64,000 bases of DNA from Actinoplanes italicus. GTDB taxonomy: Bacteria > Actinomycetota > Actinomycetes > Mycobacteriales > Micromonosporaceae. Below, one piece after another: positions 1 through 64,000 of the stretch (positions within the stretch are counted from its first letter, which is position 1; every line of letters starts with the position of its first letter). The notes beneath the pieces are model-generated. The model made no database searches. It worked only from the letters and a program-made list of their open reading frames with translations, and was not told the DNA's origin. Location of the stretch: positions 62,001 through 126,000 of the forward strand of contig NZ_PVMZ01000018.1 of assembly GCF_003001815.1 (NCBI RefSeq), read 5' to 3'. Both the position numbers and the translations under genes were made by a program.

Positions 1-551
1 GGCACCGATGCGGTCTGGCCCGCGGTGCAGCTGCCGGTCGGGGCCACGCCGCCGGACGTGCGCAGACGGTTGATGAAGTCGGCGCGGCTCAGGACGCCCT
101 TGCCGGAGTGGGTCTCGACCTTCAGCAGCAGCTCCGGGATGGCGCCGTCGACCGGAGAGCCCGCGGCCCGGGACGCGGTCACCAGGGAGCCGTCGCGGAC
201 CGACTGCCAGCTCGGGCCGCCGAAGTGATGGATGCGGCCGCCGGTGCCGATGAGCTGCGCCTCCGGCACCGAGCCGCCGGTGAACGCTCCGGTGGTGGCC
301 CCGGCGGGCACCACACACGTGTACGTCTGCGTGCCGCTCGTGACGATGTAGGCGCCGACCAGCTTGGACCCCTTCGGCGGCTTGATCTCCGCCGGGATCA
401 GCGGGACGGACACCGGCCGTGCGCCGGGGCGGCTGTCCTCGTGCACCCCGGCCTGCGCCGGCGCTGCGCCGGTGACGGTGACGACCGCGGTGGCCGCCGT
501 GGCGATTCCGGCGGCCGCGAGCGTACGGATACGGGAACGGTTCGTGAGCAT
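1..551 (-). CDS. Secreted DUF3455 domain protein (C-terminus cut by window edge)
   Basis: The gene reads leftward from an ATG at 551 and runs off the left edge, so only about 183 residues are visible. The first 34 residues form a signal peptide (basic MLTNRSRIR start, Ala-rich core, APAQA cleavage site). The mature part has the DUF3455 pattern: a T-x-T-Y-x-C strand, then H-H-F-G-G-P-x-W-Q-x-V-R-D-G-S, a P-E-L-L-L strand, and N-R-L-R-T-S-G-G-V-A-P-T-G-S-C near the visible end. The function of the family is unknown; members are exported. It lies just downstream of fahA on the same strand, with a small hairpin between, so it is probably separate from the homogentisate operon. Confidence 0.8.
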   Translation of the reverse strand, partial: MLTNRSRIRTLAAAGIATAATAVVTVTGAAPAQAGVHEDSRPGARPVSVPLIPAEIKPPKGSKLVGAYIVTSGTQTYTCVVPAGATTGAFTGGSVPEAQLIGTGGRIHHFGGPSWQSVRDGSLVTASRAAGSPVDGAIPELLLKVETHSGKGVLSRADFINRLRTSGGVAPTGSCTAGQTASV

Positions 552-571
552 GAGCTTCCCCTGCCTGCTCG

Positions 572-591
572 GGTGGGCGGAGCTGCCCACC
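572..591 (-). terminator. Small GC-rich hairpin between fahA and the DUF3455 gene
   Basis: A 7-bp perfect stem (GGTGGGC with GCCCACC) encloses a 6-base loop, about 65 bases after the fahA stop. It could end the homogentisate operon transcript. The stem is short and no U-tract is present, so the call is tentative. Confidence 0.35.
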
Positions 592-655
592 TCCGCGACA
601 TGACACGGGAACCGGGCCGGGACGGATCAACCCGGGACGGCATTGATCTGATCGT

Positions 656-1864
656 CTATCCGACAGAAGCTGATCGGATCCGGCCGCGCACCTCACCGAG
701 CCCGACGACTGTCCCGTTCGGACCTGGCGCAGTCGCGGTGATCACCACTTCGTCCCCGTCCGCGAGGAAGGTGCGTTCCGACCCGTCGGGCAGGGTCAGC
801 GGCTGTTGTCCGTTCCAGGTCAGCTCGATGAGGCAGCCGGGTGAGCCGCCGCTGACGGTGCCGGAGGCGAACAGGTCGCCGGTACGCAGGGACGCGCCGT
901 TGATCGTCATGTGCGCGAGCATCTGCGCGCCGGTCCAGTACATGCCGGTGAACGACGGGTTCGACACGACGTGTCCGTTGAGCCGGATCTCGAAGCGGAC
1001 GTCGAGGCCCCACGGCTGCGCCTTCTCGTCGTCGAGGTACGGCAGCAGCGGCACGGTCCGCTCCGGCGGCGACACGCGGGCGTGGCCGAGCGCCGCCAGG
1101 GGCACGATCCACGGCGAGATCGAGGTGGCGAAGCTCTTGCCGAGGAACGGGCCGAGTGGAACGTACTCCCAGGCCTGGATGTCCCGCGCGGACCAGTCGT
1201 TGACCAGGCACACCCCGAACACGTGATCGGGGAACGCGTCGAGCGCGACCGGTTCGCCGAGCCGGGAGGGCGTGCCGACGACGTAGCCGAGCTCTGCCTC
1301 GATGTCGAGCCGCTGCGACGCGCCGAAGGTGATCTCGCCGTCGGGGGTGCGCCGCTGGCCGGACGGGCGGGCCACCTCCGTGCCGGAGACGACGACGGTC
1401 CCGGCGCGGCCGTGGTAGCCGATCGGCAGGTGCTTCCAGTTCGGGGTGAGCGGGTCCTGGCCGGGCCGGAACATCTTCCCCAGGTTGGTGGCGTGCTGTT
1501 CGGAGGCGTAGAAGTCGACGTAGTCGGCGACCGTGAACGGCAGGTGCATGATCGCGTCGGCGGCCGGAACCAGGTGGCCGGAGAGCAGGTCGCGGTACAC
1601 CTCGTCGGTCAACCACGTGGTCACCTGCGCGCGCAGCGCCTGCCAGACGCCCGGTCCGGAGGCGAGCAGCGCGTCCAGGTTCGGCCCGGCGACGGCGGCG
1701 GCCAGCTCCGGCGCGAGCCGGCGGACCGCGGCCGGGAGGTCGATGACATGCTCACCGATCGCGACACCGGCACGCGGGTGCGCGTCGGCGGCGGTGCTGA
1801 ACACGCCGTAGGGCAGGGTCGTGATGCCGAACGGGTGGCCGGCCGGGATGTCGAGCCAGGTCAA
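656..1864 (-). CDS. fahA: Fumarylacetoacetase
   Basis: This enzyme hydrolyses 4-fumarylacetoacetate to fumarate and acetoacetate, the last step of tyrosine/homogentisate breakdown. At 402 residues it has normal family length. Visible signatures are D-Y-V-D-F-Y near residue 114 followed by H-A-T-N, giving the metal/catalytic pair Asp117 and His124; the metal-ligand pair Glu189 and Glu191 in E-A-E-L-G-Y-V-V-G; and N-D-W-S-A-R-D-I-Q-x-W-E-Y near 222 containing Asp223. I chose the TTG at 1864 because a GGAGG sits 8 bases upstream and the start overlaps the previous stop (TTGA). A longer reading to 1924 would overlap the upstream gene by 64 bases and shows no family resemblance. Confidence 0.93.
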   Translation of the reverse strand: MTWLDIPAGHPFGITTLPYGVFSTAADAHPRAGVAIGEHVIDLPAAVRRLAPELAAAVAGPNLDALLASGPGVWQALRAQVTTWLTDEVYRDLLSGHLVPAADAIMHLPFTVADYVDFYASEQHATNLGKMFRPGQDPLTPNWKHLPIGYHGRAGTVVVSGTEVARPSGQRRTPDGEITFGASQRLDIEAELGYVVGTPSRLGEPVALDAFPDHVFGVCLVNDWSARDIQAWEYVPLGPFLGKSFATSISPWIVPLAALGHARVSPPERTVPLLPYLDDEKAQPWGLDVRFEIRLNGHVVSNPSFTGMYWTGAQMLAHMTINGASLRTGDLFASGTVSGGSPGCLIELTWNGQQPLTLPDGSERTFLADGDEVVITATAPGPNGTVVGLGEVRGRIRSASVG

Positions 1865-2613
1865 CGCGGATCCTCCAGGAGTCGGAACTGTCGCAGGCCG
1901 GCGACCGGCTCGTCGATGCTGCACGTGCCGAAGCTGATGAAGTGGTGCCGGACCGCCTTGACCAGGACCTCGTCGATCGCGGCGACGGCCGCCGCCACAC
2001 GTTCGCCGTCCTGGTCGGCCAGCGCCCGCTCGATCTCGTAACCCTGCAGGGCACGGGCGGTCGCGAGCAGCACGTTGAGGAAACCGTGGTGCTCGAAACC
2101 GGTCACCGGGTCGCGGTGGCGGATCGGGTCGTGCAGGCCGGCGGTCAGTTTGAACGCGAGGCCGCCGCGCACCGCCGCCCAGAGGGCACCGGCCAGTTCC
2201 GACTCGTCCGGGAACGCGTCCGCCCGTACGCCACCGGTCCTGATCTTCAATCGCAACCCGGACTCCCGCAGAACCGCGACGCGTGCCGCGGTGATCTCCC
2301 GGCAGGAGATTTCGGTATATACGGGAAGGGTGCCGTGGGCGGTGAGCGATGGGCCCTCCAGCGCCACGACGTCCAGACCGTCAGCGGCCGGGATCTCGGA
2401 AACCGGCCCGGGAAGCACCAGCGAGACCTTCACGACGGGCCCGCCGGCCGCTGCCCCGGCCAGATCGCCGAAACGTGCGAGCGAGCAGACGAACGGCCCG
2501 ACGAGCGGCGAACCCTGCCGCTCCCGGTGGGCAGAAACGGCCACGTCCATCGGTGTGTTGCCCGGCGGGAAGATCGCCGCGTCGTCGAAGAGCCCCGCGA
2601 ACAACGGGTTCAC
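1861..2613 (-). CDS. Conserved protein of unknown function inside the homogentisate operon
   Basis: The 250-residue soluble protein sits between hmgA and fahA, with 4-base overlaps on both sides (ATGA upstream, TTGA downstream), so it is translationally coupled to the pathway enzymes. I do not recognise a characterised family. Visible landmarks are an N-terminal F-D-D-A-A-I-F-P-P-G-N, alternating beta strands and helices suggestive of an alpha/beta barrel, a G-F-E-H-H-G-F-L-N segment near residue 173, and a C-terminal H-H-F-I-S-F-G-T-C-S-I-D-E-P. There is no signal peptide or membrane segment and no glutathione-transferase signature. Its place matches the missing maleylacetoacetate isomerase step, but that role is inference from position only. 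Confidence 0.75.
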   Translation of the reverse strand: MNPLFAGLFDDAAIFPPGNTPMDVAVSAHRERQGSPLVGPFVCSLARFGDLAGAAAGGPVVKVSLVLPGPVSEIPAADGLDVVALEGPSLTAHGTLPVYTEISCREITAARVAVLRESGLRLKIRTGGVRADAFPDESELAGALWAAVRGGLAFKLTAGLHDPIRHRDPVTGFEHHGFLNVLLATARALQGYEIERALADQDGERVAAAVAAIDEVLVKAVRHHFISFGTCSIDEPVAGLRQFRLLEDPR

Positions 2614-3805
2614 GAGTTCCGCGCCCAGGTCCAGGCGTAGACGCCGTCGTCGCAGACGCGCCCGGCCTCGCCGAGCCCGAGCGGCCGGAACGTGTCGACC
2701 ATGACCGCCAGCTCGTCGAACCGTTCCGCGCCGAGGCTGCCCTCGATGGCGCCCGGCTGCGGCCCGTGCGAGTGCCCGCCGGGGTGCAGCGACACCGATC
2801 CGACGTTGATGCCGGAGCCCTTACGGGCCTCGTAGTCGCCACCGACGTAGAACATGACCTCGTCGCTGTCGACGTTCGAGTGGTAGTACGGCACCGGCAC
2901 GGCGAGCGGGTGGTAGTCGACCTTGCGGGGCACGAAGTTGCAGATCACGAAGTTGTTGGCTTCGAAGACCTGGTGCACCGGCGGCGGCTGGTGGACGCGC
3001 CCGGTGATCGGCTCGAAGTCGGCGATGTTGAACGCGTACGGGTACAGGCATCCGTCCCAGCCGACCACGTCGAACGGGTGGTGCGGCAGGAGGTGCACGG
3101 TCCCGGCCAGTCCGCCCGGCCCGTCGCCCCGATGCTTGATGTAGAGCTCGACGTTCTCCCCTTCGACGACATGAGGGGCGCCGGGTGTACGCAGATCGCG
3201 TTCGCAGTACGGCGAGTGTTCGAGGAACTGCCCGTACCGCGACAGGTAGCGCTTCGGCGGCGCGATGTGGCTGTTCGCCTCGATCGTGTAGAGCCGCAGC
3301 GGCGCGTCCCCGGACGGCACCCACCGGTGCGTCGTGGCCCGGGGCAGGATCACGTAGTCGCCGTGTCCCACTTCGAGGTCGCCGAAGACGGTCTCGACCG
3401 TGCCGGCCCCGGCCTCGACGTAGACGCACTCGTCACCGGTCGCGTTGCGGTACAGCGGCGAGGCGGTGCCCGCCACGACGTACCCGATCCGCACGTCGGC
3501 GTTGCCGAGGATCAGCCGCCGGTCCCGGACCGCGTCGCACGACTTCCACTCCTCACCGTCGAAGAGCTCGTGCAGACGCAGGTGCCGGGGCAGCAGCGGC
3601 TGGTTGGCCTCGGTCGTCTGGTCGGGCAGCTGCCAGATCCGGGCGCCGGCGACCGCCGACGGCACGTGCCGGTGATAGAGCAGCGACGAGTCGGAGGAGA
3701 AGCCCTCCTCCCCCATCAGCTCCTCGTAGTACAGCTTCCCGTCCGGAGCCCGGTGCTGGGTGTGCCGCTTCGGCGGCACGCTCCCCGCCGTCTGGTAGTG
3801 AGCCA

Positions 3806-3806
<1 letters not shown>
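2610..3806 (-). CDS. hmgA: Homogentisate 1,2-dioxygenase
   Basis: This non-haem iron enzyme opens the homogentisate ring to give maleylacetoacetate. The 398-residue protein has the double cupin layout of the family. It begins with a M-A-H-Y-Q-T-A-G-S-V-P-P-K-R-H-T-Q-H type N-terminus. The C-terminal cupin carries P-Y-Y-H-S-N-V-D-S-D-E-V-M-F-Y near 313-327 and H-P-G-G-H-S-H-G-P-Q-P-G near 347, whose His and Glu residues are expected iron ligands. It is slightly shorter than the eukaryotic and proteobacterial form, as is usual for actinobacteria. Its ATG touches the hpd stop by one base (TGATG), so hpd and hmgA are translationally coupled. Confidence 0.93.
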
Positions 3807-5047
<1,241 letters not shown>

Positions 5048-5083
5048 TTACGAGACGCGGGTCACTGCACAACAAGCGCGTTT

Positions 5084-5096
5084 TCTGCCGGGCAGA
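5084..5096. promoter_or_regulatory. 13-bp palindrome upstream of hpd
   Basis: TCTGCC-G-GGCAGA is a perfect inverted repeat with a single central base, lying 73-85 bases before the hpd start and downstream of the preceding GGDEF gene on the same strand. Reading leftward, a possible promoter (TTGTGC, 16 bases, TAAAGC) lies between it and the gene. It could be an operator for a regulator of tyrosine catabolism, but no regulator gene is adjacent, so the role is inferred. Confidence 0.4.
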
Positions 5097-5133
5097 TTGC
5101 TCAGATCTACTGGTCGGTACCGTCGAAGGCTGG

Positions 5134-6726
5134 TCAATTTGCCCACACGCGGCCGCGGCCGTCGTGCTTCGCCTGGTAGAGACTGCGGTCGGCGTCGGAC
5201 AGCAGCGACGGCAGCTCGCCCCGGCTGCCGTGATGCACGCCGATGCTCACCGACACCGTCAGCCCGGCCGCCAGCTCGTCCCAGGGATGCGACCGGACAG
5301 CGTCGAGGATCTGCTGCGCCCGCGCCGCGGGGACACCGGTGTGCACGTCCGCGAGGATCACCACGAACTCGTCACCGCCGAGCCGGGCCGCCAGGTCGAT
5401 CTGGCGTACGTGCACCGCGAGGATCTGCCCGAGGCGGGCCAGCACCAGGTCACCGACGTCGTGACCGAACCCGTCGTTGACAGCCTTGAAGTGATCGACG
5501 TCGATCATCATGACGGCGTACGCCGACTCGTCGCCCCGGTCGTCGATCTCGCCCGGCCTGCTTCCCCGGTGCTCGTCGAGCGCCGCCAGGTAAGCCTGGT
5601 AGCCGCGCCGGTTCGCCAGACCGGTCAGCTCGTCCACCACGAGTTCCTTACGCAGCTGCTCGTGGTCGCGGCGGCGGCGCTCCACGGCGATGGCGTCGCG
5701 CATGCCGGACATCCGGTCCAGGCGGTCGTTCCAGCGCAGGGTGGCCAGTTCGTCGCCGTACCGGATGGCGGCCTTGTTCGCCCCCGGCCCTTTCGCCGCG
5801 ATGCACATGCGCAGCAGCTTGGTCCCGGTCGGCACCGGAACGCCCAGGTCCTCGCCGGCCTCCTCGGCCAGCGCCGCCGCCAGCTCGGCGTCACCGGCGC
5901 GGGCCGCCGCGATCGCCCCGCCCAGCGCGGCGACGCGGCCCTCGGCCGGCGTGCGGATCCCTCCGGCGATCGCGGACAGCAGATGCCGCATCCCGTGCAC
6001 CTCCTCGACCCAGACCGGCGGCCAGTCCGCGTCAGTCGGATCACCGGTGACCAGCGCCGTGCCCGCCCGGCCGGCCGCCGCGTCCCACTCGCCGATCGCC
6101 ACCAGGCAGCTGGCCCAGTCCAGTGCCAGGTCGAACGAGTTGATCGACACGACCCGTGCCTGCCGGCGGATCGTCTCCCCCCAGCGATCCCCCGGCTCGG
6201 CGAGGGTCTTCTCGGTCAGCTCGTAGTACTCCAGGGCGAGCTCCCAGAAGCCCAGCTCGTGGGCCACGCAGGCGACCTCGATCAGCGCCGCCGCCCGGTG
6301 CACCACCGGCACCGTCCGGTCCGCCTCGTCGAGCAGCACCACCGCCTGTACCAGAAGCGATGCAGCCGACTCCCCCGTCGTCGCGGTCCGCCGGCGGCCC
6401 GCGCAGCGCAACGCCTTGAGCGCCACCGCGAGAGCCAGCATCGCCGGGTCGCCGAGCACCACCGCCCCGTCGACCATCGCCTCGACGTGCGCGGTGTCGT
6501 CGAGGCCGTCCTCCAGGCAGGCCAGCGACCGGGTCATGTGGATCAGCAGGCGGACGTCCGTCCAGCCGTGCGCCGTCGCCTCCCGCTCGGCCCGGTCGAC
6601 CGCGGCCGGGTCGTTGTGTCCCTGCGCCGTCTCGATCAATCGATAGGCATGCTCGATCGCGGCCTCGTGCACAGCACTCAACGCCACGCGGTCGGGCACC
6701 CCGGTCCTCACAGTCCGCCGCTTCAC
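5134..6726 (-). CDS. Diguanylate cyclase (GGDEF) with helical N-terminal region
   Basis: The C-terminal domain (about residues 364-530) would make cyclic di-GMP from GTP. It starts with V-D-E-L-T-G-L-A-N-R-R-G, contains the metal-binding D-V-D-H-F-K-A-V-N-D and an intact GGDEF at 450-454, and has an RQID inhibitory I-site at 441-444, so both activity and product inhibition are expected. The first 350 residues are Ala-rich helices resembling tetratricopeptide repeats. No membrane segment is seen, so the protein is cytosolic. The ATG at 6726 was chosen as the first in-frame start; a GTG slightly downstream is possible. It lies upstream of hpd on the same strand with a 122-base gap. Confidence 0.88.
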   Translation of the reverse strand: MKRRTVRTGVPDRVALSAVHEAAIEHAYRLIETAQGHNDPAAVDRAEREATAHGWTDVRLLIHMTRSLACLEDGLDDTAHVEAMVDGAVVLGDPAMLALAVALKALRCAGRRRTATTGESAASLLVQAVVLLDEADRTVPVVHRAAALIEVACVAHELGFWELALEYYELTEKTLAEPGDRWGETIRRQARVVSINSFDLALDWASCLVAIGEWDAAAGRAGTALVTGDPTDADWPPVWVEEVHGMRHLLSAIAGGIRTPAEGRVAALGGAIAAARAGDAELAAALAEEAGEDLGVPVPTGTKLLRMCIAAKGPGANKAAIRYGDELATLRWNDRLDRMSGMRDAIAVERRRRDHEQLRKELVVDELTGLANRRGYQAYLAALDEHRGSRPGEIDDRGDESAYAVMMIDVDHFKAVNDGFGHDVGDLVLARLGQILAVHVRQIDLAARLGGDEFVVILADVHTGVPAARAQQILDAVRSHPWDELAAGLTVSVSIGVHHGSRGELPSLLSDADRSLYQAKHDGRGRVWAN

Positions 6727-6944
6727 ATTCCGCCGTCGCCAGGCTATAGCGGGCGCACGAATCCGGCAGGCTTTGACTACATTCTGCGAATCATGGATAC
6801 GACCGGACCGTGCTCAGCCACCGCGGCGTCGTCCTTTCCGGGGCACCTTCCCGCCGCGTCGCAGCTCGAACCGGCAAGATTGCCGGTGGGCCGTAGAGTG
6901 CCCGGAGCCGCCGCATCCGCCGCGGAACCGTCGGGAGGATCAGC

Positions 6945-8024
6945 GTGAGTGAACCGCCCGTGATCGCCCGGGTGACCGACGGCCTCGGCCGGCTGACCCT
7001 CAACCGGCCGGCCGCGATCAACGCATTGACCGCCGAGATGGTCGGCATCCTTCGCCGTACGCTGGCGGACTGGGCAGAGTCGGACACCGTGCACACGGTT
7101 CTGATCGACGGAGCCGGACCGCGCGGTCTCTGTGCCGGCGGCGACCTGCGGGCCATGCACGCGGATGCCGTGTCCGGCGGCACGGGATCACTGGACTTCT
7201 GGGCCGAGGAGTACCGGCTCAACGCCGACATCGCCACCTACCCGAAGCCGATCGTCACCTGGATGGACGGACTGGTCATGGGTGGCGGCATCGGCGTCTC
7301 CGCGCATGCGTCGGTCCGCATCGTGACCGAGCGGTCCCGTCTCGCCATGCCGGAGGTCGGCATCGGCTTCCATCCGGACGTGGGCGGATCGTGGCTGCTC
7401 GCCCACGCGCCGGGCGAGATCGGCACCCACCTCGCCCTCACCGGCGGGAGCATCGGCGCGGCCGACGCGATCACCGCCGGTCTGGCCGACCACTTCATGG
7501 CCGCCGACCGTCTCTCGGACCTCGTCAAGGCCCTGACCGGTACAAAATCGCCAGCACCAACCGCCTGCGACGGCACGGCACTTCCGGCCGGTCGTGACGC
7601 CGCCACCGAGTCGCGCGCCGGACAGGTGGCGGCGTCGCTCGCGGTGAAGCCGCCACCGGGCGTTCTGGACGCGGCCCGCACGTGGATCGACGAGTGCTAC
7701 GCGGGCGACGACGTCGAGGCGATCATCGACCGCCTCGCCCGGCATCCGTCGCCGGACGCGCAGGCCGCGGCCAAGGAGGTCGCCACCAAGTCACCCACGT
7801 CGCTGGTCGTGGCATTGCGCTCGGTGCGATCCGCGTCCCGGCTGCCCGGCCTCCAAGAGGCACTCGACCAGGAGTACCGCCTGTCGGCAGCCCTCCTACG
7901 ACTGCCCGACCTGGCCGAAGGCATCCGTGCACAGATCATCGACAAGGACCGGCGCCCGCGCTGGCAGCCTTCTACCCTGGCGGAGATGGACCCCGCCGTG
8001 GTCGACGCCTGCTTCGCGGGCTGA
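6945..8024 (+). CDS. 3-hydroxyisobutyryl-CoA hydrolase (enoyl-CoA hydratase/isomerase family)
   Basis: The 359-residue crotonase-fold protein most resembles 3-hydroxyisobutyryl-CoA hydrolase of valine catabolism. Oxyanion-hole segments are G-L-C-A-G-G-D-L-R near residue 62 and D-G-L-V-M-G-G-G-I-G-V-S near 108. The hydrolase-type catalytic motif M-P-E-V-G-I-G-F-H-P-D-V-G near 133 supplies the Glu and Asp that distinguish it from plain hydratases, and the roughly 100-residue C-terminal extension is also typical of hydrolases. The start is GTG at 6945, with GGGAGGA 6 bases upstream. It stands alone, divergent from the GGDEF gene to its left. A general enoyl-CoA hydratase role is the alternative. 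Confidence 0.85.
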   Translation: MSEPPVIARVTDGLGRLTLNRPAAINALTAEMVGILRRTLADWAESDTVHTVLIDGAGPRGLCAGGDLRAMHADAVSGGTGSLDFWAEEYRLNADIATYPKPIVTWMDGLVMGGGIGVSAHASVRIVTERSRLAMPEVGIGFHPDVGGSWLLAHAPGEIGTHLALTGGSIGAADAITAGLADHFMAADRLSDLVKALTGTKSPAPTACDGTALPAGRDAATESRAGQVAASLAVKPPPGVLDAARTWIDECYAGDDVEAIIDRLARHPSPDAQAAAKEVATKSPTSLVVALRSVRSASRLPGLQEALDQEYRLSAALLRLPDLAEGIRAQIIDKDRRPRWQPSTLAEMDPAVVDACFAG

Positions 8025-8137
8025 CCACGTTCCGGTTCGAGTCCGGCGGCGTTGAGAACCGTCCCGACCGGCGCCTCAGCGAGAGCGATCACGCCCGCCT
8101 TCCCTCAGGTGGCCCGGGTGGCCGCCGATGGGCGGGC

Positions 8138-9535
8138 GTGCCGAAACGACGCGCGATCCCGGGGTGGCAGCTCTGCCTCGTGCTCGGTGCCGTGGCCGCC
8201 GGCGTGTACGCGATGCTGCCCGCCGGCGGCTGGTGGCATCCCATCGCCTATGCCGTCGACGGCCTGACCTGCATCACGATCGTGCTGGCCGCGATCCGCC
8301 GTTACCGGCCGGACCAGCCGTCGACCTGGTACACGTTCGCAGCCGGGCTCGGCGTGTGGCTGATCGGCACGGTGATCGACCGGACCACGCTCGGTGCGCC
8401 GTGGACACACCTCAGCACGCTGCTGCTGCTCGTCGGTTATCCACTGCTCTGCCACGCCCTGATCGGCCTGATCCGGGGGCGGGTCCGCTCGCACGACCGG
8501 ACTGCCGGCATCGACGCCGGCATCGTGGCGACGAGCCTGGCTCTGCTGTTCTGGGCACTGATCGCCGAGGAGGTCGCGCTGCCGTGGACGCAGCTGGTGA
8601 TCGCGGCCGGCGACATCGCCCTGTTCATGCTGATCTCGCTGCTGGTCACCACGCCCGGCGCACGGACGGTCAGTTATCGGCTGCTGCTGGGCGCGCTGGC
8701 CCTGACCGGCTTCTCCGACGTGCTGATCATGACGATGCCGTTCCGGCCGGGTGACCTCGCCGACACGGCGCTGGTGCTGGGTAACGCGTTCGTCGCGGCG
8801 GCGACGCTGCACCCGTCGATGCGGCAGCTCACCGTGCCACTGGAGCACCCTCCGGCGTTCGTACGCCCGCGCCTGGCGCTGCTGACGGTCGCGATCCTGC
8901 TGGCCCCCGCGGTGAGTATCTACCAGGGTGCGACCGGCCGGATCGCCCAGAACTGGCTGCCCCTCGGCGTCGGCTCGATCGTGTTGTTCCTGCTGGTGAG
9001 CGCTCGGATGGCCGGTCTCGTGATACGGGTGGAGCATCAGGCCCGCCGGCTGTCGGTCCTGGTCAACCAGGATCCGCTGACCGGTGTCGCGAACCGCCGC
9101 CGCTGGGACGACGCCCTGGCCGGCGCCATGGCGCGGGCCGCCCGCACCGGCGAACCGCTGGTGGTGGCACTGCTGGATCTCGATCACTTCAAGCGGTTCA
9201 ACGACACGCACGGGCACCGGGCCGGTGACGACCTGCTCAGCGGCGCGGCCACGGCCTGGTCCACCGGTCTGCGTGACGGAGATCTGCTGGCCCGGTACGG
9301 CGGTGAGGAGTTCTGTGTGCTGCTGACCGGCCGGACCGTCGCCGAGGCGGCGCTGCTGATGGAACGGTTGCAGGCGCTCACCCCAAACGGCCAGACGTTC
9401 TCTGCCGGGCTGACCCCGTGGGACGGCCGGCAGACCGCCCAGGAACTGCTCGAACACGCCGATCGCCTCCTTTACGAGGGCAAACACACCGGTCGCGGAC
9501 GCGTGGTGACCGACCGCGCCACCAGCGCCGCCTAG
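8138..9535 (+). CDS. Membrane-bound diguanylate cyclase (GGEEF)
   Basis: The 465-residue protein begins with about eight or nine hydrophobic helices (residues 10-285), an integral-membrane sensor of unknown ligand. A GGDEF domain follows, starting near V-N-Q-D-P-L-T-G-V-A-N-R-R-R. The active site GGEEF is at 388-392 and the RDGD I-site at 379-382, so it should make cyclic di-GMP and be feedback-inhibited. I chose the GTG at 8138 because the membrane region begins just after it; the in-frame reading upstream overlaps the hydrolase gene and is compositionally an out-of-frame shadow. No clear ribosome site is present, so the start is uncertain. It ends inside the left arm of a palindrome shared with the next, convergent gene. 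Confidence 0.85.
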   Translation: MPKRRAIPGWQLCLVLGAVAAGVYAMLPAGGWWHPIAYAVDGLTCITIVLAAIRRYRPDQPSTWYTFAAGLGVWLIGTVIDRTTLGAPWTHLSTLLLLVGYPLLCHALIGLIRGRVRSHDRTAGIDAGIVATSLALLFWALIAEEVALPWTQLVIAAGDIALFMLISLLVTTPGARTVSYRLLLGALALTGFSDVLIMTMPFRPGDLADTALVLGNAFVAAATLHPSMRQLTVPLEHPPAFVRPRLALLTVAILLAPAVSIYQGATGRIAQNWLPLGVGSIVLFLLVSARMAGLVIRVEHQARRLSVLVNQDPLTGVANRRRWDDALAGAMARAARTGEPLVVALLDLDHFKRFNDTHGHRAGDDLLSGAATAWSTGLRDGDLLARYGGEEFCVLLTGRTVAEAALLMERLQALTPNGQTFSAGLTPWDGRQTAQELLEHADRLLYEGKHTGRGRVVTDRATSAA

Positions 9536-9629
9536 AGCCTGAATCGGAGTGGGGGTCGGAGCGAGGCGAGGTCCAGGTGTCGTCCGGATGTGCGCCGGAG
9601 CCCGTCTCCCACGTCGATTCAGGCCCTAG
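9532..9629. terminator. Long inverted repeat spanning two convergent stop codons
   Basis: The 15-base arms at 9532-9546 and 9615-9629 match at 14 positions (CTAGRGCCTGAATCG against its complement). Weaker complementarity continues inward over roughly 15 more bases. Each arm contains the TAG stop of the gene running into it: 9533-9535 for the GGEEF gene and, on the other strand, 9628-9626 for the DUF4132 gene. A bidirectional terminator is the simplest reading. Confidence 0.55.
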
Positions 9630-12600
9630 CCGGCGGCGACGACGTCGGTCAGATCGCGCAGGATCTCCGAGGCGATGACCGGTTCGAGATCACCCAGCGG
9701 CAGTTCCTGGCGGGCCGTCTGGGCCCAGTGACTCGCGGTGCCGTCGTGCAGGTATACCGACGCCAGCATCTGCTCGGCATGGAACCCGACCTGCCCCACG
9801 ATCCCCGGATCAAGGTGAACCGTGAGGACCTGACCCCGGCCGGCGACCCGTTCGAACAACGCCTGAACGCCGCCCTGTCCCGGCTCGTCACGACGCCAGC
9901 CGCGCCGGTCGAGCAGCAGCACGCTGGCCGTCGTCACGGTGACGCCCTCGAAGCGTTTCAGATGGGTCGCCGGCCGCTCGTCCTCGCCGAGGGCGAAGGT
10001 GGACCGTTCCAGCTGCGGGAACGGCTGCAGCAGCTCGTATTCGGCGAACACCTCGGCCCAGCCGGGCAGATCCTCGCCGAGCTGCAGTGGATGCGCGATG
10101 CCGAGGACGTCGTCGTCGGCGACCACCGCTAGTTCGTCGTCGACGGTCGCGAGGCTACGGTCCTCGGCGATGCGCAGCGCCCCCACCGGCCTCCCACCGG
10201 CGTCGAAGCGGGCCCACACGAGACGGCGGGCGATGTGCCACAGGAGCGGATGGTCCACGAACATCCGCCGGAACTCGGCACCCGTCCAGCGACGGCCGTC
10301 GACCATGGCCCGCTCCAGCCGGCGGACCTGTTCGGCGGCGACCGTGCGGACGTCCTTCTTGAGGACGGTGAACCGCCGGTACGCGTCTTCGGCCGTCTCG
10401 GCGTCATCGCGGGCACCCGGTTTGGGCAGCGCTTTCAGCCGCTTGCCGTCGGGGCCGGTGACGAACGGCCGCAGCTGTTCGTCGAACCCGACGACGAACC
10501 GCCGCAGACCGTAGTCGAGCAGCAGGCTCCCGTCGGAGCCCAGGCCGAAGCCGGGCACCAGCCGGTCGGCCAGTTGCTCCGCACTGAGGCCGAGCCCGTC
10601 GGCGACCTCGGAGATGCGTATGGCCGCGGCACGGCGCAGGTTCGCCGACTTCGCCCGCTGCGAGATCCGGTGCAGGTACAGAAGTGCCTCGTCGGTGCCG
10701 ATACCGGCCAGCACGCCGAGCGCGGCGACCGCAAGTGCGTTCCGTCCCTGGCCGGGCCAGGTGAGGATCAGCGGTGTCAGGCGGCGCGCGGTCCCGCCGT
10801 CGCCGAGCAGGGCGAGTGCCTCGAACGCCCAGCTCTCCTTGGCGCCCGCGCCGGCCGTCTCCCACAGCTCGAACAGGCCCCAGGCGAATTCGGCCAGGTC
10901 AGCCGGCTCGACCGCCTCCCGGACGATCCCCAGCCCCGCATAGGGCTCGCCGGGTCGCGAGATGATCAGCATGGTGACCAGGTTGAGCACGGCCTCGGCG
11001 GGCAACGGCCCGGAGCCGTCGCGCAGCCGTACCCGGGGCAGCAGCACGGGCGCCACCCAGGCCGGAACCGCCGGCATCCGGGCCGGCAGAACGGTCAGCG
11101 GATCGGTGTCGAGCAGCGTCTCGATCCCGGCGGCGGCCTCGGGCCCGTAAGCGGCGGCGGCCGACCGCACCCGCTCGGCGTGGCCGTTGGCGTGCAGCAG
11201 GAGCAGCGCCCGCTCGGCCTGCCGCCGGGCTGTACCGGCCTTGCCGAGGGCGGCCGGGATCAGCGCGCGGGCGGCCTCGCCCGGGTGCCGCAGCAGCCAG
11301 CGGTGGGCGAGCCGCCGCATCGACTTGAGCCGTGCCAGCCAGTCGGCCATCAGCACGGCCACGTCCGGCGAGGCGAAGGGCGACAGCAGCTCACCGAACT
11401 CCGCGGGTGTGTCCTCGGCAAGCTTGATCAGGGCCGGCAGCGCGCCGGTCCCGAAACGGGACGCCGCGATCCGCAGTGACGCCGGCGCGTCCCAGCTGTT
11501 CACCGGCAGCCAGCGCAGGAGCGCCGGACGGGCGAGCTCCTCAGGGCCCCGGCTGAACAGCAGTCCGGGGTCCCGCCGGTCGCAGCTGCCCTCGGCCACG
11601 TGCCGAGCCAGTTCGTCCCAGCCGACCGTGGGTGGGCGGTGGTGATGACCGGGGGTGCCGGCCCACTCCTCACGCTCGCCCGGACGCCAGCTCACGGTCG
11701 CCGCGTCGGTGCAGGTCAGACCGGCGACCACGGGCGGTTTCACGGCCCTGCGCCGGCCCTGCCAGGGCGGGTCGGCGAGCACCGGCGGCACGGCGGACGC
11801 CGGCGCGGCGGTCACCCCGTTCGCGTAGCCGACGAGACCCTGGACCCTGGCGGCGGCCTCAGGGCTGAGCCCGGGGATCACCTGGCCGGCGAGGTCGAGG
11901 TGAAGGAGCACGTGAGGACGCAGCAGGTGGGTGGCGGGCTCCTCGGCGAGGATCCGCATGGCACGGGCCGGGAACCGCCGGGTGGCCTCGAGCAGCGCCG
12001 CCCGGACGTCCCGAGAGCCGGAACGGGCAAGCAGCCCGTGGATCACGTCGTCGCCCGGCAGCGCGGCCAGGACGGACAGCAGCCAGCGCTCGGCGCCGGC
12101 GCCGATGTAGCCCGCAAGCCCCTGGTCGAACCAGTGGAACAGGGTCGGCGCGACGGCCGGTCCCACGCCGTCGACAAGCGTCGCCACCAGGCCGTCGTCC
12201 TCCAGCAGGTGCCACGGGTCGGGAAGCCTGGCGAGCGCGGCGGCCTGCTCCGCCGTCCGGGCCGCGTGAAGCAGCATCAGCGCCCGGCACCCGTCGGCAT
12301 CGGCCACCGTCTCCGCGACGTCGGCCTCGACCCAGTCCCGCCGTGGCACGAGCACCGAGCACCCGGCCCGGGCGTACGCGTGTGCGGCCCGATAGGCCTC
12401 CAGAGGGCCGACGGCTGCTTCGAACTCGTCCTGCGACGCGACCGCGAGCGCGGCTCGCACCCGCAGCAGGATCAGCAGTTCCGACCACCGGCCCGCACGT
12501 TTCTCACCGGGTAGCAGAAACCGGATGCCGGCGTCGTGCCACACGAGTGACGACAACTCGGCCGCGGCGAGCACCGCGAAACGCAATCCACGCTCGCTGA

Positions 12601-12922
12601 TCCACATGTCGGCGAAAGCGATGCGGGCGGGGCCGGAGGCGCGGGCGGCCAGCTTGATCACGGCCACGGCGGCGGCACCGGCCGGTGGAGCGCCGGGCTC
12701 GCCGGCCAGCCAGCGCCCCGCGGCCACCCGCACCGCCGCGTCGGTCGCGTCCGAGTGGAGCACCCCGAACACCCCGCCCGGCTGCTCGATCAGGATCCGG
12801 TCGGTCTTGGCGCGGGCGTCCGGATCGGCCACGAACGGCTCGCCCGATGCGCCGCCGCGCCGCGGATGCAGGTGCCGCGCCCACGCCGCCGGCGGGACGA
12901 AGGCGTCCTCTGATTCACGCAT
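9626..12922 (-). CDS. Large DUF4132 domain protein
   Basis: The 1098-residue cytosolic protein has a long Ala/Leu/Arg-rich helical body, probably HEAT-like repeats, from residue 100 to about 800. The C-terminal 250 residues match the DUF4132 pattern: Y-G-L-R-R-F-V-V-G-F-D-E-Q-L-R-P-F-V, then L-P-K-P-G-A-R-D-D, then W-T-G-A-E-F-R-R-M-F-V-D-H-P-L-L-W-H-I-A-R-R-L-V-W and a final strand-rich region. The family is of unknown function (E. coli MolR/YehI type). I used the ATG at 12922; the reading frame stays open to 13600, but that part overlaps two rightward genes and shows no family resemblance. No partner genes are linked. Confidence 0.8.
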   Translation of the reverse strand: MRESEDAFVPPAAWARHLHPRRGGASGEPFVADPDARAKTDRILIEQPGGVFGVLHSDATDAAVRVAAGRWLAGEPGAPPAGAAAVAVIKLAARASGPARIAFADMWISERGLRFAVLAAAELSSLVWHDAGIRFLLPGEKRAGRWSELLILLRVRAALAVASQDEFEAAVGPLEAYRAAHAYARAGCSVLVPRRDWVEADVAETVADADGCRALMLLHAARTAEQAAALARLPDPWHLLEDDGLVATLVDGVGPAVAPTLFHWFDQGLAGYIGAGAERWLLSVLAALPGDDVIHGLLARSGSRDVRAALLEATRRFPARAMRILAEEPATHLLRPHVLLHLDLAGQVIPGLSPEAAARVQGLVGYANGVTAAPASAVPPVLADPPWQGRRRAVKPPVVAGLTCTDAATVSWRPGEREEWAGTPGHHHRPPTVGWDELARHVAEGSCDRRDPGLLFSRGPEELARPALLRWLPVNSWDAPASLRIAASRFGTGALPALIKLAEDTPAEFGELLSPFASPDVAVLMADWLARLKSMRRLAHRWLLRHPGEAARALIPAALGKAGTARRQAERALLLLHANGHAERVRSAAAAYGPEAAAGIETLLDTDPLTVLPARMPAVPAWVAPVLLPRVRLRDGSGPLPAEAVLNLVTMLIISRPGEPYAGLGIVREAVEPADLAEFAWGLFELWETAGAGAKESWAFEALALLGDGGTARRLTPLILTWPGQGRNALAVAALGVLAGIGTDEALLYLHRISQRAKSANLRRAAAIRISEVADGLGLSAEQLADRLVPGFGLGSDGSLLLDYGLRRFVVGFDEQLRPFVTGPDGKRLKALPKPGARDDAETAEDAYRRFTVLKKDVRTVAAEQVRRLERAMVDGRRWTGAEFRRMFVDHPLLWHIARRLVWARFDAGGRPVGALRIAEDRSLATVDDELAVVADDDVLGIAHPLQLGEDLPGWAEVFAEYELLQPFPQLERSTFALGEDERPATHLKRFEGVTVTTASVLLLDRRGWRRDEPGQGGVQALFERVAGRGQVLTVHLDPGIVGQVGFHAEQMLASVYLHDGTASHWAQTARQELPLGDLEPVIASEILRDLTDVVAAG

Positions 12923-13063
12923 GTCGGCTACCCCCGTCTGGACCACCCGGTGAACTCGGCCCGAAAGGTAGCGCCCGGGTATGACATCCGTTCGCCGGAC
13001 GCGAGCACGCGTTCCCGGCTCGGTGACGGTTCTTTGTCGGACCCCCCGTTTAGGGTACGGGCC

Positions 13064-13366
13064 ATGAAGATCCAGCTGTGCGTACTGCTGTGGGCCCACC
13101 CCGGTACCACCGAGGCGCTGACCGCCTACGAGGACAAGGTGCTGGCCCTGCTCGGCGACCACGACGGCCGGCTCCTGGCACGCGCCCGGACCCGCCCCGG
13201 TGCCGGGGACGGCTCGCCCGACGAGACGCAGCTGATCGAGTTCGCCACGCAGACCGGCTACGAGGGGTTCCTGGCCGACCCACGCCGGGCGGCCCTGGCC
13301 GCCGACCGGGACGCCGCGATCGCCCGCACCGATCTCTACCCGGTCGAGGTCGTTCCGGTGGGCTGA
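13064..13366 (+). CDS. Small dimeric alpha/beta-barrel protein (DUF1330-like)
   Basis: The 100-residue protein has a ferredoxin-like strand-helix layout: I-Q-L-C-V-L-L-W-A, then a helix E-A-L-T-A-Y-E-D-K-V-L-A-L-L, then D-E-T-Q-L-I-E-F-A, Y-E-G-F-L-A-D-P-R and a final strand P-V-E-V-V-P-V. The F-x-x-x-x-x-Y-E-x-F-L-x-D-P pattern resembles DUF1330 and related stress-responsive dimeric barrels. The exact function is unknown. It ends 13 bases before the start of the SARP-type regulator on the same strand, so the two may be cotranscribed. Confidence 0.7.
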   Translation: MKIQLCVLLWAHPGTTEALTAYEDKVLALLGDHDGRLLARARTRPGAGDGSPDETQLIEFATQTGYEGFLADPRRAALAADRDAAIARTDLYPVEVVPVG

Positions 13367-13379
13367 ATCGGTCCGTAGC

Positions 13380-16058
13380 ATGTGGCGGGTGCTGCGGTTC
13401 GAGGTGCTGGGCCCGGTCCGGGTGACCGGCGACGCGGGTGAGGTCACGCTGCCGCCGAAACCGCGGACTCTGCTGGCCGTGCTGCTGGCCGCCCGTGGCC
13501 GCCCGGTCACGGTGGAACGCCTGCTCACCGAGTTGTGGCCGGACGGCGCCCCGTCGACCGCGAACGCCACCCTGCAGATGCACGTGTCCGCGTTGCGCAA
13601 GGCTGTCGGTGACCGGATGCGGACCGCGCCCGGCGGCTATCAGCTGGACCTGACCGGCGTGGGGTTCGACGCGACCGAGTTCGAGCAGGGCGGGCCGCTC
13701 GTGCTGTGGCGTGGCAACGCCTACGAGGGTGTGACGGCCGGGCCGTCGGTGGCCGCGGACGCGGCCCGCCTGCACGAGCTGCGGCTGGCGACCCGGCTGC
13801 GCTGGGCCGAACGGGAGCTGGAGGAGGGACGGCATGTGACGGCGGCGGTGCAGCTGGCCGGCTGGTCTGCGGAGCAACCGGCCGGCGAGGGCCTGGCGCG
13901 GTTGCTCATGCTGGCTCTGTACCGGTCGGGGCGAGCCGGCGACGCACTGGGCGCGTTCACCCGTACCACCAGGGCTTTGAAGGAACTCGGAGCACGGCCG
14001 GGCGGAGAGCTGGACGCTCTCGCCGAGGCTGTGCGACGCCAGGACCCGATCCTGGACCGGCCGGTGCCGGGACTGCCCGCGCAGCGCAACCGGTTCATCG
14101 GCCGCCGCGCCGAACTCGACCGGCTTCTCGACCTGATCGGTACGTCGCGCCTGGTCAGCGTGGTCGGGCCGGGCGGTGCCGGCAAGACCCGGATCAGCCT
14201 GGAGGTGGCTCGCGAGGCCGCCGCCGACTACGACTCGGTGCACATCGTCGAGTTGGCCGAGCACCGCGACGGCCCGCTCGGTGCCCGGCTGGCGGCGGCC
14301 ACCGGTATCCGCGAGGAGCCCGGCGTGCCGGTGCTGGAGACGGTGATCGGGCAGCTCAGCGGCCGGGTGCTGCTGATCCTGGACAACTGCGAGCACGTTC
14401 GCGATGCGGCGGCCGAGCTGGCGCACGCCCTGCTGGCGGGCTGCCCGGGCCTGCGGCTCGTCGCGACGAGCCGGGAGCAGCTCGGCCTGCCCGGCGAGGT
14501 GATCTTCACGCTGGGCGGGCTGGCCACGCCCGGGCCGGGGGCGTCCGATCCGCACTCCGACGCGGTGCGGCTGTTCGCCGACCGGGTCGCGGCGGCCCGC
14601 GGCGGCGCCGGGCTGACCCCGGCCGAGCAGGCGGTGGCGGCCGAGCTGTGCCGGCGGCTGGACGGTCTGCCCCTGGCGATCGAGCTGGCGGCCGCCCGGC
14701 TGCGGGCGCTGGCGGTAACCGAGATCATGTCCCGGCTGGACCGGCGGCTCGACCTGCTCACCGGCAACTCGCCGGTGGCCCGGCACCAGACCATGCGGGC
14801 GGCCATCGATTGGGGGTACGACCTGCTCGACCTCCCCCAGCAGCGGTTGCTGCGACTGCTCGGGGTGTTCGCGGGCGGCTTCGATCTGACGGTCGTGGCC
14901 GAGGTGTACGGCGACGACCCGCTCGACCCGCTCACCCAGCTCGTCGACCGCTCCATGGTCGAGTGGCGCGACGGCCGCTACCGGCTGATCGAGACGATCC
15001 GCGCTTACGCCCGGGAGCGCCTCGACGCCACCGAGCGCGTTCGGGCGTACGACCGGCTCGTGGATTTCCTGGAGCGCCGTCTCGCCGTGCCGCCGCCGAC
15101 GGACGGGCCGCAGCACGCCGCCTGGCTGAGCGGTATCGCCGCTGATCACGACACGATCGTCGCCGCGATCGACTGGTCGTTGCGCGACGGTGATCCGGAA
15201 CGCGGGCTGGCGGTCGCGTCCGGAATGTGGTGGTACTGGTGGGTCGCGGGCCGGATGATCGAGGGCCGCGAGTGGCTCGGCCGGGCCCTCGACGCGGCTC
15301 CCGCGGCTCCGCCGGGTCTGCGTGGCCGGGCATTGCGGGCTGCCGCCGCGCTGGCCCGCAACTCCGGTGATCTCGCCCAGGCGCGCAAGCTCGGCGAACA
15401 GTGCCTGACCACGTTCCGTGAGGCCGGCGACCGGACCGGGGAGCTCGCCGCGCTCAACAACCTGCTGATCACGGCTCAGGCGCAGGAGGACTATCCGGCG
15501 TCGCTGGAGTTCGGGCAGGCCGCGATCGCCGCGGCCGAGGAGGCGTCGGACGCGCGGATGCTGGCGGCCGCGTCCAACAACACCGCCGGGACGCTGCGCT
15601 GCATGGGCCGCCTCGACGAGGCCGAGCCGTTGTTCACGCGGGCGCTGGCCGGGTTCCGGGAGCTCGGCGACCGGCGAGGCGAGGCGGCCGCGCTGACCAA
15701 CCTGTCGACCACCGACCGGCGTCGCGGACGGCTCGCTCCCGCGCGGTCGGCGATGCTAGAGGCACTGGCGATCTACACCGAGCTGAGCATCACCGAAGGT
15801 CAGCTCGACGCCGTCGAAGGGCTCGCTCAGCTGGACATCCTCGACGGCGACGCGGCCGGTGGCCTGCGCCTGCTCGCCGTCGCCGAACGCGAGCGCGCAG
15901 CCCTCGGCGCCCCCAGTTTCACCCCCGACGAGGTCTCCGACAAGGAGTCGGCCGAGGCCAATGCAAGATCAGGATTGGGTACGGGTGAAGTCGCCGCCAT
16001 CTACCGCGAGGCGAACGCGTTAACCCTTTCGGAGGTGGTCGCGGCCCTGCTCGGGTGA
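13380..16058 (+). CDS. AfsR/SARP-like regulator with NB-ARC ATPase and TPR-like tail
   Basis: The 892-residue protein has three parts. Residues 1-95 form a winged-helix DNA-binding domain of the OmpR/SARP type (F-E-V-L-G-P-V-R-V, then P-K-P-R-T-L-L-A-V-L-L, then Y-Q-L-D). Residues 96-225 resemble the bacterial transcriptional activation domain. An NB-ARC/STAND ATPase follows, with Walker A G-P-G-G-A-G-K-T at 263-270, Walker B L-L-I-L-D-N-C-E-H near 335 and the sensor R-L-V-A-T-S-R-E. The last 250 residues are tetratricopeptide-like. Such proteins usually switch on secondary metabolism or differentiation after a signal is sensed by the repeat domain. No biosynthetic cluster adjoins it here, so the target is unknown. 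Confidence 0.88.
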   Translation: MWRVLRFEVLGPVRVTGDAGEVTLPPKPRTLLAVLLAARGRPVTVERLLTELWPDGAPSTANATLQMHVSALRKAVGDRMRTAPGGYQLDLTGVGFDATEFEQGGPLVLWRGNAYEGVTAGPSVAADAARLHELRLATRLRWAERELEEGRHVTAAVQLAGWSAEQPAGEGLARLLMLALYRSGRAGDALGAFTRTTRALKELGARPGGELDALAEAVRRQDPILDRPVPGLPAQRNRFIGRRAELDRLLDLIGTSRLVSVVGPGGAGKTRISLEVAREAAADYDSVHIVELAEHRDGPLGARLAAATGIREEPGVPVLETVIGQLSGRVLLILDNCEHVRDAAAELAHALLAGCPGLRLVATSREQLGLPGEVIFTLGGLATPGPGASDPHSDAVRLFADRVAAARGGAGLTPAEQAVAAELCRRLDGLPLAIELAAARLRALAVTEIMSRLDRRLDLLTGNSPVARHQTMRAAIDWGYDLLDLPQQRLLRLLGVFAGGFDLTVVAEVYGDDPLDPLTQLVDRSMVEWRDGRYRLIETIRAYARERLDATERVRAYDRLVDFLERRLAVPPPTDGPQHAAWLSGIAADHDTIVAAIDWSLRDGDPERGLAVASGMWWYWWVAGRMIEGREWLGRALDAAPAAPPGLRGRALRAAAALARNSGDLAQARKLGEQCLTTFREAGDRTGELAALNNLLITAQAQEDYPASLEFGQAAIAAAEEASDARMLAAASNNTAGTLRCMGRLDEAEPLFTRALAGFRELGDRRGEAAALTNLSTTDRRRGRLAPARSAMLEALAIYTELSITEGQLDAVEGLAQLDILDGDAAGGLRLLAVAERERAALGAPSFTPDEVSDKESAEANARSGLGTGEVAAIYREANALTLSEVVAALLG

Positions 16059-16139
16059 GTCTTTGGGGTTTCTTTGGCGGGTGGGCGCATCGTTCTCAGC
16101 ACAGGCAGACGCCTACTTCCTTCTCCAAGGAGAGATCCC

Positions 16140-16715
16140 ATGAAGCACCGCCTCGTCGCCCTGACCGCCGTCGTTGCCGTCGCGTTCACCGGCGGATGCG
16201 GCGCGATCGGCAGCGCAGCCTCCGGTGGCGCTCCCGAAATCACCTCCACGACGCCGGCCAAGAAGGCCACCCCGGCGCCCACCACGGACTCGTCCGACTC
16301 GGCCGGCTCGTCCGGCTCGTCGTCGAAGTCCGACTCGGTCAAGGACTCCGGGGACATCCCGGACCCGTGCACTCTGCTGTCGAAGGCCGAGGTCGTCGAC
16401 CTGACCGACCGTGAGATCACCCAGATCGACGAGGACGGTGGCGCGGCCGGCGACGTCACCCGCTACTGCCAGTGGCAGCAGTCCGGCGGCCAGCTCGCCG
16501 TCTTCCTGAGCCGCACCACCGCTGAGGACTTCCAGGTCACCGTCGACCAGGCCGAGCCGGTCAGCGGCGTGGGCGAGGACGCCTTCGCCCACTCGGGCCA
16601 CCTCTACGTCCTGTACGGAACCGTCCAGATCGACGTCTACTCCCGCGGCGCCTCCGACGCCAAGAACCTGTCCCACGCCAAGGCGGTGGCGAAGACCCTG
16701 ATCCCGCGCATCTGA
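16140..16715 (+). CDS. Secreted lipoprotein, DUF3558-like
   Basis: The 191-residue protein starts at the ATG at 16140 with AAGGAG 5-10 bases upstream. The signal peptide ends in a lipobox F-T-G-G-C, so Cys20 should carry lipid. A Ser/Thr/Pro/Lys-rich linker spans residues 30-70. The folded part begins D-P-C-T-L-L-S-K-A-E-V, with a second Cys in R-Y-C-Q-W and G-V-G-E-D-A-F near 145, the layout of DUF3558 lipoproteins of actinobacteria. The function is unknown and probably extracytoplasmic. A strong hairpin terminator follows the stop codon. Confidence 0.82.
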   Translation: MKHRLVALTAVVAVAFTGGCGAIGSAASGGAPEITSTTPAKKATPAPTTDSSDSAGSSGSSSKSDSVKDSGDIPDPCTLLSKAEVVDLTDREITQIDEDGGAAGDVTRYCQWQQSGGQLAVFLSRTTAEDFQVTVDQAEPVSGVGEDAFAHSGHLYVLYGTVQIDVYSRGASDAKNLSHAKAVAKTLIPRI

Positions 16716-16732
16716 CCCTTTCCGCGGACCTA

Positions 16733-16779
16733 GCGACGGCCGGCGCACACACAGCTACAGTGTGTGCGCCGGCCGTCGC
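16733..16779. terminator. Strong 20-bp hairpin terminator
   Basis: A perfect 20-bp stem (arms 16733-16752 and 16760-16779, beginning GCGACGGCCGG) encloses a 7-base loop, 18 bases after the lipoprotein stop. There is no U-tract, as is usual for actinobacterial terminators. Being symmetric it could also stop leftward transcription from the convergent symporter gene that ends at 16955. Confidence 0.8.
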
Positions 16780-16954
16780 CATGACGACGTCACACGACCA
16801 CGCACCGGCAACGTGGACCCCTGGCGCCGCGACCCGCGACGCCAGAAGCACACAGTCACCCCCAATGTGCGAGCCCATCGGGCAACCGGACCGCAGGACA
16901 ACCGGACCGCAGGACCACCGGCCCGCAGGCCAACCGGACCGCCGCAGCAGGCAG

Positions 16955-18979
16955 CTACCAGCGGCGGAATGTCCGCAGCGAGGGATCATCCGCAGGTCGC
17001 GATTCATGTGAGGGCTCTCCGGCCGACGGGTCATGGGCCGCCGGATAGGCGCCGGAGGGATGGTCACCGGGACGGTAGGTCCGGTCTTCGGCACGTTCGG
17101 CCGGGTGGCCGGCAGCGAAGCCACCGCCCGTATGCTCGCCCGGCACGTTCCCGGCAGCGGAACGACCCGCCAGCCGCTCGCCGAGCGACGGAAAACCACC
17201 AGACGGACCACCCGCTCGCGGATACCCACCAGACGGACCACCCGCTCGCGGATACCCACCAGACGGACCACCCGCTCGCGGATATGCACCCGATGGATGA
17301 ACGTGGTGATGCTGCCCGACCGGAGTGAAGTAGGACGCCGGAGCCGGCGAGCGCGGCCGGTCCCCGTCGATGATCTCGGTCATCCGGCGGATCGTGGGGT
17401 CGCCCTCATCGGCCACGTAGTCCTGTGAACGCGTGTCGTCCCGCCCGTCCGGCACGTCCATCGCCCGGAACAGCGGCGTGGCCAGGAACGTGACGAGCAG
17501 GTTGACGGCCAGAGCGACGACGCCGACATAGATGCTGGCGTCGCTGTCGATGCCGATGGTGTCGAGCGGCCACGCCGATCCGCCGAAGTGCTCGCGCACC
17601 ACGGTCGTACCGTCGGGTCCGCCGAGTTTCGGGATCTGCCAGAGCATGACGATGCCGACGAGCAGCCCGGCACCGATGCCGCTCATGAGCGCCCACCGAT
17701 GGAACCAGTTGGTGTAGAGGCCGAGCGCCACGGCCGGCAGCGTCTGCATGATCACGACACCGCCGATGAGCTGCAGGTCGATCGCGAACTGGGTGTTGAG
17801 CAGCAGGATCACGAGCAGCGCGCCGAACTTGACCGTCAACGAGACGATCTTGCTGACGTACGTCTGCTCCTTGTCCCCGGCCCCGGGCCGGAAGTAGACG
17901 CGGTAGATGTCACGCGTGAACAGGTTGGCCGCGGCGATCGACATGATCGCCGCCGGGACCATGGCGCCGACACCGATGGCGGCGAAGACCATACCGGCGG
18001 TCCAGGCGGGTGCGTTCTCACTGAACCATTGGGGTACGACGGTGTTCGCGTTACCACCGACCGGGCTGGTCCCGCTGTAGATGGCCGCGAATCCGACCAG
18101 CATGAGCACGCCCAGGGTCAGCGTGTAGATCGGCAGGACGGCCAGGTTGCGCCGCAGCGTGCCACGGTTGCGGGCGGCCAGCACGCCGGTGAGCGTGTGC
18201 GGGTAGAGGAACAGCGCGAGCGCCGACCCGAGCGCCAGGGTGACGTAGTTGAGCTGGCTCTGCGGCGCGAGCAGCAGCCCGTCGTCGACGCGGGGCGTGG
18301 CCGCGTACTTGGCCTCGGCGAGCCGGAAGACCGGGTCCCAGCCGCCCGGCATCATCGACACGATCATGACGACGGACAGCACCGACCACAGGACCAGGGT
18401 GTCCTTGACGATGGAGACGAGCGCCGGCCCGCGCAGCCCGCTGTTGAACGTGTAGAGGGCGAGCACCAGGAACGCGACGGTGAGCGGCCAGCCCTTGGGC
18501 AGTCCCATCACCTCGAAGACCGCCTCGATGCCGATCAGTTGCAGGGCGATGTACGGCATGGTCGCCACGATGCCGAGCACGGCGATCCCGGTGCCCAGTG
18601 GCCGCGAACCGAACCGGGCGCGGACGAACTCGGCGGGCGTGACGAAGCCGTGCACGTGGCAGACCGACCAGAACCGGGCCAGCACCACGAACAGCATCGG
18701 GTAGACGATGACGAGGAAGGGCACCGGGAAGAACCCGGCAGCGCCGATCCCGTAGACCAGGGTGGGCACCGCGACGAACGTGTACGCCGTGTAGACGTCC
18801 CCGCTGAGCAGGAAGAACGTCACCCAGTTGCCGAAGGCCCGCCCGCCGAGCCCCCACTCCTCCAGGGTGTGGATGGAGTCGGGCCGGCGCCATCGGGACG
18901 CCGCGAACCCCATGATCGCGACGATGCCGAAGATGAGTGTGAAGACGATCAGCTGAACCTTCTGATCGTCCATGGTCAT
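16955..18979 (-). CDS. Sodium:solute symporter (monocarboxylate/acetate permease-like)
   Basis: The 674-residue protein has about 13 hydrophobic helices between residues 8 and 530, with SSS family marks: L-G-G-R-A-F-G-N-W-V-T-F-F-L-L-S-G near 45, F-W-S-V-C-H-V-H-G-F-V-T-P-A-E-F near 115 and A-A-I-M-S-I-A-A-A-N-L-F-T-R-D near 355. Together with the upstream DUF3311 gene this is the usual pair for monocarboxylate or acetate uptake. The ATG at 18979 overlaps the DUF3311 stop (ATGA). The cytosolic C-terminal tail of about 150 residues is unusual: it is Gly/Pro/His/Ser-rich and includes three near-identical 10-residue units, with 30-bp DNA repeats, and it is absent from most family members. Confidence 0.9.
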   Translation of the reverse strand: MTMDDQKVQLIVFTLIFGIVAIMGFAASRWRRPDSIHTLEEWGLGGRAFGNWVTFFLLSGDVYTAYTFVAVPTLVYGIGAAGFFPVPFLVIVYPMLFVVLARFWSVCHVHGFVTPAEFVRARFGSRPLGTGIAVLGIVATMPYIALQLIGIEAVFEVMGLPKGWPLTVAFLVLALYTFNSGLRGPALVSIVKDTLVLWSVLSVVMIVSMMPGGWDPVFRLAEAKYAATPRVDDGLLLAPQSQLNYVTLALGSALALFLYPHTLTGVLAARNRGTLRRNLAVLPIYTLTLGVLMLVGFAAIYSGTSPVGGNANTVVPQWFSENAPAWTAGMVFAAIGVGAMVPAAIMSIAAANLFTRDIYRVYFRPGAGDKEQTYVSKIVSLTVKFGALLVILLLNTQFAIDLQLIGGVVIMQTLPAVALGLYTNWFHRWALMSGIGAGLLVGIVMLWQIPKLGGPDGTTVVREHFGGSAWPLDTIGIDSDASIYVGVVALAVNLLVTFLATPLFRAMDVPDGRDDTRSQDYVADEGDPTIRRMTEIIDGDRPRSPAPASYFTPVGQHHHVHPSGAYPRAGGPSGGYPRAGGPSGGYPRAGGPSGGFPSLGERLAGRSAAGNVPGEHTGGGFAAGHPAERAEDRTYRPGDHPSGAYPAAHDPSAGEPSHESRPADDPSLRTFRRW
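17196..17285. repeat. Three 30-bp tandem repeats in the symporter tail
   Basis: Three consecutive 30-bp units, the last with two changes near its end, encode three S-G-G-Y-P-R-A-G-G-P decapeptides on the leftward strand. The period is a multiple of three, so copy-number change would keep the frame. Confidence 0.9.
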
Positions 18980-19236
18980 CTCGTCCGCAGGTGGACGTAC
19001 GCGATGACCGAGCTGGCCAGGAAGGCGAAGCCGAGCTGGCACCAGTAGAAGAACGGCAACCCGAGGAACGCCGGTTCGACCCGGTTGTAGAAGGCTGGGA
19101 CGAGTGGCAGGACGATCGGGATCAGCAGCAGCCAGTTACGCCGATCGGCGTCGGGCCGGCGGAAGAACCCGCGCAGTCCGGGTCGTTCGGCGACGGCGTG
19201 CCTGGGCCGGGAGATGGGAAGGTTCCTGTCCGCCAT
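18976..19236 (-). CDS. DUF3311 membrane protein, symporter partner
   Basis: The 86-residue protein carries two membrane helices: L-L-L-I-P-I-V-L-P-L-V-P-A-F near residue 35 and a C-terminal F-Y-W-C-Q-L-G-F-A-F-L-A-S. The motif P-A-F-Y-N-R-V-E-P between them is diagnostic of DUF3311. These proteins are encoded next to SSS-type monocarboxylate permeases and are thought to help them. The ATG at 19236 was chosen for its GGAGG 8 bases upstream; a longer reading to 19293 lacks such a site. The stop overlaps the symporter start by 4 bases. Confidence 0.85.
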   Translation of the reverse strand: MADRNLPISRPRHAVAERPGLRGFFRRPDADRRNWLLLIPIVLPLVPAFYNRVEPAFLGLPFFYWCQLGFAFLASSVIAYVHLRTR

Positions 19237-19286
19237 TGACAGCCTCCGGAGGGTGATCAAGCGTCCACCGGGCGCAATGCTTGCAG

Positions 19287-19300
19287 GTGACACACGTCAC
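19287..19300. promoter_or_regulatory. CRP-type palindrome upstream of the symporter operon
   Basis: GTGAC-ACAC-GTCAC lies 51-64 bases before the DUF3311 start. It fits the core of the cAMP-receptor-protein site (GTG, 8 bases, CAC). Acetate and monocarboxylate permeases are known CRP/GlxR targets in actinobacteria, so control by carbon status is a reasonable inference. Confidence 0.4.
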
Positions 19301-19423
19301 GATCACCGACCATTCGGCCGATGGCACATCAGCCTTTCGTTCATCCGCCAGGCGATCATGATCAGTGGCCCCCGGGGGTCCAGCGGCAGCTCACGCCCCC
19401 CAGGACTTGCGTGAGCTGGACCT

Positions 19424-19457
19424 TTAGGGCAGCCTAACGAAGGTAAGGCTAAGCAAA
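19424..19457 (+). promoter_or_regulatory. Two overlapping IdeR/DtxR-type iron boxes before bfd
   Basis: Positions 19424-19442 (TTAGGGCAGCCTAACGAAG) and 19439-19457 (GAAGGTAAGGCTAAGCAAA) each match the 19-bp iron-box consensus TWAGGTTAGSCTWACCTWA at about 15 positions. They lie 19-52 bases upstream of the bfd start in a notably AT-richer patch. IdeR-type regulators activate iron-storage genes and repress uptake genes when iron is ample; either effect on bfd-bfr is possible. Confidence 0.7.
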
Positions 19458-19475
19458 ACCTAAGGACCACGCTCG

Positions 19476-19664
19476 ATGTACGTCTGCATCTGTAATCACG
19501 TCCGCGAGCGTGAGGTCCGCGCCGTCATCCGTGCCGGCGCGCACACCGAAGAGGCCGTGGGCGACGCCTGCGGCGCCGGGACCGGCTGCGGCAGCTGCCT
19601 CGACCGGATCTGCGACCTGATCGACGAGGAGACCACCGACACGCGCCTATCAAAAGTCGCATAG
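19476..19664 (+). CDS. bfd: Bacterioferritin-associated ferredoxin
   Basis: The 62-residue protein carries the four [2Fe-2S] ligands of Bfd: Cys4 and Cys6 in Y-V-C-I-C-N-H, and Cys38 and Cys41 in G-C-G-S-C. Bfd passes electrons to bacterioferritin so that stored ferric iron is reduced and released. AAGGA lies about 10 bases before the ATG. The gene is followed 55 bases later by bfr on the same strand and is preceded by iron boxes, consistent with an iron-controlled storage and release unit. Confidence 0.93.
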   Translation: MYVCICNHVREREVRAVIRAGAHTEEAVGDACGAGTGCGSCLDRICDLIDEETTDTRLSKVA

Positions 19665-19719
19665 CGTCACCGAGCCGTTACGATCAACTCCAGTCAGGCC
19701 ATGACTGGGGGTATTTGGC

Positions 19720-20202
19720 ATGCAAGGTGACGCCCGTGTCATCGAGTTCCTCAACGAGCAGCTCACCGCGGAACTGACCGCGATCAACCAGTACTTCCTG
19801 CACGCCAAGATGCAGGAGAACTGGGGTTACACCGTGCTGGCGAAGCACACCAAGCACGAATCCATCGACGAGATGCGGCACGCCGAGGTCCTCACCGACC
19901 GCATCCTCTTCCTCGAGGGACTGCCCAACTATCAGAAGCTGTCCGTGCTGCGGATCGGCGAGTCGGTCAAGGAGCAGTTCGAGTGCGACATGAAGATCGA
20001 GGTGGAGGCGGTCGACCGGCTGCGCCGCGGCCTGGAGCACATGCGCTCCGTCGGTGACGTCACGTCGGCCCGGATCTTCGAGGACATCCTGGCCGACGAG
20101 GAGCATCACGTCGACTATCTGGAGACCCAGCTCGGCCTCATCGAGAAGCTGGGCGAGGCGCTGTACCTGCAGAACGTCACGGAGCACCCCGAGGCGGGGT
20201 GA
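19720..20202 (+). CDS. bfr: Bacterioferritin
   Basis: The 160-residue four-helix protein stores iron in a 24-subunit shell. All ferroxidase-centre residues are present at standard positions: Glu18, Glu51, His54, Glu94, Glu127 and His130. Met52, which binds haem between subunits, is also present, so this is a haem-containing bacterioferritin rather than a ferritin. GGGGG lies about 8 bases before the ATG. It follows bfd and probably shares its iron-responsive promoter. Confidence 0.96.
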   Translation: MQGDARVIEFLNEQLTAELTAINQYFLHAKMQENWGYTVLAKHTKHESIDEMRHAEVLTDRILFLEGLPNYQKLSVLRIGESVKEQFECDMKIEVEAVDRLRRGLEHMRSVGDVTSARIFEDILADEEHHVDYLETQLGLIEKLGEALYLQNVTEHPEAG

Positions 20203-20214
20203 CCCGGTGACGCG

Positions 20215-21069
20215 TTAGCCGGCCAGCAGTTCCGAGAGTGTGACGGGTTCCAGGCCACGGCGCCGGAGCCCGGCGAGGATGGCCGGCAGCGCGTCGTCGG
20301 TGTAGAGCGCGTTCGCCTCGGTCACGTGCAGGATGATCACCGAACCCGGCTTCACCTGCGACAACACCGCCTTGACCACCGGGTCCGGGCCGCGGGCGAA
20401 CGGGTCGCCGCTCACCACGTCACCGTCGACGACCGTGACACCGAGCGGCGCCAGCGCCCGCAGTGCCGCCCGGTCGTGGCACAGCCCCGGGAACCGGAAG
20501 TAACGGGTCTGCCGGCCACCGAACGGCTCGATCACCCGGAACGTCTTGGCCACGTCCTCGGTCATGTCCGCGGGCTCGACCCGTGGCAGGTTGTAGCAGT
20601 CGCCGGTGAACGCGGCGTGCTCGTAACTGTGGTTGGCCACCTCGAACAGCGGGTTCCCGGCGATCCGGCGGGTGACCTCGGGATACTCCTCGGCCCACTG
20701 CCCGGTGACGAAGAACGTGGCGGGGATCCTCCGCTGTTCCAGAAGACCGAGAAGACGCAGATTCGCGTACGACTTCACCTCGCCCCGCCGCAGCCGCGCC
20801 GACATCGCGTCGGTCATGTCCGCGTCGAACGTCAGCGCCACCCGCTTGAGCTCACGCGACCCGTGATCCACCACCGGCGGCAGTTCACCGGGATCGACAG
20901 CGCCCGGTGTCCCGGCCGGTTGCGGAACCGCCGACTCCAGAACAGGCGAGCCGGCGGGTGAAGCGGCCGGCGGTGTGGCCGGCGGCGGTTGCGCGCGAGG
21001 CGACGGCGAGTCGCAGCCCGCCAGCGCCAGCACCGTACACAGGGCGAGCAACCGTCGATCGGCAATCAT
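20215..21069 (-). CDS. Polysaccharide deacetylase lipoprotein (NodB domain)
   Basis: The 284-residue protein starts at the ATG at 21069 with a short signal peptide and lipobox L-A-L-A-G-C, followed by a Pro/Ala/Ser-rich linker to about residue 70. The NodB deacetylase domain shows V-A-L-T-F-D-A-D-M-T-D (catalytic and metal Asp), N-H-S-Y-E-H (metal His pair), R-Y-F-R-F-P-G-L-C and a late I-I-L-H-V-T-E-A-N. It should remove N-acetyl groups from a cell-wall or extracellular glycan at the outer membrane face. The spacing of the D-A-D motif is slightly unlike the classic T-F-D-D-G, so the substrate is uncertain. It ends 12 bases from bfr, convergently. Confidence 0.85.
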   Translation of the reverse strand: MIADRRLLALCTVLALAGCDSPSPRAQPPPATPPAASPAGSPVLESAVPQPAGTPGAVDPGELPPVVDHGSRELKRVALTFDADMTDAMSARLRRGEVKSYANLRLLGLLEQRRIPATFFVTGQWAEEYPEVTRRIAGNPLFEVANHSYEHAAFTGDCYNLPRVEPADMTEDVAKTFRVIEPFGGRQTRYFRFPGLCHDRAALRALAPLGVTVVDGDVVSGDPFARGPDPVVKAVLSQVKPGSVIILHVTEANALYTDDALPAILAGLRRRGLEPVTLSELLAG

Positions 21070-21088
21070 GCCGGCAAGGATCGCAAAG

Positions 21089-21880
21089 CTACTCCTTGAT
21101 CGCGACGCCGCAGTACTGATTGACGTCCTCACCCGGGTCACCCTCCGGGCGCCACCGGTTGCACGGCACGACTCCCGGCTCCAGCAGGCGCAGGCCTTCG
21201 AAGAAGGCCGCGATCTCCGCCGAGCTCCGGTACTTGATCTTCGGGGTGCCGCGCTCGTTCCAGAAGTCGACGATCCGGTGCGCCTCTTCGGTGTTGATGT
21301 CGTGGCATCCGTGCGCGATCGCCAGGTAGCTGCCGGGCGGCAGCTCCTCGACGAGCCGGCGGACCACCGCGAGGGCCGCCTCGTCGTCGCGGATGAAGTG
21401 CACGATCCCCAGCAGGGTCAGCGCGATCGGCTGCGAGAAGTCGAGCGTCTCCCGCGCCGCCCGCAGGATCGACTCGGGGTCGTTGAGGTCGGCCTCGACG
21501 TAGGTGGTTTCGCCCTCATCGGTGCCCTGCAGCAGCGCCCGGGCGTGCACCAGCACCAGCGGATCGTTGTCGACGTAGACGACCCGCGTCTCGGGGGCGA
21601 CGTTCTGCGCGACCTGATGGGTGTTGTCGGCGGTCGGCAGCCCGGTGCCGATGTCCAGGATCTGCCGGATCCCGCCGTCACGCACCAGATGCTCCACCGA
21701 GCGGCGCAGGAACTTCCGGTCCTCGCGCGCCAAGGCGACGATCGACGGCAGCATCCCGGCGATGGCTTCCCCGGCGTCCCGGTCGGCCTGGAAGTTGTCC
21801 TTGCCGCCGAGCCAGTAGTTCCACAACCGCGCCGAATGCGGCGTGCCGGTGTCCAGGTTCTTCACCGTCGGCTCGGTCAC
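21089..21880 (-). CDS. SAM-dependent methyltransferase (DUF574 family)
   Basis: The 263-residue protein matches the actinobacterial DUF574 group: T-P-H-S-A-R-L-W-N-Y-W-L-G-G-K-D-N-F near the start, then the SAM-binding Q-I-L-D-I-G-T-G-L-P-T and V-Y-V-D-N-D-P-L-V-L. The substrate is unknown; dozens of paralogues occur in such genomes. I chose the GTG at 21880 because GGAGG lies 7 bases upstream and the family's conserved N-terminus begins there; the longer reading from 21925 adds residues without similarity. It is 20 bases upstream of the deacetylase on the same strand, so cotranscription is possible. Confidence 0.88.
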   Translation of the reverse strand: MTEPTVKNLDTGTPHSARLWNYWLGGKDNFQADRDAGEAIAGMLPSIVALAREDRKFLRRSVEHLVRDGGIRQILDIGTGLPTADNTHQVAQNVAPETRVVYVDNDPLVLVHARALLQGTDEGETTYVEADLNDPESILRAARETLDFSQPIALTLLGIVHFIRDDEAALAVVRRLVEELPPGSYLAIAHGCHDINTEEAHRIVDFWNERGTPKIKYRSSAEIAAFFEGLRLLEPGVVPCNRWRPEGDPGEDVNQYCGVAIKE

Positions 21881-21947
21881 GAGGAACCTCCAAAGTCCAC
21901 AATGCACATCGACGGCGCTCATCATGCCAGTTCGGCGCCGCGCGCGT

Positions 21948-22829
21948 TCACCCGATATAGGCGCTCGCGAACCCTACGGTCGGTATCGCGAAGAGAACGG
22001 AGACGACAGCCATCCGCGCAATCGTCGGCCGCCGGGTCAGCACGGCGTAACCGGCCAGCAGAATCGGCACGGTCACCAGCTGCGGCAGCAGGGTCGACCG
22101 CGGCACCACCACGTCGAGAGCCGCACACACCAGAGCGACGGCAAGGGCAAGAGCCCAGAGGCAGACCCCGATGCGGTACGCGACTCGCGCGCCGAATCGG
22201 ACGGCGAACGTCGTGTCGCCCGCCCCGGTGTCGGCGGCCAGGTCGGTGACCGTCGTCGGCACGTAGAGCGCCGCCGCGAACAGCACCCCGATCAGCCCGA
22301 ACTGCCACGGGAACGTCCACGGCGGATCGGTGATCGCCCAGCCGGCCGCCGGCGACACCAGCCCCACGACCAGCGCGTTCACGGCGACGTCCCAGCCCGG
22401 GCGGGTCTTGAGCCGCAGCGGCGGAACGCTGTAGGCCCAGCCGAGCACCAGCACCCCGGCCACGCCGAGCACGAACAGCGGCCCCACGAACAGCGCCGCC
22501 ACCACGCAGGCGAGCGCCGCCGCCCGGTACCACCACCGCAGCCGCGCCTCCGACACCGCACCCGTGACCAGCGGCGCGCTCGCCTTCCTCGGGTTCTCCC
22601 GGTCGCTGCGCAGATCGTGCAGGTCGTTCTGGGCGAGCACCGCGGCCCAGATCAGCGGCCCCAGCACGAGCAGCGCCACGGCGGCACGCGGAAGGTCGGC
22701 CCGCTCCGGAAACCACGACCGACCGGCCAGAACCGTCCCGAGATACGCGGGCACCCACGAGACCGGCCAGAACCACGGCCGTGAGACGGCCACCAGCAGC
22801 ACCGCCGAGCGCCCGGACAACGTCGTCAT
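21948..22829 (-). CDS. UbiA-family prenyltransferase
   Basis: The 293-residue protein has about eight or nine membrane helices. The two Asp-rich prenyl-diphosphate motifs are N-D-L-H-D-L-R-S-D in the first loop and D-L-A-A-D-T-G-A-G-D in the second, so catalysis is expected. It would move a prenyl chain from its diphosphate to an acceptor in the membrane. Candidates include quinone, carotenoid or lipid acceptors, and the sequence alone does not decide. The ATG at 22829 is used; an in-frame extension to 22970 is Gly/Pro-rich and overlaps the divergent gene. It reads away from the small membrane protein gene at 22942. Confidence 0.85.
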   Translation of the reverse strand: MTTLSGRSAVLLVAVSRPWFWPVSWVPAYLGTVLAGRSWFPERADLPRAAVALLVLGPLIWAAVLAQNDLHDLRSDRENPRKASAPLVTGAVSEARLRWWYRAAALACVVAALFVGPLFVLGVAGVLVLGWAYSVPPLRLKTRPGWDVAVNALVVGLVSPAAGWAITDPPWTFPWQFGLIGVLFAAALYVPTTVTDLAADTGAGDTTFAVRFGARVAYRIGVCLWALALAVALVCAALDVVVPRSTLLPQLVTVPILLAGYAVLTRRPTIARMAVVSVLFAIPTVGFASAYIG

Positions 22830-22941
22830 GCCCGCATCGTCGTCGGCGTCCGCTGTGTCTGCGCTGAGAGCACCGTCTCCACCGGGATCTCCACCCGGCG
22901 GAGGTGCAACTCCACCCACCCCTCTCCGTAGCGTCCGGGCC

Positions 22942-23181
22942 ATGGATGAACGCAAGCGGAACGTCGTCAACTACGTGCTCACCGGCGACCGGGAGGGCAG
23001 CCGCGGAACCCGCCTCGCCGGTGAGATCATCGGACGGGTCGCCGACCGCGACGGCGGGCGGGTCACCGGCCGGGTCGTCGTCGCGGTCCTGGTGATCCTT
23101 GGCGTGGCGGGCCTGGCCTTCGTCGCCTACCGTCTGCTGATGATCGACCTGGTCCTGACCCTGGTGGGAGAGCGGGATTGA
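22942..23181 (+). CDS. Small single-pass membrane protein leading a two-component operon
   Basis: The 79-residue protein has a charged N-terminal half (M-D-E-R-K-R-N-V-V-N-Y) and one or two hydrophobic stretches (V-V-V-A-V-L-V-I-L-G-V-A-G-L-A-F-V near residue 45, then L-L-M-I-D-L-V-L-T-L-V). I do not recognise the family. Its TGA overlaps the TTG start of the histidine kinase (TTGA), so the two are translated together; it may be an accessory of the kinase. Start choice rests on the only in-frame ATG near the coupled operon. Confidence 0.7.
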   Translation: MDERKRNVVNYVLTGDREGSRGTRLAGEIIGRVADRDGGRVTGRVVVAVLVILGVAGLAFVAYRLLMIDLVLTLVGERD

Positions 23182-24431
23182 CCCTGCGCGACACCCTGCG
23201 GCTGATCCGGGCCGACGATCCGGAGACCGGCCGCCTGGTCCGGCTCGTGCTCACCGTGCTGATGCTGTGGGCGTTCCTGACCGCGGGCCCGGCGAGCCCC
23301 GGCGTGCGCCCGGTGCTCGCCGCGGCCCTGGCCTGCTGGTCGGTGTTCCTGCTGGCCGACGGCCGGTGGCCACGGGTGGCCCGGGCCGGGCTGGCGCTGG
23401 CGGCGCTGCTGCCGGCCACGATCGCGGGCCGTCCCGACGATGCGCACTCGCTGCTCTACCTGTACGCGGCGCTGTTCACGTTCGTGCTCCTCCCCCACAC
23501 CCCGATGCGGGAGATCCTGGCACTCACGGCCGCCGTCCTCGTCGCGCTCCTGGCCGCGCTGTGGCTGTCCGGGCGGGGTCCGGCCGCCATGCTCACCCAG
23601 CCCGCGCTGATCGCGGTGCTGGTCCTGTTCAGCCTGCACCGGCGCGAGCACCGGCTGCGAGCCGAGCAGACCGCGCTGCTGCTCGAGCAGACGTCGCACA
23701 CGCAGCGGGCGCAGGCACGGGCCGCGGCGCTCGACGAGCGGGCCCGCATCGCCCGGGAACTGCACGACGTGCTGGCGCACTCGCTGGGCGCGTTGGGCGT
23801 ACAACTCGAGGTGGCGGAAGCACAGCTGACCGAGAGGGGCGACGTCGCCGGTGCCGCGGACCGCATCCGGAGGGCCCGGCGGCTGGCCGCCGAAGGCATG
23901 GCCGAGGCGAGGTCGGCGGTGGCCGCCCTGCGCGCGGACGTGCCGCCGCTACCCGAGGCCCTCGCCGCGCTGGCGTCGTCATACCGTGCCGACCACGGTA
24001 CGTCGATCACGCTGAGTACCGATGGCGCCGGTCGCAGGCTGTCACCGGGCGCGGAGGTCGCGCTGCTGCGCATCGCCCGCGAGGCGCTCACCAACGCGGT
24101 CCGGCACGCGCCCGGCGCGACGGTGGCGCTCACGCTCGACTACAACCCGGCGCGGGTGCGGCTCACGGTCACCAATCCCCTGCCCGACAAACCCCAGCCC
24201 TCCGGCGGTATGGACGCCAGCAGCGCCGTCTCCAGCAGCACCGGCCCTGGCGGCAACGACTCTGGCGGTGGCAGTTCTGGCGGCAGCTCTGGCAGTGGCG
24301 GCTCTGGCAGTGGCGGCTCTGGCGCGCATGGGCTGATCGGCGTCCGGGAGCGGGTGGCGCTGGCCGGCGGGACGATGGAGGCCGGCCCCGCCGACGGCGA
24401 ATGGCGCGTGATCGTGGAGGTGCCGGAGTGA
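23178..24431 (+). CDS. NarL-type sensor histidine kinase with Gly/Ser insert
   Basis: The 417-residue kinase has four to six N-terminal membrane helices (about residues 20-150), a HisKA_3 dimerisation helix with the phospho-acceptor in A-R-E-L-H-D-V-L-A-H, and a HATPase domain with E-A-L-T-N-A-V-R-H-A (N box) and G-L-I-G-V-R-E-R-V (G box). Between these boxes, around residues 350-382, lies an unusual low-complexity stretch of Ser, Gly and Asn, encoded by imperfect 15-bp repeats. It sits where the ATP lid normally is. The start is TTG at 23178, overlapping the upstream stop. It should phosphorylate the next gene's product. Confidence 0.9.
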   Translation: MTLRDTLRLIRADDPETGRLVRLVLTVLMLWAFLTAGPASPGVRPVLAAALACWSVFLLADGRWPRVARAGLALAALLPATIAGRPDDAHSLLYLYAALFTFVLLPHTPMREILALTAAVLVALLAALWLSGRGPAAMLTQPALIAVLVLFSLHRREHRLRAEQTALLLEQTSHTQRAQARAAALDERARIARELHDVLAHSLGALGVQLEVAEAQLTERGDVAGAADRIRRARRLAAEGMAEARSAVAALRADVPPLPEALAALASSYRADHGTSITLSTDGAGRRLSPGAEVALLRIAREALTNAVRHAPGATVALTLDYNPARVRLTVTNPLPDKPQPSGGMDASSAVSSSTGPGGNDSGGGSSGGSSGSGGSGSGGSGAHGLIGVRERVALAGGTMEAGPADGEWRVIVEVPE

Positions 24432-25081
24432 CCGACCGTCCGCTGCGGGTGCTGGTCGTCGACGACCAGCAGCTCGTCCGGGAGGGGCTGACCGCCCTGC
24501 TGGACCTCACCGAGGGTGTCGAGGTCCTCGGTTCCGCCACGAACGGTGAGCAGGCCCTGGAGCTGATCGCCCAACGCCGCCCGGACGTGGTGCTGATGGA
24601 CCTGCGAATGCCCGTCCTCGACGGGATCGCCGCCACCGCCCGCGTCCGCGACGAGTTCCCCGGAGTCGCCGTCGTCGTGCTGACCACGTACGCCGACGAC
24701 GAGTCGATCGCCGGAGCCCTGGCCGCCGGAGCCCGCGGCTACCTGACCAAGGACGCCGGCCGCGCCGAGATCACCCTGGCCCTCCGAGCGGCGGCCGCCG
24801 GCCACGCGATGTTCGACCCGGCCGTGGCCACCCGCCTGGCCGACGCGATGTCCCGCCCACCGGCCCCGCCGCCGCCCGGCCGCCTCCCGGACGGCCTCAC
24901 CCAGCGGGAGGCCGAGGTACTCGCCCACCTGGCCCGCGGCCACACCAACGCCGAGATCGCCGCCGCCCTGTTCGTCGCCGAGACCACGATCAAGACCCAC
25001 ATCAACAACGCGTTCGCCAAGATCGGGGCCCGCAACCGCACCGAGGCCGCCCGTTACGCCATCCGCCATGGCCTGACCTGA
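24428..25081 (+). CDS. NarL/FixJ-type response regulator
   Basis: The 217-residue protein has a receiver domain with the acidic pair Asp12 and Asp13, phospho-acceptor Asp58 in L-M-D-L-R-M-P and the conserved Lys in L-T-K-D-A. A Pro-rich linker leads to a C-terminal LuxR-type helix-turn-helix (L-T-Q-R-E-A-E-V-L, then N-A-E-I-A-A-A-L-F-V-A-E-T-T-I-K-T-H). The GTG at 24428 overlaps the kinase stop (GTGA), so kinase and regulator are made together. Targets are not evident; self-regulation of the operon is common. Confidence 0.93.
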   Translation: MTDRPLRVLVVDDQQLVREGLTALLDLTEGVEVLGSATNGEQALELIAQRRPDVVLMDLRMPVLDGIAATARVRDEFPGVAVVVLTTYADDESIAGALAAGARGYLTKDAGRAEITLALRAAAAGHAMFDPAVATRLADAMSRPPAPPPPGRLPDGLTQREAEVLAHLARGHTNAEIAAALFVAETTIKTHINNAFAKIGARNRTEAARYAIRHGLT

Positions 25082-25276
25082 CCCCCGTACCCGCCTGCCG
25101 CACACCACGCATCCTCGCCCCCGGGGTACAGCCGCCACCCGCCAGCGGTGCTCCACGAACCCTCCAGAACACCGCCGGACCGGCTCGCGGCGGCCCTTGG
25201 GGATGACCCGGTGCGGCGGCTCTGGCATGTGATGGTGACGCGCTGTCAGAATGCGGTCACGGCGAGAGGAGGCGCG

Positions 25277-25906
25277 ATGGTCCGGCGGGACTACCTGGAC
25301 TTGGCGGCGGGTGTCGTCACGCTGCTGGCCGAACCAGCTGTGGAGCGGTCCTGGACCTCGGACAGCGCGCTGCGCGGGTTCCGGGTCTGCGGGCTGGCCG
25401 GACACCTGGCGAGCCAGGTCACCGTGGTCGCCGCGGTTCTGGACGCCGAACCGCCGGGTGCGGCGCCGATCTCGCTGCTCGATCACTACGCCAGGTCGAC
25501 ATGGACCGACGGTGACATCGGGAGCGATCTGAACACCGGCATCCGGCTGGCGGGCGAGCAGGCCGCGGCGGTGGGACTGCCCGCGTTGCGGGCCCAGGTC
25601 GAGGAGGCACTCACCAGCCTCCGGCGGCGTCTTGCGGAGCAGCCCGCCGGCCGGGTCGTCGTGTTGCCGTTCGGGCCGTGGGCACTGACGCTCGACGACT
25701 TCCTGGCGACCCGGATGCTGGAGATCGCCGTACATTCCGATGATCTTGCCGTCAGTGTCGGGGTGGAGACCCCGGCATTGCCCCCGCGGGCCGAACAGAC
25801 GGTCCTGGAATTGCTGTGCCGCTGGTCGGCCGCCCGGCACGGCGGCACGGCCGTGCTCCGCGCGCTGAGCCGGTCGGAACGCGCCACCGGCATCGCGGCA
25901 CTCTGA
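25277..25906 (+). CDS. Mycothiol-dependent maleylpyruvate isomerase-like (DinB fold) protein
   Basis: The 209-residue protein belongs to the MDMPI_N/DinB-like group of actinobacterial metal-dependent, often mycothiol-using enzymes. Visible marks are R-V-C-G-L-A-G-H-L-A-S-Q-V near residue 40 with a metal-binding His, and R-M-L-E-I-A-V-H-S-D-D-L near 150 supplying the Glu and His of the E-x-x-x-H pair. The exact substrate is unknown. I chose the ATG at 25277 for its GAGGAGG 5 bases upstream; the frame stays open to 25148, but that part lacks a ribosome site. It stands alone between the response regulator and the toxin-antitoxin pair. Confidence 0.78.
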   Translation: MVRRDYLDLAAGVVTLLAEPAVERSWTSDSALRGFRVCGLAGHLASQVTVVAAVLDAEPPGAAPISLLDHYARSTWTDGDIGSDLNTGIRLAGEQAAAVGLPALRAQVEEALTSLRRRLAEQPAGRVVVLPFGPWALTLDDFLATRMLEIAVHSDDLAVSVGVETPALPPRAEQTVLELLCRWSAARHGGTAVLRALSRSERATGIAAL

Positions 25907-26032
25907 TCCGCCGCCGGGCACGGTGATCGCCCCCAGACCACGTGGCCGAGCCGGCGGGCCGAGGCGTGCGGCCGAACGGGATCAGGCGGTGCGCCCGGGC
26001 ATGCGGGGCCACGGCCGTGTGGACGAACGGGG

Positions 26033-26359
26033 TCAGGCGGCGTGGCCGGATTGGGCGGCGTGGGCGATGGCCCGGCGCAGGACCGCCACCGACACGGTCA
26101 GATCGCCGGCCATCTCGGTCAGTCCGAGTTCTATCCATTCGCGGACCAGCTGGGAGTAAGGCACTCCGGCCTGGTCTGCGGCGACCCGGATCCGCTGGGC
26201 CAGCGCGGGCGGGACACGGATGCCGAGGGGCACCATGGGTTCACTCTCGGGGGCCGGGGGCAGGTTCACCTTCGTACCCTCGTGGTAGGTCACATCTCCT
26301 GCGGCGAAGGCCGCCGCCGCCGCGGATAGTTGCTCGTCGGTGTACTGCCGGCTGCTCAT
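26033..26359 (-). CDS. Ribbon-helix-helix antitoxin-like protein (BrnA/CopG-like)
   Basis: The 108-residue protein has an N-terminal acidic and Ala-rich region (Y-T-D-E-Q-L-S-A-A-A-A-A-F) that could wrap a toxin. The C-terminal ribbon-helix-helix is L-G-I-R-V-P-P-A-L-A-Q-R-I-R-V-A-A, then V-P-Y-S-Q-L-V-R-E-W-I-E-L-G-L. That order, with DNA binding at the C-terminus, fits BrnA-type antitoxins. The ATG at 26359 overlaps the stop of the upstream gene (ATGA). It probably binds its own promoter and neutralises the coupled protein. Confidence 0.72.
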   Translation of the reverse strand: MSSRQYTDEQLSAAAAAFAAGDVTYHEGTKVNLPPAPESEPMVPLGIRVPPALAQRIRVAADQAGVPYSQLVREWIELGLTEMAGDLTVSVAVLRRAIAHAAQSGHAA

Positions 26360-26634
26360 GACGCGTCCGCCTCCCATGCCTTGAACCGCACCAGTTCCTC
26401 AGGGGTCATCTCGCGGGCGCCGATGATCTGCTGCCGGTGCCCGCCGAGCAGCCGCACGGCGACGACGAGCGGCCGGCCTGCCCGGGTGCGTCCGCTGATC
26501 GTCAGGAAGTGCACCCCGGCGCTCTCCGCGGCCAGCGGCAGGCGCCGCTCGGCGGAGAGAACCTGGGTGACCTCGTGCGACTCGACGTCACGCAATCGCG
26601 CCAGAGCCTCGGTCAACCACTCGTACCCCACCAC
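26356..26634 (-). CDS. BrnT/RelE-like toxin candidate
   Basis: The 92-residue protein has a C-terminal half resembling BrnT: a strand F-L-T-I-S-G-R-T-R-A-G-R-P-L-V-V-A-V-R, then Q-Q-I-I-G-A-R-E-M-T-P-E-E-L-V-R-F-K. BrnT toxins are ribosome-linked or free RNases of the RelE fold. Here the toxin gene precedes the antitoxin gene, as in brnTA. The start is one of two adjacent GTG codons (26634 or 26631). The frame stays open to 26805 but lacks a resembling sequence. The family call is moderate; an unrelated small regulator is possible. Confidence 0.6.
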   Translation of the reverse strand: MVGYEWLTEALARLRDVESHEVTQVLSAERRLPLAAESAGVHFLTISGRTRAGRPLVVAVRLLGGHRQQIIGAREMTPEELVRFKAWEADAS

Positions 26635-26644
26635 ACCAGCGTAT

Positions 26645-26664
26645 GACGTTCGTCTGACGACGTC
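26645..26664. promoter_or_regulatory. Imperfect palindrome before the toxin-antitoxin pair
   Basis: GACGTTCGTC and GACGACGTC, one base apart, are inverted copies with one bulged T. The palindrome ends about 11 bases before the toxin GTG, where an autoregulatory antitoxin operator would be expected. Confidence 0.4.
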
Positions 26665-26726
26665 GAGCAGGCAGAAATCAGGCTCCCGAGATGAGACCGT
26701 TAATATTTGCTGGTAGACAAACGTCC

Positions 26727-27068
26727 GTGGCGGACGACTACTACACCATCGCACTGGAACCTGCCGACGACGGCGCGACCGCGCGGGTCCGGCTGGCCGG
26801 CGCATTCGACATCGGTGCGCGCGAGGATCTGTGCGACACCCTGCTCGGCATGGTCGGGCCCGACGCCGGCGAACGCATCCTCGTCGACCTGAACGACGTG
26901 ACCTTCGTCGACTCCGAGGCGATCAACGCGCTGATCCAGGGCTACCTGGCCGCCGAGCGGTCGGGCATCGACTTCCGCCTGGCGAACGCCCGCGGCATCG
27001 TCGAGCGCGTCCTGCGCATCGTCGGCCTTGATCACCTGCTGGAACCGCCTGGGACAATCGCAGGGTGA
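26727..27068 (+). CDS. STAS-domain anti-sigma factor antagonist
   Basis: The roughly 113-residue protein is a single STAS domain: a strand A-R-V-R-L-A-G-A-F-D, then I-L-V-D-L-N-D-V-T-F-V-D-S-E-A-I-N-A-L-I. The Ser in V-D-S-E-A is the usual phosphorylation site by which an anti-sigma kinase inactivates such proteins. It should release a sigma factor by binding its anti-sigma factor, but none is encoded nearby. The start could be GTG 26727 or ATG 26691; neither has a clear ribosome site. The stop overlaps the MarR gene start (GTGA), an unusual coupling. Confidence 0.82.
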   Translation: MADDYYTIALEPADDGATARVRLAGAFDIGAREDLCDTLLGMVGPDAGERILVDLNDVTFVDSEAINALIQGYLAAERSGIDFRLANARGIVERVLRIVGLDHLLEPPGTIAG

Positions 27069-27556
27069 ACACGGAATGGCTCAGCCCGGAGCAGCTGTCG
27101 GCCTGGGTGCGCTTCATCGGTGTGGTGGAGCTGCTGCCGGGCGCGCTGGACAGTCAGTTGCGGCGGGACGCGCAGCTCACACACTTCGACTACTACGTGC
27201 TCTCGCAGCTCTCCGAGGCTCCGGGCCACACGCTGCGGATGACGGCTCTCGCCGACCGGACCGCGGCCACGCTGGCCCGGCTGTCGCACGTGGTGCAGCG
27301 GCTGGAGACGCGCGGGCTGCTGGAGCGGTTCCCCTGCCCGGAGGATCGCCGGGCCACCAACGCCCGGCTGACCGCGGACGGCCTGCAGAAGGTACGTGAC
27401 AGCGCACCCGGCCACGTGGCGACGGTCCGCGAGTACGTCATCGACGCGCTCACGCCGGAGCAGGTCACCCAGCTCGGGGCGATCAGTGACGCCATCCTGG
27501 CCCGGCTGGACCCCGGGGACGACCGCACGGCCCTCTACCGCCGCTACGACCGGTGA
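27065..27556 (+). CDS. MarR-family transcriptional regulator
   Basis: The 163-residue protein has the winged-helix of MarR: a recognition helix in A-A-T-L-A-R-L-S-H-V-V-Q-R-L-E-T-R-G-L-L and the wing C-P-E-D-R-R-A-T-N-A-R-L-T. The flanking helices form the dimer interface. It overlaps the STAS gene and lies upstream of an oxidoreductase gene whose promoter carries a palindrome, the probable binding site. MarR proteins often respond to small aromatic compounds or oxidants. Confidence 0.9.
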   Translation: MNTEWLSPEQLSAWVRFIGVVELLPGALDSQLRRDAQLTHFDYYVLSQLSEAPGHTLRMTALADRTAATLARLSHVVQRLETRGLLERFPCPEDRRATNARLTADGLQKVRDSAPGHVATVREYVIDALTPEQVTQLGAISDAILARLDPGDDRTALYRRYDR

Positions 27557-27566
27557 CGCTTCCCAC

Positions 27567-27599
27567 AGCTTGAACCTTCAGTTGTTGTTGCTTCAAGCT
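27567..27599. promoter_or_regulatory. Inverted repeat just after the MarR gene
   Basis: AGCTTGAA at 27567-27574 and TTCAAGCT at 27592-27599 are perfect 8-bp inverted copies around 17 bases. It could end MarR transcription or serve as a second operator for the downstream gene. Confidence 0.4.
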
Positions 27600-27614
27600 T
27601 CTCTCGGCGGTTAA

Positions 27615-27628
27615 GTTGTAGATACAAC
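27615..27628. promoter_or_regulatory. MarR-type operator candidate before the oxidoreductase gene
   Basis: GTTGTA-GA-TACAAC is an inverted repeat with 6-bp arms in an AT-rich patch, 22-35 bases before the ATG at 27650. Size and shape fit MarR or OhrR-like operators, and a MarR gene ends 60 bases upstream. Confidence 0.5.
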
Positions 27629-27649
27629 CAAATGCTTCGGGAGGTCGTC

Positions 27650-28225
27650 ATGGCTCACATCAGCGTCATCGGAACCGGCAACATGGGTCAGGTCATCGCG
27701 GGCCTGGTCACCAAGGGTGGCAACACCGTCGAGTCGGTGAACACCTCCGACACCGCCAGGCCGGTCACCGGCGACGTCATCGTGCTGGCGGTCCCGTACG
27801 GCTCGATCGCCGACGTCATCGCGCAGCGCGGGGACCAGCTCGCCGGCAAGATCGTCGTGGACATCACCAACCCGATCGACTTCGCCACCTTCGACGGCCT
27901 GACCGTTCCCGCCGACAGCTCCGCCGCCGCCGAGATCGCCGCCAAGCTGCCGCAGTCGACCGTGCTCAAGGCGTTCAACACCAACTTCGGCGCCACCCTG
28001 GCTTCCGGCTCGGTCGGCGGCGAGACCACGACCGTCCTGATCGCGGGCGACGACGCCGACGCGAAGGCGCTGCTCACCGGCATCGTCGCGGCGGCCGGCC
28101 TGAAGGCGGTCGACGCGGGCGGCCTCAAGCGGGCCCGCGAGCTGGAGGCCCTCGCCTTCCTGCAGATCACGCTCGCGGCCGGCGAGAAGATCTCCTGGAC
28201 CGGCGGCTTCGCCGTAGCGGCCTGA
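27650..28225 (+). CDS. NADPH-dependent F420 reductase-like oxidoreductase
   Basis: The 191-residue protein opens with a nucleotide-binding Rossmann motif I-S-V-I-G-T-G-N-M-G-Q-V-I and continues V-I-V-L-A-V-P-Y-G-S-I, K-I-V-V-D-I-T-N-P-I-D and V-L-K-A-F-N-T-N-F-G, the pattern of the F420 oxidoreductase/NADP-binding family. It may pass electrons between NADPH and F420 or reduce a small substrate; the first is common in actinobacteria but not proven by sequence. The ATG at 27650 is chosen over 27632 because GGGAGG lies 6 bases upstream. The MarR-type palindrome upstream suggests inducible expression. Confidence 0.82.
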   Translation: MAHISVIGTGNMGQVIAGLVTKGGNTVESVNTSDTARPVTGDVIVLAVPYGSIADVIAQRGDQLAGKIVVDITNPIDFATFDGLTVPADSSAAAEIAAKLPQSTVLKAFNTNFGATLASGSVGGETTTVLIAGDDADAKALLTGIVAAAGLKAVDAGGLKRARELEALAFLQITLAAGEKISWTGGFAVAA

Positions 28226-28267
28226 GCGACGCGCCCGCCAAGCCTGCCCGGTCCACCCCTCCGGATG

Positions 28268-28511
28268 CGTGGTGACCTGCGGCGCGCATATGGGCACAGG
28301 TCTCCACACAACCGACGACGGCGGCGTGCTTGGTGAGCTGCGGCGCACAAAACAGGCCACCCATGGCGAGCCGCAGCTCACCACGCAAACGCCCGAGCGT
28401 CGCACCGTGGTCACCCACGCCCACCCGCAGACCACAGATCACCACGCAAACGCTCGAGCGTCGCCCGCCCGAGCGTCGCCCGTCCGAGCGTCGCCGCCGC
28501 GTGCGTGGTGA
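28268..28511. repeat. Intergenic repeat locus A (CGTGGTGA/TCACCACG family)
   Basis: This 359-base gap between convergent genes holds CGTGGTGA at 28268 and 28504 and TCACCACG at 28378 and 28439. The last two begin 26-base direct repeats with one mismatch, exactly 61 bases apart. The 61-base unit aligns without gaps to the array at 58.6-58.85 kb. A separate 15-bp unit starting CGAGCGTCGC is repeated three times at 28455-28499. I see no gene or protein-like reading in the gap. Confidence 0.8.
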
Positions 28512-28584
28512 TCGGCGGATCGCATACCGGCACAGGCCGCCACAACGGACGCGCGCGGAGTGCGCCAGCAAGCGGGCCCCGGCG

Positions 28585-29655
28585 TCAGCCGAGTTGCACG
28601 ACGCGGCCCGCGTTCGGGGGGACGCGGCCTTCGAGCACGTCCAGCCAGGACTGCCGCAACGCCGAGGGACCCGAGCCCACCTGGACGTCGAGGGACTTCT
28701 CCGCGAGGGTCGCGAACCGGTGCCAGGCCTCGGCGAACCGGCGATCCAGACCCTCGCGGCCCCAGTCCTGGCGGCGCTTGCGCATCTGCACAGGGGCGAA
28801 GAACACCTCACCCGCGGCCTCGGCGTTCGGGACCTGGTTGGTAAGGCCGACGGCGATGTCACGGAGCAGCAGGTCACCGAACCGCCGGCGCAGGGCGGCA
28901 CGGGTCGCGGGCGCGCCGGAGAGGTCGAGGTAGACGGCCGGCGCCGGGTCGAGCGTGTCGACGTCGTCGTAGGTCAGCACCTCGTCGTAGCAGCCTAGCG
29001 ACCTGGTGAAATCGACGTTGCCGGCCGAGGTCAGGCCGATCAGCCGCGGGCCCCGGCCGTGTAGTTCGTGGGCGGCCGCGTACGCCGTCTTGCTCGACGC
29101 GGACGAGATGATCAGCTGCCGGGCGCCGTGGAAGTCGTTGTCGGCGACCTGGTCGGCGAGCATGAACGAGGTGAAGAACAGCGGCCGGAACAGGATCAGC
29201 AAGTCCTCCCGGTCGGCACGGTAGGCGGCGTCGCCCTCGGTGGAGCGGTACGCGTTGTACGGCGACGGCAGGTCGGCGCGGTGTGCGGCGGCGTCGCGGA
29301 AGCCGGTGCCGTCGACGCGTTCCGGCCGGACCACCAGATGACCGGCCGGGGGCAGGTAGCCGTACAACCGTTGCCCGACCTCGACCCCGGGTGTCGCCGA
29401 CTCGGCCACCTCGGCGAATCCCCAGAGCGGCGGCAGACCCCACTCGGGGCCCAGGCCGCGAGGCTCACCGGGGAAGAACCGCCAGTACCGCATCGACTCG
29501 CCGAGCACCGCGTAGGTGATGTTGTTGGCGGTCAGCCCGACCCGGTCGACTCTCAGCAGCGCCTCGCCCGCGGCGAGCTCCGGTGTCGCGCCCTCGGTCA
29601 GCGAGGTGCGGGAGAGATCGTTCCGGGCAACGGCGAACGTCCATGAATCCGGCAT
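28585..29655 (-). CDS. DUF2855 family protein
   Basis: The 356-residue protein shows the DUF2855 layout, a distant relative of medium-chain dehydrogenases. The N-terminal part has L-T-A-N-N-I-T-Y-A-V-L-G and Y-W-R-F-F-P. The middle has L-F-R-P-L-F-F-T-S-F-M-L-A-D-Q near residue 155 and S-S-A-S-S-K-T-A-Y near 183, where the nucleotide site is expected. No catalytic role has been assigned to the family. It stands alone; the ATG at 29655 is the first start. A short AT-richer stretch at 29656-29711 upstream could hold its promoter. Confidence 0.85.
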   Translation of the reverse strand: MPDSWTFAVARNDLSRTSLTEGATPELAAGEALLRVDRVGLTANNITYAVLGESMRYWRFFPGEPRGLGPEWGLPPLWGFAEVAESATPGVEVGQRLYGYLPPAGHLVVRPERVDGTGFRDAAAHRADLPSPYNAYRSTEGDAAYRADREDLLILFRPLFFTSFMLADQVADNDFHGARQLIISSASSKTAYAAAHELHGRGPRLIGLTSAGNVDFTRSLGCYDEVLTYDDVDTLDPAPAVYLDLSGAPATRAALRRRFGDLLLRDIAVGLTNQVPNAEAAGEVFFAPVQMRKRRQDWGREGLDRRFAEAWHRFATLAEKSLDVQVGSGPSALRQSWLDVLEGRVPPNAGRVVQLG

Positions 29656-29711
29656 GCCGTGACGCTAAACATCCTGGTCGTACGGGACAAGTGCACTACG
29701 AGTGCAATATC

Positions 29712-30911
29712 TCACCGCCCGCCGCCACAGCCGTAGGCGCAGGCGCTGAACTGGGCGAACCGCGAGCGGTTCTTCGAGCCGAAGGCGGTGAAGTCACCAC
29801 CGACCGTGACCGAGCGCAGCGCCGGGTTGGCGCGCATGGTGAGCACGCCCCACTTGCCGTTGCCGCGCGGGTTCCAGTCCAGCAGGGTGCCGTCGGCCGG
29901 GTTCCAGGCGGCCAGTTTGGGCTGCGCCCGCATCTTCGCCGGGCACCAGGACGTGGCCGTGCGCGACGCCTTCGGACAGGCCACGGTGAAGTGCCCGCCC
30001 GCGTAGACGGCGCCCTCCAGATGCGTGATCGCCTGCACGTCCCCGTCAGTGACGCTGCTCCACAGCACTGCCCCGTCGCGCCGGTAACCGGTCACCCGGC
30101 CGCCCTGGCCGGCGAGCCCGGCGAACACCCGGTCGCCCGCGACGGTGAGGGCGAACACCGGGTACGGGACCTTCGGGCGGAAGCCGGTGTCGAGCCTGGA
30201 GTCGGACAGGCGCAGCGCGGCCAGACGCGACGCCTTCCGGTCGCCGTCGATGCCGGTGAAGCCGCCACCGACGTACAGCCGGGATTGGGAATCGACGGCG
30301 GCCAGACTGAAGACCTTGCCGTCGGCACGCGCGCCGAACGCCCGGTCGACTCCCCCGCCACGCAGGTCGAAGGCCGCCAGGTTCTTCGCCGGGCGACCGT
30401 CCACCGCGGTGAAGTCGCCGCCCAGGTAGAGGCGGTCGCCCCGGGTCGCCAGCGCCCGGCCGGTGCCCTTGACGGTGTGCCGCAGCGGTCCGACCGCTCC
30501 CGACCTGAGGTCGATCCCCGCGATGCCGCCACGCGCCTGGCCGCCGACCGCGGCGAACTCGCCGGTCACGTAGAGCGACGATCCGGCAGTGGTCACGGCC
30601 AGTACGGTGTCGTCGGCCTGCGGCGCCCAGGGCAGCAGGCGACCGGTCTTGGCGTCCACGGCGGCGAGCCGTTTGCGGGACACCTTCTTGCCGTCGACGA
30701 TCGCGTGGGTGAAGTTGCCGCCCAGGTAGACGGTGTCGCCTACGTTGACGCTGGCATGGACCGTCCCGTCGAAGCCGACCGTGCTGTCCGGCCTGGCGGA
30801 GATCAACGGGATGTTCTCCGCCCGTGCGGCGGTTGCCCCGGACAGGACGAGCACGGTGGTGAGCAGGGCGCTGAGGTATGCCCGGCGGCGCGCGGGACCA
30901 GCCAAGATCAT
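29712..30911 (-). CDS. Secreted beta-propeller repeat protein
   Basis: The 399-residue protein has a signal peptide (A-R-R-R-A-Y-L-S then a hydrophobic core, A-R-A cleavage near residue 31). It then has repeated blades of about 40-50 residues with patterns like V-Y-L-G-G-N-F-T, L-Y-V-T-G-E-F-A-A-V-G-G, L-Y-L-G-G-D-F-T-A-V-D-G and V-T-V-G-G-D-F-T-A-F-G. These match DUF5122-type delta-60-like propellers, usually extracellular with unknown ligands. Cys residues near the C-terminus (C-P-K, W-C-P, A-C-A-Y-G-C) could form disulfides. It is divergent from the next gene. Confidence 0.8.
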   Translation of the reverse strand: MILAGPARRRAYLSALLTTVLVLSGATAARAENIPLISARPDSTVGFDGTVHASVNVGDTVYLGGNFTHAIVDGKKVSRKRLAAVDAKTGRLLPWAPQADDTVLAVTTAGSSLYVTGEFAAVGGQARGGIAGIDLRSGAVGPLRHTVKGTGRALATRGDRLYLGGDFTAVDGRPAKNLAAFDLRGGGVDRAFGARADGKVFSLAAVDSQSRLYVGGGFTGIDGDRKASRLAALRLSDSRLDTGFRPKVPYPVFALTVAGDRVFAGLAGQGGRVTGYRRDGAVLWSSVTDGDVQAITHLEGAVYAGGHFTVACPKASRTATSWCPAKMRAQPKLAAWNPADGTLLDWNPRGNGKWGVLTMRANPALRSVTVGGDFTAFGSKNRSRFAQFSACAYGCGGGR

Positions 30912-31011
30912 GTGGGTGACACTAGGTGCGGCACCGGCCGGGCGGACCGGGGTTCGCCAGTGGCACCCGTTCGGGTGATCATGAGGGCGGCGTAACGTCG
31001 GCACGCGTCGG

Positions 31012-32790
31012 ATGCCGTATGGGAAGGGATCGGAGCACTTGGGCAACGGGGACGAACTCGAGCTGCTGCGCGCGTACGAGCCGGTGGCCAGGTTCACTGA
31101 GGGTGAGTATTTCTTCCCCGTGTCGGTCGAGCGGTACGTGAGCCGGGCCAGTCTGTGGCGGCACGAGCCCGGCGCAGGCCCGGTGCAGGTCGTCGAGCCG
31201 GGCAGGTTGAGTCTCGGCTCGCTGGCCGCGGCCGGTGGCGCCGAGCAGGGCCTCGGCTACGCGCTGTCCGGCATCGGCAGCGGCGAGAGCCACGCCCACA
31301 TCCCGCTACGTGACCGCCCGCCCCACCTGTCCCGATCCAGCCGGCTGGCCTCGGTCGGGCTCACCGGGCGGCTCGTCGACACGCTCAACCGGTTCTCGCT
31401 GCTGTTCCGCGGGAGTGTGCCGGGTGGCAGCGCCGCCCACTCGTTCCTGCTGCAGCGCGATCACCTGGGCACGGACCGGCCCACCTACTACGGGCGGGTG
31501 GTGCGGGACGGCTCGTGGATCGTCTGCCAGTACTGGTTCTTCTACAGCTTCAACAACTGGCGGTCGGCGTTCGGCGGTGTCAACGAGCACGAGGCCGACT
31601 GGGAGCAGGTCACCGTCTACATCGACGCGGCCGCGCCGGCCGGGCCGGACGGGCTGCCGTCGCCCTCGTGGGTGGTGTTCTCGGCCCACGAGGAGGTCGG
31701 CGACGACCTGCGGCGGCGCTGGGACGATCCGGACCTGACCACGACCGGAGGGCGGCATCCGGTGGTCTTCGTGGGCGCCGGTTCGCACTCCGGCGCCTAT
31801 CTACCGGGCGATTATCTGATCACGGTACGCCCACCGCGGCTCCGTGGCCTGGTCGGTGCGCTGCGCTGGTCGGCCCGGCTGCTCGCGCCCTGGTCACCGG
31901 AGGACCGGGGCAATCTCGGGATCCCGTACGTCGACTACGCCCGCGGCGACGGCCGCTCGGTCGGCCCCGGCCAGGACGAACCGTGGCACCCGGTGCTGGT
32001 CGGCGACGAGACGCCGTGGGTGCGCGACTTCCGCGGGTTGTGGGGCCGTGACACCCGCGACCGGCTCGGCGGGGAGCGCGGGCCGGCCGGGCCGCGCTAC
32101 GGGCGCGACGGTGTCGTCCGGCAGGCGTGGGCCGACCCGGTCGGCTGGGCCGGTCTGGCCAAGGTGGTGCCCGATCCCGCCGAGGAGAAACGGCTCGTGG
32201 CCCTCCGTACCCAACATGATCTCGATCGCCTGGCCCAGCTGGACCGGGAGATGACCGCTCTGCGCCACGAACTGACGGTCGCCGCGGCCGGCCTGCCCGC
32301 CGCGGCGCCGGAGGTCCGGGCCCTCGCGCCCGAAGAGCAGAGGCTGCTCGCCATGCGGATGGAACACACCCGCCTCGCCGACGAGGTGCGCCGGACCACC
32401 ACCGCCGAGCCGGTTCCCGACCACCCGCACGCCCACCTGCTGCACCGGCGGCTGCCGATGGAACCGGCCACCGGCTTCCTCGGCCGGGCCCGCTCGTGGT
32501 GGGCGGTTCTCAGCACCCCGCTCATCCTGTGGGCGATCGGGGCCGTGGTGTCGCCGCTGCCGGTCTCGGGTCAGGAGACCGCCCTGGTCCTGCTGCTGGT
32601 GCTGCTCGGTGTCGAGGGCCTGGTCCGCGGCAAGTTCCTGGCCGTGGTGCTGCGGATCCTGGTGGCCTGCGGACTCGGGCTCGGTCTGGTGGTGCTCTGG
32701 TTCGACGGCAGGTACGTGGTCACCTTCACGTTCTTCGCCGCCGCACTGCTCGTGCTGCTGGTCAACGTCCGCGAGGCGACCCGGCGTTAG
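31012..32790 (+). CDS. Vps62-like protein with C-terminal membrane helices
   Basis: The 592-residue protein contains a Vps62/DUF946-like region: Y-W-F-F-Y-S-F-N-N-W near 173, N-E-H-E-A-D-W-E-Q-V-T-V-Y near 190, W-V-V-F-S-A-H-E near 220, V-V-F-V-G-A-G-S-H-S-G-A-Y near 250 and a Y-V-D-Y-A-R-G-D-G segment. A helical coiled-coil-like stretch at 385-450 and three or four C-terminal membrane helices (residues 497-585) follow. The function is unknown. The ATG at 31012 is used; TTG 31039 with CGGAG upstream is an alternative. Its TAG overlaps the TAA of the convergent gene. Confidence 0.7.
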   Translation: MPYGKGSEHLGNGDELELLRAYEPVARFTEGEYFFPVSVERYVSRASLWRHEPGAGPVQVVEPGRLSLGSLAAAGGAEQGLGYALSGIGSGESHAHIPLRDRPPHLSRSSRLASVGLTGRLVDTLNRFSLLFRGSVPGGSAAHSFLLQRDHLGTDRPTYYGRVVRDGSWIVCQYWFFYSFNNWRSAFGGVNEHEADWEQVTVYIDAAAPAGPDGLPSPSWVVFSAHEEVGDDLRRRWDDPDLTTTGGRHPVVFVGAGSHSGAYLPGDYLITVRPPRLRGLVGALRWSARLLAPWSPEDRGNLGIPYVDYARGDGRSVGPGQDEPWHPVLVGDETPWVRDFRGLWGRDTRDRLGGERGPAGPRYGRDGVVRQAWADPVGWAGLAKVVPDPAEEKRLVALRTQHDLDRLAQLDREMTALRHELTVAAAGLPAAAPEVRALAPEEQRLLAMRMEHTRLADEVRRTTTAEPVPDHPHAHLLHRRLPMEPATGFLGRARSWWAVLSTPLILWAIGAVVSPLPVSGQETALVLLLVLLGVEGLVRGKFLAVVLRILVACGLGLGLVVLWFDGRYVVTFTFFAAALLVLLVNVREATRR

Positions 32791-34916
32791 GGGGTGGGGA
32801 ACTCCTCCTCCGGCTTGCCCTTCATGTAGTCGGCGAGCGTCTCGTAGACGGCCGGGTTCACGATGCCGTGCGACATGCGGTCGGTGTGGGCCGCCCAGTC
32901 CGGGTTGGCGAGGTAGCCGGCGACGACCAGCGAGCGGGTGCCGACGACCAGGGCGGCCGTCTTGTCCTTGTCGGTGGTGCCGGTCTTGCCGAACACCGGG
33001 TGGCCGACCACGTCGCGGACCTGCGGGGCGGTCGAGCCGGCGCAGCTGCCGAGCTGGGCTCGGTCGCCGACCGGGCAGCGGGCCGCGTCGAGCGCCTTAC
33101 GGGCCACGTCCTTGCTGGTGGCACGGCTGCAGGTGGACCTGCCGGTGTCGAGTTTCGTCCCGTCGGCCGTGGTGATCGACTCGATCGGGGTCGGTGCGCA
33201 GTACATGCCGTCGGCGGCCAGGGTGGCGTACGCGTTGGCGATGTCCAGCGGCGTGGACGCCGAGACGCCCAGGCTGAAGGCGCCCCACTCGTGGGCGTAG
33301 TCGGGGTTGTTCGCCATCCGGGCGTCCTCGGCGGAGCGGAACTGCACCCCGAAGCGCTTGGCGACGGCGACGACGTTCTCGGCGCCGGCGCGCTCCTGCA
33401 GCGGGATGAAGTAGGTGTTCACCGAGCGGCCGAACCCGGTCCACATGTTGAAGTTCCCGGCCTCGCTCGCCGACGCGTTGCTCGGGCAGTAGTAGCCGCC
33501 GCAGCCCGGCGGGGCGGCCGAGTCGAGGTAACGGGACTTGTAGCGCTGCGGCGAGTAGATCGTGGTGTCCAGCTCCATGCCCTTCTCCAGGGCGGCGACC
33601 ATGGTGAACATCTTGAACACCGAGCCGGCCTGGTAGCCGGGGACGCCGGTGCTGCCGGTGATGATCGGGTTCGTCGTGTTCGGATACGTACCGCGGACGC
33701 CCTCGCGGGCCAGCTCCGGGTTCGACGAGAGCTTGTTCTGCGGATCCGCCTCGTCGTCGATCTTGAACTTGCGGTTCGCGGCCAGGGCCCGGACCGCCCC
33801 GGTGCCCGGCTCCACGGCGGCCAGCATCAGCGCGTCGGGGTTGTCGTCCGAGGTGCGCTCGGTGATCCGCTTACGGGCCGCGGACTGGGCGTCCAGGTCG
33901 AGGGTCGTGACGATCCGGTAGCCACCGCTCTTGAGCAGGCGCTCACGGTCGTACGTCGTCTCCCCGAACGCCTTCTGGTCCAGCCACCAGCGGTAGAAGT
34001 AGTCGCAGAAGAAACCCCAGTGGTTCTTGGCCACCGACACGCAGCCACGGCTCGGCCGTTTCGCCGTGGTCGGCACCTTGACCTTCTTCGCGGCGGCGGC
34101 CTCGGCGGCCGTGATCTGCCCGAGGTCGACCATGTTGTCGATGATGTAGTCACGGCGGGCCAGCGCCTGCGGGTGACCCGTCTCGGTGGTCGGGTCGAAC
34201 GAGGTCGGCGCCTTCACCATGCCGGCCAGCAGGGCGGCCTCGGCCACCGTGAGGTCGGCCGGCTTCTTGCCGAAGTAGACCTGGCTCGCGGCGGCGACAC
34301 CATACGCGCCGTTGCCGAACGGAGCCATGTTCAGGTAGCGCTCCAGGATCTGCTGTTTGGTCAACTGTTTCTCGACCTGGATCGCGTACTTCATCTCGTT
34401 CAGTTTCCGCTGCGCGGTGTCCTTGGTGGCGTCCACCACCTCCTGCGGGTCGGTCGCCGAATACGCGAGTCCCATTCGCACGTATTGCATGGTCAGGGTG
34501 GACGCGCCCTGCTGCGTGCCGCCCTGATTGTTGTTCACGAAAGCGCGGGCCACGCCTTTCAGGTCGACGCCGTTGTGCTCGAAGAACTTGTGGTCCTCGG
34601 CCGCGACGATCGCGTCCTGGATGTTCTGCGACATCTGCGCGAGCGGCACGTCACTGCGGAACTCGTCATACATCAGCGCGATCAGGGTCTTGCCGTCCGA
34701 CGCGTAGACCCGCGAGACCTGCGGTGACGACTGCTCGACGAGCTCGCCCGGAAGCTGGCCGAGCTCCTCCGAACCGGCCTTGACCGCCAGGCCGGACATC
34801 GCGACGGCGGGAAAGGAGGCCGCGGCGACCACGAGACCGGCGATCAGGCCGCAGACGGCCAGGACGGCCGCGCTGCGGAGGTGACGGCGTTCAGTGACGG
34901 GCATCCGGGCATTCAC
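32787..34916 (-). CDS. Class A penicillin-binding protein (transglycosylase/transpeptidase)
   Basis: The 709-residue enzyme polymerises and cross-links peptidoglycan outside the membrane. An N-terminal anchor helix spans residues 15-35. The glycosyltransferase domain has catalytic Glu107 in A-A-E-D-H-K-F-F and G-A-S-T-L-T-M-Q at 138-144. The transpeptidase domain has all three motifs: Ser432-x-x-Lys435, S-V-N at 498-500 and K-T-G-T at 644-647. Six Cys residues in the transpeptidase half suggest disulfides. A VanY-type peptidase gene lies just upstream on the same strand, making a small wall-remodelling group. GTG 34916 is the start used; ATG 34904 is possible. Confidence 0.94.
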   Translation of the reverse strand: MNARMPVTERRHLRSAAVLAVCGLIAGLVVAAASFPAVAMSGLAVKAGSEELGQLPGELVEQSSPQVSRVYASDGKTLIALMYDEFRSDVPLAQMSQNIQDAIVAAEDHKFFEHNGVDLKGVARAFVNNNQGGTQQGASTLTMQYVRMGLAYSATDPQEVVDATKDTAQRKLNEMKYAIQVEKQLTKQQILERYLNMAPFGNGAYGVAAASQVYFGKKPADLTVAEAALLAGMVKAPTSFDPTTETGHPQALARRDYIIDNMVDLGQITAAEAAAAKKVKVPTTAKRPSRGCVSVAKNHWGFFCDYFYRWWLDQKAFGETTYDRERLLKSGGYRIVTTLDLDAQSAARKRITERTSDDNPDALMLAAVEPGTGAVRALAANRKFKIDDEADPQNKLSSNPELAREGVRGTYPNTTNPIITGSTGVPGYQAGSVFKMFTMVAALEKGMELDTTIYSPQRYKSRYLDSAAPPGCGGYYCPSNASASEAGNFNMWTGFGRSVNTYFIPLQERAGAENVVAVAKRFGVQFRSAEDARMANNPDYAHEWGAFSLGVSASTPLDIANAYATLAADGMYCAPTPIESITTADGTKLDTGRSTCSRATSKDVARKALDAARCPVGDRAQLGSCAGSTAPQVRDVVGHPVFGKTGTTDKDKTAALVVGTRSLVVAGYLANPDWAAHTDRMSHGIVNPAVYETLADYMKGKPEEEFPTP

Positions 34917-35030
34917 TCCACTCAGGCTAACGAGCGCCGGCGGCGCCGTTCAGGGTTAGCGAAATCCGTCACACGCCGTAACCCGGAACGGTGCCGCCGA
35001 AACTGAAACCGGACTGTGAAGTTGCTTTGT

Positions 35031-36086
35031 TCAGCCGCCCGTGATCGACCAGTGCCACGCCTCGGACGGCAGATTCACGAAGCCGTACTCGGCGGCGTGC
35101 GCGCTCATCCAGGTGAAAGCCTTGCTCTTGCGGGTCAGCGTCTTCCCGCCGGACGTGACGTCGACGGCCAGGCCGATCTCGTGCAGCGAACGGCCGGGGA
35201 TCGCGGTCGGCACCCGGCAGGACGACGCCGGCGCGGTCCAGACGTCCGGACAGCCGTTGATCTTGCGCAGTTCGATCTGCCGTTCCTTCGTGCGAAAACC
35301 GCCGCCGGACAGGAGGACGCCGTCGGCACGGGCGTCGTCGACCATCCGCTTGAAGGCGAACGCGACGTTCTTGTGCACGGTCGTGCCGTACACGCTGGTG
35401 GTGTCGGCGACCGTGAAGACCGGGCGCGTCTCGTCGACCACGGTCCGGCTCAGCGCCGCCGCCTGCGTGGCGTAGCCGGCCGCCGTACCCGCCGTGTCGA
35501 TCCGCCGCTGGGTCTGCGCGATCGCCGAGGCCGCGCGGGTGGCCGCGGAGGTCGCACCACTCAACGCGGACCTGGCGGTGCTCGCGTCCTTCTTCGCGGT
35601 CCGCAGCGCGGCCGCCGCCTGATGCAGACGCGTCCGGCGGGTGTCCCGGGTCGTCGTCGCCGCCGTCACCGCCCGCTTGGCCCGGGCGATCGCGGCGTTG
35701 TTGCGCGGCCGCTGCTTCGACTGCCTCGCCACAGCGTTCTTCGCGTCACTCAGCGCCCGCTCGGCCGACTTGAGCTTCTCGTGCACCGCCTTGTGCCCGG
35801 CGGTCACCGAGGCCAGCCGCGCCTGAGCGCTGTCGTTCACCTTCTTCGCCTTGACGGCCTCGGAATCTCGCTTGCGCTGGTCGGTCTTCTGCGTGGCCAG
35901 GGTGCTCCGGAGCTTCGCCATGGTCGCGTCGGCGGTCAGGCTGCGGTACATCAGGCTCGCGTAGGTCTTCGCCACGCCCGGCACGGCGGCCTGCGCGGGA
36001 GCGGGCGCGGCCGCCACCGGCGCGACACTGGCGATGGTCATCGCCGCGGCGGCGACGAGACGGGTTGCACGCTGACGCTTCTTCAC
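35031..36086 (-). CDS. Secreted D,D-carboxypeptidase-like protein (VanY/M15) with coiled coil
   Basis: The 351-residue protein has a signal peptide ending A-P-A-Q-A near residue 33. An Ala/Lys/Arg-rich coiled coil spans about 50-210. The C-terminal M15B domain carries S-G-G-G-F-R-T, S-L-H-E-I-G-L-A-V-D (zinc His and Asp) near 299 and E-A-W-H-W-S near 344 (catalytic Glu and second zinc His). It should trim D-Ala from peptidoglycan stems at the cell surface. A long coiled coil joined to an M15 domain resembles activators or tethered wall hydrolases. The start is GTG at 36086. Confidence 0.87.
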   Translation of the reverse strand: MKKRQRATRLVAAAAMTIASVAPVAAAPAPAQAAVPGVAKTYASLMYRSLTADATMAKLRSTLATQKTDQRKRDSEAVKAKKVNDSAQARLASVTAGHKAVHEKLKSAERALSDAKNAVARQSKQRPRNNAAIARAKRAVTAATTTRDTRRTRLHQAAAALRTAKKDASTARSALSGATSAATRAASAIAQTQRRIDTAGTAAGYATQAAALSRTVVDETRPVFTVADTTSVYGTTVHKNVAFAFKRMVDDARADGVLLSGGGFRTKERQIELRKINGCPDVWTAPASSCRVPTAIPGRSLHEIGLAVDVTSGGKTLTRKSKAFTWMSAHAAEYGFVNLPSEAWHWSITGG

Positions 36087-36187
36087 CGGTACGTACGCTC
36101 CTCGGCTCCAGTCGAATGTGTGTTCGACTGTGCGGAGCGAAGGGTGCGATCACGGCCCGGTGCGAGTGCGGAAGGGTTGCACCGTGT

Positions 36188-37426
36188 CTAGGAAGCGGCG
36201 ATCCGCCCGGCCATCGAGTGCGCGGCCGCGGTCACCGTCGACCGGTCGTAGGAGACCACGAACGCGAACTGCCGGTCCCGGTCCGGGCCGGTGTCACCGA
36301 GGTCACGGGCGATCAGGGCGGCCGACGTGTGCGCGCCGAGCACCACGACGGTCCACTCCCCCGCCAGCGGATCGCCGGGGGCCAGGTTCGCGCCCCGGAC
36401 ACCCGGCGCCGGGGACGGCGGCATGTCCACGCCGAGCGCCGCCACGAACGGCAGGCGGGCGGCGAGTCCGGTGAACCTGGCGGCCGTCGACGGCTGGAAG
36501 AACTGGACGTGCTCGAACGCCGCGAGCACCACGGGCGGCACCGACTCCTGCAGGGCCATCAGCTCCAGCGTCTTGGACACCGGCAGCAGCAGGTGCTTGG
36601 GCGCGTGCCGGATCCGCCGGTCGGTGCCGACCAGGTCGAACGGCGTCGCTGCCAGGGCCGCCCCTATCGGCCGGGCCGCGAACCGGTCCGGATCGGCGGC
36701 CGGGGGCGCGAACTCACGCTCACCGCGGCCCCACAGCCAGCCCTGGCCAAGGGTGGCGCCGAGCACCAGGGCACGTGTCAGGTCCTCGGGGGTCTCGACA
36801 CCCTCGGCGACCACCTCGGCGCCCGCCTGCTCGGCGTAGGCACGCACCGCCCCGGCGACCACCACGGTCGCCGGGTCCTTGACGGTGCGCAGCAGCTTCA
36901 GATCGAGCTTGACGACCTCGGGACGAACCAGCGGGATGAATGCCAGAGACTCCGGGTGTACGCCTACGTCGTCCAGCGCGATCGCACACCCGGCGGCCCG
37001 CAGCCGCTCGGCGCCGGCCAGCACCCCGGCGAGATCGTCGGCCAGTGCCCGCTCGGTGATCTCCACGACCACCCGCACCTGCCCGGCCCGGCCGTCGAGC
37101 TCGTCGAGGACCATGTCGAGGCGCCGGGTGAGCGTGTCGGGCTCGAGGTTCACGAACAACGTCACCGGCCGGCCCCGGGACAGCCGTGCCGCGTCGGCCA
37201 GGGAGGCCCGCAGCGAGGCCCGCTCCAGGTCCGCCAGCCGCCCGGCCTCGCGGGCGGCGCTCAGCAGCTGCACCGGTGACTGCCAGCCGGAGCCGGAAGG
37301 CGGGCGCAGCAGCGCCTCGAAGGCGACCACCGAACCCGAGTCCACGTCGACGAACGGCTGGTAGACGCAGTACAGGCCGCCGCCGTCACACAGGAGGTCA
37401 TCGAGGCTGACGCAAGGGGCGCTCAC
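36188..37426 (-). CDS. EAL-DICT domain protein (cyclic di-GMP phosphodiesterase)
   Basis: The 412-residue protein begins with an EAL domain: E-A-L at 37-39, N-L-E-P, E-I-T-E near 123, D-D-V-G near 150, K-L-D-L near 172 and A-E-G-V-E-T near 207. All these metal and catalytic positions are kept, so hydrolysis of cyclic di-GMP is expected. Residues 275-412 resemble a DICT sensory domain (H-V-Q-F-F-Q-P-S-T-A-A-R-F, then E-W-T-V-V-V-L-G). No membrane segment is present. With the two GGDEF genes at 5-9.5 kb it forms the window's cyclic di-GMP set. Confidence 0.9.
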   Translation of the reverse strand: MSAPCVSLDDLLCDGGGLYCVYQPFVDVDSGSVVAFEALLRPPSGSGWQSPVQLLSAAREAGRLADLERASLRASLADAARLSRGRPVTLFVNLEPDTLTRRLDMVLDELDGRAGQVRVVVEITERALADDLAGVLAGAERLRAAGCAIALDDVGVHPESLAFIPLVRPEVVKLDLKLLRTVKDPATVVVAGAVRAYAEQAGAEVVAEGVETPEDLTRALVLGATLGQGWLWGRGEREFAPPAADPDRFAARPIGAALAATPFDLVGTDRRIRHAPKHLLLPVSKTLELMALQESVPPVVLAAFEHVQFFQPSTAARFTGLAARLPFVAALGVDMPPSPAPGVRGANLAPGDPLAGEWTVVVLGAHTSAALIARDLGDTGPDRDRQFAFVVSYDRSTVTAAAHSMAGRIAAS

Positions 37427-37461
37427 GCACCACCTATCGGCAACCGTCCCGCACCGCTGAG

Positions 37462-38070
37462 TCAGCCGGCCGGGTAAGGACTGTCCGCCAGCAGGTGGGC
37501 GAGGTGCGCGGCGTTCGCGGCGAGGGTCTTGGTAGCGGTGCCCGTGGTATCCGGTTTCGGCCCGGCGTCGCGGTAGTCGACGCCGCCCATCGCCTCACCG
37601 ACCCAGTAGGTGGACGCCGACGCCGCGACCGTGAACCCCACATCGTTGAGCGCCTGCAGAACCTCGGCGGTCACGTGGTGGGCGCCGTCCTCGTTGCCGA
37701 CGACGGCGACGGCGGCCACCTTGCCGAAGGTGAGCAGCCGCCCCTCGTCATCGGTCTCGGACAGCTCGGCGTCCAGCCGCTCCAGCACCATCTTGCAGAC
37801 GCTCGACGGCTGGCCCATCCAGATCGGGGTCGCGATGATCAGCAGGTTCGCGGCGAGGATGCGCTCGCGGATGCCCGGCCACCCGTCCCCGTCACCCTCG
37901 TCGGTGGACACTCCGAACCGGACGTCGTGGTCCACCACCCGGATCACCTCACCGTCGACGTCGTGATCCGCGAGGGCCGCGAGCACCTCACGCCCGAGCA
38001 GCTCGGCGGACGACGGTGCGGGCGAGGGCTTGAGGGTGCAGTTGAGCACCACGGCACGAAGAGTGTTCAC
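37462..38070 (-). CDS. Flavodoxin-like NAD(P)H-dependent reductase
   Basis: The 202-residue protein has a flavodoxin fold. An FMN phosphate loop C-T-L-K-P-S-P-A-P-S-S follows the first strand, then A-N-L-L-I-I-A-T-P-I-W-M-G-Q-P-S-S near residue 73-90 and A-V-A-V-V-G-N-E-D-G-A-H-H near 120. This is the NADPH-dependent FMN reductase/WrbA-like pattern. It likely reduces quinones or other small substrates. The start is GTG at 38070. It lies 35 bases upstream of the EAL-DICT gene's far side, on the same strand. Confidence 0.83.
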   Translation of the reverse strand: MNTLRAVVLNCTLKPSPAPSSAELLGREVLAALADHDVDGEVIRVVDHDVRFGVSTDEGDGDGWPGIRERILAANLLIIATPIWMGQPSSVCKMVLERLDAELSETDDEGRLLTFGKVAAVAVVGNEDGAHHVTAEVLQALNDVGFTVAASASTYWVGEAMGGVDYRDAGPKPDTTGTATKTLAANAAHLAHLLADSPYPAG

Positions 38071-38157
38071 GACGCCCGCATACCCGCGCTCCCACGGCTC
38101 AATCTGTGACGCCGCCCTGCCGGGTCATCGTCACCGGGCTCGCCCGTCCCCGGCTCG

Positions 38158-38211
38158 CGTGGTGACCGGTGGTCCGCTGCGCTCCGCACGCACATCACCA
38201 CGGATCACCAC
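38158..38211. repeat. Intergenic repeat locus B (CGTGGTGA/TCACCACG family)
   Basis: The 465-base gap 38071-38535 contains CGTGGTGA at 38158-38165, TCACCACG at 38195-38202 and a further TCACCAC at 38205-38211, so an 8-bp hairpin with a 29-base loop is possible. Two copies of CACATCGGCG follow directly. I see no gene in the rest of the gap apart from the terminator-like hairpin at 38457-38505. Confidence 0.65.
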
Positions 38212-38456
38212 ACATCGGCGCACATCGGCGCACGGACCGGCACCGCGACGCGATGGACACCGACTCCCGGCGGACCGTGCCTCGGGGTTCCGCTCCGGCG
38301 AGATCCGAGTTCGGTTCCGGCGTCGCCGGAGAACCAATTCGCGCGGCGCCAGAAGCGCACGCCGGGCCGAGTCGTGTGCTTTCGACGTCGTGAACGGCCG
38401 TGAACAGCGGCGGTGAGCGCACATGCAGCGCGTCCGCGGACGCTGACCGTCGTGAT

Positions 38457-38505
38457 AGCGGCGGGGGCTGCACACGCAGCAGTTCCGTGTGCGCCCGCCG
38501 CCGCT
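38457..38505 (-). terminator. GC-rich hairpin after the subtilase gene
   Basis: The 20-base arms at 38457-38476 and 38486-38505 pair at 17 positions around a 9-base loop, 31 bases beyond the subtilase stop on the leftward strand. It probably ends that transcript. Confidence 0.6.
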
Positions 38506-38535
38506 GGGTCGAGGTGCTGCGGACGCGGTGGAGGC

Positions 38536-40362
38536 TCAGGTGCACGGCGTGACGCCGTTCCAGTTGTCCACGGTGGCGTACGCCCACAGGGTTCCGTCCT
38601 CGGGCAGGGTCACGGTCCGGTCGGTGGTCTCGGTGCAGTCACGGGCCTTCTCGACCCGGGGCCAGTCACCGAGGGTGAGTTTGTAGCCGAGCGCCACTCC
38701 CGGGGTCGTTCCCGCGAGCTGGACGCGCCACGCGGGCGTGTGGGTGCCGTCCCAGGAGGTGCGGACGTAGCGCATCGCCCGGACCGTGCCCGGGTCCCAG
38801 TCGGGGGCGCCGGTGCCGAGCCGGGACAGGTCGCCGGCCAGGTGCACGGTTCCGGGGGTGTCCGGTGGAACGGTGATGTCGATGATCGTGGCCACGCCGG
38901 TGCAGACCGTGCACTCGCCGCCGGGTGTGCCGGTGGCGTCGTGGAGGGTGCGGGCGACGTCGATGAGGCCGCCGCCGATCGGGTGCGGGCTGTTGTACCA
39001 GCCGCCGCCGAGGGGAAGCGCACGGGCGTTGCGCCGCAGGAGGTCACCCACCTGTGCGGGCGTAAGACCGGGACGGCGGGACAGGAGGAGCGCCACCGCT
39101 CCGGAGGCGTGGGCGGCGGCCTGGCTGGTGCCGCGCATGACGGCGTACGAGTCTCCGGCCGGCCCCCGGGCTCCGGCGTCGACGGTCGACAGGATCCGGT
39201 GCGAGGGGTCGTTGTCGCGCCAGTAGCCCCAGCCACCGGGGGCGGCCACCTCGACCGTGTCGCCGTGGTTGGAGTACGAGGCCAGGTAGCCGTCGTCGCC
39301 GGTGGCCCCGACAGTGAGCACACCGTCGCAGTTGGCGGGGTGGTAGTTCGCGGCGTCGTCGGCGGCGTTCCCGGCCGAGACGACCACGGTGGCGCCGCGG
39401 GAGACGGCCTTGTCGACGGCGGCCTGCATGGTCGGGCCGCACGGGCCGTAACCGCCGAGGCTCATGTTGATCACTTGCGCCGGGGTGGGGTTGGCGGGTG
39501 TTGCGGGGACCTGGCCGCCGGCCGCCCACACGATCGCGTCGGCGATGTCGGAATCCTGGCCGCCGCAGGTGCCGAGGACCCGGACCGGCTGCACCTTCGC
39601 GTGCGGGGCGATGCCGGCGATGCCGAGGTCGTTGTCGCGGGCGGCGCCGATGATGCCGGCGATGTGGGTGCCGTGCCAGCTGCTCGGCGAGAACGCGGTG
39701 GCGCCGCAGTCGCCCTCGTCGTTCCAGTCGCCGGGGTCGAGGGCGTCGGCGTCCCGGCCGTCGCCGTCGGCGGTGTTGGCCGGGTCGGCGATGAAGTCGT
39801 AGCCGGGCACCAGGGCCGCCGCCAGGTCGGCGTGCGGGCGGATGCCGGTGTCGAGGACGGCCACTGTCACACCCTCGCCGTCAGCGCCGGTGTCCCAGGC
39901 GTCGTCGACCCGGAAGGCCGTGCCGGTCTGCGGGTGCACCTGCCACAGCGGCCACTGCTCGCCGTAGCGCGGGTCGCCGGGCGTCGACGTGCGGGTCGCC
40001 GTGAGGTCGGGTTCGACCGAGGCGACGCCGGGTGTGGCGGCGATCCGCTCCATCCACGCGCGGGCCTCGGCCGCCGGCAGGGGTTTCCTGACCCGCAGCA
40101 GTTCGCCACCGGTGGCGAGGATGCGCACGGCGTCCACTCCCCCGCCCGCTTCGAGCGCCCGGGTGGTCATGGTGGCGCCCGGCTGCGGCGTCACGATGAA
40201 GGAGCTGTAGACCTGTCCGGCGCGCAGGCCGCCCGTGTGGGCCGGATCCGCGTGGGCCGGACCCGCGTGGGCCGGACCCGCGTGGGCCGGGCCCGCCGTC
40301 ACCGGCACGAGCGCCAGGGTCGCTGCCGCCGCCAGTGCGGCGGTTCGTCGTCGCCGTTCCAT
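38536..40362 (-). CDS. Secreted subtilisin-family serine protease with starch-binding-like C-terminal domain
   Basis: The 608-residue protein has a signal peptide, then a short G-P-A-H-A repeat segment (residues 24-44) encoded by 15-bp DNA repeats, then an I9-like propeptide. The S8 catalytic triad is visible: Asp171 in A-V-L-D-T-G, His230 in W-H-G-T-H-I-A-G and Ser413 in R-G-T-S-Q-A-A, with oxyanion Asn332. Residues 495-608 form a beta-sandwich with G-T-V-H-L-A-G-D-L, W-D-P-G, L-G-Y-K-L-T-L-G and E-K-A-R-D-C, resembling CBM20 or related starch-binding folds. That combination is uncommon in subtilases. The upstream region carries CTTGC-type repeats. Confidence 0.9.
   Translation of the reverse strand: MERRRRTAALAAAATLALVPVTAGPAHAGPAHAGPAHADPAHTGGLRAGQVYSSFIVTPQPGATMTTRALEAGGGVDAVRILATGGELLRVRKPLPAAEARAWMERIAATPGVASVEPDLTATRTSTPGDPRYGEQWPLWQVHPQTGTAFRVDDAWDTGADGEGVTVAVLDTGIRPHADLAAALVPGYDFIADPANTADGDGRDADALDPGDWNDEGDCGATAFSPSSWHGTHIAGIIGAARDNDLGIAGIAPHAKVQPVRVLGTCGGQDSDIADAIVWAAGGQVPATPANPTPAQVINMSLGGYGPCGPTMQAAVDKAVSRGATVVVSAGNAADDAANYHPANCDGVLTVGATGDDGYLASYSNHGDTVEVAAPGGWGYWRDNDPSHRILSTVDAGARGPAGDSYAVMRGTSQAAAHASGAVALLLSRRPGLTPAQVGDLLRRNARALPLGGGWYNSPHPIGGGLIDVARTLHDATGTPGGECTVCTGVATIIDITVPPDTPGTVHLAGDLSRLGTGAPDWDPGTVRAMRYVRTSWDGTHTPAWRVQLAGTTPGVALGYKLTLGDWPRVEKARDCTETTDRTVTLPEDGTLWAYATVDNWNGVTPCT
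40237..40296. repeat. Four 15-bp tandem repeats in the subtilase signal/propeptide region
   Basis: Four consecutive units of the type GTGGGCCGGACCCGC, with one or two changes in the first and last, encode G-P-A-H-A or D-P-A-H-T pentapeptides on the leftward strand just after the signal peptide. Confidence 0.85.
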
Positions 40363-40380
40363 GGTTGACCCTCCGTGATC

Positions 40381-40438
40381 GCAAGATCTTGCTGTGACTG
40401 CAAGAACAAGTCAGCCAATTTCTGCAGAAGACTTGCGC
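40381..40438. promoter_or_regulatory. Palindrome and CTTGC half-sites before the subtilase gene
   Basis: GCAAGATCTTGC at 40381-40392 is a perfect 12-bp palindrome 19-30 bases before the subtilase ATG. More half-sites follow within 50 bases: CTGCAAG at 40399-40405, CTGCAG at 40422-40427 and ACTTGC at 40431-40436. Such clusters resemble LacI-type maltose or starch regulator sites of actinomycetes, in line with the starch-binding-like domain of the protease. The link is inferred. Confidence 0.45.
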
Positions 40439-40623
40439 GCGAAGAGAACTCGGTCAATGACGGACGCCACCATCGATGCTCCTGGGAGCGGTAACACGCG
40501 TACCGAAGAGGTCGTTGAAGTGGCCTTATGAATTTGTTGGAAACTTCTTGCATGGCCAGAACCCGTTGGGGTACGGCTCGATGGCCACTGTGCCGGTTCC
40601 GGAAGGATCCCTAGGTTCGGGGC

Positions 40624-41106
40624 ATGTCTGTTGTGATTCCCCTGCTCATCGGGGTGGTCTTCGTCGTCCTGAGCTCGCTGCTCCCGGATCGGCACCGCCG
40701 TCCGTTCAACGCGATCGTGGTGGCCGGCGCGGGCGCCGCCTACCTCAGCGGCGGCGGGTTCGGCCCCGGCGAGCTGCTGTTCACCACCGTGATGACGCTG
40801 GTCGCCTACCGTGGCCTGACGTCCTGGCGGTTCATCGGGCTGGGCTGGCTGCTGCACACCGCCTGGGACGTGGTTCACCACCTGCGCGGCGAGCCGATCC
40901 TGCCGTTCGACCACAACTCGTCGCTGGGCTGCGCGATCTGCGACCCGGTGATCGCGATCTGGTGCCTGGCCGGCGGTCCGTCACTGGCCACGATGACCGG
41001 CCGTATTCAGTCCACGTCGATCGGCAGCCGCATCCTGACCCGGAAGCCGCCGTCCTCCGTCGGGCCGGACTCGAGCGTGCCGCCGAGCAGGTCGGCACGT
41101 TCCTGA
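40624..41106 (+). CDS. DUF6010-like membrane protein running into the neighbouring kinase gene
   Basis: The 160-residue protein has three or four hydrophobic segments (V-I-P-L-L-I-G-V-V-F-V-V-L near the start, F-N-A-I-V-V-A-G-A-G-A-A, L-G-W-L-L-H-T-A-W-D-V-V-H-H) and an H-N-S-S-L-G-C-A-I-C-D-P motif, typical of DUF6010. Residues up to about 128 fit the family. The last 33 residues are Ser/Pro/Arg-rich and are encoded opposite the 3' end of the kinase gene, with 100 bases of overlap. That tail looks like read-through into antisense sequence after loss of the original stop. Confidence 0.75.
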   Translation: MSVVIPLLIGVVFVVLSSLLPDRHRRPFNAIVVAGAGAAYLSGGGFGPGELLFTTVMTLVAYRGLTSWRFIGLGWLLHTAWDVVHHLRGEPILPFDHNSSLGCAICDPVIAIWCLAGGPSLATMTGRIQSTSIGSRILTRKPPSSVGPDSSVPPSRSARS

Positions 41107-42113
41107 AGACCGATCAGGCCCTGGTGGGCGCCGGGCAGCGGCAGTGACGGACGGGTCGGCGGGCCGTTGACGACGGTCACGCCGACGTGTTTGCCGTCGT
41201 GCCACAGGTCGACCGTCGCGGTGGCGCCGGGGGCGTGCTTACGCACGTTGGTGAGGGCCTCCTGGACCGTACGATAGATCGCCCTCTGCCGCGGCGTGCC
41301 GACCGCGAGTCCCAGATCCCCGGTGAGGTAGACGTCGATGCCGCTGTTGGCGATGAGCGTGCACAGGTCGGCGAGCGTGGGCTGCGGGGTCAGCTGGGTG
41401 ATGTCGTCGCCGGACGCACGCAGCAGAGTGACCATGGTGCGCAGCTCGTCGAGGGTACCGACGCTCAGCGACCGGATGGTGCGCGCCGCCTCCCGGGTGT
41501 CGTCGTCGGCGGCCGACACCTGCATCGCCCCGGCCTGCACCGCGATCAGGCTGACCTGGTGCGACACGACGTCGTGCATCTCGCGGGCCAGCTGCGCGCG
41601 CTCCTGCGCCAGGATGGCCTGGGCGTGCAGGACCCGCTCGTGCTCCTTGACCTCCTCGATCTCCTCCAGCCGCCCGGACAGTTCGCGCCGGGTCTGCACG
41701 AGCTGGCCGAGCAGGACCGGCAGCACCACCGTGGCCAGGGCGTACACGAAGAAGATCACGCTGTCGCCGAACGGCGCGTCGTCGTCCTTCAACGGGGACG
41801 GCGCCGCCGACGCGATCGAGGCGAGCACCACGCAGATCGCGAGCAGCCGCCGGTCACGGGACCGTTCGGCCAGCGTGTAGAGGGCGATGCAGGGCGCGAC
41901 CAGCGCCGCCTCGAGCAGCGCCGCCGGTACGGTGAGCAGGACGACCAGCAGCGGGAACCGCCGCCGCAGGGCGAGCGCGGCACAGGCCACCGCACCGGAG
42001 GCGACGGCCGCTGGGTGGTCGCTCCACAGGTCGACCCAGATGTCCAGGGCGGACACGGCGATGAGCGCGACCTCGACGACCCAGGACGGCAGGCGCGAGA
42101 GCCGGGCCCTCAC
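41007..42113 (-). CDS. NarL-type sensor histidine kinase
   Basis: The 368-residue kinase has about five N-terminal membrane helices (to residue 135), a short coiled coil, a HisKA_3 helix with A-R-E-M-H-D-V-V-S-H-Q and a HATPase domain with E-A-L-T-N-V-R-K-H-A and G-L-I-G-L-Q-E-R-A. It should phosphorylate the adjacent regulator; the regulator stop overlaps its start by 4 bases. Its 3' end is overlapped by the DUF6010 reading frame on the other strand. Confidence 0.92.
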   Translation of the reverse strand: MRARLSRLPSWVVEVALIAVSALDIWVDLWSDHPAAVASGAVACAALALRRRFPLLVVLLTVPAALLEAALVAPCIALYTLAERSRDRRLLAICVVLASIASAAPSPLKDDDAPFGDSVIFFVYALATVVLPVLLGQLVQTRRELSGRLEEIEEVKEHERVLHAQAILAQERAQLAREMHDVVSHQVSLIAVQAGAMQVSAADDDTREAARTIRSLSVGTLDELRTMVTLLRASGDDITQLTPQPTLADLCTLIANSGIDVYLTGDLGLAVGTPRQRAIYRTVQEALTNVRKHAPGATATVDLWHDGKHVGVTVVNGPPTRPSLPLPGAHQGLIGLQERADLLGGTLESGPTEDGGFRVRMRLPIDVD

Positions 42114-42772
42114 GGCCGGGCGTCCAGCAGGCCGGCCCGCTGGGCGAGCAACGCCGCCTGCACCCGGCCGGAAACCCGCAGCTTGGTGAGCAGAGCGCTG
42201 ACGTGGTCCTTCACGGTGCCGGTGCCGAGGTGAAGGCGCACCCCGATCTCGGCGTTCGACAGACCCTCGGCCAGCAGTACGAGCACATCGCGTTCCCGGT
42301 CGGTGAGGCGTTCGACGCGCGTCCCGGCGGGGTCGCCGGCGATCTCCTCGGTCCGCGGGAGGCTGCGCAGCAGGGTCCGCGACGCCTTCGGTGACATCAC
42401 CACCCCGCCCATCGCCAGGGTGCGCACCAGCTGGGCCAGGTGCTCGGGCTCGGTGTCCTTGAGCAGGAACCCGGCCGCGCCCAGGTGCAGGGCCTTGAGC
42501 ACGTACTCGTCGGCGTCGAAGGTGGTCAGCATCGCCACCACCGGCGGGTCGGGCAGCTCACGCAGCCGGCCCAGGACGGTGAGCCCGTCGACGTCCGGCA
42601 TCCGGATGTCGACCAGCACCACGTCCGGCCGGTGCTCGCCGACCGCGTCGAACGCTCCCCCGCCACTGGTCGCCGCGACCACCTCGATGTCCGGCGCCGC
42701 GTTCAGGATCAGCCGGAAACCCGACCGCACCAGTGCCTCGTCGTCGACGACCACCACCCGGATCACGTACAC
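42110..42772 (-). CDS. NarL/FixJ-type response regulator
   Basis: The 220-residue protein has a receiver domain with V-V-V-D-D-E near residue 7, phospho-acceptor Asp in V-L-V-D-I-R-M-P near 56 and Lys in L-L-K-D-T, followed by a LuxR-type helix-turn-helix (L-T-D-R-E-R-D-V-L, N-A-E-I-G-V-R-L-H-L-G-T-G-T-V-K-D-H). It is the first gene of the pair. The start is GTG 42772; another in-frame GTG lies two codons on. Confidence 0.93.
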   Translation of the reverse strand: MYVIRVVVVDDEALVRSGFRLILNAAPDIEVVAATSGGGAFDAVGEHRPDVVLVDIRMPDVDGLTVLGRLRELPDPPVVAMLTTFDADEYVLKALHLGAAGFLLKDTEPEHLAQLVRTLAMGGVVMSPKASRTLLRSLPRTEEIAGDPAGTRVERLTDRERDVLVLLAEGLSNAEIGVRLHLGTGTVKDHVSALLTKLRVSGRVQAALLAQRAGLLDARP

Positions 42773-42813
42773 CCGCCCCGCCGCAATCGATCAATTTGCC
42801 GTACGCACCCTAA

Positions 42814-42857
42814 GGTGTCCCCGCCGAGCGGCCTCTCCGCCGACCGGCGGGAACACC
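42814..42857 (-). terminator. Hairpin after the lysyl oxidase gene
   Basis: Arms 42814-42825 (GGTGTCCCCGCC) and 42846-42857 pair at 11 of 12 positions around a 20-base loop. It starts 18 bases past the lysyl oxidase stop and ends before the response regulator start, so it probably separates the two transcripts. Confidence 0.6.
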
Positions 42858-42874
42858 CCCACCACCGGGCTGGA

Positions 42875-44467
42875 TCAGCCGGTGATGCCGTACACCTTCG
42901 GCACCGACAGGGTCCGCCGGGCGGCCGTACCGCCGAGCACGATCTTGCGCAGTGCGGTGTTGTTGGCCGTGCTCAGCTCGGACAGGCGCTTGGCCGGGTT
43001 CGCGACGACCTGGATGTAGTAGGTGCCGTTCGGAAGGTTCGTGATGTCGAACGACTGGCCCGGACGGTCCTGCGAGTAGGTGTCGCCGTTGCCGATGTCG
43101 AGCACCTCACGTACCGCCACGACGGTGTTCGCGCCGCACGACGTGGACAGGTCGGTGTTGTCCGGCCGCCACTTCGCGTCCTTGACCGTGTAGTCGACGG
43201 CGTCGGTGTTGGCGAGGCAGAACGCCTCCTTGCCGGAGCGCACCGCGAACTTCTGGTCGGCCTTGAGCAGGTTGTACTGCGCGAAGTCGGTGAAGTGCCA
43301 GTGCTTGTGACCGTCGCGGTCGTCCCACTCCATCGTGCCGGCCGGGCGGGAGCCCACCTGCTTGCCCTTGGCATCGAAGAAGTACTGGTAGGCGTCCATC
43401 AGCTCGGTGCCGGTACGCCGGAAGCCGTCCACCACGAGCGGCGACGAACCCGCGTTCCAGACCGTGGCGCCGAAGTTCACGTACCACTTGCGGTTCTCCT
43501 GGGAGAGCGAGATGCCCCAGGCCGGCAGCGACTTCAGGTCCGGCTTCGGGCCGGCCTTGGGCGCGGCCGCGAGGGTGGCCGGGCGGCCGGCGGCGGCCCG
43601 GAACTCGGGCCGGAACGACGACACCTGACGGCTCGCGTCGCCCTCCTCGGCGTGCCGGTCGTGCCCGGCGGCGGCCACCTGCTGAGCCATCGCCGGCTCC
43701 TCACGGGCGTCCCTGGTCCGGGCCGCTGCGAGCCCCTCCTCGTCGACCTTCGCGTCGACCACGGTGACGGCGACCTTGGCCGTGGCGTTACGGTCGGGAA
43801 CGCCGAACATCTTGCGATACTTCGGCGCGATCGTGGCCTCGGCCGTGTACTTGCCAGGCGTGAGCTTGGCCAGCGGGGCGGACGTGGCCGGCTGGTCGGC
43901 GACGGCCGCGTTCCAGCCCGCCTGCACACCCCAGACCGCGCCGAGGGTGAACGGGTTCTCGCCACCGCAGCGGGTCGGGTACGGGTTGGTCGCCGGGGCG
44001 TCGCGCCGGGTCCGGGCCGAGCTGTACGAGTTGCCGCAGAACGACGTCTTGTACGAGGTGACGACCTTGCCGGCCGCGTTCTTGATGGTGATCGTGGTGA
44101 AGTCGGCCAGGCCGGTGAAGTCCTTGACGGTCCCGGCCGGCAGCGCGACCTGGCTCTTCTTGCCCTTCTTGACGACCGTGCGGTGCGCCGTGATCGGCTT
44201 GTCGTAGCCGGTGCGGCGGGCCCGGATCTCGAAGGCGTCCTTGCCGGCGATCACGTGCAGGCCCAGGTCGAACGAGAGGTAGACCTCGTCGCCACTGACG
44301 TACCGCTCGGCCGTCACCGACCTGGTCGCCGCCACGAAGGTCAGCGCCGGCTGAGCCGTGGCCGCCTCGGCCGCCGAGACCCCGGCGCCGGTGAGCACGA
44401 GCGCGCCCATCGCGACGCCGACAGCAGGCCAGCGCGATCGCCGGCGGCCGCTCCGCACGTCTGTCAT
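42875..44467 (-). CDS. Secreted bacterial lysyl oxidase-family copper enzyme
   Basis: The 530-residue protein has an N-terminal signal peptide (R-R-R-S-R-W then a hydrophobic core to about residue 36). Residues 300-510 match the lysyl oxidase domain: the copper site G-H-K-H-W-H with His387, His389 and His391, then F-C-L-A-N-T-D-A-V-D-Y, R-E-V-L-D-I-G-N-G-D-T-Y and G-T-Y-Y-I-Q-V-V-A-N-P. Candidate Lys and Tyr residues for the lysyl tyrosylquinone cofactor are present around the domain. The 260-residue N-terminal region is beta-rich and of unknown role. It would oxidise amines or protein lysines outside the cell. GGGGGAA precedes the ATG. Confidence 0.87.
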   Translation of the reverse strand: MTDVRSGRRRSRWPAVGVAMGALVLTGAGVSAAEAATAQPALTFVAATRSVTAERYVSGDEVYLSFDLGLHVIAGKDAFEIRARRTGYDKPITAHRTVVKKGKKSQVALPAGTVKDFTGLADFTTITIKNAAGKVVTSYKTSFCGNSYSSARTRRDAPATNPYPTRCGGENPFTLGAVWGVQAGWNAAVADQPATSAPLAKLTPGKYTAEATIAPKYRKMFGVPDRNATAKVAVTVVDAKVDEEGLAAARTRDAREEPAMAQQVAAAGHDRHAEEGDASRQVSSFRPEFRAAAGRPATLAAAPKAGPKPDLKSLPAWGISLSQENRKWYVNFGATVWNAGSSPLVVDGFRRTGTELMDAYQYFFDAKGKQVGSRPAGTMEWDDRDGHKHWHFTDFAQYNLLKADQKFAVRSGKEAFCLANTDAVDYTVKDAKWRPDNTDLSTSCGANTVVAVREVLDIGNGDTYSQDRPGQSFDITNLPNGTYYIQVVANPAKRLSELSTANNTALRKIVLGGTAARRTLSVPKVYGITG

Positions 44468-44583
44468 CCGTTCCCCCTGAAGATGTGGCCGGCATGGTTC
44501 CGGCCGGGCAAGGGGAATCCCACGGCAGACCCTGTGAAGCTCCTGTGAAAGAACACCTCCGGGGCACGAATCCGGGAGAGATT

Positions 44584-44621
44584 ACCGTCGATCGGCGGGG
44601 TGACCCCCGCCGATCGACGGT
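44584..44621. promoter_or_regulatory. Perfect 17-bp hairpin between two divergent genes
   Basis: Arms 44584-44600 (ACCGTCGATCGGCGGGG) and 44605-44621 are exact inverted copies around the tetraloop TGAC. It lies 117 bases upstream of the lysyl oxidase start and 98 bases upstream of the small membrane protein start. A terminator is not expected between divergent starts, so an attenuator, operator or leader structure is possible. Confidence 0.6.
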
Positions 44622-44719
44622 CCCTCCGCGAGGGGATTTGCCGGAACGTACCGGCGGATCGGCGCATTGACATGCACCTCTGCCGCGGGAAGGCTGATCA
44701 AGGGTCTGAGGAGGGGTGG

Positions 44720-44959
44720 ATGGGCGGATTCATCCTCGGTGTGGCCATCGCGCTCTTCGTGGGGATGCGCCTGGCCCGCCACATCGACGGCAGGAAAGGT
44801 GCTCTCGCGGGCTACAAGAAGGCCAACACCGACCTTCCCGGACTGCGGAGCAAGATGCGCAGCACCAGATTCGGGCTGTTCCGGTTCGTCGCGGTCCTGG
44901 TGCTGATCGTCATCGCGGCGGCCTGGATGTGGATGCGGGCCGACTCCGGCGGCAACTGA
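44720..44959 (+). CDS. Small two-helix membrane protein
   Basis: The 79-residue protein has a first hydrophobic helix (G-F-I-L-G-V-A-I-A-L-F-V-G), a basic middle (R-S-K-M-R-S-T-R-F) and a second helix (F-V-A-V-L-V-L-I-V-I-A-A-A-W-M-W-M). I do not recognise the family. GGAGG lies about 4 bases before the ATG at 44720. Its stop is 5 bases from the convergent chemoreceptor gene's stop. Confidence 0.65.
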   Translation: MGGFILGVAIALFVGMRLARHIDGRKGALAGYKKANTDLPGLRSKMRSTRFGLFRFVAVLVLIVIAAAWMWMRADSGGN

Positions 44960-44964
44960 AGGCT

Positions 44965-45894
44965 CTACTGACGGGCCGTGCTGACGAACCGGTTCACCTC
45001 ACCGCGCAGCACCTCGGCCAGCTGAGCCAGCCCGGCCTGGCCCTCCAGCGCCCCCGGCCCGCCGTCCACCGCGTTGGCGATCCCGTCGACCAGGCGGCTC
45101 ATCTCCCGGATGCTGGCCGTCACCTCCTCCAGCACCCGCACCGCGTCCCCGGCCGCATGCTGGACCGTGTTGACCTGGGCCAGGATTTCCTCGCTGGAGG
45201 CGCTGGTCTCGGTCGCGAGGGTCTTCACCTCGCTGGCGACCACACTGAAACCGCGTCCCGCCTCCCCGGCACGGGCCGCCTCGATGGTGGCGTTCAGCGC
45301 CAGCAACCGGGTCTGCGCCGCCACCGCGTTGATCAGGTCGACGGCCCGGCGGATCTGGTCCGACGAGCTGCGCAACTGCGTCACCGTGGTCAGGCCCTGC
45401 TCGGCGCTGCCGACGGCGTTGCGGGCGAAGTCGGCGAGCCCGTTCGCCGACGATCCCATCTCGGTCGCCGCGGTCGCCACCTGCTCGGACACCGTGAGGA
45501 CCGCCGACTCCAGCTCGTCGGCGAGCTGCAGCCGGGCCTGCGCGGCCTGCTCGACCCGCTCGGCGTCCTCGCTCATCCGGCCGCTGGACTGGGAGATCTG
45601 CTCGGCCGCGTTCCGGTACGCACCACGCATGCCCCGAGTCAGGAACCGCCGGTGGAACCGCCCCTCGGCGGCCGCCGCCAGCGCCGCCCCCGACTCCCGG
45701 ATGAACGCGTCGGTCACGTCGAGCAGGCTGTTGACCGCGTCGCGGGCCCGTTCGGCGTCGGCCTCCTCGCCGATCCGTGGAACCCGTTGCTCGAAGTCGC
45801 CGGCCGCCGCCGACTCGCACACCCGGGCGATCTGCGCCAGCGCTTCACCGACCGGCTGCTCCGGCGCGTCGCCACCCCGCCCGCGCCGGATCAC
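44965..45894 (-). CDS. Cytoplasmic methyl-accepting chemotaxis-type signalling protein
   Basis: The 309-residue protein has a helical N-terminal part and a C-terminal signalling hairpin with [24 protein letters not shown]-type tip sequence (about residues 195-220) and flanking heptads. No membrane helix is present. The signalling half is shorter than in classic receptors. The GTG at 45894 overlaps the PAS gene stop (GTGA). Together PAS protein and receptor look like an aerotaxis-type sensor split into two chains. A chemoreceptor fits an organism with motile spores or cells. Confidence 0.88.
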
Positions 45895-46454
45895 ACCGCG
45901 CTCGCGTTCGTGAGTTCCCAGACGAACTGGTCGTAGGTCTGGCCGTTCTGGTCCAGCAGGGACTGCAGCATCGCCCACGACGCGTCCAGCGCCGACTTGG
46001 CGTTGTCGTGCCGGCGCTCCTCGGCCCGCAACCGGCCGTACACCTCCTGCGCGGCGGCGACCGCGGCCCGTTCCGGTTTGCGCCGGCTGGAGTGGTAACC
46101 GACCACCTGGCCGTGCTCGTTCAGCGACGGCGTCACGTGCGCCAGCACCCAGTAGTGCGCACCGTCGGAGGCCAGGTTGACGACGTAGGCGAACAGTTCC
46201 TCCCGGGCCTTAAGACTGTCCCAGAGCAGCTTGAACACCGCGCGGGGCATCTCCGGATGCCGGATCAGGCTGTGCGGCTTGCCGATCGCCTCGGCCTCGG
46301 TCAGAGCCGAGACCCGGAGAAAGACCCTGTTGGCGTACGTGAGAACGCCCTTGGTGTCGGTCTTGGTGACGATGATCTCGTCCTCGTCGAAGGTGCGTTC
46401 GACCCCGGACGGCACGACTGTCGCCGCTCTCATCACTCCATGATCGCCCGGCAC
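45891..46454 (-). CDS. PAS-domain protein (Aer-like sensor half)
   Basis: The 187-residue protein carries one PAS domain from about residue 20 to 130: [19 protein letters not shown], then [15 protein letters not shown] and Y-W-V-L-A-H-V-T-P. This is the pattern of FAD-binding aerotaxis receptors. A helical tail follows. The start may be GTG 46454 or ATG 46433. It begins 24 bases after the ornithine cyclodeaminase-family gene and is coupled to the chemoreceptor gene, suggesting a joint redox or oxygen sensor. Confidence 0.85.
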
Positions 46455-46478
46455 CGATCCCTGCGGGCCGTTTCAGAC

Positions 46479-47336
46479 CTATTCGCCCCGTGCCAGCACG
46501 GCCTCGGCCACCACGAGATCCTGCCAGGCCATCCCGGAGCCCTTGAACAGCACCGGACCGTCCGGCACCGGGGCACCGCCCACCGCTTCGGCGATGCCGA
46601 CCAGCCGCTCCGGGTCGAGCACGCCGTCGGCGACGGCACGGACCACGTCACCGCACTCGCGCAACGCGGTGGCCCGGTCCTCGACGATCACCGTGGCGCG
46701 GGCACAGAACGCGGAGTCGACCTCGCGCGCGTCGGGTTCGTGCGAACCGACCGCCACGACCACGGCCCGGTCGTTCAGCAGGCGCGAGTCGAAGAGCGGT
46801 TCCCGGGCGGTGGTGGCGCAGACGACCAGGTCGGCGTCGCGCAATGCGGCCTCCACCGGCACCGGACTGCTACGGGTGACGACCGTGACCGACGCGGCCG
46901 GGGCCAGGGCCCGCAGCGTGGCGGCGTGTCCCCCGCCCTGCGCACCGGCACCGAAGACGACCGTTCGTGGCGCGGGCGGCAGGAACCGCCGGACCGCGGC
47001 GAAGGACACGGCGGGCGTACGCAGGGTGGTCAGCGCCGTGCCGTCGAGAACCGCGACCGGCCGCAGGGTCCCCGCGTCGAAGACGACGTAGACGCCGCTG
47101 ATCGTGGGCAGCCCGCGCCCCGCGTTGCCCGGCGCCACCGTGACCAGCTTGACGCCGGCGTGCGCGGCCGACTCGGCGGGCATCAGCAGCATCGACCCGT
47201 GCCGCATCGGCACCGCGCTGCGCGGCACCCCGGCGGCCGGATCCAGGCCGGCGCGCAGGGCGTCCTCGATCGCAGCGACCGCGTCGGCGGGCGGGAGCAG
47301 CGCGAACACCCGCTCGGCGGACAGATAGGGGATCAT
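46479..47336 (-). CDS. Ornithine cyclodeaminase/mu-crystallin family enzyme
   Basis: The 285-residue protein has an N-terminal substrate part (R-S-A-V-P-M-R-H-G-S-M-L-L-M-P, V-K-L-V-T-V-A-P-G-N) and a Rossmann motif V-V-F-G-A-G-A-Q-G near residue 118. Family members are ornithine cyclodeaminases or NAD(P)H-dependent imine reductases such as 1-pyrroline-2-carboxylate reductase. Beside a proline racemase family gene the reductase role is favoured. The ATG at 47336 overlaps the racemase stop (ATGA). The frame stays open upstream to 48050, but that stretch is an out-of-frame copy of the racemase gene. Confidence 0.87.
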   Translation of the reverse strand: MIPYLSAERVFALLPPADAVAAIEDALRAGLDPAAGVPRSAVPMRHGSMLLMPAESAAHAGVKLVTVAPGNAGRGLPTISGVYVVFDAGTLRPVAVLDGTALTTLRTPAVSFAAVRRFLPPAPRTVVFGAGAQGGGHAATLRALAPAASVTVVTRSSPVPVEAALRDADLVVCATTAREPLFDSRLLNDRAVVVAVGSHEPDAREVDSAFCARATVIVEDRATALRECGDVVRAVADGVLDPERLVGIAEAVGGAPVPDGPVLFKGSGMAWQDLVVAEAVLARGE

Positions 47337-48322
47337 CGCAGCACGAATCCGGGGGTCATCGGATCGGCCGGGTCGACGAGGAAGACGTGTTCGCCGGTCG
47401 GGTACGCCATCCCGGTGATCACCGGCACCACCTCGGGCCCGGGCGCGTAGCGGGCGACGAACCGCGATCCGACGATCGAGTCGTGCACCAGCTCCTGATC
47501 GGGGGCGAGCGCGCCCATCGCGGCCAGCGTCGCCACCCGGGCCGCCGTGCCGGACCCGCACGGCGAGCGGTCCACCTCGCCGTCGGCGAAGATCGTCACG
47601 TTGCGCTGATGTGCCGGGCCGCCGAGCTTGTCGAACACGATCGTGCCGTAGATCCCGGACAGCCGCTCGTCGCTCGGGTGCCGCGCCGCCGGATGCCCGG
47701 CGAGCGCCGCCTTCACCTGCCGGCCGAGCGCGATCAGCTCGGGCAGGTGCCCGGGCGTCACCGACAGCCCTGCGGCGGACGCCTCCACCTGGGCGTACAG
47801 CGCCCCGCCGTAACTGACCACCACCGGGACCGGTCCACGTGCGGTGCGGACCGTGATCGCCTCGGCGACCAGATAGGACGGCACACTCACGAAGTCGACG
47901 GCGCTCACCCGGCCGCCGGTCGTGTGCACGCGTGCGGTGACCCGGCCGGACGGCACGTCGACCGGCACCTCCACCACGCCGTCGGCGGGCGCGCCGACCA
48001 GCCCGGACCTCACCGCCCAGACGCCGAGCGCGATCGTGCCGTGCCCGCACGCGGTGGAGAAGCCGTCCTTGTGGAAGAAGAGCACCCCGAGGCGGGCGCC
48101 GTCGTCGTCCGGCGGGACGAGCAGACCGCCGTACATGTCGGCGTGCCCGCGCGGCTCGTGGCAGAGGATCCGGCGCAACCGGTCGACGGCCGGGTCGGAC
48201 TGCGCGAACATCCGGCGTTCAGCGACCGTCCGGCCCTCGATCGCGACCGGCGGGTCCGGCACGATCCGGAACGGCTCCCCGCCGGTGTGGTAGTCGATCG
48301 TGGCGACCCGCTCCGGTGTCAC
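47333..48322 (-). CDS. Proline racemase / 4-hydroxyproline 2-epimerase family enzyme
   Basis: The 329-residue protein has both catalytic cysteines: Cys92 in S-T-A-C-G-H-G-T and Cys255 in R-S-P-C-G-S-G-T. Enzymes that dehydrate trans-3-hydroxyproline have Thr at the second position, so racemase or 4-hydroxyproline epimerase activity is favoured here. The D-Y-H-T-G-G-E-P-F start and R-G-H-A-D-M-Y-G motif also fit. The GTG at 48322 overlaps the HAD gene stop (GTGA). With the downstream imine reductase it suggests proline or hydroxyproline catabolism. Confidence 0.88.
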   Translation of the reverse strand: MTPERVATIDYHTGGEPFRIVPDPPVAIEGRTVAERRMFAQSDPAVDRLRRILCHEPRGHADMYGGLLVPPDDDGARLGVLFFHKDGFSTACGHGTIALGVWAVRSGLVGAPADGVVEVPVDVPSGRVTARVHTTGGRVSAVDFVSVPSYLVAEAITVRTARGPVPVVVSYGGALYAQVEASAAGLSVTPGHLPELIALGRQVKAALAGHPAARHPSDERLSGIYGTIVFDKLGGPAHQRNVTIFADGEVDRSPCGSGTAARVATLAAMGALAPDQELVHDSIVGSRFVARYAPGPEVVPVITGMAYPTGEHVFLVDPADPMTPGFVLR

Positions 48323-49062
48323 CCGCGCCTCCTCTCGAAGGCCTGGTCGGCGGCGTCGGCGAAGGCGCCCATCGACCCGAACTCCAGGTCGTAGCCGAAC
48401 TCCTCGTCCGGCTCCGGGGTGGCGCCCCAGCCGGGCCGGTCGTGCCGGCGGTTGATCCACACGGACGGCAGGCCATCCCGCCTGGCGGGCACGTGGTCGT
48501 GGAACAGGCTCTGCGCGACGTGCAGCAACTCGCCACGGGACACGCCGAGGCCGGGCAGTGCCGCCTCCAGCGCCCGGAAGTGCCGGTCGCCCGGCTTGTA
48601 GCCGCCGACGTCCTCGGCTGTGATGATCGCCGCGAAGTCGCCGCGGAGCCGCTCGTTGCTGCCCGCGAAACCGGCCCGGTGCACGTTGGAGACGATGATC
48701 AGCCGGTAGTGCCGGGCGAGCCGCGCCAGCGCGTCCGGGGAGTCCGGGAACGCCGGCCAGTCCGGCACCGACGCGCCCAGCAGCCGCGCCTGCTCCTCGC
48801 CGACCGGGCGGCCGAACCGGGCGCCTGTCCGGCGGAACGCCTCCGCCAGCACGTCCGGGTAGAGCGGAGCCGGGGTCTGCCGCTCGACGGCGGCCTCGTG
48901 ATCGCCGTACGCCCGCAGAAGCTCCTCGTCACTGAGGTCCAGCCCCTGCTCGCGGGCCCAGGGCGCGAGGACCGCGGCGATGCCGGCCTCCCAGTCGATG
49001 AGCGTGCCGTAACAGTCGAAACTCAGCGCCCGGAACACCGTCAGGTCCAGAGTGGTCGTCAC
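48319..49062 (-). CDS. HAD-superfamily hydrolase (haloacid dehalogenase-like)
   Basis: The 247-residue protein has the HAD motifs: F-D-C-Y-G-T-L-I-D near residue 15 with nucleophile Asp, I-I-V-S-N near 123, a Lys in V-G-G-Y-K-P near 155 and S-L-F-H-D-H near 185. The spacing is like type II haloacid dehalogenases, but many relatives are phosphatases; the second Asp of phosphatases in the first motif is replaced by Tyr, which favours dehalogenase-type chemistry. GTG at 49062 has GAGGAG 8 bases upstream. It is ten bases downstream of a response regulator gene and coupled to the racemase gene. Confidence 0.85.
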   Translation of the reverse strand: MTTTLDLTVFRALSFDCYGTLIDWEAGIAAVLAPWAREQGLDLSDEELLRAYGDHEAAVERQTPAPLYPDVLAEAFRRTGARFGRPVGEEQARLLGASVPDWPAFPDSPDALARLARHYRLIIVSNVHRAGFAGSNERLRGDFAAIITAEDVGGYKPGDRHFRALEAALPGLGVSRGELLHVAQSLFHDHVPARRDGLPSVWINRRHDRPGWGATPEPDEEFGYDLEFGSMGAFADAADQAFERRRG

Positions 49063-49072
49063 GGTCTGCTCC

Positions 49073-49732
49073 TCATCTGGACCGCAGGCGGTCGGTCTCG
49101 TACGCCCACATCGCGATCTCCACCCGGTTCCGCGCCCCGATCTTCGCCATCAGGCTCGCCACGTGCGTCTTCACCGTACTCAGGCTGATGTGGAACTCGG
49201 CGGCGATCTCGGTGTTGGTATGCCCGCGCGCCACTGCGCCGAGCACCTCCTCCTCACGGTCGGTCAGCGGGTCGACGGGCTGCCGGGCCGGAGCGGGCGG
49301 ACCGGAGCCGGCGAACGCCTTCAGCAGCCGGGTCGTGACGCTCGGGGCGATCAGCGCGTCGCCCGCGGCCGCGGCGTGCACGGCCTGTGCCAGCAGCGCC
49401 GATCCGGCGTCCTTGAGCAGGAACCCGCGGGCTCCGGCGCGCAGCGCGGCATAGACGTACTCGTCCAGGTCGAACGTGGTGATCACGACGACCGCGAGGG
49501 GGTCGGCGACGGCCGGTCCGGCCAGCCGCCGGGTGGCCTCGATGCCGTCCACGCCGGGCATCCGGATGTCGAACAGGCACACGTCCGGCCGCAGCCGGCG
49601 GGCCAGTTCGACCGCGCGCAGCCCGTCGCCGGCCTGGCCGATCACCTCGATGTCCGGCTCGGCGTTGAGGATCATCGTGAGTCCGGTGCGGACGATCTCC
49701 TGGTCGTCGGCGACCACCACCCGTACCGTCAC
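49073..49732 (-). CDS. NarL/FixJ-type response regulator
   Basis: The 219-residue protein has receiver acidic residues in V-V-A-D-D-Q, phospho-acceptor Asp in C-L-F-D-I-R-M-P near residue 54, Lys in L-L-K-D-A and a LuxR-type helix-turn-helix (L-T-D-R-E-E-E-V-L, N-T-E-I-A-A-E-F-H-I-S-L-S-T-V-K-T-H). The GTG at 49732 overlaps the kinase stop. The frame remains open upstream because it reads out of frame through the kinase gene. Only 10 bases separate it from the HAD gene, so it likely shares a transcript with the catabolic genes. Confidence 0.92.
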   Translation of the reverse strand: MTVRVVVADDQEIVRTGLTMILNAEPDIEVIGQAGDGLRAVELARRLRPDVCLFDIRMPGVDGIEATRRLAGPAVADPLAVVVITTFDLDEYVYAALRAGARGFLLKDAGSALLAQAVHAAAAGDALIAPSVTTRLLKAFAGSGPPAPARQPVDPLTDREEEVLGAVARGHTNTEIAAEFHISLSTVKTHVASLMAKIGARNRVEIAMWAYETDRLRSR

Positions 49733-50844
49733 GTGAGGCTCCTGGGCAGGGTCGCGGTGACGGTCCAGCCGCCGGTGACGTCCGGGCCGGCGTCGCAGGT
49801 GCCGCCGAGCAGGGCCGCGCGTTCCCGCATGCCGGCCAGGCCGAACCCGCCGGAACGGACCGGGCCGCCGTCGCCGTCGTCGCTGACCCGCAGCCGGACG
49901 ATGGCGTCGCCGCCGTGCACCCGCACCCCGATCCGGGTGGCGTGCCGGGCGTGCCGCCGGGCGTTCGTCACCGACTCCTGGGCCAGCCGGTAGATCGCCG
50001 TCCCCAGGGTCGGTGGCAGGTCCCGCAGGTCGCCGGTGAACTCCACGTCCACGCGCGGGCCCTCCGGCGACGGCCCGGCCAGCTCGGCCAGGTCGGCGAC
50101 GGCGGGGCTGGGCGCCAGGTCGGCCGGGTCGCCGCCGCGCAGCGCCCGGACCATGGTGCGCATCTCGGAGAGCGCGCGGACCGCCTCGGCCTCGATCACC
50201 CGCAGCGCGTCGACGGCGGCGTCCGGGCTGGTCCGCGACACCGCGATGCCGGCCTGCGCCCGGATCGCCATGGCCGACACGTGGTGGGCCACGGTGTCGT
50301 GCAGGTCGCGGGCCAGCCGCTCGCGTTCCAGCAGTTTCGCCTGGTCCAGTTCGCGCGCCCGGAGCCGGCCCCGGAACCGCATGGCCGCCGCCAGCGCGAA
50401 CAGCGTGCACATCAGCAGGAAACCGGCGATCACCTCGCTGAGCGGGATCGCGCCGGTCAGCCCGCTGATCCCGATCTTGCCGAGGATCAGCGCCACGCCG
50501 GCCACGATCTCCCGGCCAGAACCCCACCTGACCAGCGAGTACGCCAGCAGCAGCACGAACGCGCCGGAGATCAGCTCGGGCTGGTGACCGGTGAACAGCG
50601 GAACCACCCAGCTGACCCCGAAGACGATCACGACCATCAGCAGCGGCCGCTCCCGGCGCCACAGCAGCGCCGGGATCAGCGCCAGCGTCATGACCACGGT
50701 CGCCACCCGCGCCGGGACGTCCGGCCGCAGCAGTCCCTCGGCCAGCACCGCGACCATCAGCACACCGGTCAGCACCCAGTCACGCGGACCACGGCCCGGC
50801 GGGCCCGGCGGACGGGACTCGGCCCACAGCGACCATTCACGCAC
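49729..50844 (-). CDS. NarL-type sensor histidine kinase
   Basis: The 371-residue kinase has about five membrane helices in residues 22-155, a HisKA_3 helix with A-R-D-L-H-D-T-V-A-H-H and a HATPase domain with E-S-V-T-N-A-R-R-H-A, V-S-D-D-G-D-G-G and G-L-A-G-M-R-E-R-A. It is the first gene of a leftward run that continues through the regulator, three enzymes and the PAS/chemoreceptor pair. The stimulus is unknown. The start is GTG 50844. Confidence 0.92.
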   Translation of the reverse strand: MREWSLWAESRPPGPPGRGPRDWVLTGVLMVAVLAEGLLRPDVPARVATVVMTLALIPALLWRRERPLLMVVIVFGVSWVVPLFTGHQPELISGAFVLLLAYSLVRWGSGREIVAGVALILGKIGISGLTGAIPLSEVIAGFLLMCTLFALAAAMRFRGRLRARELDQAKLLERERLARDLHDTVAHHVSAMAIRAQAGIAVSRTSPDAAVDALRVIEAEAVRALSEMRTMVRALRGGDPADLAPSPAVADLAELAGPSPEGPRVDVEFTGDLRDLPPTLGTAIYRLAQESVTNARRHARHATRIGVRVHGGDAIVRLRVSDDGDGGPVRSGGFGLAGMRERAALLGGTCDAGPDVTGGWTVTATLPRSLT

Positions 50845-50940
50845 GACCCGATCCTACGCAGCGCGACCACGCCCCGGATTGGCCTCAAGTACGGCTGTCG
50901 TCCCGCACTTTCGGCCGGTACGAGCCGGGCCCGCGCACCG

Positions 50941-51660
50941 ATGAGCACGACCGCGCCGGCGGCGAGCATCGAGGGCATGAAGAAGTCGTCGAACTGGCTG
51001 ATCCCGGCCGGGCTCGTGGTCCTCGCGTTCGTTCCGTCCGTGGCCGGTGCGCTGCGGTTGTCCGAGATGGCCGGCGCCGCCGAGGTGTTCCCGGACGACC
51101 GGGTCACCCAGGCGCCGGTCGCCCTGATCGCGCACATCGTCAGCGTCACCGTCTTCGGTGTCCTGGGCGCGTTCCAGTTCGCGCCGTCGCTGCGCCGCGG
51201 CCGTCGCCGCTGGCACCGGGTGGCCGGGCGGATCGTGCTGCCGGCCGGGATCGTCGCGGCGCTCAGCGGGCTGTGGCTGACCCTGTTCCTGCCGTGGACC
51301 GACGTGGACAGTGTGGTGCTGACGGGTACGCGGGTGGCCGTCGTGACGTACATGCTGATGTCGTTGATCCTCGGTCTCCTGGCTGTCCTCCGCCGCGACT
51401 TCACCACTCACCGGGCGTGGATGATCCGCGGGTACGCCGTCGGGATGGGCGCCGGGACGCAGTTCTTCACCCAGGCGCCGGTGCTGGCCGCCGCCGGTGA
51501 GCTCACGGCGGCCAGCCGCGCCGCCACGCTGATCCTGGGCTGGCTGATCAACGTGCTCGTCGCCGAGTGGATCATCCGCCGTTCCCGCACGTCCGGCCGC
51601 CGGCGGATTCCGGCGGAGTCTCCACGGCGGGCACACCGAATCTCCACAACCGGTTCCTAG
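50941..51660 (+). CDS. DUF2306-like membrane protein
   Basis: The protein of about 239 residues has four or five membrane helices (for example L-I-P-A-G-L-V-V-L-A-F-V-P and V-L-P-A-G-I-V-A-A-L-S-G-L-W-L-T) and conserved His residues at helix ends (L-I-A-H-I-V-S, R-W-H-R-V-A-G-R, T-T-H-R-A-W-M-I-R-G-Y) as in DUF2306, a cytochrome b561-like group. The function is unknown; haem binding is possible. The start may be ATG 50941 or 50977. It ends 10 bases before the radical SAM gene and may be cotranscribed with it. Confidence 0.75.
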   Translation: MSTTAPAASIEGMKKSSNWLIPAGLVVLAFVPSVAGALRLSEMAGAAEVFPDDRVTQAPVALIAHIVSVTVFGVLGAFQFAPSLRRGRRRWHRVAGRIVLPAGIVAALSGLWLTLFLPWTDVDSVVLTGTRVAVVTYMLMSLILGLLAVLRRDFTTHRAWMIRGYAVGMGAGTQFFTQAPVLAAAGELTAASRAATLILGWLINVLVAEWIIRRSRTSGRRRIPAESPRRAHRISTTGS

Positions 51661-51670
51661 CGTCACCTTC

Positions 51671-53053
51671 ATGCGTGTCACGATGATTCTGCCCGCGTTG
51701 ACCGAGGCGACCAGCCCGCTGTTCCGGCCGATCAAGTACTCGCTCTTCCCGCCGCTGGGGCTGGCCACCCTGGCCGCCTACCTGCGTGACGACGACGAGG
51801 TGCGGATCCTCGACGAGCACGTCGAGCGCATCGACGACGTGGTCGCGGACGATCGGCCCGACCTCGTCGTGATCCAGGTGTACATCACGTCGGCGCGGCG
51901 GTCGTACGAGCTGGCCGACGCCTACCAGGAGCGAGGCGTGTTCGTGGCGCTGGGCGGCCTGCACGTAACCTCGCTGCCGGAGGAGGCCGCCGCGCACGCC
52001 GACGCGATCTTCCTGGGGCCCGGTGAGGACACCTGGCCACGCTTCCTGGACGACTTCCGCCGCGGGTCCGCCGAGAAGCGTTACGTCTCCACCGAACGGA
52101 CGCTGAAGGGGTTACCGCCGGTCCGGCGGGACCTGATCCGGCGCGAGCGCTACCTCGTACCCAATTCGATCGTGGTGTCCCGGGGTTGCCCGCACCACTG
52201 CGACTTCTGTTACAAGGACGCCTTTTTCGAGGGCGGGAAGTCGTTCTACACCCAGCTCGTCGACGACGCGCTGGCCGAGATCGAACGGCTGCCGGGCCGG
52301 CATCTGTACTTCCTCGACGACCATCTGCTCGGCAACCGGCGGTTCGCCGAGGCGCTGTTCGACGGCATGGCCGGGATGGGCCGGGTGTTCCAGGCGGCGA
52401 GCACGGTGGACGCGATCCTGCGGCCGGGGCTGCTGGAGAAGGCGGTCGACGCCGGGCTGCGCAGCATGTTCGTCGGCTTCGAGACGATCAACGACGCCAA
52501 CCTGGCCGAGCAGCGGAAACGACAGAACATCGGCCGCGACTACGGCGCCGTGGCGCGGCGGCTGCACGACGCCGGGGTGATGGTGAACGCGAGCTTCGTG
52601 TTCGGCATGGACGGCGACGGGCCGGACGTCTTCGACCGGACCGTGGCGTGGGCGGTCGAGAACGGCCTGGAGACCGCCACGTTCCACATCATGACGCCGT
52701 ATCCGGGGACCGCCCTGTTCCGGCGGATGGAGGCCGACGACCGGCTGCTGCACACCGACTGGGACCGCTACGACACCCGGCACGTGGTGTACCGGCCGAA
52801 GGGCATGACCGGTGTGCAGCTGGAGGCCGGGTACTGGCGGGCGTACCGGGACTTCTACCGGTGGGGCGCGATCTGGCGGGGTGCCGCCACGAAGTCCGGC
52901 GCGGGGCGGTGGCGGCATCTGGCGTACGCGGGCGGGTGGAAGAAGTTCGAACCGTTGTGGGATTCGCTGATCCGCTCCCGGCAGGTGCTGCGGGCGTTGC
53001 CGCTGCTGGAGAGCACCCTGAACGGACTTGAGCGACCGCTCAAAACCGGCTAG
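51671..53053 (+). CDS. B12-binding-type radical SAM enzyme
   Basis: The 460-residue protein has an N-terminal cobalamin-binding-like fold (P-P-L-G-L-A-T-L-A-A-Y-L, V-R-I-L-D-E-H, G-G-L-H-V-T-S-L-P-E-E) and a radical SAM barrel. The cluster-binding motif is Cys173, Cys177 and Cys180 in R-G-C-P-H-H-C-D-F-C. The end of the barrel has F-G-M-D-G-D-G-P-D-V-F, and a helical tail of about 90 residues follows. The substrate is unknown. Relatives methylate or rearrange lipids, natural products and tetrapyrroles. It precedes an SRPBCC protein and a DUF4166 protein across a pair of operator-like palindromes. Confidence 0.9.
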   Translation: MRVTMILPALTEATSPLFRPIKYSLFPPLGLATLAAYLRDDDEVRILDEHVERIDDVVADDRPDLVVIQVYITSARRSYELADAYQERGVFVALGGLHVTSLPEEAAAHADAIFLGPGEDTWPRFLDDFRRGSAEKRYVSTERTLKGLPPVRRDLIRRERYLVPNSIVVSRGCPHHCDFCYKDAFFEGGKSFYTQLVDDALAEIERLPGRHLYFLDDHLLGNRRFAEALFDGMAGMGRVFQAASTVDAILRPGLLEKAVDAGLRSMFVGFETINDANLAEQRKRQNIGRDYGAVARRLHDAGVMVNASFVFGMDGDGPDVFDRTVAWAVENGLETATFHIMTPYPGTALFRRMEADDRLLHTDWDRYDTRHVVYRPKGMTGVQLEAGYWRAYRDFYRWGAIWRGAATKSGAGRWRHLAYAGGWKKFEPLWDSLIRSRQVLRALPLLESTLNGLERPLKTG

Positions 53054-53070
53054 ATTGAGCACACGCTCAA
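53028..53070. promoter_or_regulatory. Paired TTGAGC-N4-GCTCAA operators
   Basis: Two 16-bp palindromes with identical 6-bp arms, at 53028-53043 and 53055-53070, start 27 bases apart. The first overlaps the end of the radical SAM gene; the second lies 22 bases before the SRPBCC start. Two identical sites close together are typical of TetR-family or similar dimeric repressors. No such regulator gene is adjacent. Confidence 0.75.
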
Positions 53071-53092
53071 ATCGCTGGGGAGGCATGCGGGC

Positions 53093-53749
53093 ATGGCCAG
53101 GATCTACGTCGAGACGACGATCGCCGCACCACTCGACGACGTGTGGGCCGCGACCCAGGACCACGAGCGGCACCCGCGCTGGGACGCGCGGTTCGGCCGC
53201 ATCGATCCCGTGCCCGGCACGGCGCCCGCCGAGTTCACCTACGCCACGACCGTCCTGCCCGGCGTCGAGATCGCCGGATACGGAGTGCACACCGGCGAGC
53301 GGCGGGCGGGCGGCGGGGCGGTCTCGTCACTGCGGTTCGGCTCCGCCGACCCCAGATCACCGATCCGCGAGGGGTCCGGCTACTGGCGATACGTCCCGGT
53401 TCCCGGTGGGATCAAATTCCTCACCGGGTACGCCTACCGCACCCGCTGGGGCCGCGCCGGCCGCCTGATCGACCTGGCCTTCGGGCCGGTGTTCGGCTGG
53501 GCCACCGCCTGGTCGTTCGATCGCCTCCGGCTGTGGCTCGAGCACCGGATCACCCCGGAGCGGGCCCTGCTGCACGCCACCGCCGAGGTGCTGGCCCGTG
53601 CGGCGCTGGTCGCCGGCGCCGTCCTGCTCGACGGGCGGTGGCCGGTGGTCGTCACGGCTGTGGCGCTGGCTCTGGGCGTACCCCCGCATCGACTCACCCC
53701 GGCGGCACGCCGATGCCGCCGCCGACCCGCAAAGGATGACCAGCGATGA
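53093..53749 (+). CDS. SRPBCC-fold protein with C-terminal membrane segment
   Basis: The 218-residue protein starts like START/SRPBCC lipid- or ligand-binding proteins: I-Y-V-E-T-T-I-A-A-P-L-D-D-V-W-A-A-T-Q-D, then H-P-R-W-D-A-R-F. The domain continues to about residue 155. Residues 165-195 are hydrophobic (L-A-R-A-A-L-V-A-G-A-V-L-L, V-V-V-T-A-V-A-L-A-L), so it is probably membrane attached. GGGGAGG lies 9 bases before the ATG. It overlaps the DUF4166 gene by 4 bases. The function is unknown; the setting suggests handling of a hydrophobic product. Confidence 0.8.
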   Translation: MARIYVETTIAAPLDDVWAATQDHERHPRWDARFGRIDPVPGTAPAEFTYATTVLPGVEIAGYGVHTGERRAGGGAVSSLRFGSADPRSPIREGSGYWRYVPVPGGIKFLTGYAYRTRWGRAGRLIDLAFGPVFGWATAWSFDRLRLWLEHRITPERALLHATAEVLARAALVAGAVLLDGRWPVVVTAVALALGVPPHRLTPAARRCRRRPAKDDQR

Positions 53750-54438
53750 CCTCGGTGTTCGAGAAGGCTCTCGGTGACGACTTCGACCGGCTGCACCCGC
53801 GGATGCAACGCCGGTTCGGGGTCGACGGCGAACGCGACCAGGGCTGCGTCGGCTCCGGGGTGATGTACCGGGTGTGGCGTGGCGGGCCGTTCACGCTGCC
53901 GTTCCTGCAGCTCGGCACGCTGCGGCACATCCTGTTCCCGGAGACCGGCACCGACGTCGGGTTCACCATCGAGAACTACGCCTACCGTGACGGGTACGGC
54001 CGGCCCACGCTCACGTTCGTGCGCACCTTCCAGGTCCGGCCACACCGGCGCCGCCGCTTCGACGCCACGATGGTCCACGACGCGGACCGCAACGTGATCA
54101 TCGACTACCTGGGCACCACCCAGCATCTCGCCGTCGATCTGGACGTCTCCGTCGACGGGCGCGGCGGCCTGCGTATCCGCAGCACCCGGCAGACCTTCCG
54201 CGGCGGCGTCGCCTGCCCGTCCGCCGTGACCGGCGACGCCGAGGTGCACGAGTTCTGGGACGAGCGGGCCGGCATGTTCCGGATCCGGGTCGACGTCTCC
54301 AACCGCAGGTTCGGCCCGCTGTTCGGCTACTACGGCGCGTTCACGGCCCGCTATGTCCCGGCCGGCGCTCCGGTCCCGGCCGCGGTCCGGCCTCTGCGCG
54401 AGAACCCGCCGGCGTATTCAATAGAGTGCCGTGGATGA
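53746..54438 (+). CDS. DUF4166 domain protein
   Basis: The 230-residue protein matches DUF4166: an N-terminal F-E-K-A-L-G-D-D-F-D-R-L-H-P-R-M-Q-R-R-F, a strand-rich core with R-T-F-Q-V-R-P-H-R-R-R-R-F-D-A-T-M-V, and a late R-F-G-P-L-F-G-Y-Y-G-A-F. The domain often occurs fused or next to oxidoreductases and lipid-related proteins and has no assigned activity. It is translationally coupled to the SRPBCC gene (ATGA). Confidence 0.8.
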   Translation: MTSVFEKALGDDFDRLHPRMQRRFGVDGERDQGCVGSGVMYRVWRGGPFTLPFLQLGTLRHILFPETGTDVGFTIENYAYRDGYGRPTLTFVRTFQVRPHRRRRFDATMVHDADRNVIIDYLGTTQHLAVDLDVSVDGRGGLRIRSTRQTFRGGVACPSAVTGDAEVHEFWDERAGMFRIRVDVSNRRFGPLFGYYGAFTARYVPAGAPVPAAVRPLRENPPAYSIECRG

Positions 54439-54873
54439 CGGGGTTCGTGCCGCAGTTCGTCAGCTACTCACCGTACGAGATCGGTTCGGCGGGCGCCTGC
54501 TCGCCGACCCCCGGACTCAGCGAATCGCAGCGCACGCACCGATGTCGACCGCCGGCCTTTCGTAGGCCGCCTCCGGAACGGGCGCCTGCGGCACGCGGAG
54601 CGTGTCCATCCCGCTCAGGCTGTCGAAGCCGGTCCACGCGCGCACGGCGACGGAAATCCTCAGCAGGGTGGGCACGGTGCCGATGCCTACGGCCATGCCG
54701 AAGTTCAAAATCCTGGCCTTCCCCGAGGCGAGCCCCATGGACCGCCGCGCCACCGTGATCCTTCCGCCGCAGCACGTGTGGGTCCGCGACGAACCGGCCG
54801 ACGAGGCTGAGGAGGCCGGCGGCCCGCCGGAGCCGAAACTGCCGGAACTGCCCGCGGCCGGATAGCCGGTGGC
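54431..54873. other. 435-base stretch with only uncertain small reading frames
   Basis: No gene is certain here. Rightward candidates are GTG 54431 to TAG 54565 (44 residues, overlapping the DUF4166 stop) and GTG 54602 to TAG 54867 (87 residues, acidic Pro-rich end, stopping 7 bases before the next gene). A leftward candidate runs from 54753 to 54517 (78 residues, V-G-I-G-T-V-P-T-L-L-R-I). All have actinobacterial codon use, so composition does not decide. A decayed gene is also possible. Confidence 0.3.
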
Positions 54874-55650
54874 ATGCTCTGCTCAGTGCGTATCTGCCTC
54901 GTCCTCGCCGCCGTGACCGCTGCGGCCGGGTGCGGGACGGCTCCGCCGCGAGTGGAGCCCTCCCCCGCGCCGGTTGCCTCCTCGGCGCCGATTCCCTCCT
55001 CGGCGACGGCACCCCCACCGTCGCCGGAGACCTCGCCGGGCTCCGTCCCGGCGACGACGGGGACGACGGCGGGGACGGGGACGACGACGGCGACGAGGAC
55101 TCCGGGCCGGCGGACCAGCACCGGATGGGAGATCACGGTGTACTACACGGCGGTCGAACGGTTTCACGACGGCGATCCGACGCCGGTCACCGGATGTCCC
55201 CGCCTGGAGTGCACGAACGGCGACGACGATCTCGGCACCTACCCGGCCGGGTTCGTCGACGCGGTCCGGGACGAGGGCACCGGGCGCACCTCGTCCGGGC
55301 GGTATCTCAACTGGTCGTACGACGTCGGCTTCTGGCTGGACACCGCGCCGCGGACCAGTGACGGCGGCACGCTCGTGCCGTTCGTGTCGGCGGCCGCCGA
55401 CCCCACGGTGCTGCCGCGCGGTACCCGGTTCACGATCGCCGGGTGCGGCAGCCAGGACGACGGGTCGGCACCCCCGCAGGCGGTGTGCACGGCCCTGCGC
55501 GACGCCGACTGGGAGATCACCGACGAGTTCACGCCCGGCCTCGGCGGGCCGAAGCACCTCGACGCCTACATCGGCCCGGAGACCGGGCCGGGCTTCACCG
55601 ACTCCGCGTGGTACGTGAGCTTGACGGGCGTACGACTGACTCTTGATTGA
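54874..55650 (+). CDS. Secreted lipoprotein with 3D/barwin-like C-terminal domain
   Basis: The 258-residue protein has a lipobox A-A-A-G-C at residue 20 and a Pro/Ser/Thr-rich linker to about 80. The C-terminal region has I-T-V-Y-Y-T-A-V-E near 86, L-P-R-G-T-R-F-T-I-A-G-C-G near 190, and H-L-D-A-Y-I-G near 239. These resemble the 3D/double-psi barrel folds of wall-lytic and resuscitation proteins. Four Cys could form two disulfides. A role at the cell wall is plausible but not proven. Confidence 0.72.
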   Translation: MLCSVRICLVLAAVTAAAGCGTAPPRVEPSPAPVASSAPIPSSATAPPPSPETSPGSVPATTGTTAGTGTTTATRTPGRRTSTGWEITVYYTAVERFHDGDPTPVTGCPRLECTNGDDDLGTYPAGFVDAVRDEGTGRTSSGRYLNWSYDVGFWLDTAPRTSDGGTLVPFVSAAADPTVLPRGTRFTIAGCGSQDDGSAPPQAVCTALRDADWEITDEFTPGLGGPKHLDAYIGPETGPGFTDSAWYVSLTGVRLTLD

Positions 55651-55664
55651 TCTAGCCTGATCTC

Positions 55665-56318
55665 ATGCCTTCCGTGGAGTTCGTTCCCGGTGAGACCATC
55701 CGCCTGCGGCATTTCCAGCGCGATCGCCCAGCGCTGATCTTTCCCTACCGGGTTGTCGAGGCCCACGACGACGCCGTGCTGCTCTGGGCGCCGGCGGGCA
55801 CGCGGGGCTGGCTGTTCAACATGCCGGACGGGCGCGGACTGGCACAGACACCGCTCCCGGAATGGTCGGCGGCCACGCGGGTGCCGGTGTCGCACACCGT
55901 CGAGCACGGGACGCTCAGCTGGGTCCCGTACGGCCGGGATTATTCGGTCCGATGGTTCTTCCGCCCGGACGGCAGGTTCTTCCGCTGGTACGGCAACCTC
56001 GAGGCCCCCTCGGTGCCGTGGCGGACCGGCGCGACCGCCGGCCTGGACACCTCCGACTGGGACCTCGACGTGGTCGTCGAACCCGACCGCACCTGGCGCT
56101 GGAAGGACGAGGAGGAGCTCACCACCCGCCTCGCGATGCCCGAGTCGTACTGGGTGCACGACGAGGAGCGGGTGCGCCGGGCCGGCAAGGATCTGATCGC
56201 TCTGGCCGAGGCGGGCGCGTTCCCGTTCGACGGCACCTGGTGCGACTTCCGCCCGGACCCGTCCTGGCCGCCGCTGCCCGAAGACCTCCCGGAGCACCAT
56301 CCCCGATCACGACCTTGA
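55665..56318 (+). CDS. DUF402 domain protein
   Basis: The 217-residue cytosolic protein has the DUF402 pattern: Y-R-V-V-E-A-H-D-D-A-V-L-L-W, then S-V-R-W-F-F-R-P-D-G-R-F-F-R-W-Y-G-N-L-E, then L-D-V-V-V-E-P-D-R-T-W-R-W-K-D-E-E-E-L. Some DUF402 proteins are nucleoside phosphatases or RNA-binding; here the exact role is open. It begins 14 bases after the lipoprotein gene on the same strand. Confidence 0.83.
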   Translation: MPSVEFVPGETIRLRHFQRDRPALIFPYRVVEAHDDAVLLWAPAGTRGWLFNMPDGRGLAQTPLPEWSAATRVPVSHTVEHGTLSWVPYGRDYSVRWFFRPDGRFFRWYGNLEAPSVPWRTGATAGLDTSDWDLDVVVEPDRTWRWKDEEELTTRLAMPESYWVHDEERVRRAGKDLIALAEAGAFPFDGTWCDFRPDPSWPPLPEDLPEHHPRSRP

Positions 56319-56331
56319 ATGCTGTGATGTA

Positions 56332-56391
56332 AGCAACCGTTTACTTCATATCGCGGGAGTGACGCCGATAATAAGTCAGCAAGCGTTTACT
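56332..56391. promoter_or_regulatory. Two near-identical 14-bp repeats before the MFS gene
   Basis: AGCAACCGTTTACT at 56332-56345 and AGCAAGCGTTTACT at 56378-56391 are direct repeats with one mismatch, 46 bases apart. Each is part of an imperfect palindrome (GTAAGC ... GTTTAC for the first). The stretch is clearly AT-richer than its surroundings. It probably contains the promoter and repressor sites for the exporter. Confidence 0.55.
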
Positions 56392-56409
56392 CCTAGGTTC
56401 GGGGAACCG

Positions 56410-57879
56410 ATGACACCGACCACTGAAACTCGCAGCACGGGCGGCGGCCTGCTGGTGCTCTACCTGGCCCTGGGCGGTCTGGCGTTCGCGTGCCTGCAGT
56501 CCCTGGTCTCGCCCGCGCTGTCCACGATCGGTCACGAGCTGAACGTGTCGACCAGCGACGTGAGCTGGATCGTCACGGCCTACCTGCTGTCCGCCTCGGT
56601 CCTCACACCGATCCTGGGACGCCTCGGCGACATGGTCGGCAAGCGCAAGATGCTGATCGTCGTCCTGTCGATCCTGGCGGTCGGCGCGGTCGTCTCGGCG
56701 CTCGCCACCAACCTGACCGTCCTGATCATCGGCCGCATCCTGCAGGGTGCCGGTGGCGCGATGATGCCGCTGTCGATCGGCATGGTCCGCGACGAGCTGC
56801 CCCGCGAACGGGTCGCCACCACGGTCGGCATGATCTCGGCGATCTTCGGCGTCGGGGCCGGCATCGGCATCGTGGCCGCCGGCCCGATCGTCGAGCACCT
56901 GTCCTGGCACTGGCTGTTCTGGCTGCCACTGGCGCTGGTCGTCATCGCCCTGGTCGGCGCGATCTTCGGCATGAAGGAGTCGCCGGTACGCACGCCCGGC
57001 AAGCTCGACATCCTCGGCGCGACCATCCTGTCGCTGTCGCTGGTCGGCCTGCTGCTGGCGATCAGCAAGGGCCAGGCCTGGGGCTGGGGCGAGGCGAAGA
57101 CGATCGGCCTGCTCGCCGCCGGTGTGATCGGCCTGGTCGTGTTCGTGCTGGTCGAGCTGCGGGTCTCCGAGCCCCTGATCGACATGAAGCTGATGCGCAT
57201 CCGCGGCGTCTGGGCCACCGACCTGGTCGCGCTGATCCTCGGCTTTGCGATGTTCGGCACGTTCCTGCTGGTCCCGACACTGCTTCAACTGCCCGAGGTG
57301 ACCGGGTACGGGTTCGGCAAGTCGGTCACCGAGGCGGGCCTGTTCCTGCTGCCCACGGTCGTGATGATGGTGGTCTTCGGCCCGATCGCCGGCATCCTGA
57401 ACCGGAAGTACGGGCCGAAGCTGCCCATGTTCCTCGGCGCGGTCCTGGTGGTGGGCGCGTTCGCGATCCCCGCCCTCGGGCACGGCGAGATCTGGCAGGT
57501 GCTGGCGTCCGGCCTGCTCACCGGCGCGGGCATCGGCTTCGCGTTCGCCGCCATGTCGAACGCGATCATCGAGAGCGTCCCGCCGTCCCAGACCGGTGAG
57601 GCCACCAGCGTCAACTCGATCGCCCGGACCATCGGCAGCAGCATCGGCACCGCCGTCGTCGCCGCGGTCATCACCTCGAACACCACCCCGCAGGGACTGC
57701 CGACCGACGCCGCGTTCACCGACGGCTTCTGGGTCTGCACCGGGGTCGCCGTCCTCGCGATCGTCGCGGCCCTGCTCCTGCCGTCCGCGCACAAGCGGCA
57801 CGAGCAGGCGGTCGCCGCCGGCGTCACCGACGTGCCGGACGAGCCGCAGGAACTCCACCTGCACCGCGCGGGCGTCTGA
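56410..57879 (+). CDS. MFS multidrug exporter (DHA2/EmrB-QacA type)
   Basis: The 489-residue protein has 12 to 14 membrane helices. Family marks are S-W-I-V-T-A-Y-L-L-S-A-S-V near residue 50, L-G-R-L-G-D-M-V-G-K-R-K (motif A) near 70 and G-A-G-G-A-M-M-P-L-S near 115. It should export drugs or metabolites using the proton gradient. The start at ATG 56410 has GGGGA 6 bases upstream. It is preceded by paired repeats that look like operators, and followed by a hairpin that may end its transcript. Confidence 0.92.
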   Translation: MTPTTETRSTGGGLLVLYLALGGLAFACLQSLVSPALSTIGHELNVSTSDVSWIVTAYLLSASVLTPILGRLGDMVGKRKMLIVVLSILAVGAVVSALATNLTVLIIGRILQGAGGAMMPLSIGMVRDELPRERVATTVGMISAIFGVGAGIGIVAAGPIVEHLSWHWLFWLPLALVVIALVGAIFGMKESPVRTPGKLDILGATILSLSLVGLLLAISKGQAWGWGEAKTIGLLAAGVIGLVVFVLVELRVSEPLIDMKLMRIRGVWATDLVALILGFAMFGTFLLVPTLLQLPEVTGYGFGKSVTEAGLFLLPTVVMMVVFGPIAGILNRKYGPKLPMFLGAVLVVGAFAIPALGHGEIWQVLASGLLTGAGIGFAFAAMSNAIIESVPPSQTGEATSVNSIARTIGSSIGTAVVAAVITSNTTPQGLPTDAAFTDGFWVCTGVAVLAIVAALLLPSAHKRHEQAVAAGVTDVPDEPQELHLHRAGV

Positions 57880-57905
57880 CCCCAGGGACTTTCGGCCCTG
57901 CCCAC

Positions 57906-57950
57906 CGTGGCCACCTCCGGCGATGCTGTGCGTCGACGGAGGTGGCCACG
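57906..57950 (+). promoter_or_regulatory. Hairpin that sequesters a ribosome binding site
   Basis: The 14-bp arms at 57906-57919 and 57937-57950 (CGGAGGTGGCCACG) are exact inverted copies around 17 bases. The right arm contains the GGAGGT ribosome site, and the ATG of the next gene begins at the base after the stem. The hairpin could block translation, end the MFS transcript, or both. Confidence 0.65.
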
Positions 57951-58184
57951 ATGCTTGTTCTGCTCATCGTTCTCGGCATGGTCCTGCTGGTCGCGTGCGC
58001 CGCCCTGTGGCCGGACCGCGAGGAGCCCGCCGCGCCTCTCGACATCGCCGCCAGCCTCGAAGGCGCGCTGGCCAGCCAACTGCTCGCCGGCGAGATCAAC
58101 CCGGGGCAGTACCAGCGGGCGCTGGCCCGCCTGGCCGCCCGCGACAACGAACGTCACCCGCTGTCCGCGCCACCCCGCGAATAG
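57951..58184 (+). CDS. Small membrane protein with SHOCT-like tail
   Basis: The 77-residue protein has one N-terminal membrane helix (L-V-L-L-I-V-L-G-M-V-L-L-V-A-C) and a C-terminal helix pair A-S-Q-L-L-A-G-E-I-N-P-G-Q-Y-Q-R-A-L-A-R-L, the pattern of short C-terminal (SHOCT) oligomerisation domains. GGAGGT 7 bases before the ATG is a good ribosome site but lies inside a hairpin. The function is unknown. Confidence 0.72.
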   Translation: MLVLLIVLGMVLLVACAALWPDREEPAAPLDIAASLEGALASQLLAGEINPGQYQRALARLAARDNERHPLSAPPRE

Positions 58185-58607
58185 GACGCTGCCGGCGCGG
58201 GATGCGAGGCCGCGGCCCTACCTCGTGCGAGCCCGTCAGCCGTAGCCCGGTCGCGGGACTGGCTGACCTGTGGCGCCGTCCGGTCCCGCTCACCGGAGAC
58301 GTGTGGTCGTGGCCGCCGGCTCGCATGAGGGGTGCCGACCGCGTTTCCCGGTGCTGGACGATCATCACGGACCGTTTTCGGAGGCCGGCCCGGTGATATG
58401 GCTGCTCCCCGCGCGAGGAAGGGTGCGCTCCCCACGGCCGGGCGATCACACCGGACCGGGAAGCGTGCGCGAGACACCGCCGGACGATCAAACTCGGCCG
58501 GGACAGCGCCGTCAGCCGCACCTCAGCCATGGACTCCGGCTGTCATGAGGTGGCTGCACGACAGCGCGGTCAGCCGATCCGCCATCTCCGCCGCCCACGG
58601 CAGCAGC

Positions 58608-58851
58608 CTGGTGACCTACGCCCACCAGCCAGCCACAACTCACCACGCGAGTAAAGCGCCAGCCCTGCGTGGTGACCTACGCCCACCAGCCAGCCACAAC
58701 TCACCACGCGAGTAAAGCGCCAGCCCTGCGTGGTGACCTACGCCCACCAGCCAGCCACAACTCACCACGCGAGTAAAGCGCCAGCCCTGCGTGGTGACCT
58801 ACGCCCACCAGCCAGCCACAACTCACCACGCGAGTGGAACGCCGGCCCTGC
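58608..58851. repeat. Intergenic repeat locus C: about four 61-bp tandem units
   Basis: Units begin at about 58608, 58669, 58730 and 58791; the middle units are identical and the outer ones differ at their ends. Each has CGTGGTGA and TCACCACG as inverted 8-bp arms. The period is not a multiple of three, so each copy reads in a different frame and no protein is encoded. The surrounding gap 58185-58945 between convergent genes holds nothing else I can name except a G-rich run near 58.91 kb. Confidence 0.92.
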
Positions 58852-58902
58852 GTGGTGTGTGGTGGTGCTGAACGGCTTGTTGGACGCTCGTGACTCTCGG
58901 GC

Positions 58903-58926
58903 GGGGACGGGGACGGGGACGGGGAC
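58903..58926 (+). repeat. Four GGGGAC hexamers (possible G-quadruplex)
   Basis: Four consecutive GGGGAC units provide four runs of four G separated by two bases, which meets the usual G-quadruplex rule. The run ends 19 bases before the dialkylglycine decarboxylase stop codon on the other strand. Confidence 0.6.
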
Positions 58927-58945
58927 CGCGAGCGGCCGGCGGCTG

Positions 58946-60250
<1,305 letters not shown>

Positions 60251-60326
60251 TTAGGAACCGCCCGAGCATCACGTCCATCTCACATTCTCGTCGTTGCTGT
60301 TAAGCGGAGCCGTACAGTCGCGGGTC

Positions 60327-61217
60327 ATGACCCTGAATCCGTGGCGGTTGCGGCTGCTGGCTGATCTGGCCGTGTACGGCACGGTCCGGGCCGTCGCCCA
60401 GCGCGGGAACCTGAGCCCGTCCGCGGTGTCCCAGCAGCTCGCCACCCTGGAGCGCGAGACCCGTACGGCTCTGCTGGAACGCACCGGCCGCCGGGTCCGG
60501 CTGACCGCCGCCGGCCTGCTGCTGGCCGGCCGGGCCCGGGAGATCCTGGCCCGGATGGACGCCGCCGAGGCCGAGTTGCGCGGTCTGGCCGACGAACCGG
60601 CCGGCACGGTGGTCCTGGCGGCGTTCGGCAGCGCCGTGCACACCCTGGCCGAGCCGGGCGTCACCCGCCTGGCCGCGCTGCACCCGGACGTGACCGTGGT
60701 GCTGCACGAGCTCGAGCCGCACGAGAGCATGCCGGCGCTGCGCCGCGGCGACGCCGACGTGATCATCACGACGACCGACTTCGCGGGCGCCGAACTCGAC
60801 CCGGCGATCGACCTGGTGCCGATCGCCGCCGACGAGATCGTGCTGGTTCTGCCGCCGGAGCATCCGCTGACCGCGCTGGAGGCGGTGCCGATGGAGGCGT
60901 GCGCCGATCAGCGGTGGACGTTCGAGGCGGCCGGGGCGTACATGTCGGAGCTGGCCACCCGCCTGTGCCGGGAGGCGGGCTTCGAGCCGGCGGTGATCTG
61001 CCGGTTCAACAACTACATGCTGGCACTGGCGCACGTGGAGAAGGGCAGCTCGATCACCCTGCTGCCCGGCCTGGCCGTCGACGACCGGTACCGGGTCGCC
61101 ACGCGCCCGCTCGACCCGCCGGTGACCAGGCGCATCACGGCCGCCGTCCGCCGCCTGCCGTCCCCGCGCCCGGAGGTGACCGCGGTCCTCACCGCCCTGC
61201 GCGCCCACCGATCCTGA
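60327..61217 (+). CDS. LysR-family regulator, probably of dgdA
   Basis: The 296-residue protein has an N-terminal helix-turn-helix (A-V-Y-G-T-V-R-A-V-A-Q-R-G-N-L-S-P-S-A-V-S-Q-Q-L-A-T-L-E) and a periplasmic-binding-like effector domain from about residue 90. It is transcribed away from the decarboxylase gene, and the 85-base gap 60242-60326 should hold both promoters and its operator. ATG 60327 is preferred over the upstream TTG because the domain begins there. The likely inducer is a dialkylglycine. Confidence 0.9.
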   Translation: MTLNPWRLRLLADLAVYGTVRAVAQRGNLSPSAVSQQLATLERETRTALLERTGRRVRLTAAGLLLAGRAREILARMDAAEAELRGLADEPAGTVVLAAFGSAVHTLAEPGVTRLAALHPDVTVVLHELEPHESMPALRRGDADVIITTTDFAGAELDPAIDLVPIAADEIVLVLPPEHPLTALEAVPMEACADQRWTFEAAGAYMSELATRLCREAGFEPAVICRFNNYMLALAHVEKGSSITLLPGLAVDDRYRVATRPLDPPVTRRITAAVRRLPSPRPEVTAVLTALRAHRS

Positions 61218-61247
61218 ACGCCGTCGCCGTGGATGTCCTCGCGGCCC

Positions 61248-62219
61248 TCACCGCCCGGCACGACGACCGATCCGAAATCGCCGTCGCGCCGGGACCGGAC
61301 GCGGCAGCGCAGCCAGCGGGCCCCAGACCACCTCGCCGCCGGTATGCGCCGCCCCGTCGAGGATCACCGAGTCCGGATCGGCCTCGAGCCCCTCGAACGT
61401 CACCATGCCGCCCGCGAACTCGACGGCCTCGAACACCACCTGGCTGCCCCGGAAGTCGGCACCCTGGAAGGACACGTCCCCGCTTTCGAACCGGGCCCTG
61501 TTGAACCACACCGGCGCCCCGCCGAGGCGCGCCTCGGCGAAGTCGAACCACCCGATGAAACGGACGCCGAAGAAGCTCATGTTGCCCTGAGCATCGAGTT
61601 GCACCTTGGAGAGGTCGGCGCCGTCGATCACCGCGCCCTCGAAGCTGAACCGGCAGTCCGACCACTTCACCCGGCCCCACTTCGGGTCCGGGCGCAGATG
61701 GTTCCGGATGATCCGGAACAGGGTCCACCGGACCTGGCGTTCGCTCTCGTCATCCGTCTCGTACGGCAGGCGGATGTACGCACACAACACGTCGACGCAC
61801 ATCTGCCGCCCCGACGCCCAGTCGTCGGCGAGTTCGGCCATCGCGTAGGCGCCCGCCACCCGGACCCGCGGGCTGTCGTGGCCGAGTTGCTCCGAGGATT
61901 TGACGAACCGTTCGGTGAACAGTTTCGTCTCCTCGCGACGCTCGGCCGCCTCCCCCTGCCGCTGCTTGCGGTAGGCGACGGTCAGCGCCACGATGCCGCC
62001 GATCCCGGCGACGACCGCGAGCGCCAGCTTGAGACTGTCGAGCCGCTCGGCGGCGGTCAACGGCCGGGGTCCGGTGGCCGGCGGGGTCGTCGTCGCCAGG
62101 TCGGGTTTCGCCAGCAACAGCCACAGCACGAAGCCGACGACCACGGTCAACGCCAGCGAGACCACGACCAGCAGCGCGACGTGCCGGAACATCGACCGGG
62201 GCCAGACGTCTCTCTTCAC
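61248..62219 (-). CDS. Membrane protein with pentapeptide-type repeats
   Basis: The 323-residue protein has two membrane helices (A-L-L-V-V-V-S-L-A-L-T-V-V-V near residue 15; L-A-L-A-V-V-A-G-I-G-G-I-V-A-L near 67). A helical segment R-V-A-G-A-Y-A-M-A-E-L-A-D-D follows near 120. From about 185 it has a beta-helix of imperfect pentapeptide repeats (C-R-F-S-F-E-G-A-V, F-R-G-S-Q-V-V-F-E-A-V-E-F-A-G). The same architecture occurs in many actinobacterial proteins of unknown role. It lies between the LysR gene and the ABC transporter. Confidence 0.78.
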   Translation of the reverse strand: MKRDVWPRSMFRHVALLVVVSLALTVVVGFVLWLLLAKPDLATTTPPATGPRPLTAAERLDSLKLALAVVAGIGGIVALTVAYRKQRQGEAAERREETKLFTERFVKSSEQLGHDSPRVRVAGAYAMAELADDWASGRQMCVDVLCAYIRLPYETDDESERQVRWTLFRIIRNHLRPDPKWGRVKWSDCRFSFEGAVIDGADLSKVQLDAQGNMSFFGVRFIGWFDFAEARLGGAPVWFNRARFESGDVSFQGADFRGSQVVFEAVEFAGGMVTFEGLEADPDSVILDGAAHTGGEVVWGPLAALPRPVPARRRFRIGRRAGR

Positions 62220-62228
62220 GACATCAGC

Positions 62229-63041
62229 CTATTTAACTGCGCCACTCGTGATGCCAGAGATGATCTTGCGCTGGGCGATCGCGAACGTGACGATCAACGG
62301 CAGGCTCATGAGGATCACGTACGCGAAGATCAGGTGCCAGTTGTTGAGGTAGAGACCCGCGCTCGCGACCTGGAACAGGTTCAGCGGCAGGGTGTCCAGA
62401 CGGCCCCCGACCACGAAGAACGCATAGAAGACGTCGTTCCACACGTACAGGCAGATCAGGATCGTCGCGGTGGCCAGCACCGGGCGCAGCAACGGCAGCA
62501 CGACACGCCGGAACACCGCGATCGGTCCGGCGCCGTCGATCCGCGCGGCCTCTTCCAAGGACTCCGGGATCGTACGGACGAAGCCCGTCACGAAGAAGAT
62601 CACCGTCGACAGGTAGATCCCTGCGTAGACGCCGATCATGCCGGCCGCCGTGCCGGCCAGCCCGAGCTGCCGAAGCAGCAGCACGACCGTGACGACCGCG
62701 GGCGGCAGGATGATCCCGCTGATCCCGAGCGCGTAGAGCATCGCCGTGAACCGCGACGTGCGCCGGGCCAGCACCCACGCCGCCATCGAGCCGAGGATCA
62801 GCACGATCAGCACGGTCGGCGCCACGATCAGCAGGCTGCCGAACAGTGCCGCCGGGATGTCGGCGTCCACCCACACCTGCCGCAGGTTCTCCCACAGATG
62901 CCACGTCGACGGCGGCGTGAGATCGGGGTCGACGGCCTCGCCCTGTGACTTGCCGGCGGTCGCGACGACGAGCCAGAGCGGCACGCCGATCACCACGGCG
63001 ACCAGGAGCAGCGCGGCCACGGGTTGCAGGCGGCGGCTCAC
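62229..63041 (-). CDS. Carbohydrate ABC transporter permease (MalG-like)
   Basis: The 270-residue protein has six membrane helices and the permease EAA loop E-E-A-A-R-I-D-G-A-G-P-I-A-V-F-R-R-V-V-L-P near residue 165, which contacts the ATPase. It forms a heterodimer with the permease encoded just upstream; the two genes overlap by 4 bases. No ATPase gene is seen, which is usual where one shared ATPase serves many sugar importers. The substrate is unknown. Confidence 0.93.
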   Translation of the reverse strand: MSRRLQPVAALLLVAVVIGVPLWLVVATAGKSQGEAVDPDLTPPSTWHLWENLRQVWVDADIPAALFGSLLIVAPTVLIVLILGSMAAWVLARRTSRFTAMLYALGISGIILPPAVVTVVLLLRQLGLAGTAAGMIGVYAGIYLSTVIFFVTGFVRTIPESLEEAARIDGAGPIAVFRRVVLPLLRPVLATATILICLYVWNDVFYAFFVVGGRLDTLPLNLFQVASAGLYLNNWHLIFAYVILMSLPLIVTFAIAQRKIISGITSGAVK

Positions 63042-63886
63042 AGGACCTCCTCACGCTTGCGGAGCACGTAGATCACCGGGAACGCCATCAGCGCGACCAG
63101 CAGGAACAGCACCAGGCTCATCGTGGTGGCCTGCGCGAACAGCCCCTGGCCGAAGGTCCGGTAGATGAAGATGTTGAGGATCTCGGTGGTACGCGCCGGA
63201 CCGCCGCCGGTGGTGGCCTGCACGATGTCGAAGCCGTTCATCGACCCGAGCAGCGCGGTCGCCACGTTGAAGGTGACCGCGGGCGCGAGCAGCGGCACCC
63301 GGATCCGCCAGAACGCCGTCCGGCGCGACGCGCCGTCGATGCTCGCGGCCTCGATCACGTCGAGCGGGATCGTCTTGAGCCCGGCCAGGTAGATGAGCAT
63401 GGACAGGCCCATCCACTTCCACGCGTGGATCAGTGCGACGACCACGACCGTCCAGGTGGTGTGCGCGAGCAGTTCGGTGCCTTTGAGCAGCGCCTGGAAG
63501 ATGTAGCCGACGGCGAGCGCGGACATCAGCACCGGGATCAGGAAGAAGGTGCGCGCGATCCGGTTGACGGCGGTGTCGCGCTCCAGCAGCACGGCCAGCC
63601 CGAACCCGAACACGTTCTGGAAGAGCGCGACGAGCACCGCGTACACGATGGTGATGCGCAGCGACCGGAACAGCGTGCCGTCCGAGACCAGCTGCTCGAA
63701 GTTCTCGAAGCCGACCGGGTTGATCGCCGCCTTGAACCCCGACCAGTCGGTGAACGCGTACACGAAGTTGAAGACGGTCGGCAGGAAGAAGAAGACGAGC
63801 AGCAGCCCGTACGCCGGAAGAAGGAACCAGAGGGGGTGGGTGCGCCGGGTGATGGAACCCGGCGCACCGTTCTGCAGGATCGTCAC
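63038..63886 (-). CDS. Carbohydrate ABC transporter permease (MalF-like)
   Basis: The 282-residue protein has six membrane helices and the EAA loop I-E-A-A-S-I-D-G-A-S-R-R-T-A-F-W-R-I-R-V-P near residue 180. The GTG start at 63886 overlaps the stop of the solute-binding protein gene (GTGA). Gene order binding protein, MalF-like, MalG-like is standard for sugar importers of the CUT1 type. Confidence 0.93.
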   Translation of the reverse strand: MTILQNGAPGSITRRTHPLWFLLPAYGLLLVFFFLPTVFNFVYAFTDWSGFKAAINPVGFENFEQLVSDGTLFRSLRITIVYAVLVALFQNVFGFGLAVLLERDTAVNRIARTFFLIPVLMSALAVGYIFQALLKGTELLAHTTWTVVVVALIHAWKWMGLSMLIYLAGLKTIPLDVIEAASIDGASRRTAFWRIRVPLLAPAVTFNVATALLGSMNGFDIVQATTGGGPARTTEILNIFIYRTFGQGLFAQATTMSLVLFLLVALMAFPVIYVLRKREEVL

Positions 63887-64000
63887 TTCAAGTAACCGGC
63901 GGCCTTCGCAAGCTGGACGAACTGGTCCTGGGTCGCGACGGCGACCTGCTCGGGTGTCATGGTGCCGGCGATCATGTCCGCCAGATTGATGTAGAGGTCG
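63883..64000 (-). CDS. Solute-binding protein, C-terminal end only (cut by window edge)
   Basis: Only the last 38 residues are visible, reading leftward to the TGA at 63883: D-L-Y-I-N-L-A-D-M-I-A-G-T-M-T-P-E-Q and ending A-A-G-Y-L-K. The M-T-P-E-Q-V-A near-terminal helix is typical of family 1 extracellular solute-binding proteins. It is coupled to the first permease gene and would deliver the sugar to it. The rest lies beyond the right edge. Confidence 0.75.
   Translation of the reverse strand, partial: DLYINLADMIAGTMTPEQVAVATQDQFVQLAKAAGYLK

Follow-up and report, generated by a model that had tools for sequence, protein, structure and literature searches.

The window analyzed here is the whole stretch of 64,000 nucleotides from Actinoplanes italicus, and it carries near its start a minus-strand run of genes arranged head to tail in the order hpd, hmgA, X, and fahA, where X denotes the gene under study. 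The features are as follows:

656-1864, minus strand: fahA, fumarylacetoacetase (TIGR01266, 431 bits against a cut-off of 375.3; likely TTG start)
1861-2613, minus strand: X, 250 amino acids, GTG start; candidate glutathione-independent maleylacetoacetate isomerase, on the basis of the open reading frame, the family context, and the model
2610-3806, minus strand: hmgA, divergent homogentisate 1,2-dioxygenase (PF04209/PF20510/Cupin_2; TIGR01015 below cut-off)
3806-5011, minus strand: hpd, 4-hydroxyphenylpyruvate dioxygenase (TIGR01263, 419.6 bits against a cut-off of 277)

The original prediction of an operon with hpd, hmgA, and fahA was borne out, with FahA and Hpd scoring above the NCBIfam cut-offs. 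HmgA is of a divergent type (56.7 bits compared with the TIGR01015 cut-off of 510.75), and this type accompanies X in 74 of 80 loci, the best 80 of at least 580 relatives. One locus (L003) has X together with the classical HmgA type instead. At the hmgA/X junction (..TCGTGAAC..), the hmgA stop and the X start overlap by 4 bases, GTGA. The X stop and the fahA start (..CGTTGACC..) also overlap by 4 bases and, because these read TTGA, the fahA start is most likely the TTG at 1864. Just upstream of the operon, an enoyl-CoA-hydratase-like gene (6945-8024, plus strand) is flanked by two proteins in which GGDEF-like motifs were seen by eye (5134-6726, minus strand, and 7682-9535, plus strand).

The description of X as a 250-residue protein of no recognized family, coupled to hmgA and fahA by 4-base overlaps, was confirmed. 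X matched no Pfam and no NCBIfam family at E <= 10 and no PDB sequence, and 50 relatives, scanned singly or as a profile, gave no credible Pfam, NCBIfam, or PDB match; the weak Pfam and NCBIfam matches of single family members look like chance. Relatives at 29–67% identity retain the same polar residues, and X is therefore no chance open reading frame. Furthermore, no match to TIGR01262, the maiA family, was found at E <= 1 in the whole window genome, in agreement with the claim of the original prediction that the operon has no recognizable maiA; a maiA elsewhere in the genome, which would have spoken against that prediction, was likewise not seen.

The homogentisate pathway is one of the standard routes by which tyrosine, phenylalanine, and several aromatic compounds are broken down. 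In its known isomerase, the glutathione thiolate adds to the double bond of maleylacetoacetate, the bond rotates, and the thiolate is eliminated. Could X take the place of this enzyme, as the original prediction proposed? Its homologs would then be expected beside hmgA and fahA in genomes that lack zeta-class transferases. A pattern scan of a genome collection, which selects for parts of two conserved motifs, gave at least 594 matches, at least 580 of which encode X relatives; the best 80 were kept, all with actinobacterial record titles. Among these best 80 of at least 580 loci, fahA lies directly downstream on the same strand in 75, and the X stop overlaps the fahA start by 4 bases in 60. 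In the same 80, hmgA is present in 74, both hmgA and fahA in 72, one or both in 78, and hpd in 19. Neither hmgA nor fahA is nearby in L056 and L084; both genomes have fahA elsewhere, as do all nine genomes that were tested for it.

Since these 80 are the best of at least 580 and were selected by motifs, the key counts were repeated on a class sample of 246 genomes, the most even sample, in which fahA was called at E <= 1e-40. X was found in 80 of these genomes, fahA in 133 (114 over the cut-off), and both in 73. Thus, fahA is present in 73/80 genomes with X compared with 60/166 without X (Fisher p = 1.2e-17). The X copies occupy 85 listed places, which become 83 copies when the second pieces of split copies (G409, G531:C26) are merged, and 71 of the 83 lie next to fahA on its upstream side, in the same orientation and no more than 300 bases away. 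The homologs are thus mostly linked to fahA, whereas the original prediction would have been refuted by mostly unlinked ones. A phylum sample of 296 genomes, in which X was found in 15 genomes at first and in 16 with a profile, shows the same association, with fahA over the cut-off in 15/16 X genomes compared with 29/296 overall (p = 1.9e-16). There, 14 of 18 X places abut fahA, two do not (G000:C8, G279:C18), and two are contig ends (G269, G256:C9) that were left out of the linkage count.

The zeta-class transferase, on the other hand, was not found over its cut-off in these genomes. TIGR01262 was matched at that level in 0 of the 296 phylum-sample genomes and in 0 of the 80 class-sample genomes that have X. 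Weaker, GST-like matches appeared in 41/296 and 1/80, respectively; G121 and G353 are the only genomes with X that show one. X is thus placed as would be expected of a maleylacetoacetate isomerase of any fold, being linked to hmgA and fahA where no maiA match over the cut-off was found.

Is X confined to Actinomycetota? When an actinobacterial X was compared with plasmids, 24 of 72,556 records matched, six of them from Priestia and one from a cyanobacterium; where the match overlaps an annotated feature, as in 22 rows, that feature is called "hypothetical protein". In Priestia aryabhattai (Bacillota), the order is hppD, X, fahA, hisC, hmgA, and a permease. Provided that hisC encodes the tyrosine aminotransferase, no gene of this run other than X lacks an assigned role, and no step other than the isomerase lacks an assigned gene. 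The cyanobacterium Kovacikia minuta has hmgA-hpd divergent to X-fahA, and a Streptomyces plasmid has the order hmgA, X, fahA, CoA transferase A, and CoA transferase B. As a maiA control, six pseudomonadotal plasmids were picked out of 119 plasmids with fahA; five of the six have maiA no farther than 3.5 kb from fahA, the exception being Acidovorax. The original prediction pointed out that actinobacteria use mycothiol instead of glutathione, but mycothiol alone does not explain X, because X occurs also in Bacillota and a cyanobacterium.

A structure prediction, which the original prediction had also suggested, places X among the eight-stranded alpha/beta (TIM) barrels and closest to deoxyribose-phosphate aldolase (DERA). 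The AlphaFold2 model, made with 50 relatives, has a pLDDT of 96.6 and a pTM of 0.93. Plain Foldseek found no match at E <= 0.001 in either PDB or BFVD. With VIA-align, rows 1–26 are all taken by aldolases of the DERA type or by designs built on their scaffold (Z 11.7–13.3), where we take KE70, 1mzh, 1ktn, 1jcl/1jcj, EC1535, and the entries titled "an aldolase" and "covalent intermediates" to be of the DERA scaffold. The best match is 1n7k (Z 13.3, rmsd 3.2, 182 aligned), and the next after the DERA rows is homocitrate synthase (Z 11.4). Similarly, a second model, of a Rhodococcus ruber relative (pLDDT 95.4), has DERA-type enzymes or designs in 43 of its first 44 rows and matches 1n7k at Z 14.2 (rmsd 3.5, 206 aligned), with homocitrate synthase tying with DERA at Z 13.8. 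Neither X nor its relatives matched TIGR00126 or a Pfam DeoC family, and hhalign of X against DeoC alignments, local and global, gave P of about 0.2, which is not significant; the best local alignment, itself insignificant, pairs K122 and K154 of X with the two DeoC lysines. The predicted fold of X is a DERA-like barrel, and membership in, or homology to, the DERA family is not claimed from sequence.

Which residues of this barrel are conserved? Three stand out as candidate catalytic residues, numbered here from the codon after GTG (1 is added for a count from GTG), with their retention in the 71 fahA-linked class-sample copies:

2245-2247, minus strand: codon of K122 (K123 from GTG), on strand beta-6 (E120-124); proposed Schiff-base lysine; 70/71
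2149-2151, minus strand: codon of K154 (K155 from GTG), on strand beta-7 (E153-156); proposed second lysine; 68/71
1921-1923, minus strand: codon of C230 (C231 from GTG), immediately following strand beta-8; proposed nucleophile; 70/71

The same 71 copies retain R124 and P235 in all 71, T156 and H160 in 70, H175 and N179 in 69, and E85 in 66. C230 is the only near-invariant cysteine, any other cysteine being present in at most 39/71. Outside Actinomycetota, the Priestia protein retains the conserved residues, as does the Kovacikia protein except for R164 and H175.

K122, K154, and C230 occur together in 68/71 fahA-linked copies, and K154 is R or T in three. The three deviating copies are G413:C54 and G531:C26, whose genomes each have a further copy that retains all three (L201, L234), and G492, which has K154R in a single X copy. 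Among the losses in fahA-linked copies, G057 is without K122, H160, and C230, and G258 and G413:C54 are without K122, K154, and C230. In G456, a very degenerate X-like open reading frame (L219:6209-6949, profile score 18.4) abuts fahA. In G436, of the same family group, an open reading frame upstream of fahA (L213:7725-8378) has an N-terminus that is X-like by eye; it gave no match to the X profile and hence has no residue row. The genomes without a fahA match hold seven X copies, five of which (G350, G392, G405, G461, G501) are without K122, K154, and C230; G335 has K154T, and G336, with hmgA adjoining at a contig end, has all three residues. The full set is therefore found in 68/71 fahA-linked copies compared with 1/7 in fahA-less genomes (p = 2e-6, a guide only, as the genomes are related). 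Residues were tabulated for 82 of the 83 class-sample copies, with G357:C344, at a contig edge, left out.

The place in the operon, the linkage to fahA, the lack of a maiA match, the predicted fold, and the residue conservation are the grounds on which the isomerase reading rests, and from these we infer the substrate, the reaction, and the roles of the residues. The idea of a glutathione-independent isomerase, with which the original prediction began, is supported and is the best-supported reading of the enzyme's inferred function. We consider it likely that X is a non-orthologous maleylacetoacetate isomerase that replaces the zeta-class GST, and that it probably works without a thiol cofactor, by a built-in mechanism. 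HmgA would make the cis compound 4-maleylacetoacetate, X would convert the C2=C3 bond to trans, and FahA would hydrolyze the resulting fumarylacetoacetate.

How might X do this? In maleylacetoacetate, a cis enone, the ketone is at C4. In E. coli DERA, the lysines on barrel strands 6 and 7 are K167 and K201, and K122 and K154 of X presumably occupy the strands that carry the Schiff-base pair in DERA. It is conceivable that the C4 ketone is activated by Lys122, most likely as an iminium, with Lys122 tuned by Lys154 and possibly Glu85. The Cys230 thiolate would then add reversibly to the double bond, C2-C3 would rotate, and the thiolate would leave, while Arg124, His160, and His175 would keep the carboxylates in place; the enzyme-borne thiol of Cys230 would thus take the role of glutathione or mycothiol. 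More tentatively, and with somewhat less than an even chance in our estimate, X may represent a new class of cis-trans isomerase, in which a DERA-like barrel combines a Schiff-base lysine with a built-in cysteine thiol.

It is also possible, if improbable, that X is the isomerase and that the attacking group is a low-molecular-weight thiol (mycothiol, bacillithiol, or glutathione), with C230 serving a structural or ligand-binding purpose. Such a thiol is indeed used by the GST-type and DinB-type enzymes known to isomerize maleylacetoacetate and maleylpyruvate, and by eye C230 falls at the RFG[TAS]S stretch of the DeoC alignment, which we take to be the phosphate-binding site in DERA. However, Actinomycetota, Bacillota, and cyanobacteria use different thiols, and the same residues of X occur in Actinomycetota, Bacillota, and a cyanobacterium; moreover, that C230 is the one near-invariant cysteine argues against a merely supporting place for it.

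Alternatively, isomerization might happen elsewhere, through a thiol enzyme of the DinB/MDMPI type or by a spontaneous reaction with mycothiol, while X might have another job in the pathway, such as the removal of a by-product or an aldolase or hydrolase activity on the ring-cleavage product. An aldolase is indeed the closest fold to that of X, and a tyrosine-metabolism gene list for S. albidoflavus, in the figure legend available from PMC11012174, includes a mycothiol-dependent enzyme of the maleylpyruvate isomerase family. A title in the reference list of PMC10970868 (Fernandez-Canon 2002) reports a non-enzymatic glutathione bypass in mice. The genomes that have fahA without X speak for this alternative too: X is absent from 60/133 fahA genomes in the class sample and from 14/29 in the phylum sample. 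Of the 60, 21 belong to one family group (f4), and eight X-less f4 genomes that were examined have a classical HmgA far from fahA. Some X-less genomes have hmgA adjoining fahA with nothing between (L116, L118, L210, L221; G235, G214, and others), and X is therefore not indispensable. The fahA neighbors in X-less genomes, with few genes annotated per locus, offered no common alternative isomerase candidate; those annotated are regulators, a PF06983 protein, unrelated genes (acyl-CoA and others), and one aminotransferase whose tail is DinB-like. This aminotransferase (L120:8106-9584, in G274) lies between fahA and hpd, and its tail, which weakly matches DinB_2 (0.003, below the cut-off), is, as far as its sequence suggests, a possible different thiol-dependent isomerase. 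Eight genomes of a single genus, g8 (L106, L109-L115, L124-L131), have fahA alone, with classical HmgA far off and no X, and gave no maiA match over the cut-off. The exceptions, whether X-less or residue-less, have another isomerase or a thiol-driven non-enzymatic route, or else X is not essential.

Against such a separate site of isomerization stands the presence of FahA, the hydrolase of the very next step, in 73/80 X genomes, as does the Priestia run, in which X is the only gene left without an assigned role. A by-product role would, furthermore, leave unexplained why X abuts fahA where five of six pseudomonadotal plasmids have maiA nearby. We therefore regard this alternative as unlikely and favor X as the isomerase itself.

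Two further readings can be set aside briefly. That an enoyl-CoA hydratase homolog near the cluster is the isomerase, following the "mai" label that the available part of PMC4591350 gives to an enoyl-CoA hydratase listed beside fahA in Rhodococcus, is very improbable and was rejected, as the window protein of this type is encoded outside the operon and is matched in only 15/80 X loci (the best 80 of at least 580). That X assists FahA or HmgA as a partner without catalysis of its own is hardly credible, for despite the tight coupling and the few fahA-linked copies without conserved polar residues (G057, G258, G456), its barrel resembles that of an enzyme, and K, R, H, E, and C residues in it are nearly invariant.

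How does X, read as a maleylacetoacetate isomerase, compare with known systems? It would share with the zeta-class GST MaiA/HmgC (TIGR01262) the proposed reaction and the place near fahA, but it has no sequence match to MaiA, no GST is among the families matched by the 50 relatives, and its model is a TIM barrel, whereas MaiA has the GST fold. With DERA (DeoC), it shares the predicted fold and, going by the model, may share a lysine on each of strands 6 and 7; it differs in having no significant sequence or profile similarity, in its tyrosine-pathway context, and in the cysteine conserved behind strand 8. A DERA re-engineered to perform Michael additions (7p75, 7p76) resembles the proposal for X in fold class and, by its entry titles, in chemistry, as these name a Michael addition and a Schiff-base complex, but it is a laboratory enzyme and not a natural isomerase. 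MDMPI, of the DinB superfamily, is an actinobacterial cis-trans isomerase whose substrate is the analogous product of the gentisate route (genC of R. ruber, in the portion of PMC6498646 available); unlike MDMPI, which is a helical bundle, X is a predicted TIM barrel, and X and its relatives have no MDMPI or DinB match.

In the excerpts available from PMC6498646, PMC11889516, PMC4591350, and PMC11012174, no gene is convincingly assigned to the isomerase step in actinobacteria. Homogentisate supports growth of R. ruber Chol-4, and the cluster figure in PMC6498646 names hmgA and hmgB and no hmgC, while the accompanying excerpt mentions hmgABC genes in general; R. ruber NBRC 15591 carries hmgA-X-fahA (L072). 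For R. opacus R7, the excerpt of PMC4591350 gives hmgA as AII08874, fahA as AII08876, and the "mai" enoyl-CoA hydratase as AII08877, and the accession between hmgA and fahA is presumably X. The R. globerulus proteome, in the section available from PMC11889516, contains HmgA and HmgB, with no isomerase named there. Among the matches listed from the open-licence literature, none reports a glutathione-independent or TIM-barrel maleylacetoacetate isomerase. X is thus a named candidate to fill the isomerase hole in many genomes, and it would give an assayable function to a large family of "hypothetical proteins". If the proposal is true, tyrosine can be broken down without glutathione, mycothiol, or bacillithiol in Actinomycetota, Bacillota, and Cyanobacteriota, and double-bond isomerization by an enzyme with a thiol cofactor can be taken over by a barrel of the aldolase type.

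Two X homologs in genomes without a fahA match (L194:6986-7909, L195:7280-8200) have arginine in place of K122, K154, and C230 and leucine in place of H175, changes that perhaps point to a different function. The window genome has a second, unlinked X copy (G000:C8:25012-25827, L016, L121), which has lost T156, H160, and C230 and is probably a decaying or repurposed paralog.
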